Source of the DNA: Cardiobacteriaceae bacterium
Lineage (GTDB): Bacteria > Pseudomonadota > Gammaproteobacteria > Cardiobacteriales > Cardiobacteriaceae
Reading direction: 5' to 3'
Length of the DNA stretch: 50,821 bases
Assembly: GCA_030529365.1 (NCBI GenBank)
Contig: JAUMXB010000017.1
Coordinates: forward strand, 1 to 50,821
Part shown: piece after piece, positions 1-50,821 of the stretch
How the letters are laid out: each line of letters opens with the position of its first letter
Position numbering within the stretch: the first letter of the stretch is position 1
The notes under the pieces: generated by a model
What the model saw: only the letters and a program-made list of their open reading frames with translations
Database searches by the model: none
Told to the model about the DNA's origin: nothing
Program-made: the position numbers and the translations under genes

Positions 1-46
1 CACTTTAGCGCAATCCCCAAAAAACACAAACGATAATTCATTTGCC

Positions 47-469
47 TTAACGAATAATTAATACGTTATTTTCACCATAGCGTGCTACCCGTGCGGCATT
101 GGGGCCAAGCCCGTGGCTGCCCGGTTTGACTGCGGAAACCACAACCAGATCCACATCATGATGTTTCGCGGCCATGTTGATTTCCTCATAGACCGGACCG
201 TGGGCAACGAAGTACTGGAAGCGCTCATGCGTGGCATCGGCAAAGTGCTCTGCCATAAATTCCCTGAGGCGCACTTCCATTTCCTCCTTGAGCCGCTTGT
301 CGTAATTTTTTGGCAGATAGGACGCCACAATGCCGCCGCCAATGGGCGGAATGACTGTCATGATGATGTATTCCGCTGCCTCTCCGCCCAGTGCAAGGGC
401 GTTGCGCACCACTTTCTGCGCCGATGCGGGATGTTCCAGATCGACGGGCACCAATAAGCGCTTAAACAT
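47..469 (-). CDS. Universal stress protein (UspA family)
   Basis: A 140-residue single-domain Usp protein. The N-terminus (MFKRLLVPVDLE) and the C-terminal VDLVVVSAVKPGSHGLGPNAARV..NNVLIIR segment match the family fold; the glycine-rich G-x(2)-G-x(9)-G-(S/T)-type nucleotide loop of ATP-binding Usps is only partly conserved (SHGLGPNAARV), so ATP binding is uncertain. The start at 469 follows a strong AGGAGG-type ribosome site and overlaps the 3' end of the TRAP permease gene by 8 bp, so the two are translationally coupled. Usp proteins are known partners of TRAP transporters (TeaD with TeaABC), and the context suggests a modulator of this transporter. Confidence 0.9.
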   Translation of the reverse strand: MFKRLLVPVDLEHPASAQKVVRNALALGGEAAEYIIMTVIPPIGGGIVASYLPKNYDKRLKEEMEVRLREFMAEHFADATHERFQYFVAHGPVYEEINMAAKHHDVDLVVVSAVKPGSHGLGPNAARVARYGENNVLIIR

Positions 470-3143
470 GTACTCCTCCTGATTGACCGGCTACCGGCAA
501 CTGCCGGCGACGTTTGCGTTGAATCCAGGCAATGCCCGCCAACAGCAGGACTCCCGGAACGAACATCCATTCCTTGCGCCAGGCGTTGGCGTTGGGCAAG
601 GTTGCGCCGAGAATCTGCTGATCCCAGTCCAGCTTGTTCTTCTCGGCGAGGCTGTCGAACTCCACTTGCTCGATCAGCCATTCTGAATAGGTTTCCCCGT
701 TGTATTCAAAAGTTTTTCCGGTGCTGCCGATTTGCAGCCCCAAAGCCTGCAAACGTGCTTCGCCGCTCTCGCCTTCAGGCACCGGCAAACGCACATGGAA
801 GCTGACTTCCTTGCCATAGGGATTGACGCCTTTGACATGCAGCATCAAATCGTCGCCCGGCCGCGCCTTGCCCACGCTTTCCAGCAGTTCATCGGCAGGC
901 ACATCGAAATTCGCCGGAGAAACAAAATTCATGAAGAATCCCGGGCGGAAGAGCACAGCTGTCACCAGGATCAGGGCAAGCGTTTCCCACAGGCGGTTGC
1001 GATCGAAGAACCAGCCCATGGTAGCCGCCGTAAAGGCCAGCATGGCGATGCTCGCCACCACGAACACCAGCACGCCTTGCGCGAAAGTCACGTTCAGCAG
1101 CAGCAAATCCGTGTTGAAGATAAAGAGGAAGGGCAAAAGCGCCGTGCGCAGGCTATACCAGAAGGCAACTATGCCGGTCTTGATCGGATCGCCGCCGGAA
1201 ATCGCGGCAGCCGCAAACGATGCCAGCCCCACCGGCGGGGTGACGTCCGCCATGATGCCGAAATAAAACACGAAAAGATGCACGGCAATCAATGGCACGA
1301 CCAGGCCGTTCTGCCGCCCCACTTCCACGATGACCACGGCCATCAGCGAGGAAACCACAATATAGTTGGCCGTGGTTGGCAGGCCCATGCCCAGTACCAG
1401 GCTGAACACTGCCACCAAAAGCAGCATGATGACGAGATTGCCGCCGGAAAGACTCTCGATAATGCTGGATAGCTGGATGCCGAAGCCGGTCAGCGATACC
1501 ACGCCGACAATAATGCCTGCCGTGGCAGTAGCCAAACCGATGCCGATCATGTTGCGCGCGCCGGTTTCGAGGCCGTCTTTCAGCTCGAGCACGCCTTGCC
1601 TGAAGCCCTGCGCATACTGCCCCTGCCTGCGGAAGAAAGCCAGCAGCGGACGCTGGGTGAGCTGGATGAACATCAGCGCCATGGTGCCCCAGAAAGCGGA
1701 AAGCCCTGGTGATTTCTGCTCCACCATCAGGAACCAGATCAGTACGGCGACCGGCAGCAGATAATGCAGCCCGGCATTGACCGTAGGCCTGACCGACGGC
1801 AAATGGGTAATCTCCGTTTCGGCATCGTCCACAGCCAGATCCGGGAATTGCGACACGCGGTAAATCAGCCCCACATACGCGGCAAAAAGCACCACGCACA
1901 ACACAGGAATGGCGGCATTGGGAATAACCTCTCTCATCCAGCCGAGGCCGTAATACAGGGCGAAATAAATGAGACACAGCACAATGAAGACAGATAACGC
2001 GCGCAGCAGCGTGACCATGATCGGGCTTGGCGGATCGGTGCGCGGCAAGCCCTGCATGTTGGCCTTGCACGCCTCGAGATGCACGATATAGACCAGCGCG
2101 ATATAGGAAATCACCGCAGGCAGGAAAGCATGGGTAATCAGCTGGTTGTACGGCATATTGACGTATTCGATCATCAAGAAGGCGGCAGCGCCCATCACCG
2201 GCGGCATGATTTGCCCGTTGACGGACGACGCCACTTCCACTGCCCCCGCCTTTTCCGCCGGAAAACCGACGCGTTTCATCATCGGAATGGTGAAAGTGCC
2301 GGTGGTAACCACGTTGGCAATGGAAGAGCCGGAAATAAGGCCGGTGAGCCCAGAGGCAACCACTGCCGCTTTTGCCGGCCCGCCGCGCAGATGGCCAAGG
2401 TAGGCAAAGGCGGTCTTGATGAAATAGTTGCCGGCGCCTGCCTTGTCGAGCAGCGCGCCAAAAAGCACGAAAAGGAACACGTATTTGGTGGAAACGCCAA
2501 GCGCCACACCGAAAACGCCCTCGGTGGAAATCCATTGCTGGTTGATGATCTGGTTCAGGCTGCCGCTGTTGTGGCGGATGCTCCAGTCAAAGGGCAGGAA
2601 CTGGCCGAAATAGTTGTAAAGCAAAAAGACGATGGCAATCAGCACCAGAGGCAGCCCCAGACTGCGGCGCGTGGCTTCAAGCAGCAACACGATGCCGATA
2701 CAACCGGCGACGATATCCTGCGTGGTGGGCGCGCCGATGCGCCCCGCCAGATCGGCATAAAACACGATGTAATACGACGCCAGAAAAGCGCCGACGATAG
2801 CAAAAACCCAGTCCTGCACCGGCACATGATGCCGCGGCGAAGTGCGCAGCGCCGGATAGGACAAAAAGGCGAGAAAGAGCGCAAAGGAAAGATGAATGGA
2901 ACGGGCGCGGGTATCGTCAACCACCACGTTGAACTGCGTCCAGCCCATCTCGAACAGCCAGCCTTGCAGCATGAAAGGCAAGGGCGAAGCGTAGTAAATC
3001 TGGAACAGTGACCAGGCAATAGCCGTCCAAATCATCAGCTGCCTGACGAAGCCATGCGGATTGCGGGCGCCGGTATCGGTGGAAGCCACCATATCCTGCA
3101 ATTCATCGTGGCTGGCGGAAAGATGTGAGCTGTTACCCGTCAT
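462..3143 (-). CDS. TRAP transporter fused permease (DctQ-DctM type) with C-terminal DUF3394-like domain
   Basis: An 893-residue integral membrane protein made of a small DctQ-like part (about residues 30-200) fused to a large DctM-like part (about 200-720) with many hydrophobic segments. Motifs such as GLISGSSIANVVTTG and the repeated GMGLPTTANYIV loop are typical of the TAXI-type fused 4TM/12TM permeases. After residue 740 there is a mostly hydrophilic stretch followed by a last membrane segment (MFVPGVLLLAGIAWI) and a basic tail, resembling the DUF3394 extension found on some of these permeases. It should drive sodium- or proton-coupled uptake of an organic acid delivered by the TAXI binding protein encoded 81 bp upstream. 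The substrate cannot be read from the sequence. Confidence 0.93.
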   Translation of the reverse strand: MTGNSSHLSASHDELQDMVASTDTGARNPHGFVRQLMIWTAIAWSLFQIYYASPLPFMLQGWLFEMGWTQFNVVVDDTRARSIHLSFALFLAFLSYPALRTSPRHHVPVQDWVFAIVGAFLASYYIVFYADLAGRIGAPTTQDIVAGCIGIVLLLEATRRSLGLPLVLIAIVFLLYNYFGQFLPFDWSIRHNSGSLNQIINQQWISTEGVFGVALGVSTKYVFLFVLFGALLDKAGAGNYFIKTAFAYLGHLRGGPAKAAVVASGLTGLISGSSIANVVTTGTFTIPMMKRVGFPAEKAGAVEVASSVNGQIMPPVMGAAAFLMIEYVNMPYNQLITHAFLPAVISYIALVYIVHLEACKANMQGLPRTDPPSPIMVTLLRALSVFIVLCLIYFALYYGLGWMREVIPNAAIPVLCVVLFAAYVGLIYRVSQFPDLAVDDAETEITHLPSVRPTVNAGLHYLLPVAVLIWFLMVEQKSPGLSAFWGTMALMFIQLTQRPLLAFFRRQGQYAQGFRQGVLELKDGLETGARNMIGIGLATATAGIIVGVVSLTGFGIQLSSIIESLSGGNLVIMLLLVAVFSLVLGMGLPTTANYIVVSSLMAVVIVEVGRQNGLVVPLIAVHLFVFYFGIMADVTPPVGLASFAAAAISGGDPIKTGIVAFWYSLRTALLPFLFIFNTDLLLLNVTFAQGVLVFVVASIAMLAFTAATMGWFFDRNRLWETLALILVTAVLFRPGFFMNFVSPANFDVPADELLESVGKARPGDDLMLHVKGVNPYGKEVSFHVRLPVPEGESGEARLQALGLQIGSTGKTFEYNGETYSEWLIEQVEFDSLAEKNKLDWDQQILGATLPNANAWRKEWMFVPGVLLLAGIAWIQRKRRRQLPVAGQSGGVHV

Positions 3144-3224
3144 AACGTTTCCTGAGCTGTTTTTTCCAAAATTTCAAAAATCAAAGGGCAGATCCGAAGA
3201 TCTGCCCGTCTGGCAAGGCGGAAA

Positions 3225-4187
3225 TTACATCCAGCCTTTTTCCTTGTAGTAGCGCAGCGCGCCATCATGCAGCGGCGCGGAAAGACCATTTTTGATCATG
3301 TCCTGCTCGTTCAGGTTCTCGAACGCCGGGTGCAGCTTCTTGAAGCGGTCGAAGTTGTCGAATACCGCCTTGGTGATTTCATAAACCACCTGCTCGGGCA
3401 CGTCGGCAGATGTCACGACCGTGGCATACACGCCGAAAGTATTGATCGCATCAGGTGTGCCATCGTACATGCCGCCCGGAATGGTCACTTTGGAGAAATA
3501 CGGATATTTTTCCACCAGCTGATCCACTGCCGCGCCTTCCACGTTCACCAGGTGCGACTTGCACGAAGCAGCCGCTTCCTTGATCGCGCCGGAGGGATGG
3601 CCGACGGTGTAGCTGATCGCGTCAAGGTTGTTGTCGCAGAGCGCGGAAGCCATTTCCGCGGGCTTCAGCTCGGAAGCGACGGCAAACGGATTTGCGCCCC
3701 AGCCTTCAGCGGCAACGAGCATATCGGAAGTGGTACGGGTGCCGGAGCCGGGGTTGCCGATATTGAAGCGCTTGCCCTTGAGATCAGCAAAGCTCTTGAT
3801 GTTGGCATCTTCACGCGCCACGACGGTGTAAGGCTCCGGGTGCACGGAGAACACCGCGCGCAGCTTGTCCACCTTCTTGTCCTTGAATTCTTCCAAGCCT
3901 TCATACGCGCGGAACTGGCTGTCGGACTGCGCCATGCCAAGCTGGCGTTCGCCGGACGCGATGGCATTGATGTTGTCCACCGAGCCGCCGGTAGAAGGCG
4001 CGTTGCATTTCACGCCGGTTTTTTCCGTATCACGGTTGACCAGCTTGCAGATGGACTGGCCGACCACGTAATACACGCCGGTCTGCCCGCCGGTACCGAA
4101 AGTCACAAACTGCTGCTCGGCGGCAAAAGCCGAAGCGCTCAGGGAAATGGCCGCCGCCATGGCAGACAGTTTCATCAGGTTTCGCAT
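3225..4187 (-). CDS. TAXI family TRAP transporter solute-binding protein
   Basis: A periplasmic binding protein of 320 residues. The reading frame is open upstream to 4325, but the ATG at 4187 is chosen because it follows a TGAGGAG ribosome site and starts a clean signal peptide (MRNLMKLSAMAAAISLSASAFA). The mature part has the TAXI hallmarks FVTFGTGGQTGVYYVVGQ near the N-terminus and a GTRTTSDMLVAAEGW segment. It captures the ligand for the fused permease encoded downstream; related proteins bind glutamate/glutamine-like or other carboxylic acids, so the ligand stays open. It is first in a three-gene operon and is divergent from gluQ, with a 185-bp gap holding both promoters. Confidence 0.92.
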   Translation of the reverse strand: MRNLMKLSAMAAAISLSASAFAAEQQFVTFGTGGQTGVYYVVGQSICKLVNRDTEKTGVKCNAPSTGGSVDNINAIASGERQLGMAQSDSQFRAYEGLEEFKDKKVDKLRAVFSVHPEPYTVVAREDANIKSFADLKGKRFNIGNPGSGTRTTSDMLVAAEGWGANPFAVASELKPAEMASALCDNNLDAISYTVGHPSGAIKEAAASCKSHLVNVEGAAVDQLVEKYPYFSKVTIPGGMYDGTPDAINTFGVYATVVTSADVPEQVVYEITKAVFDNFDRFKKLHPAFENLNEQDMIKNGLSAPLHDGALRYYKEKGWM

Positions 4188-4372
4188 GAAATTCTCCTCA
4201 ATATTGAAACGACAATCGTGGATTATTCGTCCCGTGGGCCGGTGCCCTATGGTTCGAAGCGAAAAAGTTTTACCATTAAGTAAAGATTGAACGCAAGTAT
4301 CATATCTACAACAAAAATCACCCAAATCCGCATAATACCTTGGTTTCCATCACCGTTTCCGGCAAAAACCCG

Positions 4373-5275
4373 ATGAACAAATCCGCCTGTCGCGGCCGTT
4401 TCGCACCCACGCCAAGCGGCTTTCTGCATTTTGGCTCGCTGGTTGCCGCGCTCGGCAGCTATCTTGATGCCCGCGCGCATGGCGGAGAATGGCTGTTGCG
4501 CATCGAAGATGTCGATCATGCCCGTTCCCGCCCCGAATACACCCGGGCCATCCTCGATGCCCTCGCTGCACACGGCATGACGGGCGATACCCCCGTGCGC
4601 ATCCAAAGCGCCCATGAAAAGGATTATGAAGACGCGCTTGGCAGGCTGCTCCCCCATCTCTATCCCTGCAACTGCTCGCGCAAGCACTGGCACGCCCAAG
4701 CAAGGGACGGCCTGCTCGGCAAGATATATCCCGGCATCTGCCGCAGCAAAACCCTTTCCTTCCCCTTGCCGCCGGATACGGCCATCCGCCTGCGCCTGCC
4801 CGCGCAAACGCTCAGCTTTGCCGACCGCCATTTCGGCCTCCAGACTTATGATTTGCAGAACGATATCGGCGATCCCATTTTGAGACGCCGCGACGGTGAT
4901 TATGCTTACGCGCTGGCCGTCACCGTCGATGACGCCCTGCAAGGCATTACCGACGTAGTGCGCGGCGCCGATTTGCTCGCCGCCACCCCCATCCAGCAAC
5001 ACCTGCAAACCCTGCTCGGCTATCCGCCGCTGCGTTACCTGCACCTGCCGCTGGTGCTGGATTCTAACGGCAACAAGTTCAGCAAACAGAATCACGCCCC
5101 CGCGCTGGATAATGGTCATGCTGCCGCCAACCTTCTCGCCGCGCTGGATTTTCTCGGCCAGGACAGCAGCGGCCTGCTTGCAAGCGACAGCCCCGCGCAT
5201 ATTCTCGAACAGGCCACGCAACGCTGGGACATCTTGCGCCTTGGCAAAAACAGAATTTTTTATAATATTCCATAA
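4373..5275 (+). CDS. gluQ: Glutamyl-Q tRNA(Asp) synthetase
   Basis: A 300-residue paralogue of the glutamyl-tRNA synthetase catalytic domain that transfers glutamate onto queuosine-34 of tRNA(Asp). Visible are the HIGH-equivalent GRFAPTPSGFLHFGSL at residues 6-21, a zinc-binding cluster (CNCSRKHW, then GKIYPGIC) around residues 100-125, and the KMSKS-like NKFSKQN near residue 240. The anticodon-binding domain is absent, as in all GluQ proteins. The start at 4373 is preferred over an in-frame one at 4340 because it places the catalytic motif at the family's usual distance from the N-terminus. In E. coli the gene sits by dksA; here it does not. Confidence 0.93.
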   Translation: MNKSACRGRFAPTPSGFLHFGSLVAALGSYLDARAHGGEWLLRIEDVDHARSRPEYTRAILDALAAHGMTGDTPVRIQSAHEKDYEDALGRLLPHLYPCNCSRKHWHAQARDGLLGKIYPGICRSKTLSFPLPPDTAIRLRLPAQTLSFADRHFGLQTYDLQNDIGDPILRRRDGDYAYALAVTVDDALQGITDVVRGADLLAATPIQQHLQTLLGYPPLRYLHLPLVLDSNGNKFSKQNHAPALDNGHAAANLLAALDFLGQDSSGLLASDSPAHILEQATQRWDILRLGKNRIFYNIP

Positions 5276-5280
5276 AATAG

Positions 5281-5353
5281 TTATTTTTTACCATTAATAA
5301 GCGCTTATCGTGATAAAAAATCATTGCTTAAGCGCTTATATGTGGTAAAAATA
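5281..5353. repeat. Palindromic array element, two dyads (copy 1)
   Basis: AAGCGCTT dyads start at 5299 and 5330 (31 bp apart), separated by a GATAAAAAATC variant of the AT dyad. The outer ends are TTTTTTACCA and TGGTAAAAA, forming an inverted terminal repeat. It lies 5 bp after the gluQ stop codon, between co-oriented gluQ and acs. Confidence 0.95.
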
Positions 5354-5397
5354 TACTATTGCATCATCTTTCATCCGCACCATCCTGCCAATAAAAC

Positions 5398-5412
5398 TTA
5401 ACATATTGTTAA
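5398..5412. promoter_or_regulatory. Perfect 15-bp palindrome in the acs leader (possible operator)
   Basis: TTAACATATTGTTAA is a perfect inverted repeat with 6-bp arms and a 3-bp centre, about 115 bp before the acs start, in the AT-rich stretch expected to hold the acs promoter. A regulator binding site is a plausible reading; the factor is unknown. No clear CRP site (TGTGA-N6-TCACA) was seen. Confidence 0.3.
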
Positions 5413-5527
5413 AAAATACTTTTACTCTTCACATGCAATGAAATCCCTTCACACTTGCGGACAGATGATTGAATTCATGGCAAAGCCTCCCGTAAGATAG
5501 CGAAAAATCACACAACGAGGAGACATC

Positions 5528-7462
5528 ATGACTGCACCCATCTATGCCGTAAGCGACCAAGACCGTGAAGGCGCCCTGCTCACTCCCGAACGCTACGAAA
5601 CACTCTACCGGGAATCCATCGAAAATCCCGAAGCCTTCTGGGCCAGGCAGGCGGAAGAACGCCTTTCCTTCTACAAAAAATGGGACAACGTCCACGAATC
5701 CGATTTCACCACTGGTCGCATCCGCTGGTTTGAAGGCGCGGAACTCAACGTCTGCTACAACTGCGTCGATCGTCATCTCGAAGAACGCGGCCGCCAGACC
5801 GCCCTTATCTTTGAGCACAACGAAAAAGGCAGGGCCTACCGCGTTTCCTATCGCGAGCTGCATACGCAAGTCTGCAAATTCGCCAACGTTTTGAAATCAT
5901 TGGGCGTACAGAAAGGCGACCGCGTCGTCCTCTATCTGCCGATGATCGAGGAAGCCGCCGTCGCCATGCTCGCCTGCGCGCGCATCGGTGCCGTGCATTC
6001 CGTGGTTTACGGCGGATTCTCGCCCGACGCCCTCGCCGATCGCATCAACGATGCCGAAGCCAGAGTCGTGGTCACTGCCGACGCCGGTTATCGCGGCGAC
6101 AAATTCACCCACGTGAAGCGCAACGTTGACCAGGCGCTGCGCAAAACCCCGTGCGTGCAGAAAGTCATCGTCGTGCAGGTCAACAAGGAAGACGTCTATT
6201 GGCAGGAAGGCCGCGACCTCTGGTATCACGACGTGATGCGCACCGCCTCCGCCGATTGCCCGTGCGAGCCGATGGACGCCGAAGATCCGCTCTTCATCCT
6301 CTACACCTCAGGCTCCACCGGCAAACCCAAGGGCGTGATGCACACCACCGCCGGCTATCTGCTCTATGCCGCCACCACCTTCCGCCACACCTTCGACTAC
6401 CGCGACAGCGAAGTATTCTGGTGCACCGCCGACATCGGCTGGATCACCGGCCACAGCTACTGCGTCTATGGCCCGCTCGCCAACGGCGCCACCTCGCTCA
6501 TCTTCGGCGGCGTGCCCAACTACCCCGACCCGAGCCGCCTCTGGGAAGTCGTTGACGAACACCAGGTCAACATCTTCTACACCGCGCCCACCGCCATCCG
6601 CGCCCTCATGCGCGAAGGCAACGACTACGTCACCCGCACCAAACGCAGCTCCCTGCGCATCCTCGGTACCGTCGGCGAACCCATCAACCCCGAAGCCTGG
6701 CAGTGGTACTACAACACCGTCGGCGACGGCCGCTGCCAAATCGTCGATACCTGGTGGCAGACGGAAACCGGCGGCCACATGATCACCCCCATCCCCGGCG
6801 TCACCAACCTCAAGCCCGGCTCCGCCTGCAAACCCTTCTTTGGCATCAAGCCTGCGCTGCTCACCAGTGAAGGCGAAAAGCTCGACGGCAAGGCCGAAGG
6901 CGTGCTCGTCATCGAAAGCGCGTGGCCCGGCATGATGCGCAGCATCTGGGGCGACCACGAACGCTTCATCCAGACCTACCTCGCCCCCTATCCCGGCCAT
7001 TACTTCACCGGCGACGGTGCGCGCCGCGACGCCGACGGCTACTACTGGATCACCGGCCGCGTTGATGATGTCTTGAACGTCTCCGGCCACCGCATCGGCA
7101 CCGCCGAAGTGGAAAGCGCCCTCGTGCTGCACAAGGCCGTCGCCGAAGCGGCAATCGTCGGCTACCCGCACGACATCAAGGGCCAGGGCATCTATGCCTA
7201 CGTCACCCTCATGAACGGCATCGACCCCTCGCCCGCGCTCAAAAACGAACTCGTCAAATTCGTGCGCCACGAACTCGGCCCCATCTACGGCCTCGACATC
7301 ATCCAGTGGGCACCAGGGCTGCCGAAAACCCGTTCCGGCAAAATCATGCGCCGCATCCTGCGCAAAATCGCCTGCAACGAAATCGACACCCTGGGCGACA
7401 CCTCGACCCTCGCCGACCCGCAAGTCGTCGAAGACCTGATCGACAACCGCGCCAACAAATAA
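5528..7462 (+). CDS. acs: Acetyl-CoA synthetase (AMP-forming)
   Basis: A 644-residue acetate-CoA ligase of normal family length. It activates acetate to acetyl-AMP and then acetyl-CoA. Visible motifs are the P-loop-like [13 protein letters not shown] (about residues 258-270), the aromatic-acidic [12 protein letters not shown] motif, the [18 protein letters not shown] hinge region, and the C-terminal SGKIMRR (lysine about 605) that is the usual acetylation-control site. An AACGAGGAG ribosome site precedes the ATG. It stands alone, between a palindromic array element upstream and an intrinsic terminator downstream. Confidence 0.97.
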
Positions 7463-7486
7463 ACTGCTTCCGCGCGAAAAATCATG

Positions 7487-7518
7487 CGGGACGTTGCCTG
7501 CAACGTCCCGTTTTATTT
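7487..7518 (+). terminator. Intrinsic terminator of acs
   Basis: A 10-bp perfect stem (CGGGACGTTG / CAACGTCCCG) with a 4-nt loop is followed by TTTTATTT, 24 bp after the acs stop codon. Confidence 0.9.
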
Positions 7519-7776
7519 GCGCCGCCTATCCGCAGGATAGCCATTAGCCATGCGGTGAAATATCTGTCATTTCAGGCCCGCCATCGCGCAGCAATTTGCA
7601 AGCACAATGGCGCCAAAAGTGCATAACCATACAAAATCCGCGAAAATTGCCCACAACATCCAATTGCTCTGCGAGGCCAGATGGCAGCAGCGCAAATAAG
7701 CAAACCAACAAAACAGGAGCGCAAACCACAGCCCAGACCGCCCTGGAATAACCCATCAAATATCATGAAATGAGAG
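7519..7776. other. Non-coding stretch between acs terminator and repeat copy 2
   Basis: About 260 bp without a convincing gene. A minus-strand reading frame (7544-7759, 71 codons) has a hydrophobic N-terminal part resembling a membrane segment, but it has no ribosome site and no family signature. It could be a decayed small gene or chance. Confidence 0.4.
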
Positions 7777-7856
7777 TTTTTTACCAACAGCAAGCGCTTG
7801 TTATGCAAAAAATTCTCATCACAAGCGCTTCATGATGGTAAAAAATGGCTATTTTT
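7777..7856. repeat. Palindromic array element, two dyads (copy 2)
   Basis: AAGCGCTT dyads start at 7792 and 7823 (31 bp apart). Left end TTTTTTACCA, right end TGGTAAAAAATGGCTATTTTT. It lies between convergent acs and the minus-strand hypothetical that ends at 7879. Confidence 0.95.
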
Positions 7857-7878
7857 GTTCAGTTATTGTCGCAATCAT

Positions 7879-8601
7879 CTAATCAGGCCTGCCGCAGGAA
7901 AAATCGTACACTTCAGGAACCATTCTGCGAACCCTTTCAGCAGACAATAACGAATCTTTTCCTTCGTATGGTTTCTCTTCCAGCTTGAGCAACCTGGGCA
8001 TGTGGCCCATTCGCGGATTCCATGTCAAGTTGGAATCTCTGCCGAACAACCCATCATCAAAATCCACCAATTCCCACCTGTCATCAATCGCCTCATATTG
8101 GCGGTAATGGAATTTGCTGTCCCAGTCATAACAATAAGTGGGAGAGACAATCAGAAACCAATGTTTCTTGCTGTTCATATCCAGAATCAATGGTTTCCAT
8201 TTATCTTCCCAGCGAGGTGGAATATCCAGTCCCTTGCCATCCACGATTTCCACCGAATGGCTCTTCGCCATAAATTCTGCATGACCTGCTGTTATATTGG
8301 GCTCACCAATCACTGTGCGACGAATGACAATCACTGTGCCATCGCTCAACAGCACTTCTTCCTGCCAGTCATCGCCCGTTGGATGGGATTGACCAATTCC
8401 GGTGACTTTTACGAATGCCGTAGAAAAGAAAATCAGGACATAGATGGTTGCAAGGGACATAACAAAACACCCCAGCTTCAGCCAGGGCGAGCAGCCCTGT
8501 TTCCCGCTTTCAGGTGCTACCCCGGCGTCGCTGGCGGGATGCTCCGCTTCATTTGCACTGGTTTCCGGCAACTGCCCGTCCGTATCTTTCTCATTCATCA
8601 T
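7879..8601 (-). CDS. Hypothetical membrane-anchored protein
   Basis: A 240-residue protein I do not recognise. The ATG at 8601 is preferred because GGGGGAG lies 6-10 bases upstream; the frame is open to 8640. The first 38 residues are polar and acidic, followed by one membrane segment (LGCFVMSLATIYVLIFFSTAFV, roughly residues 40-61) and a soluble domain rich in tryptophan and aspartate (PRWEDKWKPLILDM, ELVDFDDGLFGRDS), so the main domain is probably periplasmic with an N-in anchor. Its base composition is noticeably lower in GC than that of its neighbours, which may point to relaxed selection or transfer. It is separated from the upstream acyltransferase by a strong minus-strand terminator, so it has its own promoter. 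Confidence 0.7.
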   Translation of the reverse strand: MMNEKDTDGQLPETSANEAEHPASDAGVAPESGKQGCSPWLKLGCFVMSLATIYVLIFFSTAFVKVTGIGQSHPTGDDWQEEVLLSDGTVIVIRRTVIGEPNITAGHAEFMAKSHSVEIVDGKGLDIPPRWEDKWKPLILDMNSKKHWFLIVSPTYCYDWDSKFHYRQYEAIDDRWELVDFDDGLFGRDSNLTWNPRMGHMPRLLKLEEKPYEGKDSLLSAERVRRMVPEVYDFSCGRPD

Positions 8602-8629
8602 CCGTTTCTCCCCCATTTTGAGCAGGCAA

Positions 8630-8674
8630 CAAAAAAGCACCGTTTCAGGCGGCTGTACCGCCTGAAACGGTGCT
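8630..8674 (-). terminator. Strong intrinsic terminator, minus strand
   Basis: A perfect 17-bp stem (arms 8636-8652 and 8658-8674, CACCGTTTCAGGCGG core) with a 5-nt loop is followed on the minus strand by a T6 tract. It lies between the LpxL-type gene and the hypothetical gene downstream and should end the acyltransferase transcript. Confidence 0.85.
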
Positions 8675-8811
8675 GTGCTTTGCCCTGTTGGCTTTTATTC
8701 CTTCGGTGAAGCTATCCATCTGTTTTCCCGGATATGGACTTGCGTGCACCTTAACATTTTCGCCATTCCCGGGCAATGATCGCCCAGCCGCGCAGGAAGG
8801 AGTTAACCGAA

Positions 8812-8897
8812 TGAAAAAATTTCTCATTATAAAGCGCTTATCATGCAAAAATTTCTCACGATAAGCGCTTAATGATGGTAAAAAATGACTATTTTTG
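8812..8897. repeat. Palindromic array element, two dyads (copy 3)
   Basis: AAGCGCTT dyads start at 8832 and 8863 (31 bp apart). The right end TGGTAAAAAATGACTATTTTT contains the TAG stop codon of the minus-strand acyltransferase gene, so element and coding sequence overlap. The left side carries AAAAAATTTCTCA in place of the TTTTTACCA end. Confidence 0.95.
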
Positions 8898-9800
8898 TTC
8901 TTTTTCTGGATAATATCGCCGCCCACCTTCCGGCAGCGTCTTGAAGCGGCGGTGCACCCAGAAGTATTGGCCGGGATGGGCGCGGATTTCCGCTTCGAGC
9001 AGCGCGTTGAATTCGCTCATGATGGCCACGCTGTCGCGACCTTCCACGGCAATCGGCGCAGCAAGGCGCACGCTGTAATGCCCGTCCGCCTCGCGCCACA
9101 TGAATACCGGCACCAGTTGCGCGCCGGTGCGCTGGTGCAGTTGCGGGAGAATATCCACCGAGGCGGCGTCGATACCGAAAAACGGCGCGAATATGCTCAC
9201 CCGTTCGCCCATGTCCTGATCCAGCGCGTACCAGAGGTTTTCGCCTTCCTGCAACAGGCGCAAGGTATGGCGCATATCGCGAAAATTCACCATCCCGCGT
9301 GCAATGGCGCTCCGCTTGCGGTAAACCAGGGCATCGAAGAAAGGATCACGCAGCGGGCGGTACATCCCCGCAGCCTCTATATAAAAAGACAGCAGCCGCA
9401 TACCCAGCTCCAGCAGGGTATTGTGCGAACCGCAAAGCACGACGGGCGTTTTGCCCTGCACCAATGCCAGCGCCTGCGGATCGGCAGAAAAGCGGGTGAT
9501 GCGGCGCAAGGCGCGTTCCGACCAGAACCAGGCCATGCCCGTCTCGATAATGCCGACGCCGATATTTTCCGACGCTTCGCGCAGCAGCCGCGCGCGTTCG
9601 CCGTCATCCAGCTCCGGCATGGCCAGCGCGAGATTATGGGCGATGATGCGGCCACGATAAGGCGCAAAGCGCACCAGCATCCGCCCCAGAAAGCGGCCAA
9701 GCGCCATGCGGCCGGGCAAGTGCACAACCAGCCACAGCAGCCCCAGCAGCAGCCAGTGCCCGAGAAAACGCGGATGACAGAGTGATTTTTTCGCTTGCAA
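8889..9800 (-). CDS. Lipid A biosynthesis acyltransferase (LpxL/LpxM family)
   Basis: A 303-residue inner-membrane acyltransferase that adds a secondary acyl chain to lipid A, using acyl-ACP. The N-terminus has one hydrophobic segment (HWLLLGLLWLVVHLPG). The HX4E catalytic motif is visible as SHNTLLELG (His126, Glu131), followed by an arginine in MYRPLRDP (about residue 148) and the acidic YALDQDMGE segment near 195, matching the key residues of the family. The start is probably TTG at 9800, close behind GGAAGAAAG; the next ATG would remove the membrane segment. Whether it is the lauroyl (LpxL) or the later (LpxM) enzyme cannot be told. It is divergent from maf. Confidence 0.88.
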   Translation of the reverse strand: MQAKKSLCHPRFLGHWLLLGLLWLVVHLPGRMALGRFLGRMLVRFAPYRGRIIAHNLALAMPELDDGERARLLREASENIGVGIIETGMAWFWSERALRRITRFSADPQALALVQGKTPVVLCGSHNTLLELGMRLLSFYIEAAGMYRPLRDPFFDALVYRKRSAIARGMVNFRDMRHTLRLLQEGENLWYALDQDMGERVSIFAPFFGIDAASVDILPQLHQRTGAQLVPVFMWREADGHYSVRLAAPIAVEGRDSVAIMSEFNALLEAEIRAHPGQYFWVHRRFKTLPEGGRRYYPEKEQK

Positions 9801-9851
9801 ACTTTCTTCCTTCGCCCCTACGATAGCGCCCCTTTTGCACGGATTTTTCGC

Positions 9852-10439
9852 ATGAAACTGATTCTGGCTTCCACATCGCCATACCGGCGCGCCATTTTAG
9901 ACAATTTGCACCTGCATTTCACGACCGCGCGCCCCGATATCGACGAATCGCCCCGTGCTGGAGAAATCCCTGCCGCGCTGGTGGAGCGCCTGGCGAGAGA
10001 AAAGGCTTTTGCCATTCCCGCAGCGGAAGATGCCTTTGTGATCGGCAGCGACCAGGTGGCCGAGCTTGACGGGCAAATCCTCGGCAAGCCGCTGACGCGC
10101 GAACGCGCCTTTGCGCAACTCAAGGCATGCAGCGGCCGTGAGGTGGTATTCCATACCGGCCTTTGCCTGCGCCGTGGCGAGCAGCACAAAAGCCTGGTCG
10201 AACCGTTCCGCGTGCGTTTCCGCACCTTGCAGGATGCGGAAATCCTCCATTACATCGAACAGGAGCAGCCGCTGGACTGCGCCGGTTCCTTCAAATCGGA
10301 AGGGCTCGGCATTCTGCTTTTCGCCGCCCTGCAAGGACGCGACCCCAATGCCCTTATCGGCCTGCCGGTGATTGCCCTTGGCGAATTATTTCGCGAGTAT
10401 GGCATCAACCTTCTGATGCACGCCCAAAAACTGACGTAA
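9852..10439 (+). CDS. Maf-like nucleotide pyrophosphatase (YceF clade)
   Basis: A 195-residue Maf-superfamily nucleoside triphosphate pyrophosphatase. MKLILASTSPYRR at the N-terminus, IGSDQVAELDGQILGKP and DCAGSFKSEGLGILLF closely follow E. coli YceF, which acts on 7-methyl-GTP. The start at 9852 places the LASTSP motif at the usual position; the frame is open to 9795. The last 54 bp overlap the 3' end of the convergent sppA gene. In E. coli yceF lies near rluC, and here rluC is two genes away, so the neighbourhood is conserved. Confidence 0.92.
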   Translation: MKLILASTSPYRRAILDNLHLHFTTARPDIDESPRAGEIPAALVERLAREKAFAIPAAEDAFVIGSDQVAELDGQILGKPLTRERAFAQLKACSGREVVFHTGLCLRRGEQHKSLVEPFRVRFRTLQDAEILHYIEQEQPLDCAGSFKSEGLGILLFAALQGRDPNALIGLPVIALGELFREYGINLLMHAQKLT

Positions 10440-11339
10440 CGCCGCACCGCTTTCGCTCGCCAGATTGCGCCGCAGTTCCTCCCACGGCGACAGATGCGGC
10501 TCGTAAACACGCAGCGCATCCGTCCCCGCCTTGGCCTGCGCCAGTTCGCGCATGTCGGCAAGGCCATCGATCAGCCCCAGTTCCAGCGCCTGCTCGCCCG
10601 ACCAGAACAGCCCGCTGAACACTTCGGGATGTTCTTCGTATTTCAGAACGCCCTCGCGCCCCTGTTTGACTGCGCGGATGAACTGCTGGTGCACGTTGTC
10701 GAGCATCGCCTGCATATGCGCCACGTCTTCCGGGCGCAACGGTTTGGCCATATTGAGGAAATCCTTGTTGCTGCCGCTGGTGAAAGTGCGGGATTCCACG
10801 CCGATCTTGCCGAGCAGTTCGCCCACTCCGTATGACTGGGAAATTACGCCGATGGATCCCACCAGACTCGCCGGATCGGCATGAATCTCGTCCGCGGCCG
10901 CGGCAATGTAATAAGCGCCCGATGCGCCGATATCGCCAATCACCGCATACACCGGCTTCTTGTGCTTCTTCTTGAGGCGATCGATCGTGCGATAGACCTG
11001 TGCGGATTGCACCGGCGACCCGCCGGGCGAATCAATATCAAGGAATACCGCGAGCGAATGCGGATTGCCGAAGGCATCTTCCAGCGATTCGATCAAATCC
11101 GTGGCATTCGCGTAATCGGTGGCGCTGATCACGCCATGCACCTGCACCACAGCCACATGCGCGGTCGCCGCAGGGCTCGCCTCCTTGCGCGCCATCGTGC
11201 TCGCCAGATAGAGCACATAAGCCACAATCAACCCGATCCAGAGAAAGCGGAAAAAAATCTTCCAGCGGCGGCGCGCCCGCAGCTCGATAATCGCTTCTCT
11301 CGCCACTTGCGCCAGCGCGCGTTCTTCGTCATGCGTCAT
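10386..11339 (-). CDS. sppA: Signal peptide peptidase SppA-type (S49 family, short form)
   Basis: A 317-residue membrane-anchored serine protease that degrades released signal peptides. A single membrane segment (FLWIGLIVAYVLYLAS) follows a basic cytoplasmic N-terminus. The S49 domain shows DIDSPGGSPVQS, the catalytic serine in GDIGASGAYY (Ser140) and the catalytic lysine in SGSNKDFLN (Lys192). The length matches the single-domain SppA/SohB-like form rather than the 67-kDa E. coli protein. It overlaps rluC upstream by 11 bp and the convergent maf gene by 54 bp downstream. Confidence 0.93.
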   Translation of the reverse strand: MTHDEERALAQVAREAIIELRARRRWKIFFRFLWIGLIVAYVLYLASTMARKEASPAATAHVAVVQVHGVISATDYANATDLIESLEDAFGNPHSLAVFLDIDSPGGSPVQSAQVYRTIDRLKKKHKKPVYAVIGDIGASGAYYIAAAADEIHADPASLVGSIGVISQSYGVGELLGKIGVESRTFTSGSNKDFLNMAKPLRPEDVAHMQAMLDNVHQQFIRAVKQGREGVLKYEEHPEVFSGLFWSGEQALELGLIDGLADMRELAQAKAGTDALRVYEPHLSPWEELRRNLASESGAALRQFLGVHQKVDAILAK

Positions 11340-12276
11340 GTCTTTCTTCTCCCAATCGCTGCAAGAGGCGCGCCGCCGCTTCCGGCAACGGCGCCTCCAC
11401 GGAAATCATCCGGCCATCCGCCGGAAAACGGATGCCGCGCGCATGCAAAAACATGCCGCGAAATCCGCGTGCCTTCAACAAGCGGTTGAAGGCAAAATCG
11501 CCATATTTCTCATCACCGCCAATGCCATGACCGGCATATTGCGCCGATACGCGGATCTGGTGCGTGCGTCCCGTATGCAAAAGCGCTTCCAGCAAAGTGC
11601 AGGAAGGATGATCAAAGCGCCGCAATACCCGGAAATCGGTCATCGCCAGCTTGCCCTGCTCGCGATCGACGACCACCCGCTCCTGCCCTTCGCTGCCGCG
11701 CTTGGCAAGATGCAGGCGCAGGCGGGTTACGTTTTCATCCCAGGCGCCATTGACCAGACACCAATAGCGCTTCTCCACACCTTCGGCCTCACGAAATGCC
11801 GCCAGCGCGGCACGATGCTTGCCCAGCACCAGACAACCCGAAGTTTCGCTGTCGAGACGGTGCGCCAGTTCGGCATATCCGTCGCCCCACACCTGCCGCA
11901 CCGCATCGATCACGCCATAGGCATGATTGCTGCCGCCATGCACGGCAATACCCGCCGGCTTGTTGAGCACAAGAAAATCGTCATCTCCATAAAGCGCGGC
12001 AGCGGCAATACGTTCGCACCAGAAAGCGGGCACCTCCACCGCCTCGCGTGCTGCGGCCATGATCGGCGGCAAACGCAGCACATCTCCCGCCTGCAAACGG
12101 TCGGACGCCTGCAAGCGCTTGCCATTGCGCCGCGCCTCGCCCTTGCGCAGCATCTGGTAAATGCGGCTTTTGGGCAGGCCGGGATAACGCGCGCGAATGA
12201 AATTGTCCACCCGCTGCCCGGCGTCGCCTGGGGAAATTTCGAGAAAATGCACCCGCTGCGGGTCAATATCGGTCAT
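11329..12276 (-). CDS. rluC: 23S rRNA pseudouridine synthase RluC
   Basis: A 315-residue RluA-family pseudouridine synthase. An S4 RNA-binding domain occupies about residues 20-80 (GQRVDNFIRARYPGLPKSRIY), and the catalytic domain has the invariant HRLDSETSG with Asp142. RluC modifies uridines 955, 2504 and 2580 of 23S rRNA in E. coli. I chose ATG 12276, which has AGGG about 8 bases upstream, over an in-frame TTG at 12294. It forms an operon with sppA (11-bp overlap) and is divergent from the cytochrome gene. Confidence 0.93.
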   Translation of the reverse strand: MTDIDPQRVHFLEISPGDAGQRVDNFIRARYPGLPKSRIYQMLRKGEARRNGKRLQASDRLQAGDVLRLPPIMAAAREAVEVPAFWCERIAAAALYGDDDFLVLNKPAGIAVHGGSNHAYGVIDAVRQVWGDGYAELAHRLDSETSGCLVLGKHRAALAAFREAEGVEKRYWCLVNGAWDENVTRLRLHLAKRGSEGQERVVVDREQGKLAMTDFRVLRRFDHPSCTLLEALLHTGRTHQIRVSAQYAGHGIGGDEKYGDFAFNRLLKARGFRGMFLHARGIRFPADGRMISVEAPLPEAAARLLQRLGEERHDA

Positions 12277-12436
12277 GGCAGGCCCTGTCGGCAAAAGGCG
12301 CTAGTGTAACCGAGTCCGGGGAAAAACGCTGCGGCGCTTGCGTGCCTGACAGGTATTTGTGATAATCCCGCCCTGATAAAACCTACCAAATTTTAACAAC
12401 CCAATAACCTCAAATAACCGATTTATCGGAGTCATC

Positions 12437-13207
12437 ATGGCCGCAAATACACAAATCCCGGGGTATGCGAAAACCTTAATGGCTGTCGCTGCCGTCTTTA
12501 TGCCCGTCTTCCTGATTCTGCCCTTCTTTTTCTGGGGCAACGAGAACAACCAGATCAATCTCGCCGAGCAAGACATCCAGGCCGGCCGCCTTGCGCCGGT
12601 AGGCCGCCTCAATCTCGTCAGCAGCGAACCTGCCGTCGCAGAAGGCGGAGCCGATGCTGCTGCCTTCGATGCGGAAGCCACTTACAAAAATGTTTGCGCT
12701 GCCTGCCACGCCACCGGCGTGCTCAATGCGCCCAAGCTGGGCGACACCGCACAATGGCAAGCAAAACTTGACGAGCGCGGCGGCATTGATGGGCTTATCA
12801 AGCAAGGCATCCAGGGCTTGAACGCCATGCCCCCGAAAGGTGGCGCAACTGTCAGCGATGAAGAGTTCGGCAAGGTCGTCAAATACATGCTGAAGAACTC
12901 CAGCATCGCCGTTGAAGGCGAAAGCGATGCGCCTGCGGCAGAAGCCGCGCCCGCAGAAAGCGCCCCTGCAACCGAAGCGCCTGCTGAAACCGCTCCTGCC
13001 GAACAAGCGCCTGCCGCAGAAGCCACTTCCGAAAGCGCTCCTGCCGCAGAAGCCACTTCCGAAAGCGCTCCTGTCGCAGAAGCCACTGCCGAAAGCGCTC
13101 CCGCAACCGAAGCACCTGCTGAAAGCGCTCCTGCCGCGGAAACACCGGCACCGCCTGCGACGGAAGAAGTGCCTGCCAAAAGCGAAGAAGGCACGTCGGC
13201 AAGCTGA
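12437..13207 (+). CDS. Membrane-anchored c5-like cytochrome with Ala/Pro/Glu-rich tail
   Basis: A 256-residue monohaem cytochrome c. An uncleaved N-terminal segment (about 12-33) anchors it in the inner membrane; the haem site CAACH is at residues 87-91, and the likely axial methionine is in NAMPPKGG (Met131), as in cytochrome c5. After residue 160 the protein is a low-complexity tail of alanine, proline and glutamate with near-perfect 10-residue repeats (EATSESAPAA type) encoded by 30-bp DNA repeats. Such a tail may span the periplasm or tether the haem domain. A likely role is passing electrons from the bc1 region to terminal oxidases or reductases, possibly NosZ, but no direct link is visible. 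Confidence 0.9.
   Translation: MAANTQIPGYAKTLMAVAAVFMPVFLILPFFFWGNENNQINLAEQDIQAGRLAPVGRLNLVSSEPAVAEGGADAAAFDAEATYKNVCAACHATGVLNAPKLGDTAQWQAKLDERGGIDGLIKQGIQGLNAMPPKGGATVSDEEFGKVVKYMLKNSSIAVEGESDAPAAEAAPAESAPATEAPAETAPAEQAPAAEATSESAPAAEATSESAPVAEATAESAPATEAPAESAPAAETPAPPATEEVPAKSEEGTSAS
13019..13141 (+). repeat. 30-bp tandem repeats inside the cytochrome gene
   Basis: About four 30-bp units encode EATSESAPAA, EATSESAPVA, EATAESAPAT and EAPAESAPAA. The first two units are almost identical at the DNA level, so copy number could change by slippage without breaking the frame. Confidence 0.85.
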
Positions 13208-13229
13208 ACCTGAACGCTGCCTTGTTGCC

Positions 13230-13261
13230 AGCCCTTCCGGGATTTTCCGGGAGGGCTTTTT
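13230..13261 (+). terminator. Intrinsic terminator of the cytochrome gene
   Basis: Stem AGCCCTTCCGG / CCGGGAGGGCT (11 bp with one G-U pair), 6-nt loop, then TTTTTC, starting 22 bp after the stop codon. Confidence 0.92.
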
Positions 13262-13281
13262 CATTTGGCTACCCGTAAGAG

Positions 13282-13809
13282 TTACGGCTGATGCCCCTGC
13301 ATCAGCTTGATATAGTGCACTGCCGAATAGGCGAAGAAGGCCATTTCCCTTTCATCGAGCGGGCGGACTTTGCGCACCGGATTGCCCATGTACAGATAGC
13401 CGCTTTCCAGACGTTTGCCCGGTGGCACCAGGCTGCCCGCGGCAATCAGGCAATGATCGGGAATCACTGCGCCATCCAGCACGGTCGCGTGCATGCCGAT
13501 CAGCACTTCATTGCCGACTTCGCAGGCATGCAATATCGCGCCATGCCCGACGGTCACGTCGCATCCCACGGTCGTTCCGCGGCCGCCCGGCGTGTAGATG
13601 CCGTCATGCGTGGCATGGATGATGGCGCCATCCTGGATATTGCTGCGCGCGCCGATGCGGATGGGCGCCACATCGCCGCGAATCACGGCGCATGGCCATA
13701 CCGATACCTCATCGCCCAGCACCACGTCACCAATGACTGCCGCCTGCCCGTCCACCCAGGCACCCTCGCCCAACAGCGGACGGATACCCTTGAATTCTCG
13801 AATGCTCAT
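13282..13809 (-). CDS. Gamma-carbonic anhydrase family protein (YrdA-like)
   Basis: A 175-residue left-handed beta-helix protein of the gamma-carbonic anhydrase family. Hexapeptide repeats run through the sequence (VIGDVVLGDEVSVWPCAVI, NIQDGAIIHATHDG), and the histidines expected as metal ligands are present (IHATHDG, TVGHGAILHACEVG). YrdA-type proteins bind zinc but enzymatic activity is often unproven. The start overlaps the stop of nadE by 4 bp, so it is the last gene of the pncB-nadE operon. Confidence 0.92.
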   Translation of the reverse strand: MSIREFKGIRPLLGEGAWVDGQAAVIGDVVLGDEVSVWPCAVIRGDVAPIRIGARSNIQDGAIIHATHDGIYTPGGRGTTVGCDVTVGHGAILHACEVGNEVLIGMHATVLDGAVIPDHCLIAAGSLVPPGKRLESGYLYMGNPVRKVRPLDEREMAFFAYSAVHYIKLMQGHQP

Positions 13810-14543
13810 GCCGGTTTTTTCTCCGGTTTGCGCGGCATTTCGCGCTTGTGGTGCGAGCGCCCGTGCCAGAATGCAATGCGTTCGCGTGCCTGCGCCGAAA
13901 CTGCCTCGCCGCGCAGATAGGCGTCTATGTCCGCATAACGCACGCCCATTTCATCCTCATCCGTCTGCCCTTGCCACAGTTCGGCACTGGGCGCCTTGCG
14001 CACGATGGCTTGCGGAACGCCGAGCGCTTCCGCGAGTTCATAGACTTGTTCCTTGCGCAAATGGATGAGCGGCACCACATCCGCCGCCCCGTCGCCGAAC
14101 TTGGTGAAATAGCCCATCAGCCATTCGGCGGCATTGTCGGTGCCGACCACGACGGCGCGGCGGCTTTGCGCCACGGTATAGAGACAGAGCATGCGCAGGC
14201 GCGCCTGCATGTTGCCGCGCAACACGTTCACATCCACCTGCGTTTTCTGCACCGCTTCGTGCACACCGGCAGCCAGTGCGTCATAAAGCGGCGCGATGGA
14301 GATTTCTTCTCCGGCGATGCCCGCGCTTTGCAGCACTGCGTGGGCGTCGGCCGTGTTGCCGCTTAGCGCTGAGGGCAGAATCAGGCCGTAAACCGGTGCG
14401 CCGGTGCGCGCCAGCAAATGCGCCACCACTGCCGAATCCACGCCGCCGCTGACGCCAAGCACATAGCCGTCCATGCGGTAAAAATCGCGGCGCTCGGCTT
14501 CCAGCCATTCCACCAGATAATCGGCATAAGATTGAATATTCAT
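13806..14543 (-). CDS. nadE: NAD+ synthetase, ammonia-dependent
   Basis: A 245-residue enzyme converting nicotinate adenine dinucleotide to NAD with ATP and ammonia. The pyrophosphatase loop LGVSGGVDSAVV (residues 29-40) is clear; GTDNAAEWLMGYFTKFGDGA and PSAELWQGQTDEDEMG are also typical. There is no glutaminase domain, so this is the short, ammonia-using form. It overlaps pncB upstream and the carbonic-anhydrase-like gene downstream by 4 bp each, giving coupled translation and a Preiss-Handler salvage unit with pncB. Confidence 0.96.
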   Translation of the reverse strand: MNIQSYADYLVEWLEAERRDFYRMDGYVLGVSGGVDSAVVAHLLARTGAPVYGLILPSALSGNTADAHAVLQSAGIAGEEISIAPLYDALAAGVHEAVQKTQVDVNVLRGNMQARLRMLCLYTVAQSRRAVVVGTDNAAEWLMGYFTKFGDGAADVVPLIHLRKEQVYELAEALGVPQAIVRKAPSAELWQGQTDEDEMGVRYADIDAYLRGEAVSAQARERIAFWHGRSHHKREMPRKPEKKPA

Positions 14544-15982
14544 GGTTTATTACCTACGGCATATTGCGCCATCATGTCCTGCTTGAGCTGCCACAACGGT
14601 TTCGAGAGATCCACGTAATAGCCATGCGGATTGTCCAGCCGGCGCACTTCCGCCCAGATACTGGCGAGCGCCTTTTCGCGATAGGCGCGGATGCTCTCCA
14701 GCGAGGAAGGCTCGCGCACGCGCGCACCACCGGCAAACAACGGCGTGAGCAACGGCCGTGCACGGAAACCTTCCACCCATTTCTGCTTCCAGGTATGTTC
14801 CGGGTCAAACAGCAGATAAGGCGCGCTTTCATCGATATGCTCGTCATGCAGCGTCACCACATCGGCCATCGCCATGCCGTTGGCGTCATACAGGCGATAG
14901 ACCTGCTTGCGCCCCGGCGTGGTCGTTTTCGCCACATTCTCGGAGAGCTTGATTTTGGGCACCAGTTCGCCGTCTTTCTCCAGGGCGACGATTTTGTACA
15001 CCCCGCCGAATACCGGTTCGCTGCGCGCGGTAATCAGCCGTTCGCCCACGCCGAAGGCATCGATCGCCGCATCCTGATGAATCAGATCGCGAATCAGGTA
15101 TTCATCCAGGGAATTGGAGACGATAATCTGCACATCCTGCATATCCGCCGCATCCAGCATTTCCCGGGCGCGCCGCGACAGATAGGCAAGGTCGCCGCTG
15201 TCCAGGCGAATCCCTTTCAGGCGATAGCCACGCGGCACCAGATATTCATGATGCACGCGAATGGCATTGGGCACGCCGCTTTTCAGGGTATCGAAAGTAT
15301 CCACAAGCAGCACGGTATGCTCGGGATAGCATTGCGCATAGGATTGAAACGCCTCATATTCATTGGCAAAGCTCTGCACAAAGGCATGCGCCATGGTGCC
15401 AATGGCAGGAATGCCGAAATGCTGTTCCGCCGCGGTATTCGCCGTGCCATGCACACCGCCGACATACGCCGCACGCGCGCCCAGCAAGGCAGCATCGGCG
15501 CCATGCGCGCGGCGCGAACCGAATTCGAACACCTTGCGTCCGCCCGCCACATCCACCATGCGCGCCGCCTTGGTCGCAATCAGGGACTGATGGTTCAGGG
15601 TCAGCAGCAAAAACGTTTCCAGCAGCTGGCATTGCAGCAACGGCGCCCGCACGGTAAGCAGCGGTTCTCCCGGAAACACCACCTCGCCTTCCTGCGCCGA
15701 CAGCACATCGCCACTGAAGCGAAACTCCTGCAAATAACGGAGAAAACCCTCGTCAAATCCGCCTTTCCTGCACAGGAAATCAATGTCTTCCGCGCGAAAA
15801 CGCAAATTTTCCAGATACTCCGCCGCCTGCTCCAGACCGGCAAAGACGGCATAACCGCCGCCATCAGGCACGCGACGGAAAAAGTAATCAAAATAGGCCA
15901 CTTCCTCGTGCCGCCCCTGGCGGAAATAGGCATTGGCCATGGTCAGGGCATAAAAATCCATCAGCAAGGCAGGGGATGACAT
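14540..15982 (-). CDS. pncB: Nicotinate phosphoribosyltransferase
   Basis: A 480-residue enzyme making nicotinate mononucleotide from nicotinate and PRPP. The N-terminal LLMDFYALTMANAYF, the central EFGSRRAHGADAALLGARAAY and the GIRLDSGDLAYLSRRARE segment identify the family. It is closer in length to the longer NAPRT form than to the roughly 400-residue E. coli PncB. A GGAGAG ribosome site lies close before the ATG. First gene of the pncB-nadE-gamma-carbonic-anhydrase operon; repeat copy 4 lies directly upstream, between it and truA. Confidence 0.95.
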   Translation of the reverse strand: MSSPALLMDFYALTMANAYFRQGRHEEVAYFDYFFRRVPDGGGYAVFAGLEQAAEYLENLRFRAEDIDFLCRKGGFDEGFLRYLQEFRFSGDVLSAQEGEVVFPGEPLLTVRAPLLQCQLLETFLLLTLNHQSLIATKAARMVDVAGGRKVFEFGSRRAHGADAALLGARAAYVGGVHGTANTAAEQHFGIPAIGTMAHAFVQSFANEYEAFQSYAQCYPEHTVLLVDTFDTLKSGVPNAIRVHHEYLVPRGYRLKGIRLDSGDLAYLSRRAREMLDAADMQDVQIIVSNSLDEYLIRDLIHQDAAIDAFGVGERLITARSEPVFGGVYKIVALEKDGELVPKIKLSENVAKTTTPGRKQVYRLYDANGMAMADVVTLHDEHIDESAPYLLFDPEHTWKQKWVEGFRARPLLTPLFAGGARVREPSSLESIRAYREKALASIWAEVRRLDNPHGYYVDLSKPLWQLKQDMMAQYAVGNKP

Positions 15983-16000
15983 GCAAACTCTCCTTTGGTA

Positions 16001-16107
16001 ATTTTTACCACGAAAAAGGATTTATATAGCGTATTTTTACCATCAATAAGCGCTTATCATGAGAAATTTTATCGCAATAAGCGCTTATTGATGAGAAAAT
16101 TTCTCAT
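16001..16107. repeat. Palindromic array element, two dyads plus a degenerate third (copy 4)
   Basis: AAGCGCTT dyads start at 16048 and 16079 (31 bp apart); the second is the centre of the 16-bp perfect palindrome CAATAAGCGCTTATTG. A degenerate unit, AAGGATTT, starts at 16016, 32 bp before the first. The right-hand AT dyad GAGAAAATTTCTC runs into the TGA stop codon of truA at 16104. This is the longest copy in the window. Confidence 0.95.
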
Positions 16108-16892
16108 GCGAGAAAAACCGGGGCATCGGCAGGCAAGGCAAAGCCCGGCGGATAATGGGCGCGCATGAAATACAGCCCGTGCGCCGGCGCCGTCATGCCG
16201 GCGCGGCAACGGCTGCGGCTTCGCAAGACTTCTTCCATCTCCTCTGGCGGCTTGCGGCCATCGCCGATGGGCAGCAGCGTGCCCACTATATTACGGATCA
16301 TGTGGTGCAAAAAGGCATTGCCGGTAATGTCCACGCAAATCAGCCGTCCGTCACGATAAATATCGATGGCTTCAATAAAGCGAAAAGGCGTGGAAGACTG
16401 GCATTCGGCGGCGCGAAACGCGCTGAAATCCTGTTCGCCATGCAGGCATGCCGCCGCTTCCTGCATGCGCGCCACATCGAGCAGATAAGGATGCCAAAGC
16501 AGGCGCTGCCGCCACAAAGCCGACGGCTGGCCACCATTCAGCACGAGATAGCGGTAACTCCGCTTTTCCGCGCTGTAGCGGGCATGAAAATCCCCAGATA
16601 CAGGTTTTACCCATTGCAGGCGAATGGCTGGCGGCAGATAGCGGTTGCCGCCGGCCAGCCAGGCATAATCGTCGCGGCGGGCAGCGCTGTCGAAATGAAA
16701 GACTTGCCCCAGGGCATGCACCCCGGCATCGGTGCGCCCGGCACAGGTGACTTCCACAGGATGGTTCGCCACCTTGCCCAGCGCGTCTTCCACGGCCTGC
16801 TGAATGGTATGGGCAAAAAAAGGCTGGCGCTGCCAGCCGGAAAACTCGCTGCCGTCATACTCGACGCCGGCAGCATAACGCACGGTATCCAA
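16104..16892 (-). CDS. truA: tRNA pseudouridine(38-40) synthase
   Basis: A 262-residue TruA enzyme that modifies positions 38-40 of the tRNA anticodon arm. The catalytic aspartate is in CAGRTDAGVHA (Asp55), and the family's GNAFLHHMIRNIVGTLL segment is present near residue 195. It starts directly after the fimV stop codon; fimV-truA adjacency is widespread in gammaproteobacteria. Its stop codon lies inside repeat copy 4. Confidence 0.96.
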   Translation of the reverse strand: MDTVRYAAGVEYDGSEFSGWQRQPFFAHTIQQAVEDALGKVANHPVEVTCAGRTDAGVHALGQVFHFDSAARRDDYAWLAGGNRYLPPAIRLQWVKPVSGDFHARYSAEKRSYRYLVLNGGQPSALWRQRLLWHPYLLDVARMQEAAACLHGEQDFSAFRAAECQSSTPFRFIEAIDIYRDGRLICVDITGNAFLHHMIRNIVGTLLPIGDGRKPPEEMEEVLRSRSRCRAGMTAPAHGLYFMRAHYPPGFALPADAPVFLA

Positions 16893-19505
16893 TTATTTCA
16901 GGGCTTCGATTTTCTTGAGCAATTGTGCGGCAAGCGCTTTTTGCGCGGCGCTGCCTTCCATCATTACTTCATCCAGCCAGATCTTCGCACGCTGCGCGTT
17001 GCCGGTGGCAATGAAGGAAGTGGCCAAATCGAGGTTGATTTCCATGGCTTCAATTTTCTCCGGTGAAACCTCTGCTTCGGTTTCCTCCGGCACAATCTGC
17101 ATCGGCGCCGATTTGGCAGCAGGCTTCGTGCCTGTTGCGTCAAAATCGAAAAGATCAGCTTCCGGCACTGCCGCTTCTGCGGCGGTGCGCGGTGCTTCCG
17201 CCTCTTCCGCAATTTCCGGCCACGGCTCATTCACATTGAAGAAGTCTTCAGCTTTTTCCTCGTGCGCCGAAGTCTGCACGATGGGTTCTTCATTACTGAA
17301 ATCCCACTCAAAACTCTCTACTGTTTCTTCTGCCGCCGCAACAGTTGAAACATCTTCGGCTTCTTCCCTGGCATCAATATCATCGAAATCCTCAAAGAAG
17401 CCGGTGGCACGCTCTTCATGCCCGGCACTCTTGGCGTCGGCGTCATCGATATCATCGAAAAAGCTGATGTTTTCATCCCCCACGGCCTTTTCCGGATGGA
17501 AAGCGGGCAATTGCTCGGCCTGCTGCGTCAGCGTATCGAAATCGTCGTTTTCTTCTTTGTCGAGCGCTTCCAGCTCGGCGAGCTCGGCCAGACGGGCTTT
17601 CATGATTTCTTGCTCGCCATCTTCCATCGAAGCCTTTTCACGACTGAGCTGCTCATAGCTCAAATCATCAAGGTTGTCGATATCATCGTGGAAAGATCTT
17701 TGCAAGGACTCGTCGTTTTCCAGCTCGGCTACCATCCTGTCAATTTCTGCGGGCGACATGTCTTCGATACTGTCGATATCTTTTTTGCGTCCACGTGCTT
17801 TCATGAGGATGGCCAGCAGCAACCCGATCAGGAGAGCGCCAGCGGCAACTGCCAAGTGCCAGACTTGCAGACCGAAGGGCAACGGTGATGCATCATTCTG
17901 GCTTGCAGGAACAGGCTGTGCAACCGGCGCCTGAACAGCTTCATTTGCCGCAGGCGGAACTTCAACCGGAGTCTGAACCGGCTCACCCGCTGCCGGTTGA
18001 GTTTCGGCCGGCGCTGTTTCCGACTGCGTTGCCGCAACAGTTTCAACAGGAGCTGCTTCGGGCTGCCCTTCCGCAGGAACCGCTTCAGACGCGACAGGCT
18101 CGCCACCAGTCATCCCGCCTGCGGACATGTCGGCAGGCGGCATTTCACCTGATGGAACTTCTGGCTGCGCTTCGCCAGCCATATCGCCATCTTTCACGCT
18201 ATCGACGCCTTCCAGGCTAAGCGATGTATCCATGCCTGGCGCAGGCGTCGCATTCTCCGTGCCTGCCGAAGCCTGTTCGGCAGGTGCTTCGCCAGCCGGC
18301 ATCCCGTCGGCGGCATGGCCTGTTTCTGCCGGAGCAGGAGCTGCTTCCGTTTGCGCCGCCATGGCCATGGGTACGTTGCCTTCTTCCATGCCGACAGGCG
18401 TTTCGGGCGTTGCCGCATCAGGCGCCGGAGCAGTTTCAACGGTTGCCTGCTGCTCTGGTGCTTGAGCCACATGATGCTGCTTGCGGCGACTGCTGCGACG
18501 GCTGCGCGGTTTCTCTGCCTGCGCTGCTGCCACGCTTTCTGTCACTGGCGCAGTTTCGGCCGATACCGGTGCTGCCACATTGCCACCACCATGAGGAATG
18601 ACCAGGGTTACGCCAGCCATCAGGCTGTTCATGCTCGAAGAACTGAATGCGCGGGGATTGGCGCGCTTGATGGCACGCATCATTTCATTCACGCTCATGG
18701 ACGCAGGCCTGGTTGCCGCTGCAATCGAATACAGTGTTTCTCCCGCTTTTACCGGGCCGTAAGTGCCGCCTCCGCCACCTGCTGCGGCAGGCGTGCTCTC
18801 CTTTGGCGCAACCGTGGAATTCTGCGCACTCAGCACCACACGCTGCGCTCCGGGAGAAACCACTCCCCAGCCTTCCGCCTCTTCGCTTGCCGGGATAATA
18901 TCGCTTTGGCTCGGACGCGCCTGTCCGATGAAGCCGTCATCCTTCCTGGGAGCTGCTGTCGGCGAAACCGTTGCAGGCGTGCTCCGGGGCAACATGACCG
19001 GTACAGGCACAGGTACGGGTGCAGTTTCGGTCACAACCACAGGCATTTCCACCGGCTCCGGTATCGCAGGCGCACTGGGCACGATATTGCCGGCCGGGTC
19101 GGGATTGAGGAAAAGCGCATATTCACGCGTTACTTTTTCACCGTCGCTGCTGATGGTCAGGAGGAAGTTGACGAAAGGTTCGCGGATGCCGTTTTTGCTG
19201 CTGACGTGAATGCGATGGCCATTGCCGGCAGGCACAATTTTGAAGCGCAGCTGATCATGGCTGGGCAGGCGCTGGATACCACGCGAGCGGTATTCGGCCG
19301 CACTGCCAAGTGTAATCGTTGCGCGCTGCGCCTGCTCTTTGGAAAGCCCGTCCACGCGGATGGAGGCACTCAGTGGTTGGCCCAGATGCGAGTTCACACC
19401 GATAATCGGCCCGAGTCCGACAGCACCGGCAACTTGTGAAGCGCCGAGTCCCAGCGCCAGTATCACCGCATATTTCAGCCGGTTAGGGGGTTGATGTCCG
19501 TTCAT
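16893..19505 (-). CDS. fimV: FimV-like inner-membrane peptidoglycan-binding hub protein
   Basis: An 870-residue FimV family protein, which in Pseudomonas organises type IV pilus and polar systems. The ATG at 19505 follows CAGGAG and starts a signal peptide ending at QVAGA. The order is: FimV N-terminal domain (GPIIGVNSHLGQPLSASI), a LysM-like domain about residue 245-300 (AGETLYSIAAATRPASMSVN), a long Ala/Pro/Glu-rich stretch, a membrane segment (WHLAVAAGALLIGLLLAILM), an acidic cytoplasmic region, and the C-terminal FimV helix domain (MEINLDLATSFIATGNAQRA). The large acidic and repetitive middle is usual for the family and makes homology there weak. Confidence 0.93.
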   Translation of the reverse strand: MNGHQPPNRLKYAVILALGLGASQVAGAVGLGPIIGVNSHLGQPLSASIRVDGLSKEQAQRATITLGSAAEYRSRGIQRLPSHDQLRFKIVPAGNGHRIHVSSKNGIREPFVNFLLTISSDGEKVTREYALFLNPDPAGNIVPSAPAIPEPVEMPVVVTETAPVPVPVPVMLPRSTPATVSPTAAPRKDDGFIGQARPSQSDIIPASEEAEGWGVVSPGAQRVVLSAQNSTVAPKESTPAAAGGGGGTYGPVKAGETLYSIAAATRPASMSVNEMMRAIKRANPRAFSSSSMNSLMAGVTLVIPHGGGNVAAPVSAETAPVTESVAAAQAEKPRSRRSSRRKQHHVAQAPEQQATVETAPAPDAATPETPVGMEEGNVPMAMAAQTEAAPAPAETGHAADGMPAGEAPAEQASAGTENATPAPGMDTSLSLEGVDSVKDGDMAGEAQPEVPSGEMPPADMSAGGMTGGEPVASEAVPAEGQPEAAPVETVAATQSETAPAETQPAAGEPVQTPVEVPPAANEAVQAPVAQPVPASQNDASPLPFGLQVWHLAVAAGALLIGLLLAILMKARGRKKDIDSIEDMSPAEIDRMVAELENDESLQRSFHDDIDNLDDLSYEQLSREKASMEDGEQEIMKARLAELAELEALDKEENDDFDTLTQQAEQLPAFHPEKAVGDENISFFDDIDDADAKSAGHEERATGFFEDFDDIDAREEAEDVSTVAAAEETVESFEWDFSNEEPIVQTSAHEEKAEDFFNVNEPWPEIAEEAEAPRTAAEAAVPEADLFDFDATGTKPAAKSAPMQIVPEETEAEVSPEKIEAMEINLDLATSFIATGNAQRAKIWLDEVMMEGSAAQKALAAQLLKKIEALK

Positions 19506-19674
19506 AAAATCTCCTGGGTGAAGCTGTCGCAAAGGGGGCTTCGTAAAAAAACAACAAAACGGATTATAGCAGCGCAATTTTGCCATGCAAACAATCCGTA
19601 ATCTTCCAATTTCATCGCAAGGCGACGATGCGGATTTCCCTTTTGCAAGGAAAATTATCGTAAAAAACGTCCGT

Positions 19675-20931
19675 TCAAACAGGCAAAATATCCTGCTGCC
19701 ACATTTCCCCAAAACTCTGCCGGCGGCGTACCAGGACCACATTCCCTTGATCAATCATGATTTCTGCCGGCAATGGCCGTGAATTATAAGTGCTTGCCAT
19801 GGCCATCCCGTAGGCGCCTGCGCCGGCAATGGCGATGATGTCGCCACGGATGCCGTCGAGCGGATAATCGCGCGCGAAGGTATCGCCGGTTTCGCATACC
19901 GGGCCGACCACGTCGCTGTGTTCATTGTTGTACGCACGCGACAAATTGCGCATAGCCGGGCACACCTGGTACAAAGCCGGGCGTACATAATCGTTCATGC
20001 CGGCATCGAGCATGACGAAGCGCTTGCCGTTCTGGTTTTTTACCAGCACGACGCGACTCAATAACGCTCCTGCATTGGCCACGATGGAACGCCCCGGCTG
20101 CAAATGCAGGGCCAATGGCCGCTCGCCGAGCTTGTCATGGAGCATGGCAACAAGCTCGCCCGGCGTGGCGACGGTCATTTCTTCGCTGTTGGCAACGCCG
20201 AGTCCGCCGCCCATGTCCACAAACTCGAGCGGAACGCCGCTGGCAAGCAGCCTGTCCGCCAATGCCAGCACGCTGTCTGCCGCTTTTGCAAAAGGATCGA
20301 GGCTCACGATCTGCGAACCGATATGGCAGCTGATGCCGCGGATCCGCAAAAATGGCAAGGCAAGCGCCTGCTGATAGAGATTTTCCGCTTCCGTGATGGC
20401 AACGCCGAACTTGTTGTCCCTGAGGCCGGTAGAGATATAGGGATGCGTTTTCGCGTCCACATCGGGATTGACCCGCAAGGATATGGGAGCCACCTGGCCA
20501 AGCGCTTGCGCACGCGCGGAGAGAATGTGCAGCTCTTCCTGCGATTCCACATTGAAGCAGCCAATGCCGGCCGACAGCGCGGCATCAATTTCCGCATCCG
20601 TTTTCGCCACGCCGGAGAACACGATATCGCCGGCCTTGCCGCCAGCCGCAAGCACCCGCGCCATCTCTCCGCCGGAAACGATATCGAAGCCCATGCCGAG
20701 CCGCACCATTTCCTGAAGCAGACGCAAATTGCCATTCGCCTTTACCGCGTAGTGCAGCAGCACCTTTTGCGCGCCGTCATGCTGGTGGTATGCCGCCACA
20801 TGCCGCTGCACCGCGGCCAGGCTGTAAACATAAAGCGGCGTGCCGAATTCCGCGACCAGATCGGCCACCGGCACGCCGTCAAACTGCCAGCCTTCCGTGT
20901 TTTCCGTGAACGACTGCCACGGACCGCTCAT
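19675..20931 (-). CDS. lysA: Diaminopimelate decarboxylase
   Basis: A 418-residue PLP-dependent fold-type III enzyme making L-lysine from meso-diaminopimelate. The PLP lysine is Lys64 in YAVKANGN; GGGLGVANSEE and VCETGDTFARDYPL carry the other expected active-site residues. The ATG at 20931 follows GGAGGGAG and overlaps the lptM stop codon in an ATGA arrangement, so the two are coupled. Confidence 0.96.
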   Translation of the reverse strand: MSGPWQSFTENTEGWQFDGVPVADLVAEFGTPLYVYSLAAVQRHVAAYHQHDGAQKVLLHYAVKANGNLRLLQEMVRLGMGFDIVSGGEMARVLAAGGKAGDIVFSGVAKTDAEIDAALSAGIGCFNVESQEELHILSARAQALGQVAPISLRVNPDVDAKTHPYISTGLRDNKFGVAITEAENLYQQALALPFLRIRGISCHIGSQIVSLDPFAKAADSVLALADRLLASGVPLEFVDMGGGLGVANSEEMTVATPGELVAMLHDKLGERPLALHLQPGRSIVANAGALLSRVVLVKNQNGKRFVMLDAGMNDYVRPALYQVCPAMRNLSRAYNNEHSDVVGPVCETGDTFARDYPLDGIRGDIIAIAGAGAYGMAMASTYNSRPLPAEIMIDQGNVVLVRRRQSFGEMWQQDILPV

Positions 20932-21041
20932 GGTGCTCCCTCCTGCTGCTCCGCAGATTCCGGCAAATACAGCGGCCCCTTGTGACCGCAACCAAGCAAA
21001 AACACACTGGCAAGGACGAGTAATGATAAGGTATGGCGCAT
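20928..21041 (-). CDS. lptM: LPS-assembly lipoprotein LptM (YifL)
   Basis: A very small lipoprotein of 37 residues, MRHTLSLLVLASVFLLGC at the N-terminus with a clear lipobox ending at Cys18, followed by the family signature GHKGPLYLP. LptM associates with the LptD-LptE outer-membrane LPS translocon and assists its oxidative maturation. Linkage to lysA is standard in gammaproteobacteria, and here the stop overlaps the lysA start by 3-4 bp. The length and signature leave little doubt despite the size. Confidence 0.92.
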   Translation of the reverse strand: MRHTLSLLVLASVFLLGCGHKGPLYLPESAEQQEGAP

Positions 21042-21071
21042 AATTGTACGATCGTCGAAAAAAGAGGAATT

Positions 21072-21719
21072 ATGACACAAGCCCTGACACGAATCACCGC
21101 TCCCGCCGCTGGCCAGGCCACGCACAGCATCATCTGGCTGCACGGCCTCGGCGCCGACGGCCACGACTTCGAACCCGTCGTCCCCATGCTCGGTCTTGGC
21201 GCGCATACCCGCGTCATCTTTCCGCACGCGCCGGTGCGCGCCATCACCATCAACGGCGGCATGCCCATGCGCGGCTGGTACGACATCATCTCCTTCGAGC
21301 GCCGCCATGAAGACGCAAGCGGCATTGCCGACAGCTTCTCGCTTCTCAAAGCGCTTTACGAAGAAGAACTTGCCCAGGGCATTGCCGCGCAGAACATTCT
21401 CTTTGCCGGCTTCTCGCAAGGCGGCGCCATGGCGCTGCATCTCGGTCTGCGCCTCTCCTGCGCCGGCATTCTGTCGCTGTCGGCCTATCTGCTCGATGCC
21501 GACAACTGCCCGCCCGCCGGCAAGCGCTCCCATCTGCCCATCCTGCAAATCCACGGCGAATACGACAACATCGTGCCCTATGCCCTGGGCGAATCTTCCC
21601 GCGATATCCTGCTCGAGCACGGCTATCATCCGCAGTGGCAGGGCTATCCCATCTCCCATGAAGTCTCGCGCGAAGAAATTGATTTCATCGCCACATGGTT
21701 AAAGAGTTTGGGTTTCTGA
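21072..21719 (+). CDS. Alpha/beta-hydrolase, carboxylesterase/phospholipase family
   Basis: A 215-residue esterase of the acyl-protein-thioesterase-like group (Pfam Abhydrolase_2). The oxyanion region is IIWLHGLGADGHDF; the nucleophile elbow is GFSQGG with Ser115, and the triad is completed by Asp165 (HGEYDNIVP) and His196 (PISHEVS). The ATG at 21072 follows AGAGGAAT. Substrate is probably a short-chain ester; the physiological role is unknown. It is divergent from lptM-lysA. Confidence 0.9.
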   Translation: MTQALTRITAPAAGQATHSIIWLHGLGADGHDFEPVVPMLGLGAHTRVIFPHAPVRAITINGGMPMRGWYDIISFERRHEDASGIADSFSLLKALYEEELAQGIAAQNILFAGFSQGGAMALHLGLRLSCAGILSLSAYLLDADNCPPAGKRSHLPILQIHGEYDNIVPYALGESSRDILLEHGYHPQWQGYPISHEVSREEIDFIATWLKSLGF

Positions 21720-21752
21720 ACCCTTAATTTCATAAAAACTAGAAAAATAGCA

Positions 21753-21829
21753 TTTTTTTACCAGAGATAAGCGCTTATCATGAGAAAATTTCTCGCTATA
21801 AGCGCTTATATATGAGAAAATTTACCATT
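21753..21829. repeat. Palindromic array element, two dyads (copy 5)
   Basis: AAGCGCTT dyads start at 21769 and 21800 (31 bp apart), with an almost perfect AT dyad GAGAAAATTTCTC between them. The right end contains the TAA stop codon of hemG (21822). It lies between convergent esterase and hemG genes. Confidence 0.95.
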
Positions 21830-22370
21830 CTCTGGCCAGTTTTTCCGCAAAACCGCGTACTTCCGTCCAGTCCGTGAATTCCACATTGGCGTCGGCGGCA
21901 GTCGGCCCCTTGGTCATGCGCATGATCAGCCGGATCATGAAGCGATCCAGCGGCCGGTACAGCGCGTAATGGATACGGCCAGCAAAAATGCCGATGTGCG
22001 CAGGCTGCCAACGGCTTTTCGCCAGAAACTTGCGCATATAGAGATTGTTGGCAACCACGCGCTTTTCCGCCTTGCGCGCCACCGCGCTCACCGAGAAAAA
22101 TGCCACGCGCTTGTGCGTGAGCGCATCGGCATGGCGGTTGACGAAATGCAGCACTTCCGGCTTGTGCTTCCCGTAGCGGATGCTCGCGCCGATGATGACG
22201 TGCGCAAACGCCTGCCAGTTCGCGTTTTCCGCGTCGGCAAGCGGCATGATGGTGGTGGCATGGCCGTGTTCGGCGAGCACGTCGCGCATGAATTCTGCAA
22301 TGCGCAGGGTCTGACCGTCGGTAGAAGAATACAAAAGCAGAACGTTGTTGGCGGATTCCGGTTGCATCAT
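21822..22370 (-). CDS. hemG: Menaquinone-dependent protoporphyrinogen IX oxidase
   Basis: A 182-residue flavodoxin-like HemG, which oxidises protoporphyrinogen IX to protoporphyrin IX and passes electrons to the quinone pool. The FMN loop is LLLYSSTDGQT; VIIGASIRYGKH, ARKAEKR and RPLDRFMIRLIMRM follow E. coli HemG closely. The frame is open to 22415; I chose ATG 22370 because the flavodoxin fold then begins after about 10 residues, but neither start has a good ribosome site. A quinone-linked HemG allows haem synthesis without oxygen, in keeping with the nos genes nearby. Confidence 0.9.
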   Translation of the reverse strand: MMQPESANNVLLLYSSTDGQTLRIAEFMRDVLAEHGHATTIMPLADAENANWQAFAHVIIGASIRYGKHKPEVLHFVNRHADALTHKRVAFFSVSAVARKAEKRVVANNLYMRKFLAKSRWQPAHIGIFAGRIHYALYRPLDRFMIRLIMRMTKGPTAADANVEFTDWTEVRGFAEKLAREW

Positions 22371-22507
22371 GAAGCGCTCGAGAAAGGGCAGGAGGCGCGC
22401 ATCATATAGCGGCATTTTTCAAAAAACCATACGCCAGCCGCCGCGTTCGATATGGTTTTCCGCCAGTAACGGCTATATCATGGCGCGCTTTGCCAACGCC
22501 GACACCC

Positions 22508-23353
22508 ATGCTCTCCTACCGCCACGCCTTCCATGCCGGCAACCACGCCGACGTTCTCAAACATTATGTTTTCTGGCAAGTGCTTGAGTATTACCGCCAG
22601 AAAAACAAACCCTTTCTGGTGATAGACACGCACGCGGGCGCCGGCCTTTACGACCTCGGCGGCGAAGAGGCACGGAAAAACCACGAATATCGCCAGGGCA
22701 TTGCCCGCCTGCGCGAAAGCGCTTCGCTTTCCGCGCCGCTTGCCGCCTTTCTGCATGCCGTGGACAGCTGCCTGCCCGAAAGCCGCCTCTATCCCGGATC
22801 GCCGTGGCTCGCGGCAAGCCTGCTGCGCGAACACGACCGCCTGCACGCCTACGAACTCCATCCCCGCGATTACGAACATCTCGGCGCCAATCTCGCCCAT
22901 TTCAGTCTGGGACGCCGCCTGCGCATCCGCCAGGAAAACGGCTTCAAGGGGCTGATCGGCGAGCTGCCACCACTGGAGCGGCGCGCTGTGGTGCTGATCG
23001 ATCCGCCCTATGAAGACAAAAGCGACTACCAGCAAGTGTTCAACACGCTGATTCGCGCGCAAAAGCGCTTTGCCAGCGGCTGCTATCTCGTCTGGTATCC
23101 CGCCCTGCAAAATCCCTGGAGCGAAGCCTTCGCCGAAGAGCTTTCCCTCGATTTCGGCGACAATTTCCTGCACGCGCGCCTCGATGTCTGCGCCCCCAGA
23201 CCTGACGGCTACGGCATGCACGGCTCCGGCCTTTTCATTCTCAACCCGCCGTGGACGCTCGCTGCCGATCTGGAAGAACGCCTGCCCGAGTTGCAGGCCT
23301 TGCTCGCCCAGGACAAACATGCCGCCTGCCAGCTTGATTACCAAATTCCATAA
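22508..23353 (+). CDS. rlmJ: 23S rRNA (adenine-2030-N6)-methyltransferase
   Basis: A 281-residue methyltransferase starting MLSYRHAFHAGNHADVLKH, essentially the E. coli RlmJ N-terminus, which fixes the start at 22508. The SAM-binding region THAGAGLYDL (41-50) and the catalytic DPPY motif (residues 165-168) are visible. It modifies A2030 of 23S rRNA. Older annotations call the family ComJ/YhiR and link it to use of DNA as a carbon source. Confidence 0.95.
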   Translation: MLSYRHAFHAGNHADVLKHYVFWQVLEYYRQKNKPFLVIDTHAGAGLYDLGGEEARKNHEYRQGIARLRESASLSAPLAAFLHAVDSCLPESRLYPGSPWLAASLLREHDRLHAYELHPRDYEHLGANLAHFSLGRRLRIRQENGFKGLIGELPPLERRAVVLIDPPYEDKSDYQQVFNTLIRAQKRFASGCYLVWYPALQNPWSEAFAEELSLDFGDNFLHARLDVCAPRPDGYGMHGSGLFILNPPWTLAADLEERLPELQALLAQDKHAACQLDYQIP

Positions 23354-23442
23354 AAATGGTAAATTTTCTCATCAATAAGCGCTTATTTCGGTAAAAAATC
23401 ACCATACAAAGCGCTTTATATGGCGTATTTTTATCATTTTTA
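23351..23442. repeat. Palindromic array element, two dyads (copy 6)
   Basis: Dyads start at 23377 and 23409 (32 bp apart, one of two exceptions to the 31-bp rule). It begins at the rlmJ stop codon; the tail GCGTATTTTTATCA matches the degenerate unit of copy 4. It lies between convergent rlmJ and nosF. Confidence 0.93.
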
Positions 23443-23512
23443 GCGATAAAATGAAATATATGCCAATTCCCGTTCCTGCCTGCCTTGTGCGCACCGGAGC
23501 TGGCAATAACCC

Positions 23513-24391
23513 TCAGCGGTCTTCCCGGCTCAGGAAGTGGGCATACAGCTCATCGAGCGTCGGCGGCAGAATATCGACATTGCGCGGCGCATGGCCGCGA
23601 TAAAGCTCGCCAAGGCGCACGGCCTTTTCCGCTTCCGTGCAGGCGGTCGTGACGCTGCCGTCGCTTTCCTTGCGCCAATGCGCGGGCAATTCCGGCGCGC
23701 CGTCAAACCAGGCGACGATGCGCGTCGGCAAGCCCGCATCCTCGCGCAGGGATTGCAAGGTGCCATCGGCGGTTTTCACGCCGTTTTTCATGATGACGAT
23801 GCGATCCACCTGCCCGACCAGCTCGGCAAGGGCATGGGAAGAGAGAATAATACCGGTGCCCTGTTCGCGCAGCTCGCGCAGAATGTCGTAGAACTGCTGG
23901 CGCGAGGCGGGATCGAGGCCAGTCGTCGGTTCATCGAGGAAAAGGATTTGCGGATTGCCGAGCAGCGCCTGGGCAAGCGCCAAACGCTGGCGCATTCCTT
24001 TGGAGTAGGTGCCGACGCGGCGATCAGCCGCCTTTTCGATGCCGACTTTTTCCAGCAGCGCCTTGTTGCCGGCCAGCGGCTGTTTTTTGAGACGCGCGTA
24101 GAACGCCAGTGTTTCGCGGCCGGTAAGCGCCGGATAAAGGGAAACCGTTTCCGGCAGATAACCGCCGCGCATACGCGCTTCGCGGCTCTCCGGCGCGTGA
24201 CCGAAAATGCGCAGTTCACCGGAATCGGGGCGCAAAAGGCCGAGCATCATTTTCATCAGCGTGGACTTGCCCGCACCGTTGTGCCCGGCAAGCGCCACGC
24301 ATTCGCCGGCCGCCACTGAAAGCGCCATGTCATTCACGGCATGGAGTTTGCCGAAGTGTTTGTTGAGGTTGGAAATATCGATGGCGTTCAT
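23513..24391 (-). CDS. nosF: Copper-type ABC transporter ATPase NosF
   Basis: A 292-residue ABC ATPase. Walker A is GHNGAGKST (36-44), the signature is TYSKGMRQRL (about 128-137) and Walker B is ILFLDEPTTGLD (149-160). The segment GGYLPETVSLYPALTGRETL is characteristic of NosF. NosF works with the permease NosY and periplasmic NosD in maturation of the NosZ copper-sulfide centre. Unusually, no nosY follows it: downstream lies only repeat copy 6 and the convergent rlmJ gene. A related multidrug-type ATPase is an alternative reading, but the nosD neighbourhood supports NosF. Confidence 0.83.
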   Translation of the reverse strand: MNAIDISNLNKHFGKLHAVNDMALSVAAGECVALAGHNGAGKSTLMKMMLGLLRPDSGELRIFGHAPESREARMRGGYLPETVSLYPALTGRETLAFYARLKKQPLAGNKALLEKVGIEKAADRRVGTYSKGMRQRLALAQALLGNPQILFLDEPTTGLDPASRQQFYDILRELREQGTGIILSSHALAELVGQVDRIVIMKNGVKTADGTLQSLREDAGLPTRIVAWFDGAPELPAHWRKESDGSVTTACTEAEKAVRLGELYRGHAPRNVDILPPTLDELYAHFLSREDR

Positions 24392-24638
24392 GGCACTTCA
24401 AAATCATGGAAAAGCGCAACTTTAGCACAGGACGAGACGCGGCGCGCTTGCGCGAAATCATGCTGCCAGCAGATGCGGCATGGCGGAACATGAGGTTTAT
24501 ACTTCTTTGATATTTTTTCTTTTATTGAAGTAAAATATGAAAAAACCAATTCAGGCATTTCGCCTTTCACGATAATATCTCTTGCGATCGTTGCCCTTTT
24601 TCCTGCCACGCGTTTTGTTATTACAACCGGAGAAAAAC

Positions 24639-25238
24639 ATGAAAAAGAACCGTTTGCCCCTGCTCGCCGCTGCCCTCTCTGCCGCCCTTTTTTCTTTGCA
24701 GGGCCAGGCAGCCCTTCCGCGCGACTATCAGGAATTCAAGGCGCGCTATCAGGAAGAAGGACGCACGCCGGAAGGCGCCCTCAAGCTCTACTTCGAGGCG
24801 GTGTTCTGCTATATCGATGAAAACACGCGCGAAGAGGCCTCAAAGATGCTGCGCTATGCCACGCATCTCGACCGCCCGCTGGAGCAGTCCGCAAGCTACG
24901 CCACTTTTATCGACCGCCTGAAAGATCCGCGCGAAAATCATGTCTTCCGCAGTTTTGCTGTCGGCACTTCGCCGCAAAACAGCTATCAGATGTCGCCCGA
25001 CAATTTCGATTTGATGATTGTGCAGAGCGTTCCGGAGGCGGACTATCTCGCGCTGCATCTGCAAAGCTCCGGGGCAGACAGCCCGCGCCGGGTATGGATG
25101 AAGGAATATGACGGCCTGTGGTACACCATCAACAATGCGGGCACTTACGCACAGGTACGCAAGCCGCAGGCACAGCTCGACCAGCAAAAACATGCCCACG
25201 ATGCCGATTACGACGCGAAGACGCCCGTGCAGCGCTAA
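24639..25238 (+). CDS. Hypothetical secreted protein inside the nos locus
   Basis: A 199-residue protein with a clear signal peptide (MKKNRLPLLAAALSAALFSLQGQA) and no family I can name. The mature part begins with a helical region (PEGALKLYFEAVFCYIDENTREEASKML) followed by a likely beta-rich domain (YDGLWYTINNAGTYAQVRKP). The ATG at 24639 follows GGAGAAA. It is transcribed opposite to the flanking nosF and nosD and ends in its own terminator, so it looks like an insertion into the nos gene order, or a periplasmic partner with separate control. Confidence 0.75.
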   Translation: MKKNRLPLLAAALSAALFSLQGQAALPRDYQEFKARYQEEGRTPEGALKLYFEAVFCYIDENTREEASKMLRYATHLDRPLEQSASYATFIDRLKDPRENHVFRSFAVGTSPQNSYQMSPDNFDLMIVQSVPEADYLALHLQSSGADSPRRVWMKEYDGLWYTINNAGTYAQVRKPQAQLDQQKHAHDADYDAKTPVQR

Positions 25239-25260
25239 ACAACCCGCTTCAAAAACAAGA

Positions 25261-25284
25261 CCGCCCGTAACAGGGCGGCTTTTT
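25261..25284. terminator. Bidirectional intrinsic terminator
   Basis: Stem CCGCCC / GGGCGG with a 6-nt loop. On the plus strand it is followed by CTTTTTC and ends the secreted hypothetical; on the minus strand it is followed by TCTTGTTTTTG and serves nosD, whose stop codon is at 25284-25286. Confidence 0.88.
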
Positions 25285-26606
25285 CATGACTTGCCGCCTG
25301 GTGCGGGCGGTGTCATCAGCGGATGGCTGTCGGTAACGCCGCCAGGATGAATGGCGGGGAACTGCTGCTGCATGTATTTGAGCAGCTGCGCGGCAGGGCT
25401 GGTGGTGAGCGCTTTTGCCGACGGCGCGCGCCAGAGGATCTGGTCGAGCACGTTGTTGGGGCGATAGGCAGAATCAGCCACGCCGTCGCCATCGAGATCG
25501 AAGGCGCTGTTGTCGCTCCAGTAATTGCCCTTGCCTTCGTGCGACCACTCCTGGTAGCGGGTGCCGACGTACATCACCTGTGTCTGGTTGCCGATGAAGG
25601 CATTGCCGTGGATGTGATTGTCGGTGGAGCCGGCGGTGGAATGCACGCCGAGGGTGCAGCCTTCAAAGTGGTTGTCATGAAAAGCGTTCATGTTGGCGTT
25701 GTAGAGGAATACGCATTTGCCCGCGCCTTCGATGCGATTGTGATGAATTTCCGACTGGTTTACGGCGTTCAGCATCAGGCCGTGTTCCTTGCTTCTCGTG
25801 CCGTAGTTGTCATGCACCTTGATGCGGTTGGAAAACATGATGACATAGGCCGATTCCACGTCTTCGACATGGTTGCCGGAGACGGCGCTGTCTTCGGTGT
25901 ACATGTAATGCACGGCAAAGCGCATGTTCTTGAAGATGTTGTTTTGAAACTGGTTAAATGTGCCGTTATTGACGAAAATGCCATCGCGCCCGCCGGTGAT
26001 GGTGTTGCCGCGCACGATGGTATGCGGACTTTTCCAGAGCTGGATGCCGTTGCCGCGATCATTGGCACGGCCGGTGGTTTCGCCGATCACGTTATTGCCT
26101 TCCACGAGCGCGTTTTCCGGCCCCCAGATATAGATGCCGAAAAGGCTGTCGCGCGTGGTATTACCGCGCACGATGGCGCGATGCGCGCTGCGGTCGGCAA
26201 AGATGGCGGCATCCATGTCAAAGAGCTTTTTGCCGGAATGCTGCACGGTAAGCCCTTCGACGATGACGTCCTCCGCCTTGATATGCAGCGTCTTGCCCTT
26301 GCCGCCGCCATCGAGAATGCTCAAACCCCCTTCACTGCCGCTGAGCGTGATGGGCACATTGATGACGAAATTGCCTTGCCACTCGCCCGGTGCGAGCACG
26401 AGATGATCGCCAGGCGAAGCGCTATCGAGCGCGGCCTGCAAATCGGATCCGGCAGGGATGGTATGCGTTGCGGCATGAGCAAGGGAGAATGCCGCGCAGA
26501 GCGCAGGTACAGTTGGCGCAAAACGCGTAACTGTACGCCAGCGGGAAAAAAATGTACGGTTACGGCGCAAACGCCAAACCGTACTTACAATGGGAAATTT
26601 TCTCAC
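25284..26606 (-). CDS. nosD: Periplasmic copper-maturation protein NosD
   Basis: A 440-codon frame encoding a right-handed beta-helix protein of the NosD family, with repeated N-x-I/V-x-GN-type coils (VRGNTTRDSLFGIYIWG, NTITGGRDGIFVNNG). NosD helps deliver or arrange copper and sulfide in the NosZ active centre. A signal peptide ends near AAFSLAHA. The start is uncertain: the only in-frame candidates are GTG 26606, inside repeat copy 7, and TTG 26570; neither has a good ribosome site, and the first 35 codons run through two palindromes and a T7 tract. The mature protein is intact. Confidence 0.87.
   Translation of the reverse strand: MRKFPIVSTVWRLRRNRTFFSRWRTVTRFAPTVPALCAAFSLAHAATHTIPAGSDLQAALDSASPGDHLVLAPGEWQGNFVINVPITLSGSEGGLSILDGGGKGKTLHIKAEDVIVEGLTVQHSGKKLFDMDAAIFADRSAHRAIVRGNTTRDSLFGIYIWGPENALVEGNNVIGETTGRANDRGNGIQLWKSPHTIVRGNTITGGRDGIFVNNGTFNQFQNNIFKNMRFAVHYMYTEDSAVSGNHVEDVESAYVIMFSNRIKVHDNYGTRSKEHGLMLNAVNQSEIHHNRIEGAGKCVFLYNANMNAFHDNHFEGCTLGVHSTAGSTDNHIHGNAFIGNQTQVMYVGTRYQEWSHEGKGNYWSDNSAFDLDGDGVADSAYRPNNVLDQILWRAPSAKALTTSPAAQLLKYMQQQFPAIHPGGVTDSHPLMTPPAPGGKS
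26507..26584 (-). promoter_or_regulatory. Tandem imperfect palindromes with T-tract at the nosD start (possible attenuator or operator)
   Basis: Two related dyads: 26507-26536 with arms GTACAGTT / AACTGTAC and 26554-26584 with arms GTACGGTT / AACCGTAC plus an inner GGCG/CGCC pairing. On the minus strand the second dyad is followed directly by ATTTTTTT, the form of an intrinsic terminator placed just before or within the nosD start. Confidence 0.6.
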
Positions 26607-26650
26607 AAGAAGCGCTTGATGGTGGTAAAAAATGATTGTTTTTGGGTATT
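26591..26650. repeat. Palindromic array element, single dyad (copy 7)
   Basis: One AAGCGCTT dyad at 26610, left AT dyad GGGAAATTTTCTC, right end TGGTAAAAAATGATTGTTTTT. It lies between nosZ and nosD; a possible GTG start of nosD (26606) is inside it. Confidence 0.9.
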
Positions 26651-26689
26651 TTTTGAAAATTTAGTCAGGTCAACAAGAAACAGAATAAT

Positions 26690-26770
26690 GATGCAGATTG
26701 GTGGTGAGTGCGTAGCACGAACCCCAACATTTTTATTGGCGTTTGGGTTCGCCTGACGGCCCACCACCAA
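26690..26770. repeat. GTAGG-type palindromic repeat (copy A), after nosZ
   Basis: An inverted repeat of about 80 bp downstream of nosZ: outer arms TTGGTGGTG / CACCACCAA, inner arms CGAACCC / GGGTTCG around an AT-rich centre. The same elements recur near 42960-43105 and 50660-50790. It may also act as the nosZ transcript end. Confidence 0.75.
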
Positions 26771-26787
26771 CCTACATCATGAAAGCA

Positions 26788-28701
26788 TTACGCCTTCGGT
26801 TTCACCAGCATGCGGCCGGACATTTCCATGTGCAGAGCATGGCAGAACCACTGGCAGTAGTACCAGAAGACGCCCGGGCGGTCAGCCGTGAAGGTTACGG
26901 ACGAGGTGGCCTGCGGACCGATTTCCATGGCGATGCCGTAATCGGAAACGGTAAAGCCGTGGGTCAAGTCTTCGATGAGTTCCTTGTTGGTGACATAAAC
27001 GGTAACTTCATCGCCCTCTTCCACTTCGAATTTCGGCAGACTGAAGGCCGGCGCCACCGCCATCATGTACACGCGCACCTTGTTGCCGTCGCGGATGACC
27101 TTGGTGTCATTTTCCAGATCCACGCCATCGGCTTTCGCCTGCTCACGCGCATCTTTCCAGAAATCGTCGTTGCGATCCCAGACGTTGACCGGATTGACGA
27201 GGTCGCGGCGCACGATGATCATGTCGTGCGGCTCGGCAAAGCTCGGGCCATCGTGCACAAGTTTCATTTTCTCGCCGGAAATGCTGATGAGCTGGTCGTT
27301 TTCCGGCTTGAGCGGGCCTACGTTCAGGAAGCGGTCCTTGGAGAACTTGTTGAGGGAAACGAGCCATTTGCCATCCGCTTCCTTGGTTTCGCCCATGGAA
27401 GAGTGGTTGTGACCGGGCTGGTAGTGCACATCGAGTTTCTCGATGATGGGATCAACGGCCTCGCCTTTGTAGGCGGCAATGGCCTTGTCGATATTCCATT
27501 TCACCATCTGGCTGTCGATAAAGAGCGTGGTGTAGGCATTACCCTGGCCGTCGAAAGCGGTGTGCAAGGGGCCGAGACCGAGTTCGGGCTGGGCAACGAT
27601 CAACTCTTTTTCCTCGATCTTGTCATCGAAGAAATCATCAAGCTTACGCACGTCAAGCACGGAAACGGTCGGCGAGAGCTTGCCGTTCAGCATGATGTAG
27701 TTGCCATCAGGCGAGGCGTTACAGCCGTGCGGTGAATTGGGGACGGTGATGTAGCGTGTGTATTTCGAGCCGTGACGGCCATCGAGCACAGGCACGCCGC
27801 CCATTTCCTTGAAGTCGCCGTTTTTCACGCCTTCTTCGATGCGCGCGATGTTGAAGACGACCACCCAATCCTGCTCGGCAGACGACATTTCACCCACGTC
27901 CAGACCTTTTTCCGAGTTGTAGCAGGTAGAGAAGGCGTATTTGCCCTGGTAGTCGGCGTCGAGGTTGTCGAGGTTGCCGTCAACCATCACCTGCCATTTG
28001 ACTTCCATGGTGTCGCCGTCGATGCCGGTGAAGGCTGTCCAGTATTCTTCCTTGGCGTTATTGGTATCCAGGGTTTTGCCGTCATTGGGGAAAGGCACGA
28101 TGTGCTCGCCGTTTGCGAAAACATAGCCGGTTTTCGGGAAGCGCTGCGGGCGCATGCCGTGGATACCCGAAACGTTCGGCACTTCCACCATGGCATCGCA
28201 TTTCATCACGTCACAACGGATGCGCGCCACGCGGGTGTTGGCCTTGTCGTTGACGAAAACATAGCGGCCATCGTAAGTGCCGTCGGTGAACGACATGTGC
28301 GGGTGGTGCAAGTCGCCGTTATCGAATACCAGACGGTTGCGCTTTTCCAGGAGTTTCTTGGTTTCCGGTGTCATGCGCTCGCGCATGATGCGGATGGACT
28401 CGTTGGTTTGCCCCCAGCCGGTCGCGCTGCAACGGTTGAACACCGGAATGCGCATCAGCTCACGCATGGAAGGCAGACCCATCACGCGCAATTCGCCGGT
28501 CTGGCCGCTGGAGTTGAACACGTAGTATTCATCCAGGTCACCCGGGGCAACGTGACCCTCGACTGCATGCGCTTCCTGGGCACGGCTGGGTGCACTCGCG
28601 CCCAGAAGTCCCGCACCACCGGTTGCGGCAACGCCGCCTGTGGCAATGGCCGCGCCCAAAAAGCCGCGACGCTTCATTTTCAGTTTGTTGTCTTCAGACA
28701 T
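26788..28701 (-). CDS. nosZ: Nitrous oxide reductase (clade I)
   Basis: A 637-residue periplasmic multicopper enzyme reducing N2O to N2. A twin-arginine signal ([10 protein letters not shown], Arg11-Arg12) marks it as the Tat-exported clade I form. The beta-propeller that carries the CuZ site includes [12 protein letters not shown] (His132, His133); the C-terminal cupredoxin domain carries the CuA ligands in [15 protein letters not shown] (Cys616, Cys620, His624, Met627). All are intact, so the enzyme should be functional. It starts 21 bp after nosR on the same strand, forming a nosRZ operon. Confidence 0.98.
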
Positions 28702-28722
28702 GGTTGCTCTCCTGTTGTAAAT

Positions 28723-30969
28723 TCACGAATGGGTTTCCAGGGAAATATCGCCGGACTTGATCGCCTCAACACGCTTTTTGCGCTCCGCTGCTTTCTGCGC
28801 CTTGGCGATTTCCTGCAACAGATGCATACAGCGCTTCTGGTCATGATATAACACTTGACAGTTCAAGCACTGAATACATTCGTTTTCGTTGATATTGCCT
28901 TCCGGGAAAATCGCTTCCACCGGGCATTCCTGCGCACATTTCTGGCAAGGGTTGCCACATTCGCGATAGCGCTTGAGCCAGTTGAAAAGGCGTAATTTCG
29001 CCGGAATTGCCAATGCCGCGCCCAGAGGGCAAAGATAACGGCAATAAAAGCGTTCGATAAAAAGACCGATGGCGACGAGTATGAGGGCAAAAGCCACATA
29101 TGGCCAGGCACGCTGGAATTTGAGAATGATAGACGTCTTGAAGGGCTCGACTTCCGCCAGATGCTCGGCAAGACCCAGATCATAGAGAGAAAAGCCGAAA
29201 AGAAGCAGGAAAATAATGTACTTGAGCGCCGTCATGCGTTCATGCACCTTGAACGGCAATTTGATCTGCTTCACGCCAAGCTTTTTGGCAATCGCGCTGG
29301 TAAGTTCCTGCAACGCACCGAAAGGGCAAAGCCAGCCGCAGAACGCGCCACGATTCCACAACAGCGCACCAAAGGCCGTCGCGCACCACAGAATGAAAAT
29401 CACCGGATCCATCAGGAAATACGTCCAGCTGAAGCCGGAAATAAGCGAATTGGTGAAAGTGAGCACATTCACCACCGACAGCTGCGCGCCCAGATAGCCG
29501 CCGAGCCAGAACAGCGTAAAACAGAGATAGGCAATGCGGAAGCGCTTGTAAAGCACGGGGCGCTTGGCAAACCAGTCCTGGAAGAAAAACACGCCAGTCA
29601 GCACCACAAGTGCAATACCGAGCACCACGATCTGCACGGTTTTCGCCTGCCAGGCTTCGCGCGCGATTTTCTCCTGAATGCTGCCCATGCCGTCCGTGGC
29701 GGGCATGGCGTCTGTGGCCGCGACAGCAGTTTCCGTCTTGGGCACCGGCGGCACATAATCGGGGTTCGCGGTTTTGGTGAGATAGTTTTCCGGCAATTGA
29801 TACGGTGCGTCGAAAGTGACGAAGGCTTTCTCCGTCGCCCCGATCGCGCGATGCACAAGAAGCTCGGCATCAAATTTTTCAGTCAAATCGAGAGTCGAAC
29901 CTTCCGGCACCACGAAAAGTGCCACTTCGCGGAAACGCGGCGCTCCCTTGACCCGCACGTCAGCCAAACGCATATGATTCAAATCGCGGAAATGGAAGCC
30001 GCTGCCACCCTGCTTGATTTTCAGGCGATCGAACATGCCGCCGCGCACATAACCCGATCCCTTGAAGGAATAAAGGCCGTTACCGGCAACCATCAGCGCC
30101 TCCTGTCCCGGTTGCAGACGCTTGGCAAGCTGGGCATATCCTGCCTCGCCCAAAAGCGCGCGACCAATCGCAGGCACGGAAACCGGCGCAAAATAAAGAT
30201 CAATGAATTCCGCATTGGCATCGGCTGATTCACCTTTTTCTGCCGCTTCCGGATGCGGGGATTTGGTGAACACCTCATTTACTTCGCCAACGCTCAAGCG
30301 CAAATGGCCCAGCGTTTTTTCATCCACAAAACCTTGCCAGTCAGCCGGTGACGCCGCTTCGCGATTCACTTCATACAAAAATTCCGGCGCAGCCGCCTGT
30401 TCCTCAGTTGCACCGCTCATGCCGCGCGCAGCCAAAAGCGAAGCGCGGGCAATGGTTTCGTTGATCACCATTACTGTCACCGTCGCGCCGCTGATTACCT
30501 CCGGTGCCGGCTGGTTCAGATCGCCGCCCGAGTAATTGCGCCCCTGGTAAGCATCGATATAGGCATTGACCTTCTCAATAGGAATACCAATCAGAACAAT
30601 CGGCTCAGAATGCTTGACGAGCTTGGCTGCCGTGATATTGAAGGCCTTGTCGAGGCCGATGAGAATATGAATGGGCTTGCCCGAATAGCCGTTGGTGTTC
30701 ACATAATCGGAGTTCAGAATCACGTGGCCGATCACTTCCTCGCCCTTCAAGACTTCGATGCGCGGCGGCTTCTCCTGGATTTGCCCGTAGGCCGTAGCCT
30801 CCGGGAAAAATTCCGTGACCGCCGCTTCGGAGATAAGCCCCGCGAGATTGCCCTGGCCATAGAAAAGTGTCTGGCGAATCTTTTCATTATCGATTTCATC
30901 AGCCACAACTCCCCAGCTGATAAATATCAATCCCAATCCACACAAAATGTTACGCCATAGCCGAATCAT
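28723..30969 (-). CDS. nosR: NosR, electron donor/regulator of nitrous oxide reduction
   Basis: A 748-residue polytopic iron-sulfur flavoprotein. After an N-terminal signal segment comes a periplasmic FMN-binding domain with the flavinylation motif SGATV (Thr163). Membrane helices follow from about residue 450. NapH-like cysteine motifs CGWLCPFGAL and CRYLCPLGAAL and two ferredoxin-type clusters (CGNPCQKCAQECP and CIQCLNC) lie in the C-terminal half. NosR feeds electrons from quinol to NosZ and is needed for its activity. An FNR-type site lies upstream, suggesting induction without oxygen. The covalent FMN usually requires an ApbE/NosX transferase, which is not in the window. Confidence 0.97.
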   Translation of the reverse strand: MIRLWRNILCGLGLIFISWGVVADEIDNEKIRQTLFYGQGNLAGLISEAAVTEFFPEATAYGQIQEKPPRIEVLKGEEVIGHVILNSDYVNTNGYSGKPIHILIGLDKAFNITAAKLVKHSEPIVLIGIPIEKVNAYIDAYQGRNYSGGDLNQPAPEVISGATVTVMVINETIARASLLAARGMSGATEEQAAAPEFLYEVNREAASPADWQGFVDEKTLGHLRLSVGEVNEVFTKSPHPEAAEKGESADANAEFIDLYFAPVSVPAIGRALLGEAGYAQLAKRLQPGQEALMVAGNGLYSFKGSGYVRGGMFDRLKIKQGGSGFHFRDLNHMRLADVRVKGAPRFREVALFVVPEGSTLDLTEKFDAELLVHRAIGATEKAFVTFDAPYQLPENYLTKTANPDYVPPVPKTETAVAATDAMPATDGMGSIQEKIAREAWQAKTVQIVVLGIALVVLTGVFFFQDWFAKRPVLYKRFRIAYLCFTLFWLGGYLGAQLSVVNVLTFTNSLISGFSWTYFLMDPVIFILWCATAFGALLWNRGAFCGWLCPFGALQELTSAIAKKLGVKQIKLPFKVHERMTALKYIIFLLLFGFSLYDLGLAEHLAEVEPFKTSIILKFQRAWPYVAFALILVAIGLFIERFYCRYLCPLGAALAIPAKLRLFNWLKRYRECGNPCQKCAQECPVEAIFPEGNINENECIQCLNCQVLYHDQKRCMHLLQEIAKAQKAAERKKRVEAIKSGDISLETHS

Positions 30970-31030
30970 AGTTATATACCGTCATGCCTCAAGGAATCTT
31001 GCAGATTAACAAATCCCCCATGATCAACAC

Positions 31031-31044
31031 TTGACTGATATCAA
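31031..31044. promoter_or_regulatory. FNR/DNR-type site upstream of nosR
   Basis: TTGACTGATATCAA matches the TTGAT-N4-ATCAA consensus at 9 of 10 positions. Its centre is about 69 bp from the nosR start. Counting 41.5 bp from the centre toward nosR puts a TTAATC/GTTAAT stretch at the -10 position, which suits a class II activated promoter. Confidence 0.7.
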
Positions 31045-31127
31045 TGCCCGCATTCCGGCCAATTTTCGGATTCTCCAGCCAACACACTGAAAAACAAAAG
31101 GTAAAAAACTATTATTCTTTGCCCTCT

Positions 31128-31178
31128 AATGAAAATTATTTATCACAACAAGCGCTTGTCTATGAGAAAAATAATCTA
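31128..31178. repeat. Palindromic array element, single dyad with degenerate flank (copy 8)
   Basis: One AAGCGCTT dyad at 31150 flanked by ATGAAAATTATTTATCA on the left and ATGAGAAAAAT on the right. It is the only copy in a divergent intergenic region (nosR / glnD, 319 bp), which also holds the FNR-type site. Confidence 0.85.
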
Positions 31179-31288
31179 TAATTTGGAAAAAAACGATATT
31201 CCAGAATAATTCATCATTTTCCGACCACTTGCCCCCACACGATTTCCTGCAATAATCGCCCGGAAAGTACGAAAACGCCGTATCCATC

Positions 31289-33817
31289 ATGAACACCCTG
31301 CCCGTCTTTGTGCCCGCCAGTGCCGGCCCTGCCGATGCCCGCGCTTTCCTGCAAGCCTTGCAGCATGCGGAAAAAAACGCGCTCTTTCCCGATTTTCCCG
31401 TGACCGAATGGGTGGCGCACCGCACCCGGCAAATGGACGCCATCCTTACCGCCCTCTATCAGGAACACTTCCCCGACCAGGCCGTTTCCCTTTTCGCCCT
31501 CGGTGGCTATGGCCGCCGCGAACTCTTTCCCCGCTCCGACATCGATCTCCTCATCCTGCGTCCGCCGGAAAACAATGCCGTTCTCGACGGGCGCATTGCC
31601 GCCTTTGTCCGCGACCTTTGGCAGCTCGGCCCCGACATCGCCCAGCAAGTCAGCGATCCTGCCACCTGCCTTGCCCAGGCCAAAAGCGACCTCGACACCC
31701 TCACCAGCCTGCTCGAAGCCCGCTTCATCATCGGAGATGCCGCGCTTGCCGACGCCATCCGCGTCAACGAGCCACCACTCATCCCCCGCCCTGATTTCAT
31801 CGCCGCCAAATTGCAGGAACAGCACAACCGCGACAGCCACCAGGAGCAAATGGGCCTGCTCGAACCCAATATCAAAATCGCCCCCGGCGGCTTGCGCGAT
31901 ATCCACATGATCGTCTGGGTGCTGGCCTACTGCTACGGTCATACCCCGCAACTGGCAGGCGAGTACGGCCTGACACCCGCCGAGCAGGCGGAACTGCTGG
32001 AAAACAGGGACATCCTCTGGCGCATCCGCTATGCCCTGCACCTCACCGCCACCCCCGACCACAAAGACCGCCTCCTCTTCGAGCGCCAGAAATCCCTCGC
32101 CCGCATCTTCGCCTGGCAAGACAGCGCCACCAGCAGCGCCACCGAACAATTCATGCGCCATTACTACCGCGCCACCCGCCGCATCCGCCGTATCAGCCGT
32201 CTCATCGTCAAACTCGTGGAATCGCAGCACCTGCCGCCCGCCGCCATCACCCCGCTTGATGCGCACTACTGCATCCGCGCGCGGCGCATCGACTTCATCC
32301 ACCCGCCCTCATCCGACTTCTTTCACGAAAATCCCGAACAACTCTGGCAACTCTTCACCCACCTGCAAAACCATCCCGAACTCGACGGCCTGCACCCCCT
32401 GCTCGCCCGCAAACTCTTCGAAGCGCGCGACACCCTTGTCACCCACAATTTCCGCATCGACAAAAGCAACCGCCAGGGCTTCATGGCCGTCCTCGGCCAT
32501 CCCGGCAACGTCTATCGCCAGGTGCGGCGTATGTTGCGCTACGGCATCCTCTACCGCTACATCCCCGGCTTCTGGCACATCGTCGGCCGCATGCAATACG
32601 ACCTCTTCCACCAATACACCGTTGACCAGCACACCCTGCACCTCCTCGCCATCCTCGACAGCTTCAAGCAGGAAGCGCCCGCCTACCCGCACGCCACCCG
32701 CATCATGCGCCGCCTGCCCGACCGCGCCATCCTCTATCTCGCTGCCATCTTCCACGACATCGGCAAAGGCTACCAGGGCGACCATGCCGACATCGGCGCC
32801 GCCATGATCGAAAGCTTCGCCCTCGAAAACGACGCCATCCCCAACCGCGACTGCCAGCGCCTCGTCTTCCTCGTCAAGCACCATCTCCTCATGTCGGAAA
32901 CCGCGCAAAAGCAGGACCTCTCCGACCCTGCCGTCATCGCCGCCTTTGCCCGCACCGTCGCAAGCCGCGACAACCTCGACTACCTCTACCTCCTCACCAT
33001 CGCCGACATCAGCGCCACCAACCCCACCCTCTGGAACAGCTGGCGCGCCACCCTGCTCTCCACCCTCTACCAGCTCGCCGCCGCCGAACTGGAAACCGCG
33101 CGCCCCGCCCTGCCCGACCATATCGAAGAACGCAAGCAGCAGGCCCTGCGCCACCTCGCCGACCTGCCCGCGCCCGAAGCCCTCTGGCAAACCCTGCCCG
33201 ACGCCTTCTTCCTCGGCGAAAGCGCAGAAAGCATCGCCGCCAAAACCCGCGACCTCCTCGCCATCCCTGCCCCGCACCGCGCCATCGCCCTGCCCGGCAC
33301 CCCGCCGCAACTCTATCTGCGCTCCAGCCATCCACCCGGCATCGTCTTCGCGCGCGCCACCCATTTCCTCGAACGCCACAGCCTCGACATCGTCGAAGCG
33401 CGCCTCTACCAGAACAACGACAAAACCCTCACCCTCCAGCAATACACCCTCGCTGACAGCCCCGTCGCCCTCGACCGGCTCACCGGCGAACTCGGCGCCT
33501 ACCTCGCCAGCGACCAGCCGCCGCCCCCACAACGCAAACGCCTGCAACCCAGCCATCTCCGCCATTTCCCCACCGCCACCCGCATCCGCACCCGCCAGAC
33601 CGGCAACCGCAGCCTGCTTGAAATCACCTGCCAGGACAGGCACGGCCTGCTCTCCCTCATCAGCCGCGTGCTCCTTGCCCACGGCATCGACGTTGACCAC
33701 GCCAAAATCACCACCCTCGGCGAAAAAGCGCAAGACGTCTTCTACCTCAACGGAGAACTCTCCGCCGCGCAACTTGAAGCCCTGCGCAAAGCCCTCTACC
33801 ATGCCCTCAACAGCTAA
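31289..33817 (+). CDS. glnD: [Protein-PII] uridylyltransferase/uridylyl-removing enzyme
   Basis: An 842-residue glutamine sensor that uridylylates and deuridylylates PII proteins. The nucleotidyltransferase core LGGYGRRELFPRSDIDLL is at residues 71-88; an HD domain has HDIGKGYQGDH near residue 490; two C-terminal ACT domains bind glutamine (VFARATHFLERHSLDIVEAR and LEITCQDRHGLLSLISRVLL). It is complete and of usual length. A 62-codon membrane protein gene follows after 17 bp. Confidence 0.96.
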   Translation: MNTLPVFVPASAGPADARAFLQALQHAEKNALFPDFPVTEWVAHRTRQMDAILTALYQEHFPDQAVSLFALGGYGRRELFPRSDIDLLILRPPENNAVLDGRIAAFVRDLWQLGPDIAQQVSDPATCLAQAKSDLDTLTSLLEARFIIGDAALADAIRVNEPPLIPRPDFIAAKLQEQHNRDSHQEQMGLLEPNIKIAPGGLRDIHMIVWVLAYCYGHTPQLAGEYGLTPAEQAELLENRDILWRIRYALHLTATPDHKDRLLFERQKSLARIFAWQDSATSSATEQFMRHYYRATRRIRRISRLIVKLVESQHLPPAAITPLDAHYCIRARRIDFIHPPSSDFFHENPEQLWQLFTHLQNHPELDGLHPLLARKLFEARDTLVTHNFRIDKSNRQGFMAVLGHPGNVYRQVRRMLRYGILYRYIPGFWHIVGRMQYDLFHQYTVDQHTLHLLAILDSFKQEAPAYPHATRIMRRLPDRAILYLAAIFHDIGKGYQGDHADIGAAMIESFALENDAIPNRDCQRLVFLVKHHLLMSETAQKQDLSDPAVIAAFARTVASRDNLDYLYLLTIADISATNPTLWNSWRATLLSTLYQLAAAELETARPALPDHIEERKQQALRHLADLPAPEALWQTLPDAFFLGESAESIAAKTRDLLAIPAPHRAIALPGTPPQLYLRSSHPPGIVFARATHFLERHSLDIVEARLYQNNDKTLTLQQYTLADSPVALDRLTGELGAYLASDQPPPPQRKRLQPSHLRHFPTATRIRTRQTGNRSLLEITCQDRHGLLSLISRVLLAHGIDVDHAKITTLGEKAQDVFYLNGELSAAQLEALRKALYHALNS

Positions 33818-33834
33818 GCACGCAAAGGACACTT

Positions 33835-34023
33835 ATGGACTGGAACAAAATCGGCCTTATCCTCGTCGCCGCCTTCATCCTCTTTATCTTCTGGCGCGCC
33901 CACAAAAGCGGTGGACTTGCCGCCCTCATGGAAAAATCGCGCAACGCCCCGCAACACTGGGGCACCTTCGCCGCCCTCATGGGCGGTGTACTGCTGCTGC
34001 TCTACCTGCTGATCAAGCTATAG
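33835..34023 (+). CDS. Small two-helix membrane protein
   Basis: A 62-residue protein with two predicted membrane helices (IGLILVAAFILFIFW and FAALMGGVLLLLYLLIKL) joined by a short basic loop. Function is unknown. It starts 17 bp after glnD behind an AAAGGA ribosome site and ends at the edge of repeat copy 9, so it is probably the second gene of a glnD operon. Confidence 0.75.
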   Translation: MDWNKIGLILVAAFILFIFWRAHKSGGLAALMEKSRNAPQHWGTFAALMGGVLLLLYLLIKL

Positions 34024-34029
34024 AGAAAG

Positions 34030-34115
34030 TGGTAAATTTTCTCACCATAAAGCGCTTATCGCGATAAATTTTCTCACGATAAGCGCTTATTGATGATAAG
34101 AAATCACTATTTTTA
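34030..34115. repeat. Palindromic array element, two dyads (copy 9)
   Basis: AAGCGCTT dyads start at 34050 and 34081 (31 bp apart). Left end GGTAAATTTTCTCACC, middle GATAAATTTTCTC, right end GATAAGAAATCACTATTTTT. It starts 6 bp after the stop codon of the small membrane protein. Confidence 0.95.
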
Positions 34116-34297
34116 AAGAATTTATAAAACTACATCAAGGAAAGAGAGAGCAAAAACAGACCCCGCCCGCCATCATCGCGGGCAAACATTGCCATCGCGG
34201 TTTGCACTCTCCCTGGCATAGCCGCTTCCCCAAAAAATGGCATGGGATTTTTCTCTTAATCTTTTGAAAAACTGTCATTATTCAAAAGATTGTCTAT
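34116..34297. other. Non-coding stretch with two inverted repeats
   Basis: No gene is seen. It contains a short GC hairpin (GCCCGC / GCGGGC around 34164-34182) and, at 34258-34291, a perfect 11-bp inverted repeat AATCTTTTGAA / TTCAAAAGATT with a 12-nt loop, just before the next frame's first possible start at 34298. Confidence 0.6.
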
Positions 34298-34366
34298 ATG
34301 CCATTTTTCGGAAGCCCCGCCATAATCCCCCGTTTCCGCAACACCCGCTGCCATTCAGAAGCCGCC

Positions 34367-34825
34367 ATGTCTCCCCGTCAAACTTTCATCCTGCGCTTCA
34401 GCCTTGCCGGCGGCATCACTTTCGTCACCTGCGCATTGCTTGTCATGCTGCTCGCCGCCTGGCTGGAAGGCAGCACCAGCGCATTTCTTGATTTCATCAG
34501 GCCGCCGGACAATATCGGCATCACCAGAATGGTCACCGTCTTTTTCGCCATCGTTCTCATCGGCATACCGCCTGGCGCCCTCACGGCATGGCTGCTCGCG
34601 CTCATGGATAGCCGCCGCAACCCGGGCGGACTCGCCTATGCAGCACTGCTGGGCGGCATCTTTGGCGCACTGGGCGGCACGGGAGTCGGCAGCGTCTTTC
34701 ACAAGGCCGCGCCCTTCGCGCCCGAACACATCTGGCATTACAGCCTGCTCTTCGCTGCATTCGGCGCACTGGCCAGCCTGCTCCTCGCTGCCCTGCTGCT
34801 GCCGAGAAACGGATTCCGCCCCTGA
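34367..34825 (+). CDS. Hypothetical four-helix membrane protein
   Basis: A 152-residue integral membrane protein with four probable helices (GGITFVTCALLVMLLAAWL, TVFFAIVLIGIPPGALTAWLLAL, LAYAALLGGIFGALGGTG, LLFAAFGALASLLLAALLL). No family is recognised. The frame extends upstream to 34298; ATG 34367 is preferred because it begins MSPRQTFILRF directly before the first helix, but neither start has a clear ribosome site. Confidence 0.7.
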   Translation: MSPRQTFILRFSLAGGITFVTCALLVMLLAAWLEGSTSAFLDFIRPPDNIGITRMVTVFFAIVLIGIPPGALTAWLLALMDSRRNPGGLAYAALLGGIFGALGGTGVGSVFHKAAPFAPEHIWHYSLLFAAFGALASLLLAALLLPRNGFRP

Positions 34826-34855
34826 TCGCGCCTCATGTGCCTACCGGAATCATAA

Positions 34856-34941
34856 TGAGAAAATTTCTCATAAAGAAGCGCTTGTAGCGATAAATTTTCT
34901 CACGATAAGCGCTTGTTAGTGGTAAAAAATCACTGTTTTTA
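34856..34941. repeat. Palindromic array element, two dyads (copy 10)
   Basis: AAGCGCTT dyads start at 34876 and 34907 (31 bp apart). Left AT dyad GAGAAAATTTCTC, middle GATAAATTTTCTC, right end TGGTAAAAAATCACTGTTTTT. It lies between convergent genes. Confidence 0.95.
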
Positions 34942-34961
34942 CTTAAAACATAAAACAGGCA

Positions 34962-35633
34962 TCATCCACGCACCTTGCCCAGCTCATCGCGCATCTTCGC
35001 GATCACTTCTTCATAATCCGGCGCGTTGAAAATGGCGGAACCGGCCACGAAAGTATCCGCGCCCGCCTCGGCAATGGCGCGGATATTGTCCACCTTCACG
35101 CCGCCATCCACTTCCAGGCGAATATCGCGCCCGCTCTTGTCGATGATCGCGCGCGCCGCGCGCAGCTTGTCGAGCGCCGCCGGAATGAACGCCTGCCCGC
35201 CGAAGCCGGGATTGACCGACATCACCAGAATCATGTCCACCTTGTCGATCACATAATCGAGATAATGCAGCGGGGTGGCCGGATTGAACACCAGCCCGGC
35301 CTTCACGCCGCGGCTTTTGATGAGCTGGAGGGAGCGGTCGATATGCGTGCTCGCCTCGGGATGGAAAGTGATGTAATCCGCACCGGCATCGGCAAACTGG
35401 GCAATGAGATCATCCACCGGCGACACCATCAGATGCACATCGATCGGCGCCTTGATGCCATATTTTTTCAGCGCCGCGCACACCATCGGGCCAATCGTCA
35501 GATTCGGCACATAATGGTTGTCCATCACATCGAAATGCACCACATCCGCCCCGGCAGCCAGCACGTTTTCCACTTCCTCGCCAAGCCGGGCAAAATCCGC
35601 GGAAAGAATCGACGGCGCAATCCAGAAATCCAT
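34962..35633 (-). CDS. rpe: Ribulose-phosphate 3-epimerase
   Basis: A 223-residue TIM-barrel enzyme interconverting ribulose-5-phosphate and xylulose-5-phosphate. [17 protein letters not shown], the metal-site segment [16 protein letters not shown], and [14 protein letters not shown] are family signatures, with a final DGGVKVDN phosphate/metal loop. It is divergent from birA with about 63 bp between them and convergent with the membrane protein gene. Confidence 0.97.
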
Positions 35634-35696
35634 TGGTATAACTCCCCTGTTTCAGTAAAATTGCCGCAGTTTACCAATCCGACTGGATTTACACGA

Positions 35697-36395
35697 GTGC
35701 AAACTTTCCCCGGCCACTGCTATTTCTTCGCCCGACTGGATTCCACCCAGCGCTATCTCCTTGATCATCCGCGCACTGCCCTGCCGCTGCTCTGCGTGGC
35801 GCGCGAACAAAGCGCGGGCGTCGGCCAGCGCGGGCGCGTCTGGCAATCGCCGCCCGGCCATCTCTACATGAGCCTTGCCGTCAACCTCCCCGGCGATGCC
35901 GCCCTGCATCAGGGGCTGGCGCAGGCCGTTGCCCTTTGCCTTGCCGAAACGCTTGATCCTGAAGCGAAGCATCTCCGCCTCAAATGGCCGAACGATCTCT
36001 TCCTCGCCGGCCGCAAACTCGGCGGCATCCTCGTCGATACGCTGCCGCGCGGCGACGATCTCTGCGCCGTCATCGGCATCGGCATCAATGTCGAAGCGCG
36101 TGATGAAGCCGCAGGCATCCGCGAGATCGATGCAGCGGCAGACGCTGAAACCCTGCTCGCGCGCATCCTGCCTGCCCTCATGCCGCGCCTGCAAGGCTGG
36201 CAGGAAAAGCCCTATCTTCCCATTGATCACCGCTGGCCGAACTACGACCTCTATCACGGAAAATCCTGCATTCTCGAAGGCATCGCAGAGCCGCAGCGCC
36301 TTCGCGGCATCGACCAGAAAGGCCGCCTCATCGCGCAGGACGCGAGCGGCAAACTGCAATTTCTCACCCAAACCCGCATCCAGGCTCCCGCATGA
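35697..36395 (+). CDS. birA: Biotin-[acetyl-CoA-carboxylase] ligase, short form without HTH
   Basis: A 232-residue biotin-protein ligase. The biotinoyl-AMP loop is GVGQRGRVW (residues 41-49) and the LKWPNDLFLAGRKLGGILVDT segment carries the catalytic lysines. The start is taken at GTG 35697; upstream codons in the same frame overlap the rpe promoter region and antisense rpe. The N-terminal winged-helix domain of E. coli BirA is absent, so it should biotinylate carboxyl carrier protein but not repress bio genes. It overlaps coaX by 4 bp, a common birA-coaX operon. Confidence 0.9.
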   Translation: MQTFPGHCYFFARLDSTQRYLLDHPRTALPLLCVAREQSAGVGQRGRVWQSPPGHLYMSLAVNLPGDAALHQGLAQAVALCLAETLDPEAKHLRLKWPNDLFLAGRKLGGILVDTLPRGDDLCAVIGIGINVEARDEAAGIREIDAAADAETLLARILPALMPRLQGWQEKPYLPIDHRWPNYDLYHGKSCILEGIAEPQRLRGIDQKGRLIAQDASGKLQFLTQTRIQAPA

Positions 36396-37135
36396 CCTTT
36401 CTCTTGATCGACGCCGGCAATTCCCGCATCAAATGGCTGTATGGCAATACCGTTCCTGGCATCGTCGAAGCCGCCTCCTACAAAAGCGACTGGAAAACCC
36501 GCCTGTACCGCGCCTGGCACTTGCTGCCCGAGCCGGAAATCGTGGCGCTCTCCAGCGTCAACCATCCCGAAATCGAGGAACACGTCATCCGCCAGGTGGA
36601 TGAACTGTGGGGCAAGCCGGTGAAAATCTTCACCGCACAGAAGCACACCAACGGCTCGCTCACCGTCGCCTATGCCGAGCCGGAAAAGCTTGGCACCGAC
36701 CGCTATCTCGCCATGCTTGGCGCGCGCAGCCTCACCCGCGATCCGCTTTGCGTCGTCGGCTGCGGCACCGCCATCACTCTCGATGCCGTCGATGGCGACG
36801 GCAACCACTTGGGCGGCCTCATTCTGCCCGGCATCCGTCTCGCCGAAAACGCCCTTTTGCAAAACACGCAAAAACTCACGCCCATGCGCTGGACGCCCAA
36901 CCCGCTCGGCAACGATACCGCAAGCTGCATCGGCGCCGGCATCCATCATGCGCTGCCCGCCGGCATCGACCACATCATCGACGAACTCGAAGCCTCGCAC
37001 GGCTACTATTTCAAGCGTTTCGCTTTCGGCGGCGATGCACAAATCCTCTTTGGCAACCGCCCTACCTACCGCATCGAACCCGACCTCATGTTCGGCGGCA
37101 TGATTGCCCATCTTCGTCCACAAAATCCTAAATAA
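36392..37135 (+). CDS. coaX: Type III pantothenate kinase
   Basis: A 247-residue ASKHA-fold kinase that phosphorylates pantothenate, the first step of CoA synthesis. The phosphate loop LLIDAGNSRIKW has Asp7; GTDRYLAMLGAR and VGCGTAITLDAVDGDGNHLGG are the pantothenate and metal-site motifs. Its ATG overlaps the birA stop. Its stop codon is followed at once by repeat copy 11. Confidence 0.95.
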   Translation: MTFLLIDAGNSRIKWLYGNTVPGIVEAASYKSDWKTRLYRAWHLLPEPEIVALSSVNHPEIEEHVIRQVDELWGKPVKIFTAQKHTNGSLTVAYAEPEKLGTDRYLAMLGARSLTRDPLCVVGCGTAITLDAVDGDGNHLGGLILPGIRLAENALLQNTQKLTPMRWTPNPLGNDTASCIGAGIHHALPAGIDHIIDELEASHGYYFKRFAFGGDAQILFGNRPTYRIEPDLMFGGMIAHLRPQNPK

Positions 37136-37136
37136 C

Positions 37137-37216
37137 GGTAAATTTTCCCACCAACAAGCGCTTATATCGAGAAAATTTATCACGATAAGCGCTTATTCAT
37201 GAGAAAATTTCTCATC
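37137..37216. repeat. Palindromic array element, two dyads (copy 11)
   Basis: AAGCGCTT dyads start at 37156 and 37187 (31 bp apart), middle GAGAAAATTTATC, right AT dyad GAGAAAATTTCTC. It begins 2 bp after the coaX stop. The 160 bp from here to the next gene hold no gene; a weak hairpin (CAGAC / GTCTG) lies near 37256-37271. Confidence 0.95.
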
Positions 37217-37377
37217 ACAACATCCTCCTGCCCCATCGTTACCATCCGTACAATCAGACGAAACAGTCTGCTGATTTTCTTCAAAAAAACATTCCTCCCC
37301 CGTTCACGCTTCCGGCAACAGCTTCCCCCCTCTGCCCGCTTTGCGATAATGCCCGCTTTTCCCAACCGGCACCCCGC

Positions 37378-38475
37378 ATGACCGATGTTTCCCAGCGCCG
37401 TTATTATCACGGCCTCGACACTCTCCGCGCCGTTCTCATGCTGGTCGGCGTGCTCTGGCATGCCGCAGGCATCCTCTCGCCGGTATCCACCTTCGTCTAT
37501 TCCAGCCCCATCCACAAAAGCTTCGCTATCTACGCCAGCATCTATCCCGAGCATCTTTTCCGCATGGAAGCCTTTTTCCTCGTTTCCGGCTTTCTCTCGC
37601 AAATGGTGCTGATGCGCAAGGGCAAAGGCGAATTCCTGCGCGCGCGCGTCAGGCGCGTGCTCATTCCCCTGCTGCTCGGCTGCTTCGGCGTGAACCTGCT
37701 GTTGCAGATTTTCGGCAGTGTTTACATGGACTACCGCTGGGAAAATTTCGACATGTGGCGCTGGGTCATGCACGGCTGGTTTCTTATTACCCTGTTCCTT
37801 TGCGCGCTTATCGATTGCATGCTGCCGCGCGACGCTATCGCGAAAACGCGCTGGCCCGGCATACTGCTGGCGCTCGCCATCGCCTGGGTGGGCTATATCG
37901 CCCTCGATTACTGGAACGCCAATCTCTGGCATTTCTGGGATCCGGTCAAAGGCAACCTTTTCAATTTCTTCGTGCTCAACACCGCGCAGTTCTACCCGCT
38001 CTATTTCGCGGGCGCGCTGCTCTATCATCATCAGGACTGGCTAAACCGCCTCGACTGGCGCACCCTGCTGCCGCTTGCCGTCATCACCTTCGCCGCCGCA
38101 GTCATCATCTATCTGCACAGCCTCAATTTCTACCGCCCGTTCGGGCGCGAATGGTATTCGCCGCTGCTTTACCGCGCCGTGCATCTCGTGAGCGCTGGCG
38201 GCATCGCCTTTCTGCTCTTTGTCTGGTGCCATCGCATCACCCGCGCCAACGGCCAGATCGTACGCTATCTGATCGATTCCGCGATTGTCATTTATCTGGT
38301 GCACCATCCGCTCGTCATCATCTTCGGCTGGGCTTTCGATACGCCCGCCCTCGGCAATCTCGCCTACTTCCTGCTCGTCACCGGCGTCACCGTTGCCGTT
38401 TCCTATCTCTGCTACGAAGGCATCCGCCGCTCGCGCCTGCTGCGTTTTGCCTTCGGCCTGCGCGCGCCGCAGTGA
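37378..38475 (+). CDS. Acyltransferase 3 family membrane protein (OpgC/OafA-like)
   Basis: A 365-residue protein with about ten hydrophobic segments and the acyltransferase-3 N-terminal signature YHGLDTLRAVLMLVGVLWHA, including the conserved His in the first helix region. FRMEAFFLVSGFLSQM matches the family's second motif. Members O-acylate sugars of envelope polysaccharides, glucans or antibiotics; the acceptor here is unknown. No glycan operon surrounds it. A short 33-bp gap separates it from era. Confidence 0.88.
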   Translation: MTDVSQRRYYHGLDTLRAVLMLVGVLWHAAGILSPVSTFVYSSPIHKSFAIYASIYPEHLFRMEAFFLVSGFLSQMVLMRKGKGEFLRARVRRVLIPLLLGCFGVNLLLQIFGSVYMDYRWENFDMWRWVMHGWFLITLFLCALIDCMLPRDAIAKTRWPGILLALAIAWVGYIALDYWNANLWHFWDPVKGNLFNFFVLNTAQFYPLYFAGALLYHHQDWLNRLDWRTLLPLAVITFAAAVIIYLHSLNFYRPFGREWYSPLLYRAVHLVSAGGIAFLLFVWCHRITRANGQIVRYLIDSAIVIYLVHHPLVIIFGWAFDTPALGNLAYFLLVTGVTVAVSYLCYEGIRRSRLLRFAFGLRAPQ

Positions 38476-38508
38476 TAGAATGCGCGCTCCCCTGCCAACG
38501 GAGCGAAC

Positions 38509-39417
38509 ATGAACACCCGATCCGGCTACGTAGCCATCGTCGGCCGACCCAACGTCGGCAAATCCACCCTGATCAACCACCTCATCGGCCAGAAAATCGC
38601 CATCACCTCGAAAAAACCGCAAACCACGCGCCATGCCCTGCTCGGCATCTGGACGGAAGGTAATGACCAAATCGTCTTCGTCGATACCCCCGGCATCCAC
38701 CAGGGCAGCAAAAAAGCCATCAACCGCCAGATGAACCGCGCCGCCTGGCAAAGCATGGACTATGTGGACATCATCGTGCAGGTCACGGAAGCCGGGCGCT
38801 TCACCGAAGAAGACGAGCGCGTTGCCAAGGGCGTTGTCGATAGCGGCAAACCCGTCATCCAGGTGCTCAACAAAATCGACCATTTCAAGGACAAAACCGC
38901 GCTGCTCGCCAGCCTGCAAGCCATCCAGCAAAAAGGCGACTGGGCGGAAATCATCCCCGTATCGGCGAAAAACGGCCAGAACCTCGATGCCCTGCTCGCC
39001 GCCCTCACCAACCGCCTGCCCGCACAACCTTGGCTCTTCGACGAAGAGCAGATCACCACCGCCAGCCTGCGCTTCATGGCCGCGGAAATCGTGCGCGAAA
39101 AACTCTTCCGCTATTTGCACCAGGAAATCCCCTACGAACTCGGCGTCGTCATCGAGCGCTACCAGGAAGATGAACGCCTCGTGCAAATCGACGCCACCAT
39201 CATCGTCGAACGCGACAGCCAGAAAGGCATCGTCATCGGCAAAGGCGGCAAAACCCTGAAACTCATCGGGCAAAGCGCCCGCGAAGACCTGGAAAAAATG
39301 CTGGAAAAGAAAGTCATGCTGCGCAACTTCGTGAAAGTGAAGGAAAACTGGCGCGACAACGACCAGGTCATCCACAGCATGGGACTCGGCAGCGGCGCTG
39401 ACGGCGATCTGGCCTGA
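38509..39417 (+). CDS. era: GTPase Era
   Basis: A 302-residue ribosome-assembly GTPase that binds the 3' end of 16S rRNA. G1 is GRPNVGKST (12-20), G3 DTPG (59-62) and G4 NKID (121-124); the C-terminal KH domain shows GIVIGKGGKTLKLIG. It is complete. Usually era lies with rnc and recO; here neither neighbour is present. Confidence 0.97.
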   Translation: MNTRSGYVAIVGRPNVGKSTLINHLIGQKIAITSKKPQTTRHALLGIWTEGNDQIVFVDTPGIHQGSKKAINRQMNRAAWQSMDYVDIIVQVTEAGRFTEEDERVAKGVVDSGKPVIQVLNKIDHFKDKTALLASLQAIQQKGDWAEIIPVSAKNGQNLDALLAALTNRLPAQPWLFDEEQITTASLRFMAAEIVREKLFRYLHQEIPYELGVVIERYQEDERLVQIDATIIVERDSQKGIVIGKGGKTLKLIGQSAREDLEKMLEKKVMLRNFVKVKENWRDNDQVIHSMGLGSGADGDLA

Positions 39418-39474
39418 TTCTGGAATAAACCCCAGCAACATCCTGAAAAATTTCAAAAAATAACCAAAAATCGT

Positions 39475-39551
39475 TATTTTTTACCATCATAAAGCGCTTA
39501 TCATGCAAAAAAATTCTCATAACAAGCGTTTTTATGAGAAATTTTACCATT
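39475..39551. repeat. Palindromic array element, two dyads, one mutated (copy 12)
   Basis: AAGCGCTT at 39492 and a mutated AAGCGTTT at 39524, 32 bp apart because of an extra A in the middle A-tract. Outer ends are TTTTTTACCA and GAGAAATTTTACCA. It lies between era and pnuC. Confidence 0.92.
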
Positions 39552-39586
39552 TGCTCTCACAAAAAAACCACACACAGGAAACGTCC

Positions 39587-40375
39587 ATGAACATCCTCCA
39601 CAAACTCACCCACGAATGGCAACAACCCTGGATCATCCTCTGGTTCATCTGCGGCGTCATCGCCCTCTATGCCGGTGTCGCCATTGAAATCAACCAGCCC
39701 TTCCCTGGCGCTTTCAATGCCCTGCTCGCCGAAGAAAACCGCTTCGTGCTCATCAAGTTCGGCGTCGCGATTATCGGCCTGCTCTGCGTCGTCGCGCTTG
39801 CCTTCCGCAAAAATCTTTCCGGCAACGGCCTCGGCATTGCCGCCAACATCGGCGAAATCTTCGTGCAGGGCAAAAGCGGCGCCACCGGCCTCATGCTCTC
39901 GCCCATCTTCTACCTCACCACCCACGTTTACGGCCTTTACTATTGGGGCAAAAACCGCGACGGCGACGGCAACATGATCCCGCGCGGCGCCAGTCTCGCC
40001 GTCTGGATCGTCACCCTCGCCTTCATCGTCGCCGGCCTTTTCGCCTTCCCGTGGCTGAACGAAAAACTCACGCAATACCGCTTCATCGACCTCGATCCGA
40101 GCGCCGCGCTCACCCTCTTCGGCACCGACATCTCCTGGTACACCATCAACGTCACCGCCTTCGTGCTCGGCGTTACCGCGCAAACCGCGATGATCCTGCG
40201 CTATGCCTACTCGTGGTGGCTGTGGATACTGGTCAACTTCGTCTGGCTTACCGTCAACCTCGTCAACGGCAACTACGTCTTCGCCGCGCAAACCATTGTT
40301 TACCAAATCAACGCCATCGTCGCCCTGTACGAATGGTGGGAAAGCAGTCGCGATACAAAAAATCCGTTTTTATAA
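39587..40375 (+). CDS. pnuC: Nicotinamide riboside/mononucleotide transporter PnuC family
   Basis: A 262-residue membrane protein with about seven helices. The C-terminal WWLWILVNFVWLTVNLVNG...YQINAIVALYEWW pattern is typical of PnuC, which imports pyridine nucleosides by facilitated diffusion with trapping by NadR-type kinases. The ATG at 39587 follows ACAGGAAA. A thiamine or riboflavin Pnu homologue cannot be excluded from sequence alone. It complements the pncB-nadE route present in this window. Confidence 0.88.
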   Translation: MNILHKLTHEWQQPWIILWFICGVIALYAGVAIEINQPFPGAFNALLAEENRFVLIKFGVAIIGLLCVVALAFRKNLSGNGLGIAANIGEIFVQGKSGATGLMLSPIFYLTTHVYGLYYWGKNRDGDGNMIPRGASLAVWIVTLAFIVAGLFAFPWLNEKLTQYRFIDLDPSAALTLFGTDISWYTINVTAFVLGVTAQTAMILRYAYSWWLWILVNFVWLTVNLVNGNYVFAAQTIVYQINAIVALYEWWESSRDTKNPFL

Positions 40376-40377
40376 TC

Positions 40378-40454
40378 ATTTTTTACCATAAATAAGCGCT
40401 TGCATAGTGATTTTTTATCACGACAAGCGCTTTATGGTGAGAAAATTTCTCATA
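40378..40454. repeat. Palindromic array element, two dyads (copy 13)
   Basis: AAGCGCTT dyads start at 40394 and 40425 (31 bp apart), middle GATTTTTTATC, right AT dyad GAGAAAATTTCTC. It begins 3 bp after the pnuC stop and ends about 55 bp before the gyrB -10 box. Confidence 0.95.
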
Positions 40455-40477
40455 TACATTCATCCACTCCGCAAACA

Positions 40478-42937
<2,460 letters not shown>

Positions 42938-42959
42938 CGCACTGGCCAAATACAGGGCG

Positions 42960-43105
42960 GAACGTAGGGCGGGCTTCAGCCCACCATGCAAACGCCAAAA
43001 TCCCTCATGTAGAACGTAGGGTGGGTGTCAACCCACCGCGCAAACCCCAACATTTTCAGCATCATTATGTTGAGGTTCGCTTCGCTCACCACCAACCTGC
43101 AACTG
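42960..43105. repeat. GTAGG-type palindromic repeat cluster (copy B)
   Basis: Two tandem starts, GTAGGGCGGGCTTCAGCCCACC and GTAGGGTGGGTGTCAACCCACC, each a small hairpin, then CCAACATTTT, ATGTTG and the distal end CTCACCACCAACCTGC. It shares ends and the CCAACATTTT core with the element after nosZ. It follows gyrB by about 20 bp and may serve as a transcript end. Confidence 0.75.
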
Positions 43106-43138
43106 ATGCATATATTTTATAAATTCGTTTTTTATCAT

Positions 43139-43184
43139 CATTTTTTACCACAACAAGCGCTTTATCGTGATAAAAAACTATTTC
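43139..43184. repeat. Palindromic array element, single dyad (copy 14)
   Basis: One AAGCGCTT dyad at 43155 between TTTTTTACCA and GATAAAAAACTATTTC. It lies between the gyrB-side repeat and the frameshifted SUKH-like gene. Confidence 0.92.
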
Positions 43185-43216
43185 AAAAACCGATTTCATA
43201 AGAAAAATATCACCCC

Positions 43217-43866
43217 ATGTCCCTGCAAAAACTGGAAACCCTGCTCGCCCGCCACGGCCATTTCCACTGTCTGTCGTATTTTCCGCCTGCTGCGGACAGC
43301 AAGGATATTGAAAAAACCGTACCCTTCCGCCACAGCGTCACCCCGCCGGCGCAGACGTCGATGTCCCCGATATCGGCCGCCTGCGCGAGTTTTATGGCGC
43401 TTTCGGCAGCATCGCCTTCTATCACTGCGGCGATGACGATGCCGCGCGCTACCTCGCCGCGCCCCACGAATGGCCGGCCTGTCGCCAGGAATTCGATATC
43501 TGGATCGCCGATATCGACAGCGACGAATGGCACGACATCGCTCCCGCCGAACTCCTGCGCCAGACAGAAGATGGCTATTGCGATTTGCAGGCGCTGGTCA
43601 TCGGCGAAACGCCGCACAGCGGCAACTACATCCTCATGGCCAATAACGGCGCGGTTTACGAATTCGACCACGACGGTTTCGACTTCTTTCTTGTCGCCCC
43701 CGACATCATCGCCTACGCCGAAACCCTGCTTGAACCCGACGCCACAGCGTTGCGCGACTACACCACTTTCCTCAGCTTGCGAGAAGCAGGCGACACTTGC
43801 TCGTGGTACGTCGCCGCCGTGCATTTTGCCGATGGCAAGCTCTTCTCCCTACAAGACGAGGAATAA
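43217..43866 (+). pseudogene. SUKH/SMI1-like protein gene with a single-base frameshift
   Basis: The N-terminal part (MSLQKLETLLARHGHF...PPAADSKDIEK) is read from 43217, but the remainder is in the frame one base earlier, continuing to a stop at 43866: DVPDIGRLREFYGAFG, EFDIWIADIDSDEWHDI, GETPHSGNYILMANNGAVYE. The switch lies between an A6 run (43311) and a C4 run (43341); adding one C to the latter restores a smooth reading through SVTPAGADVDVPD. The C-terminal pattern resembles SMI1/KNR4 (SUKH) proteins, often immunity proteins for toxins. It could be a real decay, a phase-variable switch or a sequencing error. No toxin gene is next to it. Confidence 0.65.
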
Positions 43867-43892
43867 TTCTCAATGAATGCTTTTTAATAAGT

Positions 43893-43931
43893 TATTTTTA
43901 CCGCGACAAGCGCTTCATCATGGTAAAAAAC
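43893..43931. repeat. Palindromic array element, single dyad, minimal form (copy 15)
   Basis: One AAGCGCTT dyad at 43908 between ATTTTTACC and TGGTAAAAAA. This is the cleanest minimal unit: both terminal inverted repeats enclose a single dyad in under 40 bp. Confidence 0.93.
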
Positions 43932-43970
43932 ACCATTATTAACCTTTTCATAAACCAACCCATACACATC

Positions 43971-45311
43971 ATGACTCAATCCCGTACTCCCTTCGTGGCC
44001 ACTGGCCTCATGCTCTTCGCCCTCTTTTTCGGCGCGGGCAACCTCATCTTCCCTGCCTATCTCGGCCAGCAGGCCGGTGAAAACATCGTCTCCGCGCTGA
44101 TCGGCTTTCTGCTGACGGGCGCGGGGCTGCCGCTTTTGGGCGTGCTCGCCATCGTGCATTCCGGCTCGCGCGACGTGCAGGCGCTGGCTTCGCGCGTTTC
44201 TCCCGCCTATGGCATTGCCTTCTCCACCCTGCTCTATCTTGCCATCGGGCCGCTTTTCGCCGCACCGCGCACCGCCACGGTATCCTTTGAAATCGCCCTG
44301 CTGCCTTTCATGGAAAATGCCGACGCTGCCACGCGTGCCTGGGCGCTGGCGCTCTTCAGCATGGCTTTCTTTGCGGTGGCTTTCTGGTTTGCCATTTCGC
44401 CGGGCAAGCTGGTGAACCGCATTGGCAAGGTGCTGACGCCGGTATTGCTGCTCGCCATCGCCATTCTCGTCGGCTACGCCGCCCTCAATCCCATCGGCCC
44501 GCTGCAACCGGCGCAGGGCGATTACGCCACGCACCCCCTCGTCAACAGCATCATCGTGGGCTACGGCACCATGGATGCACTGGCGTCGCTGGTCTTTGCC
44601 ATCATCGTCATCGATGCCGTGCGCGGCATGGGCATCAGCGAATCGCGCCGCGTGTTCCGCATCACGGCACAGGCCGGCGTGGTGGCCGCCGCGTGCCTCG
44701 CGCTCGTCTATATCTTCATCGCGTCGATGGGCGCGAGCAGCGTCACCGGCCTCGGCCTGCTCGATAACGGCGCCGCCATCCTCGCGCAAAGCGCGCAGCA
44801 CTATTTCGGCGGCCCCGGCAAAGTCCTGCTTGCCGTCATCGTCCTTCTCGCCTGCCTGACCACGGCCATTGGTCTCATCAGCGCCTGCGCCGAATATTTC
44901 AACCGCCTCATCCCGCGCATCTCGCTGCGCCAGTTTGCCCTGATTTTCACGCTGGTTTCCGGCTTCCTCGCCAACAAGGGGCTTTCCGGCATCATCAGCT
45001 TCTCGGTGCCTATCCTGATGCTGCTTTATCCGCTGACCATCGTGCTGATTCTGCTGGCTTTCCTTGATCGCACCTTTGCCGGCAGCCGCCGCGTCTATGC
45101 CTGCACCATTGGTGCCACACTCATCGTTGGGCTGCTTGATGCCTGGAAAACCGCCTTTGGCTTCAGCCCGGAATTCAGCAGCGTGCTGAACCGCATCCTG
45201 CCTTTCTACGAGATCGGCATGGGCTGGCTGCTTCCTGCCGCCTGCGGCTTCGCGGTTGGCCTGTTGTGGCATTTCTCGCGCCGCAAAGCGGCTACGGCCC
45301 TTTCCCGGTAA
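43971..45311 (+). CDS. brnQ: Branched-chain amino acid:cation symporter BrnQ
   Basis: A 446-residue LIVCS-family transporter with about twelve membrane helices. The N-terminal GLMLFALFFGAGNLIFPAYLG and the FAAPRTATVSFEIALLPF segment are diagnostic. It imports leucine, isoleucine and valine with sodium or protons. The ATG at 43971 is chosen from a longer open frame because it starts the conserved N-terminus, although no strong ribosome site is visible. dnaQ follows after 9 bp, probably in the same transcript. Confidence 0.94.
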   Translation: MTQSRTPFVATGLMLFALFFGAGNLIFPAYLGQQAGENIVSALIGFLLTGAGLPLLGVLAIVHSGSRDVQALASRVSPAYGIAFSTLLYLAIGPLFAAPRTATVSFEIALLPFMENADAATRAWALALFSMAFFAVAFWFAISPGKLVNRIGKVLTPVLLLAIAILVGYAALNPIGPLQPAQGDYATHPLVNSIIVGYGTMDALASLVFAIIVIDAVRGMGISESRRVFRITAQAGVVAAACLALVYIFIASMGASSVTGLGLLDNGAAILAQSAQHYFGGPGKVLLAVIVLLACLTTAIGLISACAEYFNRLIPRISLRQFALIFTLVSGFLANKGLSGIISFSVPILMLLYPLTIVLILLAFLDRTFAGSRRVYACTIGATLIVGLLDAWKTAFGFSPEFSSVLNRILPFYEIGMGWLLPAACGFAVGLLWHFSRRKAATALSR

Positions 45312-45320
45312 GGCAACGTC

Positions 45321-46004
45321 ATGCGACAAATCATCTTCGATACGGAAACCACGGGCATGACCAAGGTGGGCGGCAATCCCGCCCAGGATCACCGCATCAT
45401 CGAAATTGGCTGCGTCGAGCTGGTTGACCGCCTGCCCACCGGCAACCATTTCCATATCTACCTGAACCCCGAGCGCGCCGTGGATCCCGGCGCCTTTCGC
45501 GTTCACGGCATTGGCGATGATTTCCTGGCCGACAAGCCCGTCTTTGCCGACATCATCGACCAGTTTGAAGCCTACCTGGCCGGCGCTGATGAACTCATCG
45601 CCCACAATATCGCCTTCGACCGCGCCTTTCTCGACCAGGAACTCGCGCTCGCCGGACGCGACTATCGCCTTGCCGACCGCTTCATCCTTACCGACAGCCT
45701 GCTGCTGGCGCGGGAAAAATTTGCCAGCGCCCGCAACAACCTCGATGCCCTCTGCTCCCGCTTCGGCATCGACAACAGCAACCGCGACCTGCACGGCGCA
45801 TTGCTCGATGCCGAGCTGCTCGCCGAAGTCTATCTGAAACTCACCGGCGGCCAGAGCGGCCTGTGGGAACAGGAGGAAACCGGCAGCGTGCAGGAAATCC
45901 GCGAAGAAGCCGTGAGTCTTGTCGGCAACTGGCTGGTCGCGTGCGCCAGCACGGCCGAACGCGATGCCCACGAACGCATCCTGGCTGCCATTCGCAAATC
46001 CTGA
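45321..46004 (+). CDS. dnaQ: DNA polymerase III subunit epsilon (3'-5' exonuclease)
   Basis: A 227-residue proofreading exonuclease of the DEDD superfamily. ExoI is IIFDTETTGM (Asp7, Glu9), ExoII is in HNIAFDRAFLDQEL and ExoIII in LHGALLDAELLAEVY. The C-terminal segment after residue 185 would bind the polymerase alpha subunit. It is usually paired with rnhA; here it follows brnQ. Its TGA stop is immediately followed by repeat copy 16. Confidence 0.95.
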   Translation: MRQIIFDTETTGMTKVGGNPAQDHRIIEIGCVELVDRLPTGNHFHIYLNPERAVDPGAFRVHGIGDDFLADKPVFADIIDQFEAYLAGADELIAHNIAFDRAFLDQELALAGRDYRLADRFILTDSLLLAREKFASARNNLDALCSRFGIDNSNRDLHGALLDAELLAEVYLKLTGGQSGLWEQEETGSVQEIREEAVSLVGNWLVACASTAERDAHERILAAIRKS

Positions 46005-46080
46005 ATGGGAAAATTTCCCATCGATAAGCGCTTGTTGTGAGAAATTTTCTCATAGCAAGCGCTTTGTTATGAGAAAAAAT
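46005..46080. repeat. Palindromic array element, two dyads (copy 16)
   Basis: AAGCGCTT dyads start at 46026 and 46057 (31 bp apart). Left AT dyad GGGAAAATTTCCC (perfect), middle GAGAAATTTTCTC, right end ATGAGAAAAAAT. It starts at the dnaQ stop codon, between convergent genes. Confidence 0.95.
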
Positions 46081-46115
46081 TACTATAAAGATGTATTTTA
46101 TAAAAATTTAGCGAA

Positions 46116-46619
46116 TCATCCCCGTTTCGCATCCGGCTGCTGCCTGCTGCCATCTCCCTCATATTTCTGCCCCAGCAAAGCACCACCGCGTTCGCAGGCC
46201 GCGCCAAGGAAAGCACCGGCGATGATGGAGGGCAAAAGCAATTGCCAGTTGCCGTCTATGGCGAAAAAGCTGAAGCAGCCGATAAAAATGCCGGGCACGA
46301 AGGAAACCGGATTAACGGCCGCACAGAACACCATAAACACCACGATCACCGCAACCACAATACCTGTGGCCACGGCAGCGGGCATGATCTGCCCGACAGC
46401 ATCACTGCCGTTGGCAATGATGTAACCCCCGAAAACGCCAATCACGTTGGTGAGCAGCGTCATGCGCAATCCTGCCCAGCCCTGCCTGCCGCAGGCGAAG
46501 TAGGTGGTGCATCCGGCAAATCCCGCCCACACCGATAGATTGAAAACAGGCGCGGCAGCTGCCCAGATGCCGCAAAGCACGCCCGTGACCAGGGCAAGGA
46601 CAATCAAACTCTTGTTCAT
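46116..46619 (-). CDS. DUF1097 family membrane protein
   Basis: A 167-residue membrane protein with about five helices (LIVLALVTGVLCGIWAAAAP, PAAVATGIVVAVIVVFMVF, and others) ending in a polar tail. The pattern fits DUF1097 proteins, which often sit with FdrA/YlbE clusters and are presumed permeases. ATG 46619 follows AAGGAGA. It is 62 bp downstream of ylbE on the same strand and last in the operon; import or export of oxamate, oxalurate or a related ureide is a reasonable guess. Confidence 0.78.
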   Translation of the reverse strand: MNKSLIVLALVTGVLCGIWAAAAPVFNLSVWAGFAGCTTYFACGRQGWAGLRMTLLTNVIGVFGGYIIANGSDAVGQIMPAAVATGIVVAVIVVFMVFCAAVNPVSFVPGIFIGCFSFFAIDGNWQLLLPSIIAGAFLGAACERGGALLGQKYEGDGSRQQPDAKRG

Positions 46620-46681
46620 GGCTGTCTCCTTGTCTGAAATACATGCGGGGTGGCGGCCAGGCCACCCTGCGGTTTGCAAAG

Positions 46682-48091
46682 TCAGTATTGCGCGGCAATC
46701 GCGGCCAGCGCCTTGTGGAAGGCCTCCATCGGCGGATGGACGATGCCTGCCCCAATCATGCCGATGCCTGCTTCCTTGTGGGCAATGGCGGTGTTGATCA
46801 GCGGCAGCACACCGCTTTCCACCACCTTGCGCACATCCACGCCAGTGGCGATGCCCTTGAAGTTGAGGATGGGAATGGTGATGTTGGGGTTCTCGCCAGT
46901 GGTGATCTCATGCATCACTTTGCTGTAATGGATGGCATCGGCCACCGTACCGCCCACGATGGAGACGATGGCCGGTGCAGCTGCCATGGCAAAGCCGCCG
47001 ATGCCGTAGGTCTCGGTAATCGCCGAGTCGCCGACGTCCAGCCCCGAATCTTCCGGCTTGTAACCGGCAAAGAGCGGGCCGATGACCTGCTGCGCAGGCC
47101 CGGTGAACCATTTGCCGGGAAGACCGGCCACGCGAATGCCGAATTCCGTACCGTTGCGCGACATGGCGGTGAGCACGGTGGAATGCGCAATGCCTTCGGC
47201 AGAATCCAGAGCGGCCTTGCTGCACACCATCCATGTCGGCCCGGAGAAGTAGTCCGAAGACGCGACAAATTCGAAAACCGCTTTCTTGTCCTTGATGCTG
47301 AAGCTGGTTTCGAGAATGTAAGGCGCGAGCTTCTGGATGAGGAGCGTAGTGCCGGCCACGTTGCGGTTGTGGCACTCGTCACCCATGTGCAGCGCTTGCG
47401 AGAGCATGAGGCGCAGGTCGATGCCTTCTTCGCAATAGGTCATGGCCTCTGCGAGCAAGGGGCCGAACACATCGCGCATCCAGTCAAGACGATCAATCAC
47501 GCTTTGATCATTCGCGCCCATGCGCAGGATTTTCGCGAGCTGCTCGGAAAGGTTGGTGAACGCCATGTTGCCGTGGGTTTTGTTTTCCACCACGTGCATA
47601 TACATCGACGGGCTGGTCACGCCAGTCATCGAGCCGACGCACTGGTGCTCGTGGCAGGGCGAAAAGGTGATTTCGCCGCTGGCCGCCATTTCCGTGGCTT
47701 CATCGAGATCTTTCGCCCAGCGCTCAAAAACAATCGCGCCGGTAATCGCGCCGCGCATCGGGCCGTTCATGTTTTCCCAGGCAATCGGCGGGCCGGCATG
47801 CAGGAGCATTTTGTCGGTCATGCCGGGGATGACGTCGCGGGCGCGCGCGTAGCCGGTCAGCACCGGTTGCGCAGTGGTGATGCGTTTCAGCGCTTCCATG
47901 TTGGCCGCATGGATTTTGTCGGCAATATCGGGGCGCTCCAGTTTGGCCAGCGCCGCCATCATTTCCGCATTGCCCTGCGCGGGCGGTTGCCATTCAAGCT
48001 GGGTGACAGGTACGCCCTGCGCGCGCAAGTCGTCGGCAAAACGGGGAATACCGAGGTTGATCACGTTCAGTGTTTGTTGGAACAGTTGCAT
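46682..48091 (-). CDS. allG: YlbE/AllG family (DUF1116), oxamate carbamoyltransferase subunit homologue
   Basis: A 469-residue soluble protein of the YlbE family. Conserved stretches include VINLGIPRFADDLRAQGVPV at the N-terminus and MGDECHNRNVAGTTLL, which is strongly typical. In E. coli YlbE is reported as one of the three subunits (AllF, AllG, AllH) of the carbamoyltransferase that converts oxalurate and phosphate to oxamate and carbamoyl phosphate. It starts 2 bp after fdrA, so the two are tightly coupled. Substrate in this organism is an inference from homology. Confidence 0.87.
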   Translation of the reverse strand: MQLFQQTLNVINLGIPRFADDLRAQGVPVTQLEWQPPAQGNAEMMAALAKLERPDIADKIHAANMEALKRITTAQPVLTGYARARDVIPGMTDKMLLHAGPPIAWENMNGPMRGAITGAIVFERWAKDLDEATEMAASGEITFSPCHEHQCVGSMTGVTSPSMYMHVVENKTHGNMAFTNLSEQLAKILRMGANDQSVIDRLDWMRDVFGPLLAEAMTYCEEGIDLRLMLSQALHMGDECHNRNVAGTTLLIQKLAPYILETSFSIKDKKAVFEFVASSDYFSGPTWMVCSKAALDSAEGIAHSTVLTAMSRNGTEFGIRVAGLPGKWFTGPAQQVIGPLFAGYKPEDSGLDVGDSAITETYGIGGFAMAAAPAIVSIVGGTVADAIHYSKVMHEITTGENPNITIPILNFKGIATGVDVRKVVESGVLPLINTAIAHKEAGIGMIGAGIVHPPMEAFHKALAAIAAQY

Positions 48092-48093
48092 GA

Positions 48094-49641
48094 TTATTCT
48101 CCTTTGACGACAAATTCACGTGCGAGCAGGCCTGCATCGGTGGAGCTCGGGGCGATGGTGATGCCGGCGTTTTTCAGCAGGGCAATCTGGCTGGCCACAT
48201 CCGGGTTATCGAGATCGGTGCCGAGCACATAGGCGAGTATTTCCAGATGGCGGCCGGCCGCTTCCGCTTCTTTTTTCACGGTGATGAGTGCGTCCAGGGT
48301 GGTGCCGACGGGATCGGGATTGGCGCCATAGCCGAGAACGAAATCGAGGAGCAGCACACCGGTTTCGGGATCGCGTCCTTCTTCGAGAATGCGCGCGATG
48401 CGGTAAGCGGGATCGATCATCGGATGGGCGCGCCCTTGCGTGAAAGCGTCGTCGCCAAGGTCGATGAAGGTATGCGCTTTGGATTTGTCCTGCGGCGCGA
48501 GGCGATGCGCAGGATCGGGATGGATATTGCTGTAAATCTCGCCGTGGATTTCGGAGGCGGCGAACATTGCCTCGTCGCAAAGTGTGCCGCCGCAGAAAAG
48601 GCCACGCACGTAGCGCTGTTCCGGCTTCAGTTTGCCGCGCACTTCTTCGATGAGCGGCCAGTTGAACGCGTGCTTGTCGATGCTTGCCTCGGGAACGCCG
48701 CTTTTGATGACGGCCGCCATCGCTGCCGGTTTGCTGTGCGCGAAAAGCTGCACGTTATCGGCATGCTGCAATTGGTCTTTCAGGCCAAGAAACTGGATGA
48801 CAACCGGTTTTTTTACTGTTGCCGCCGCTGCCAGCACTTTCTCGGCGACCGCTTTCGCCGGCGGCTTGGATACGATTACAATCACGTCCGTATGCGGATC
48901 ATTGGCCAGCGCATGCAAGCCATCGAGCATCATCACGCCACCAATCTCGGTAGAAAGATCGCGTCCGCCGGTGCCGATCAGCTGCGAGATGCCACCACCA
49001 AAATCATGAATGCGTACCGACATTTCCTGCGCACCTGTGCCGGATGCGGCAACGATGCCGATATTGCCGCGCCGTACTTTGTTGGCAAAACCGAGCGCTA
49101 CGCCATTGATGATCGCGGTGCCACAATCAGGGCCCATCATCAGCAGGCCTTTGTCATGCGCGAGCGCTTTCAGGCGTTTTTCGTCTTCAATCGAGACATT
49201 GTCGGAAAAAAGCATCACATGTTTGCCGAGATGAAGCGCTTTTTCCGCTTCGCGCGCAGCATAGGCGCCGTTCACGGAAATCACCACCAAATTGCTGTCC
49301 GGCATGTTTTGCGCAGCGGCCGCAAGCGTATGAAATACGTCATCCTGGCGATCGCTTTCTGCTCCGGGTTTGCGCGTCAGCAATTCTTCGATGGCCGAGA
49401 ATATTTCAGCAACATCAACACCCTTTTCAAGTTCGCAAACCATCATCAAATCCGGATTGCCCGCGCCTTGCAGCGTCTCGTCAAGCAAACCCAGCTCTTG
49501 CAGCACCGCCTTGTTCATGCTGGTGCCCATCGCCACTTGCGCCTGGTGCACGCCGCGCAATTTGTTGGCGGCGGTCGAGATGGCCATCAATGTGACGGAA
49601 TCCACATAAGTATTGCGTTTCAATTTGCTATGCAGGGACAT
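48094..49641 (-). CDS. allF: FdrA/AllF family acyl-CoA synthetase-like protein, carbamoyltransferase subunit homologue
   Basis: A 515-residue protein related to the succinyl-CoA synthetase alpha chain. A Rossmann-type region (NLVVISVNGAYAAREAEKAL, LLMMGPDCGTAIINGVALGF) is followed by a CoA-ligase-like domain (GIVAASGTGAQEMSVRIHDFG, LIGTGGRDLSTEIGG). E. coli FdrA is the AllF subunit. It overlaps the DUF2877 gene upstream by 22 bp and precedes ylbE by 2 bp. A GGAGA ribosome site lies before the ATG. Confidence 0.88.
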   Translation of the reverse strand: MSLHSKLKRNTYVDSVTLMAISTAANKLRGVHQAQVAMGTSMNKAVLQELGLLDETLQGAGNPDLMMVCELEKGVDVAEIFSAIEELLTRKPGAESDRQDDVFHTLAAAAQNMPDSNLVVISVNGAYAAREAEKALHLGKHVMLFSDNVSIEDEKRLKALAHDKGLLMMGPDCGTAIINGVALGFANKVRRGNIGIVAASGTGAQEMSVRIHDFGGGISQLIGTGGRDLSTEIGGVMMLDGLHALANDPHTDVIVIVSKPPAKAVAEKVLAAAATVKKPVVIQFLGLKDQLQHADNVQLFAHSKPAAMAAVIKSGVPEASIDKHAFNWPLIEEVRGKLKPEQRYVRGLFCGGTLCDEAMFAASEIHGEIYSNIHPDPAHRLAPQDKSKAHTFIDLGDDAFTQGRAHPMIDPAYRIARILEEGRDPETGVLLLDFVLGYGANPDPVGTTLDALITVKKEAEAAGRHLEILAYVLGTDLDNPDVASQIALLKNAGITIAPSSTDAGLLAREFVVKGE

Positions 49642-50498
49642 AATGTCGTTCTCCTGTTGGGATGAAAAGACAATCCGGCCAAAATGCCGCTTAACAGGTC
49701 ATAACCGGAAGAATGACCCAGGGCTGTCAATGCATGGATAGTGCGGTCTCTCTCTCCTTTGCCAGCATGATTGCCGTACAGCAGACAAACAAAATCCTGC
49801 ACAGGCACGCTGACTTCGCCATGCAGGGCATCACGGACAAAAGCGGCGGAAATGGCATGAGTGCGATGCAGATGACGCTCCAACGCAGCGCGCAAATCAT
49901 CGAAACGCCCGTGATGCGGGCTTTGCGGCAAATGCAGGGCCAGGGCAAGGCCTGCCAGAAAATCGTCGCCGCTTGGCGTCAAACCCTGTCCCAATCCCAG
50001 CAAACCGCAAACTGCCGTATCCAGCTCGCATTCACCCTGCAAGGCTTGCCACAAACCGGCAATGCCTTGCTGCAAGCGCTTGCGCAGAGTCTCCGCAAAA
50101 AGATCGGGGGCAGGAGCTGCGGCTTTTTCCAGTACATGCCAGCAGGTTTTGATGATTTCCCCGTCAAGCTCGCCATGCGGGATCCGCAAAGAGCAGGAAA
50201 AAGCGGGCGGGAGAACATCCGGAAAGCAGCCTGCAAGATCCGCATCAGCCACTGGCAAGGCATGGCAGCGCAATTGCCGCGGCCCTTGGGGAACATGCCT
50301 GTCAACCAGAGCCAGCAGAAAATCCGGCCTGCCTTCAGGCACGATATTGATGACATGATGATGCGCGGAGATTGGGCGCACACCGTGCCGCAGCACCGGA
50401 TAATCGGAAACAAGCCGTTGATCCAGCGCAACAACGGAGCTGCCGTTTCCATGCCACTTCGTTACGTGCTGTGTTGCTGGTTCTCCGGAAAAACCCAT
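49620..50498 (-). CDS. allH: DUF2877 protein (YlbF/AllH-like)
   Basis: A 292-residue DUF2877 protein. The core GLGQGLTPSGDDFLAGLALAL is the family signature, and LGHSSGYDLLSGILAGL near the C-terminus is also conserved. The ATG at 50498 follows GCGAGGT; the frame is open to 50552. In E. coli the equivalent YlbF is the AllH subunit of oxamate carbamoyltransferase. It is first in the operon, before fdrA, unlike the E. coli order (fdrA-ylbE-ylbF). Confidence 0.83.
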   Translation of the reverse strand: MGFSGEPATQHVTKWHGNGSSVVALDQRLVSDYPVLRHGVRPISAHHHVINIVPEGRPDFLLALVDRHVPQGPRQLRCHALPVADADLAGCFPDVLPPAFSCSLRIPHGELDGEIIKTCWHVLEKAAAPAPDLFAETLRKRLQQGIAGLWQALQGECELDTAVCGLLGLGQGLTPSGDDFLAGLALALHLPQSPHHGRFDDLRAALERHLHRTHAISAAFVRDALHGEVSVPVQDFVCLLYGNHAGKGERDRTIHALTALGHSSGYDLLSGILAGLSFHPNRRTTLCPCIAN

Positions 50499-50660
50499 GG
50501 TTACCTCGCTTGAGCCATGCTGTTTTACTGGATACTTTATCTTTTTATACAATAAAGTGAAAGCAAATTAATTAACATGATACGAATAATCGATTCATTA
50601 AATATAGCCATTTAACCAAAAAATCTGCAACTGCTCTCTAAAACAGCAAGTGGAATGAAG
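50499..50660. other. AT-rich upstream region of the allHFG-like operon
   Basis: An AT-rich gap with no gene. The minus-strand promoter of the operon is expected here; TATAAA/TTGTAT-like hexamers occur near 50535-50560, but no pair is convincing. Confidence 0.4.
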
Positions 50661-50790
50661 GTAGGCTGGCGCAAATGGCAAAAATGTTGGAGTTTGGCAA
50701 AGCCGAACCCAACCTGCGCCCACACCGCCTGTTTATTGAAGATAATGTGCGGGTTTTCAGGTTGGGTGGCTATATAGCCAACGCCGCATA
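50661..50790. repeat. GTAGG-type palindromic repeat (copy C)
   Basis: Starts GTAGGCTGGCGC, contains AAAAATGTTGGAGTTTGGC and GCCGAACCCAACCTGCGCC, and is followed by a further GGTTGGGTGGC fragment near 50760-50775. It shares the AAAATGTTGG and AACCCAACCTGC cores with the other two copies. Confidence 0.65.
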
Positions 50791-50821
50791 TACTGGCACA
50801 ATATACCTGCTCAACTTCAAG

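Follow-up and report, generated by a model that had tools for sequence, protein, structure and literature searches.

Twenty-four families of GTAG-tagged REPs with head-head (HH) dimers have been published (PMC3733652). These repeats carry a GTAG tag at one end of a short hairpin, have alternative GC-rich complementary loops, and occur as inverted pairs, in clusters and occasionally at the N termini of ORFs (PMC3733652). An inverted REP pair is also the repeated unit of BIME and REPIN elements, which are associated with a REP-associated tyrosine transposase (RAYT) (PMC2817692, PMC3116915). Cleavage by Escherichia coli TnpAREP (group 2) needs both GTAG and unpaired positions in the stem (PMC8266576), and REP families without their RAYT have been described as possible (PMC3733652). 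Where REPs lie at ORF N termini, shorter homologues have often led to their being judged non-coding, yet Rickettsia can express proteins decorated in this way, and its palindromic elements with CGTC tags are read in frame as protein, N termini included (PMC3733652).

Here we analyse two related dyads at the start of nosD in a 50,821-nucleotide stretch of DNA from a Cardiobacteriaceae bacterium (hereafter referred to as the window). The dyads are very probably one decayed, head-outward pair (BIME, REPIN or HH dimer) that belongs to a REP family with GTAG tags in this genus and was inserted at the nosD start. GTAG heads, a bulged hairpin and units in inverted pairs are all characteristic of GTAG-REP/BIME (REPIN) elements. 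The locus would be a clear example of a conserved gene with a REP pair lodged in its start, and this assignment keeps a dispersed repeat from being entered as a nos regulatory site. The features of the locus, in window coordinates, are as follows.

25284-26606, minus strand: nosD frame from GTG; residues 1-6 are encoded by an AT-rich repeat, residues 7-35 by the REP pair, and conserved NosD begins at about residue 54.
26441-26502, minus strand: native signal peptide remnant (LCAAFSLAHA, then ATHT...) and start of the mature protein, compared with Cardiobacterium valvarum (MKKTLFLLTLPLAAYAADT..) and Cardiobacterium hominis (MIQTNQIKLTTALAVVNLFTIAHA..).
26503-26536, plus strand: left REP of the pair, with head GCAG (decayed GTAG) and hairpin GTACAGTTG-GCG-CAAAA-CGC-G-TAACTGTAC.
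26537-26553: spacer of the pair, 17 nt; its minus strand starts with ATTTTTTT, the T7 tract.
26554-26588, minus strand: right REP, in opposite orientation, with head GTAA (decayed GTAG) and hairpin GTACGGTTTGGCGTTTGCGCCGTAACCGTAC.
26589-26655, plus strand: short copy of the AT-rich repeat (GGGAAATTTTCTCA..AAGCGCTT..GGTAAAAAATG; repeat families D4, D5 and D7).
26686-26779, minus strand: third dispersed repeat, a GTAGGTTGGTGGTG... inverted pair with an outer stem of about 21 bp in the predicted RNA fold.

Read directly, the dyads are GTACAGTTGGCGCAAAACGCGTAACTGTAC (26507-26536) and GTACGGTTACGGCGCAAACGCCAAACCGTAC (26554-26584), 47 bp apart from start to start. In the direction of nosD (minus strand), an A (26553) and then T7 (26552-26546) come after the second hairpin. 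Re-reading confirmed the positions given in a preliminary description for both dyads and the A-T7 tract, as well as the absence of an ATG for nosD. Single inverted repeats with 8+8 arms and a loop of 10-20 are common in the window (46, versus 11-17 in Markov controls); it is the arm sequence common to both dyads that makes the pair meaningful. The preliminary description had proposed a search of the genome for further GTAC(A/G)GTT dyads. The strict pattern GTACRGTT-N8-20-AACYGTAC has 22 copies in the 2.30-Mb genome of the organism itself and none when the pattern is reversed; together with the near-identical arms lying side by side, this shows that the pair is not a chance pairing. These copies are spread over 11 contigs, many at loci unrelated to nos and often as inverted pairs.

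The true repeat unit is longer than the dyads as first noted, as it includes the GTAG heads, which places the outer boundaries of the nosD pair at 26503 and 26588. In the sequence surrounding the copies, the canonical unit is composed of GTAG, GTACGGTTA (9-bp stem), an inner GC-rich hairpin that varies in length and sequence, a single unpaired base, in most cases G, and TAACCGTAC. The GTAG tag is unpaired at one end of the hairpin in most units of the family, from which the nosD units diverge (GCAG and GTAA). In the left REP, the inner stem is 3 bp long and one G is bulged. The heads of the nosD copy, together with one compensated change in its arms (GTACAGTT/AACTGTAC), mark it as diverged; as both heads have decayed, head sequence alone is insufficient to classify it. 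Paired units are inverted with their GTAG heads outermost, and the spacers of the 11 pairs that were matched measure 14-22 nt. Several other spacers also contain T6-T7 or A6 runs. Sequences found in the spacers of other pairs include ATGATGGTTTTTTC, AGGATGTTTTTTTC and GATATAAACAGGCAAAAAAT.

The inner stem covaries across the family: 15 cells are changed on both sides (5.3 in shuffles), and in the family alignment it is paired in 96% of cases, compared with 24-40% when slid. A covariance model (R1) was built from 21 units, including the nosD units, which score 47.2 bits (G000:C15:26503-26536:+, E 1.7e-6) and 41.7 bits (G000:C15:26554-26588:-, E 2.5e-5) as training sequences of the model. R1 matches 38 units in the own genome, 97 in that of a sister species (78% complete) and, weakly, 5 in C. 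hominis; as the training units match by construction, the independent part of this count is the sister's copies. A further 29 genomes from the family and order gave no match. These features identify the repeats as a new family at the level of this Cardiobacteriaceae genus, belonging to a well-known kind of repeat, the GTAG-tagged REPs.

The family shares with the published GTAG REPs all of the properties listed above, from the tag to the occasional N-terminal copies. It would be set apart by its 9-bp GTACGGTTA/TAACCGTAC stem with one bulged base, as judged from the published text; Cardiobacterium is not named in the text of that survey (PMC3733652). Its spacers lie at or below the published range, which is usually 20-100 nt (PMC3733652), and the 38 copies of the own genome compare with more than 100 per genome that are usual for REPs. 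As in the E. coli REPs, GTAG is combined with a stem interrupted by unpaired positions (PMC8266576), with a single bulged base here in place of the AA-GC mismatch. By this analogy, the decayed heads of the nosD copy are predicted to be poor RAYT substrates. As with the Rickettsia elements, a palindromic repeat lies in a reading frame, but here it is one decayed GTAG pair at the start of one gene.

In the sister species, a REP pair of the family (G001:C53:16068-16181) lies 29 bp upstream of an intact RAYT (15518-16039 of the same contig; NF047646, E 2.3e-61, 206 bits). The arrangement resembles BIME/REPIN systems both in the pair adjoining the RAYT and in the larger number of copies where the RAYT is intact. 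The pair lies on one side of the RAYT, with none seen on the opposite flank. In the adjacent stretch (L081, G001:C53:16068-16784), REP pairs alternate with AT-rich repeats, and the inner hairpin of two of the REPs is extended by a long insert. Unlike such systems, the own genome has only a RAYT relic with an internal stop (TAG; C7:48290-48514), with a weak second match at C3, and an unrelated IS200. No intact RAYT was found in this draft genome (96.6% complete). Beside the orthologous gor-like gene in the own genome, there is no RAYT and the neighbour differs from that of the sister, a comparison of presence and absence only, as gene order differs past the common gene. Within this genus, REP copy number can be set against the state of the RAYT, which is intact in one species and reduced to a relic in the other. 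The single Pfam Y1 match in the own genome, on C17, was considered as the cognate enzyme and rejected, as it belongs to an IS200 with different ends of its own; this transposase (G000:C17:35639-35998) looks intact and is flanked by its own stem-loop ends.

The nosD frame is 440 codons long, intact to its end and open across all the repeats. It matches the NosD profile TIGR04247 over residues 56-432 (E 4e-141) and also matches PF05048. Comparison with C. hominis, C. valvarum and the fragment in the sister species (dN 0.21-0.23, dS 0.84-0.96) gives dN/dS of about 0.2-0.26, a lineage average in which a very recent loss would not show; these values indicate that NosD itself is conserved and under constraint. 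The sister's nosD lacks its 5' end and retains only 65 codons at a contig edge. The candidate starts in the frame are GTG 26606, which sits in the AT-rich repeat copy, and TTG 26570, which lies within the right REP; the next, TTG 26441, absent from the preliminary description, would cut into the conserved domain. Read by eye, neither GTG 26606 nor TTG 26570 is preceded by a Shine-Dalgarno-like sequence. In a genome such as this, the nosD start codon is not callable from sequence alone. At least one frame is open in 16 of 19 REP sites, and for this reason an open frame across a REP is by itself uninformative.

Residues 1-35, encoded by the REP pair and the AT-rich repeat, are absent from Cardiobacterium NosD. 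In searches, the NosD proteins of two Cardiobacterium species align only from residue 41 or 42, and their leaders have no recognisable alignment with the leader here. C. valvarum NosD starts MKKTLFLLTLPLAAYAADT..., and its DLQ ends after 28 residues; an equal length counted back from DLQ in the present frame would place the start near 26519, within the left REP. The hydrophobic window TVPALCAAFSLA, which uses the last REP codons, has a mean of 1.77, compared with 1.98 and 1.97 in two relatives. From the genome-wide family, and from homologues that would place the ATG within the REP, we infer an insertion that probably took the place of the original nosD start. The preliminary description had left two readings: an inserted repeat that displaced the native start, which these data favour, and an attenuator or operator pair for nosD, which they do not, as the palindromes are dispersed at unrelated loci and the T-run belongs to one of several such spacers.

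A mechanism consistent with the literature would begin with a RAYT, a single-strand HUH transposase, which would have acted on single-stranded DNA, recognising GTAG plus the hairpin and dispersing the pair. One pair would then have inserted at the 5' end of nosD, where it would have supplanted the native start together with the first half of the signal peptide. The frame would have stayed open through the repeats, so that nosD would now be read from GTG 26606 or TTG 26570, with residues 7-35 encoded by the repeat and the hydrophobic core and cleavage site kept. The heads would since have decayed, and the copy is therefore probably immobile now. Tentatively, the transposase-spread pair might also have been co-opted as coding sequence: it would provide a working NosD with its start region and with part of its Sec signal peptide, and the same hairpin and T7 tract would adjust the share of the nos transcript that extends to nosD.

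Several other explanations were weighed against an inserted REP pair. The hairpin at 26584-26554 and the A-T7 tract might act as an intrinsic terminator or attenuator that keeps nosD and downstream genes below nosRZ, perhaps as a secondary use of the repeat. The right REP hairpin has a folding energy of -18.0 kcal/mol, with AUUUUUUU after it, none of the shuffles folds as well as the region (z -3.25), and published GTAG REPs have been proposed as RNA elements, terminators included (PMC3733652). However, the family consensus hairpin is as strong (-18.7 kcal/mol) and the T-runs of other pairs lie at varying distances or are absent; the combination of hairpin and T-run thus follows from the repeat, and a structure no stronger than the consensus is no pointer to selection at nosD. 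The T tract, moreover, lies within the sole open nosD frame, the stem is bulged, and a simple terminator scan found none, probably because it allowed no bulge. We therefore regard a terminator as unlikely, and an acquired, secondary effect of the REP pair on nosD expression as possible.

Alternatively, the REP pair could be extragenic, no more than part of the 5' leader, with translation of nosD beginning past the two REPs, as at TTG 26441, or using a non-canonical codon. The published judgement on N-terminal REPs and the lack of Shine-Dalgarno-like sequences at the two upstream candidates are compatible with such a leader. By contrast, a start at TTG 26441, which is located at the DLQ motif, would deprive a periplasmic maturation protein of its entire signal peptide, and there is no further ATG, GTG or TTG between TTG 26441 and TTG 26570, which makes a start beyond the repeats improbable.

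That the insertion destroyed the start and left nosD silent or failing is quite doubtful. The frame has no ATG and no evident ribosome-binding site, and the repeat-derived codons would give an arginine-rich, unusually long n-region; against this stand the intact frame, the full NosD profile and the low dN/dS, averaged as it is over the lineage. Finally, an operator pair for a regulator dedicated to nosD, suggested by two similar palindromes upstream of the conserved part of the gene, is ruled out by the genome census, as the same palindromes recur at many unrelated loci with GTAG heads, a bulge and a RAYT link, and the nosD pair sits inside a reading frame.

The gap between nosZ and nosD, together with the nosD start, consists largely of three dispersed repeats. 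The GTAGGTTGGTGGTG... repeat, which fills most of the gap, has at least 39 matches in the own genome and 42 in the sister species. Paired AAGCGCTT sites of the AT-rich repeat number 462 in the own genome, 446 in the sister and 45 in one other genus, with none in controls; AAGCGCTT itself occurs 43 times in the window. All Rfam matches in the region score far below their gathering scores.

The AT-rich repeat is built from alternating palindromes, TGAGAAAATTTCTCA and TAAGCGCTTA, with AAGCGCTT copies spaced 31 bp apart, about three helical turns. A literature word search on TAAGCGCTTA found no paper describing it. In the window it is present at 5264, 7757, 8797, 16013, 21734, 23336, 34015, 34841, 37121, 39451, 40359, 45991 and other positions, which by rough gene calls are intergenic or at gene edges. 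A 15-bp periodic repeat occupies 12932-13141 of the window, inside a frame called at 12476-13264. Further GTAG-started repeats, GTAGGGTGGGTGTCAACCCACC and GTAGGTCGGCCATTGATGGC, coexist with the GTAC family and often cluster with it (L010-L022; for example, L013 2929 and 3316, L015 3014 and L020 2761), and another, GTAGGGACGTAGC..., occurs in stretch L091.
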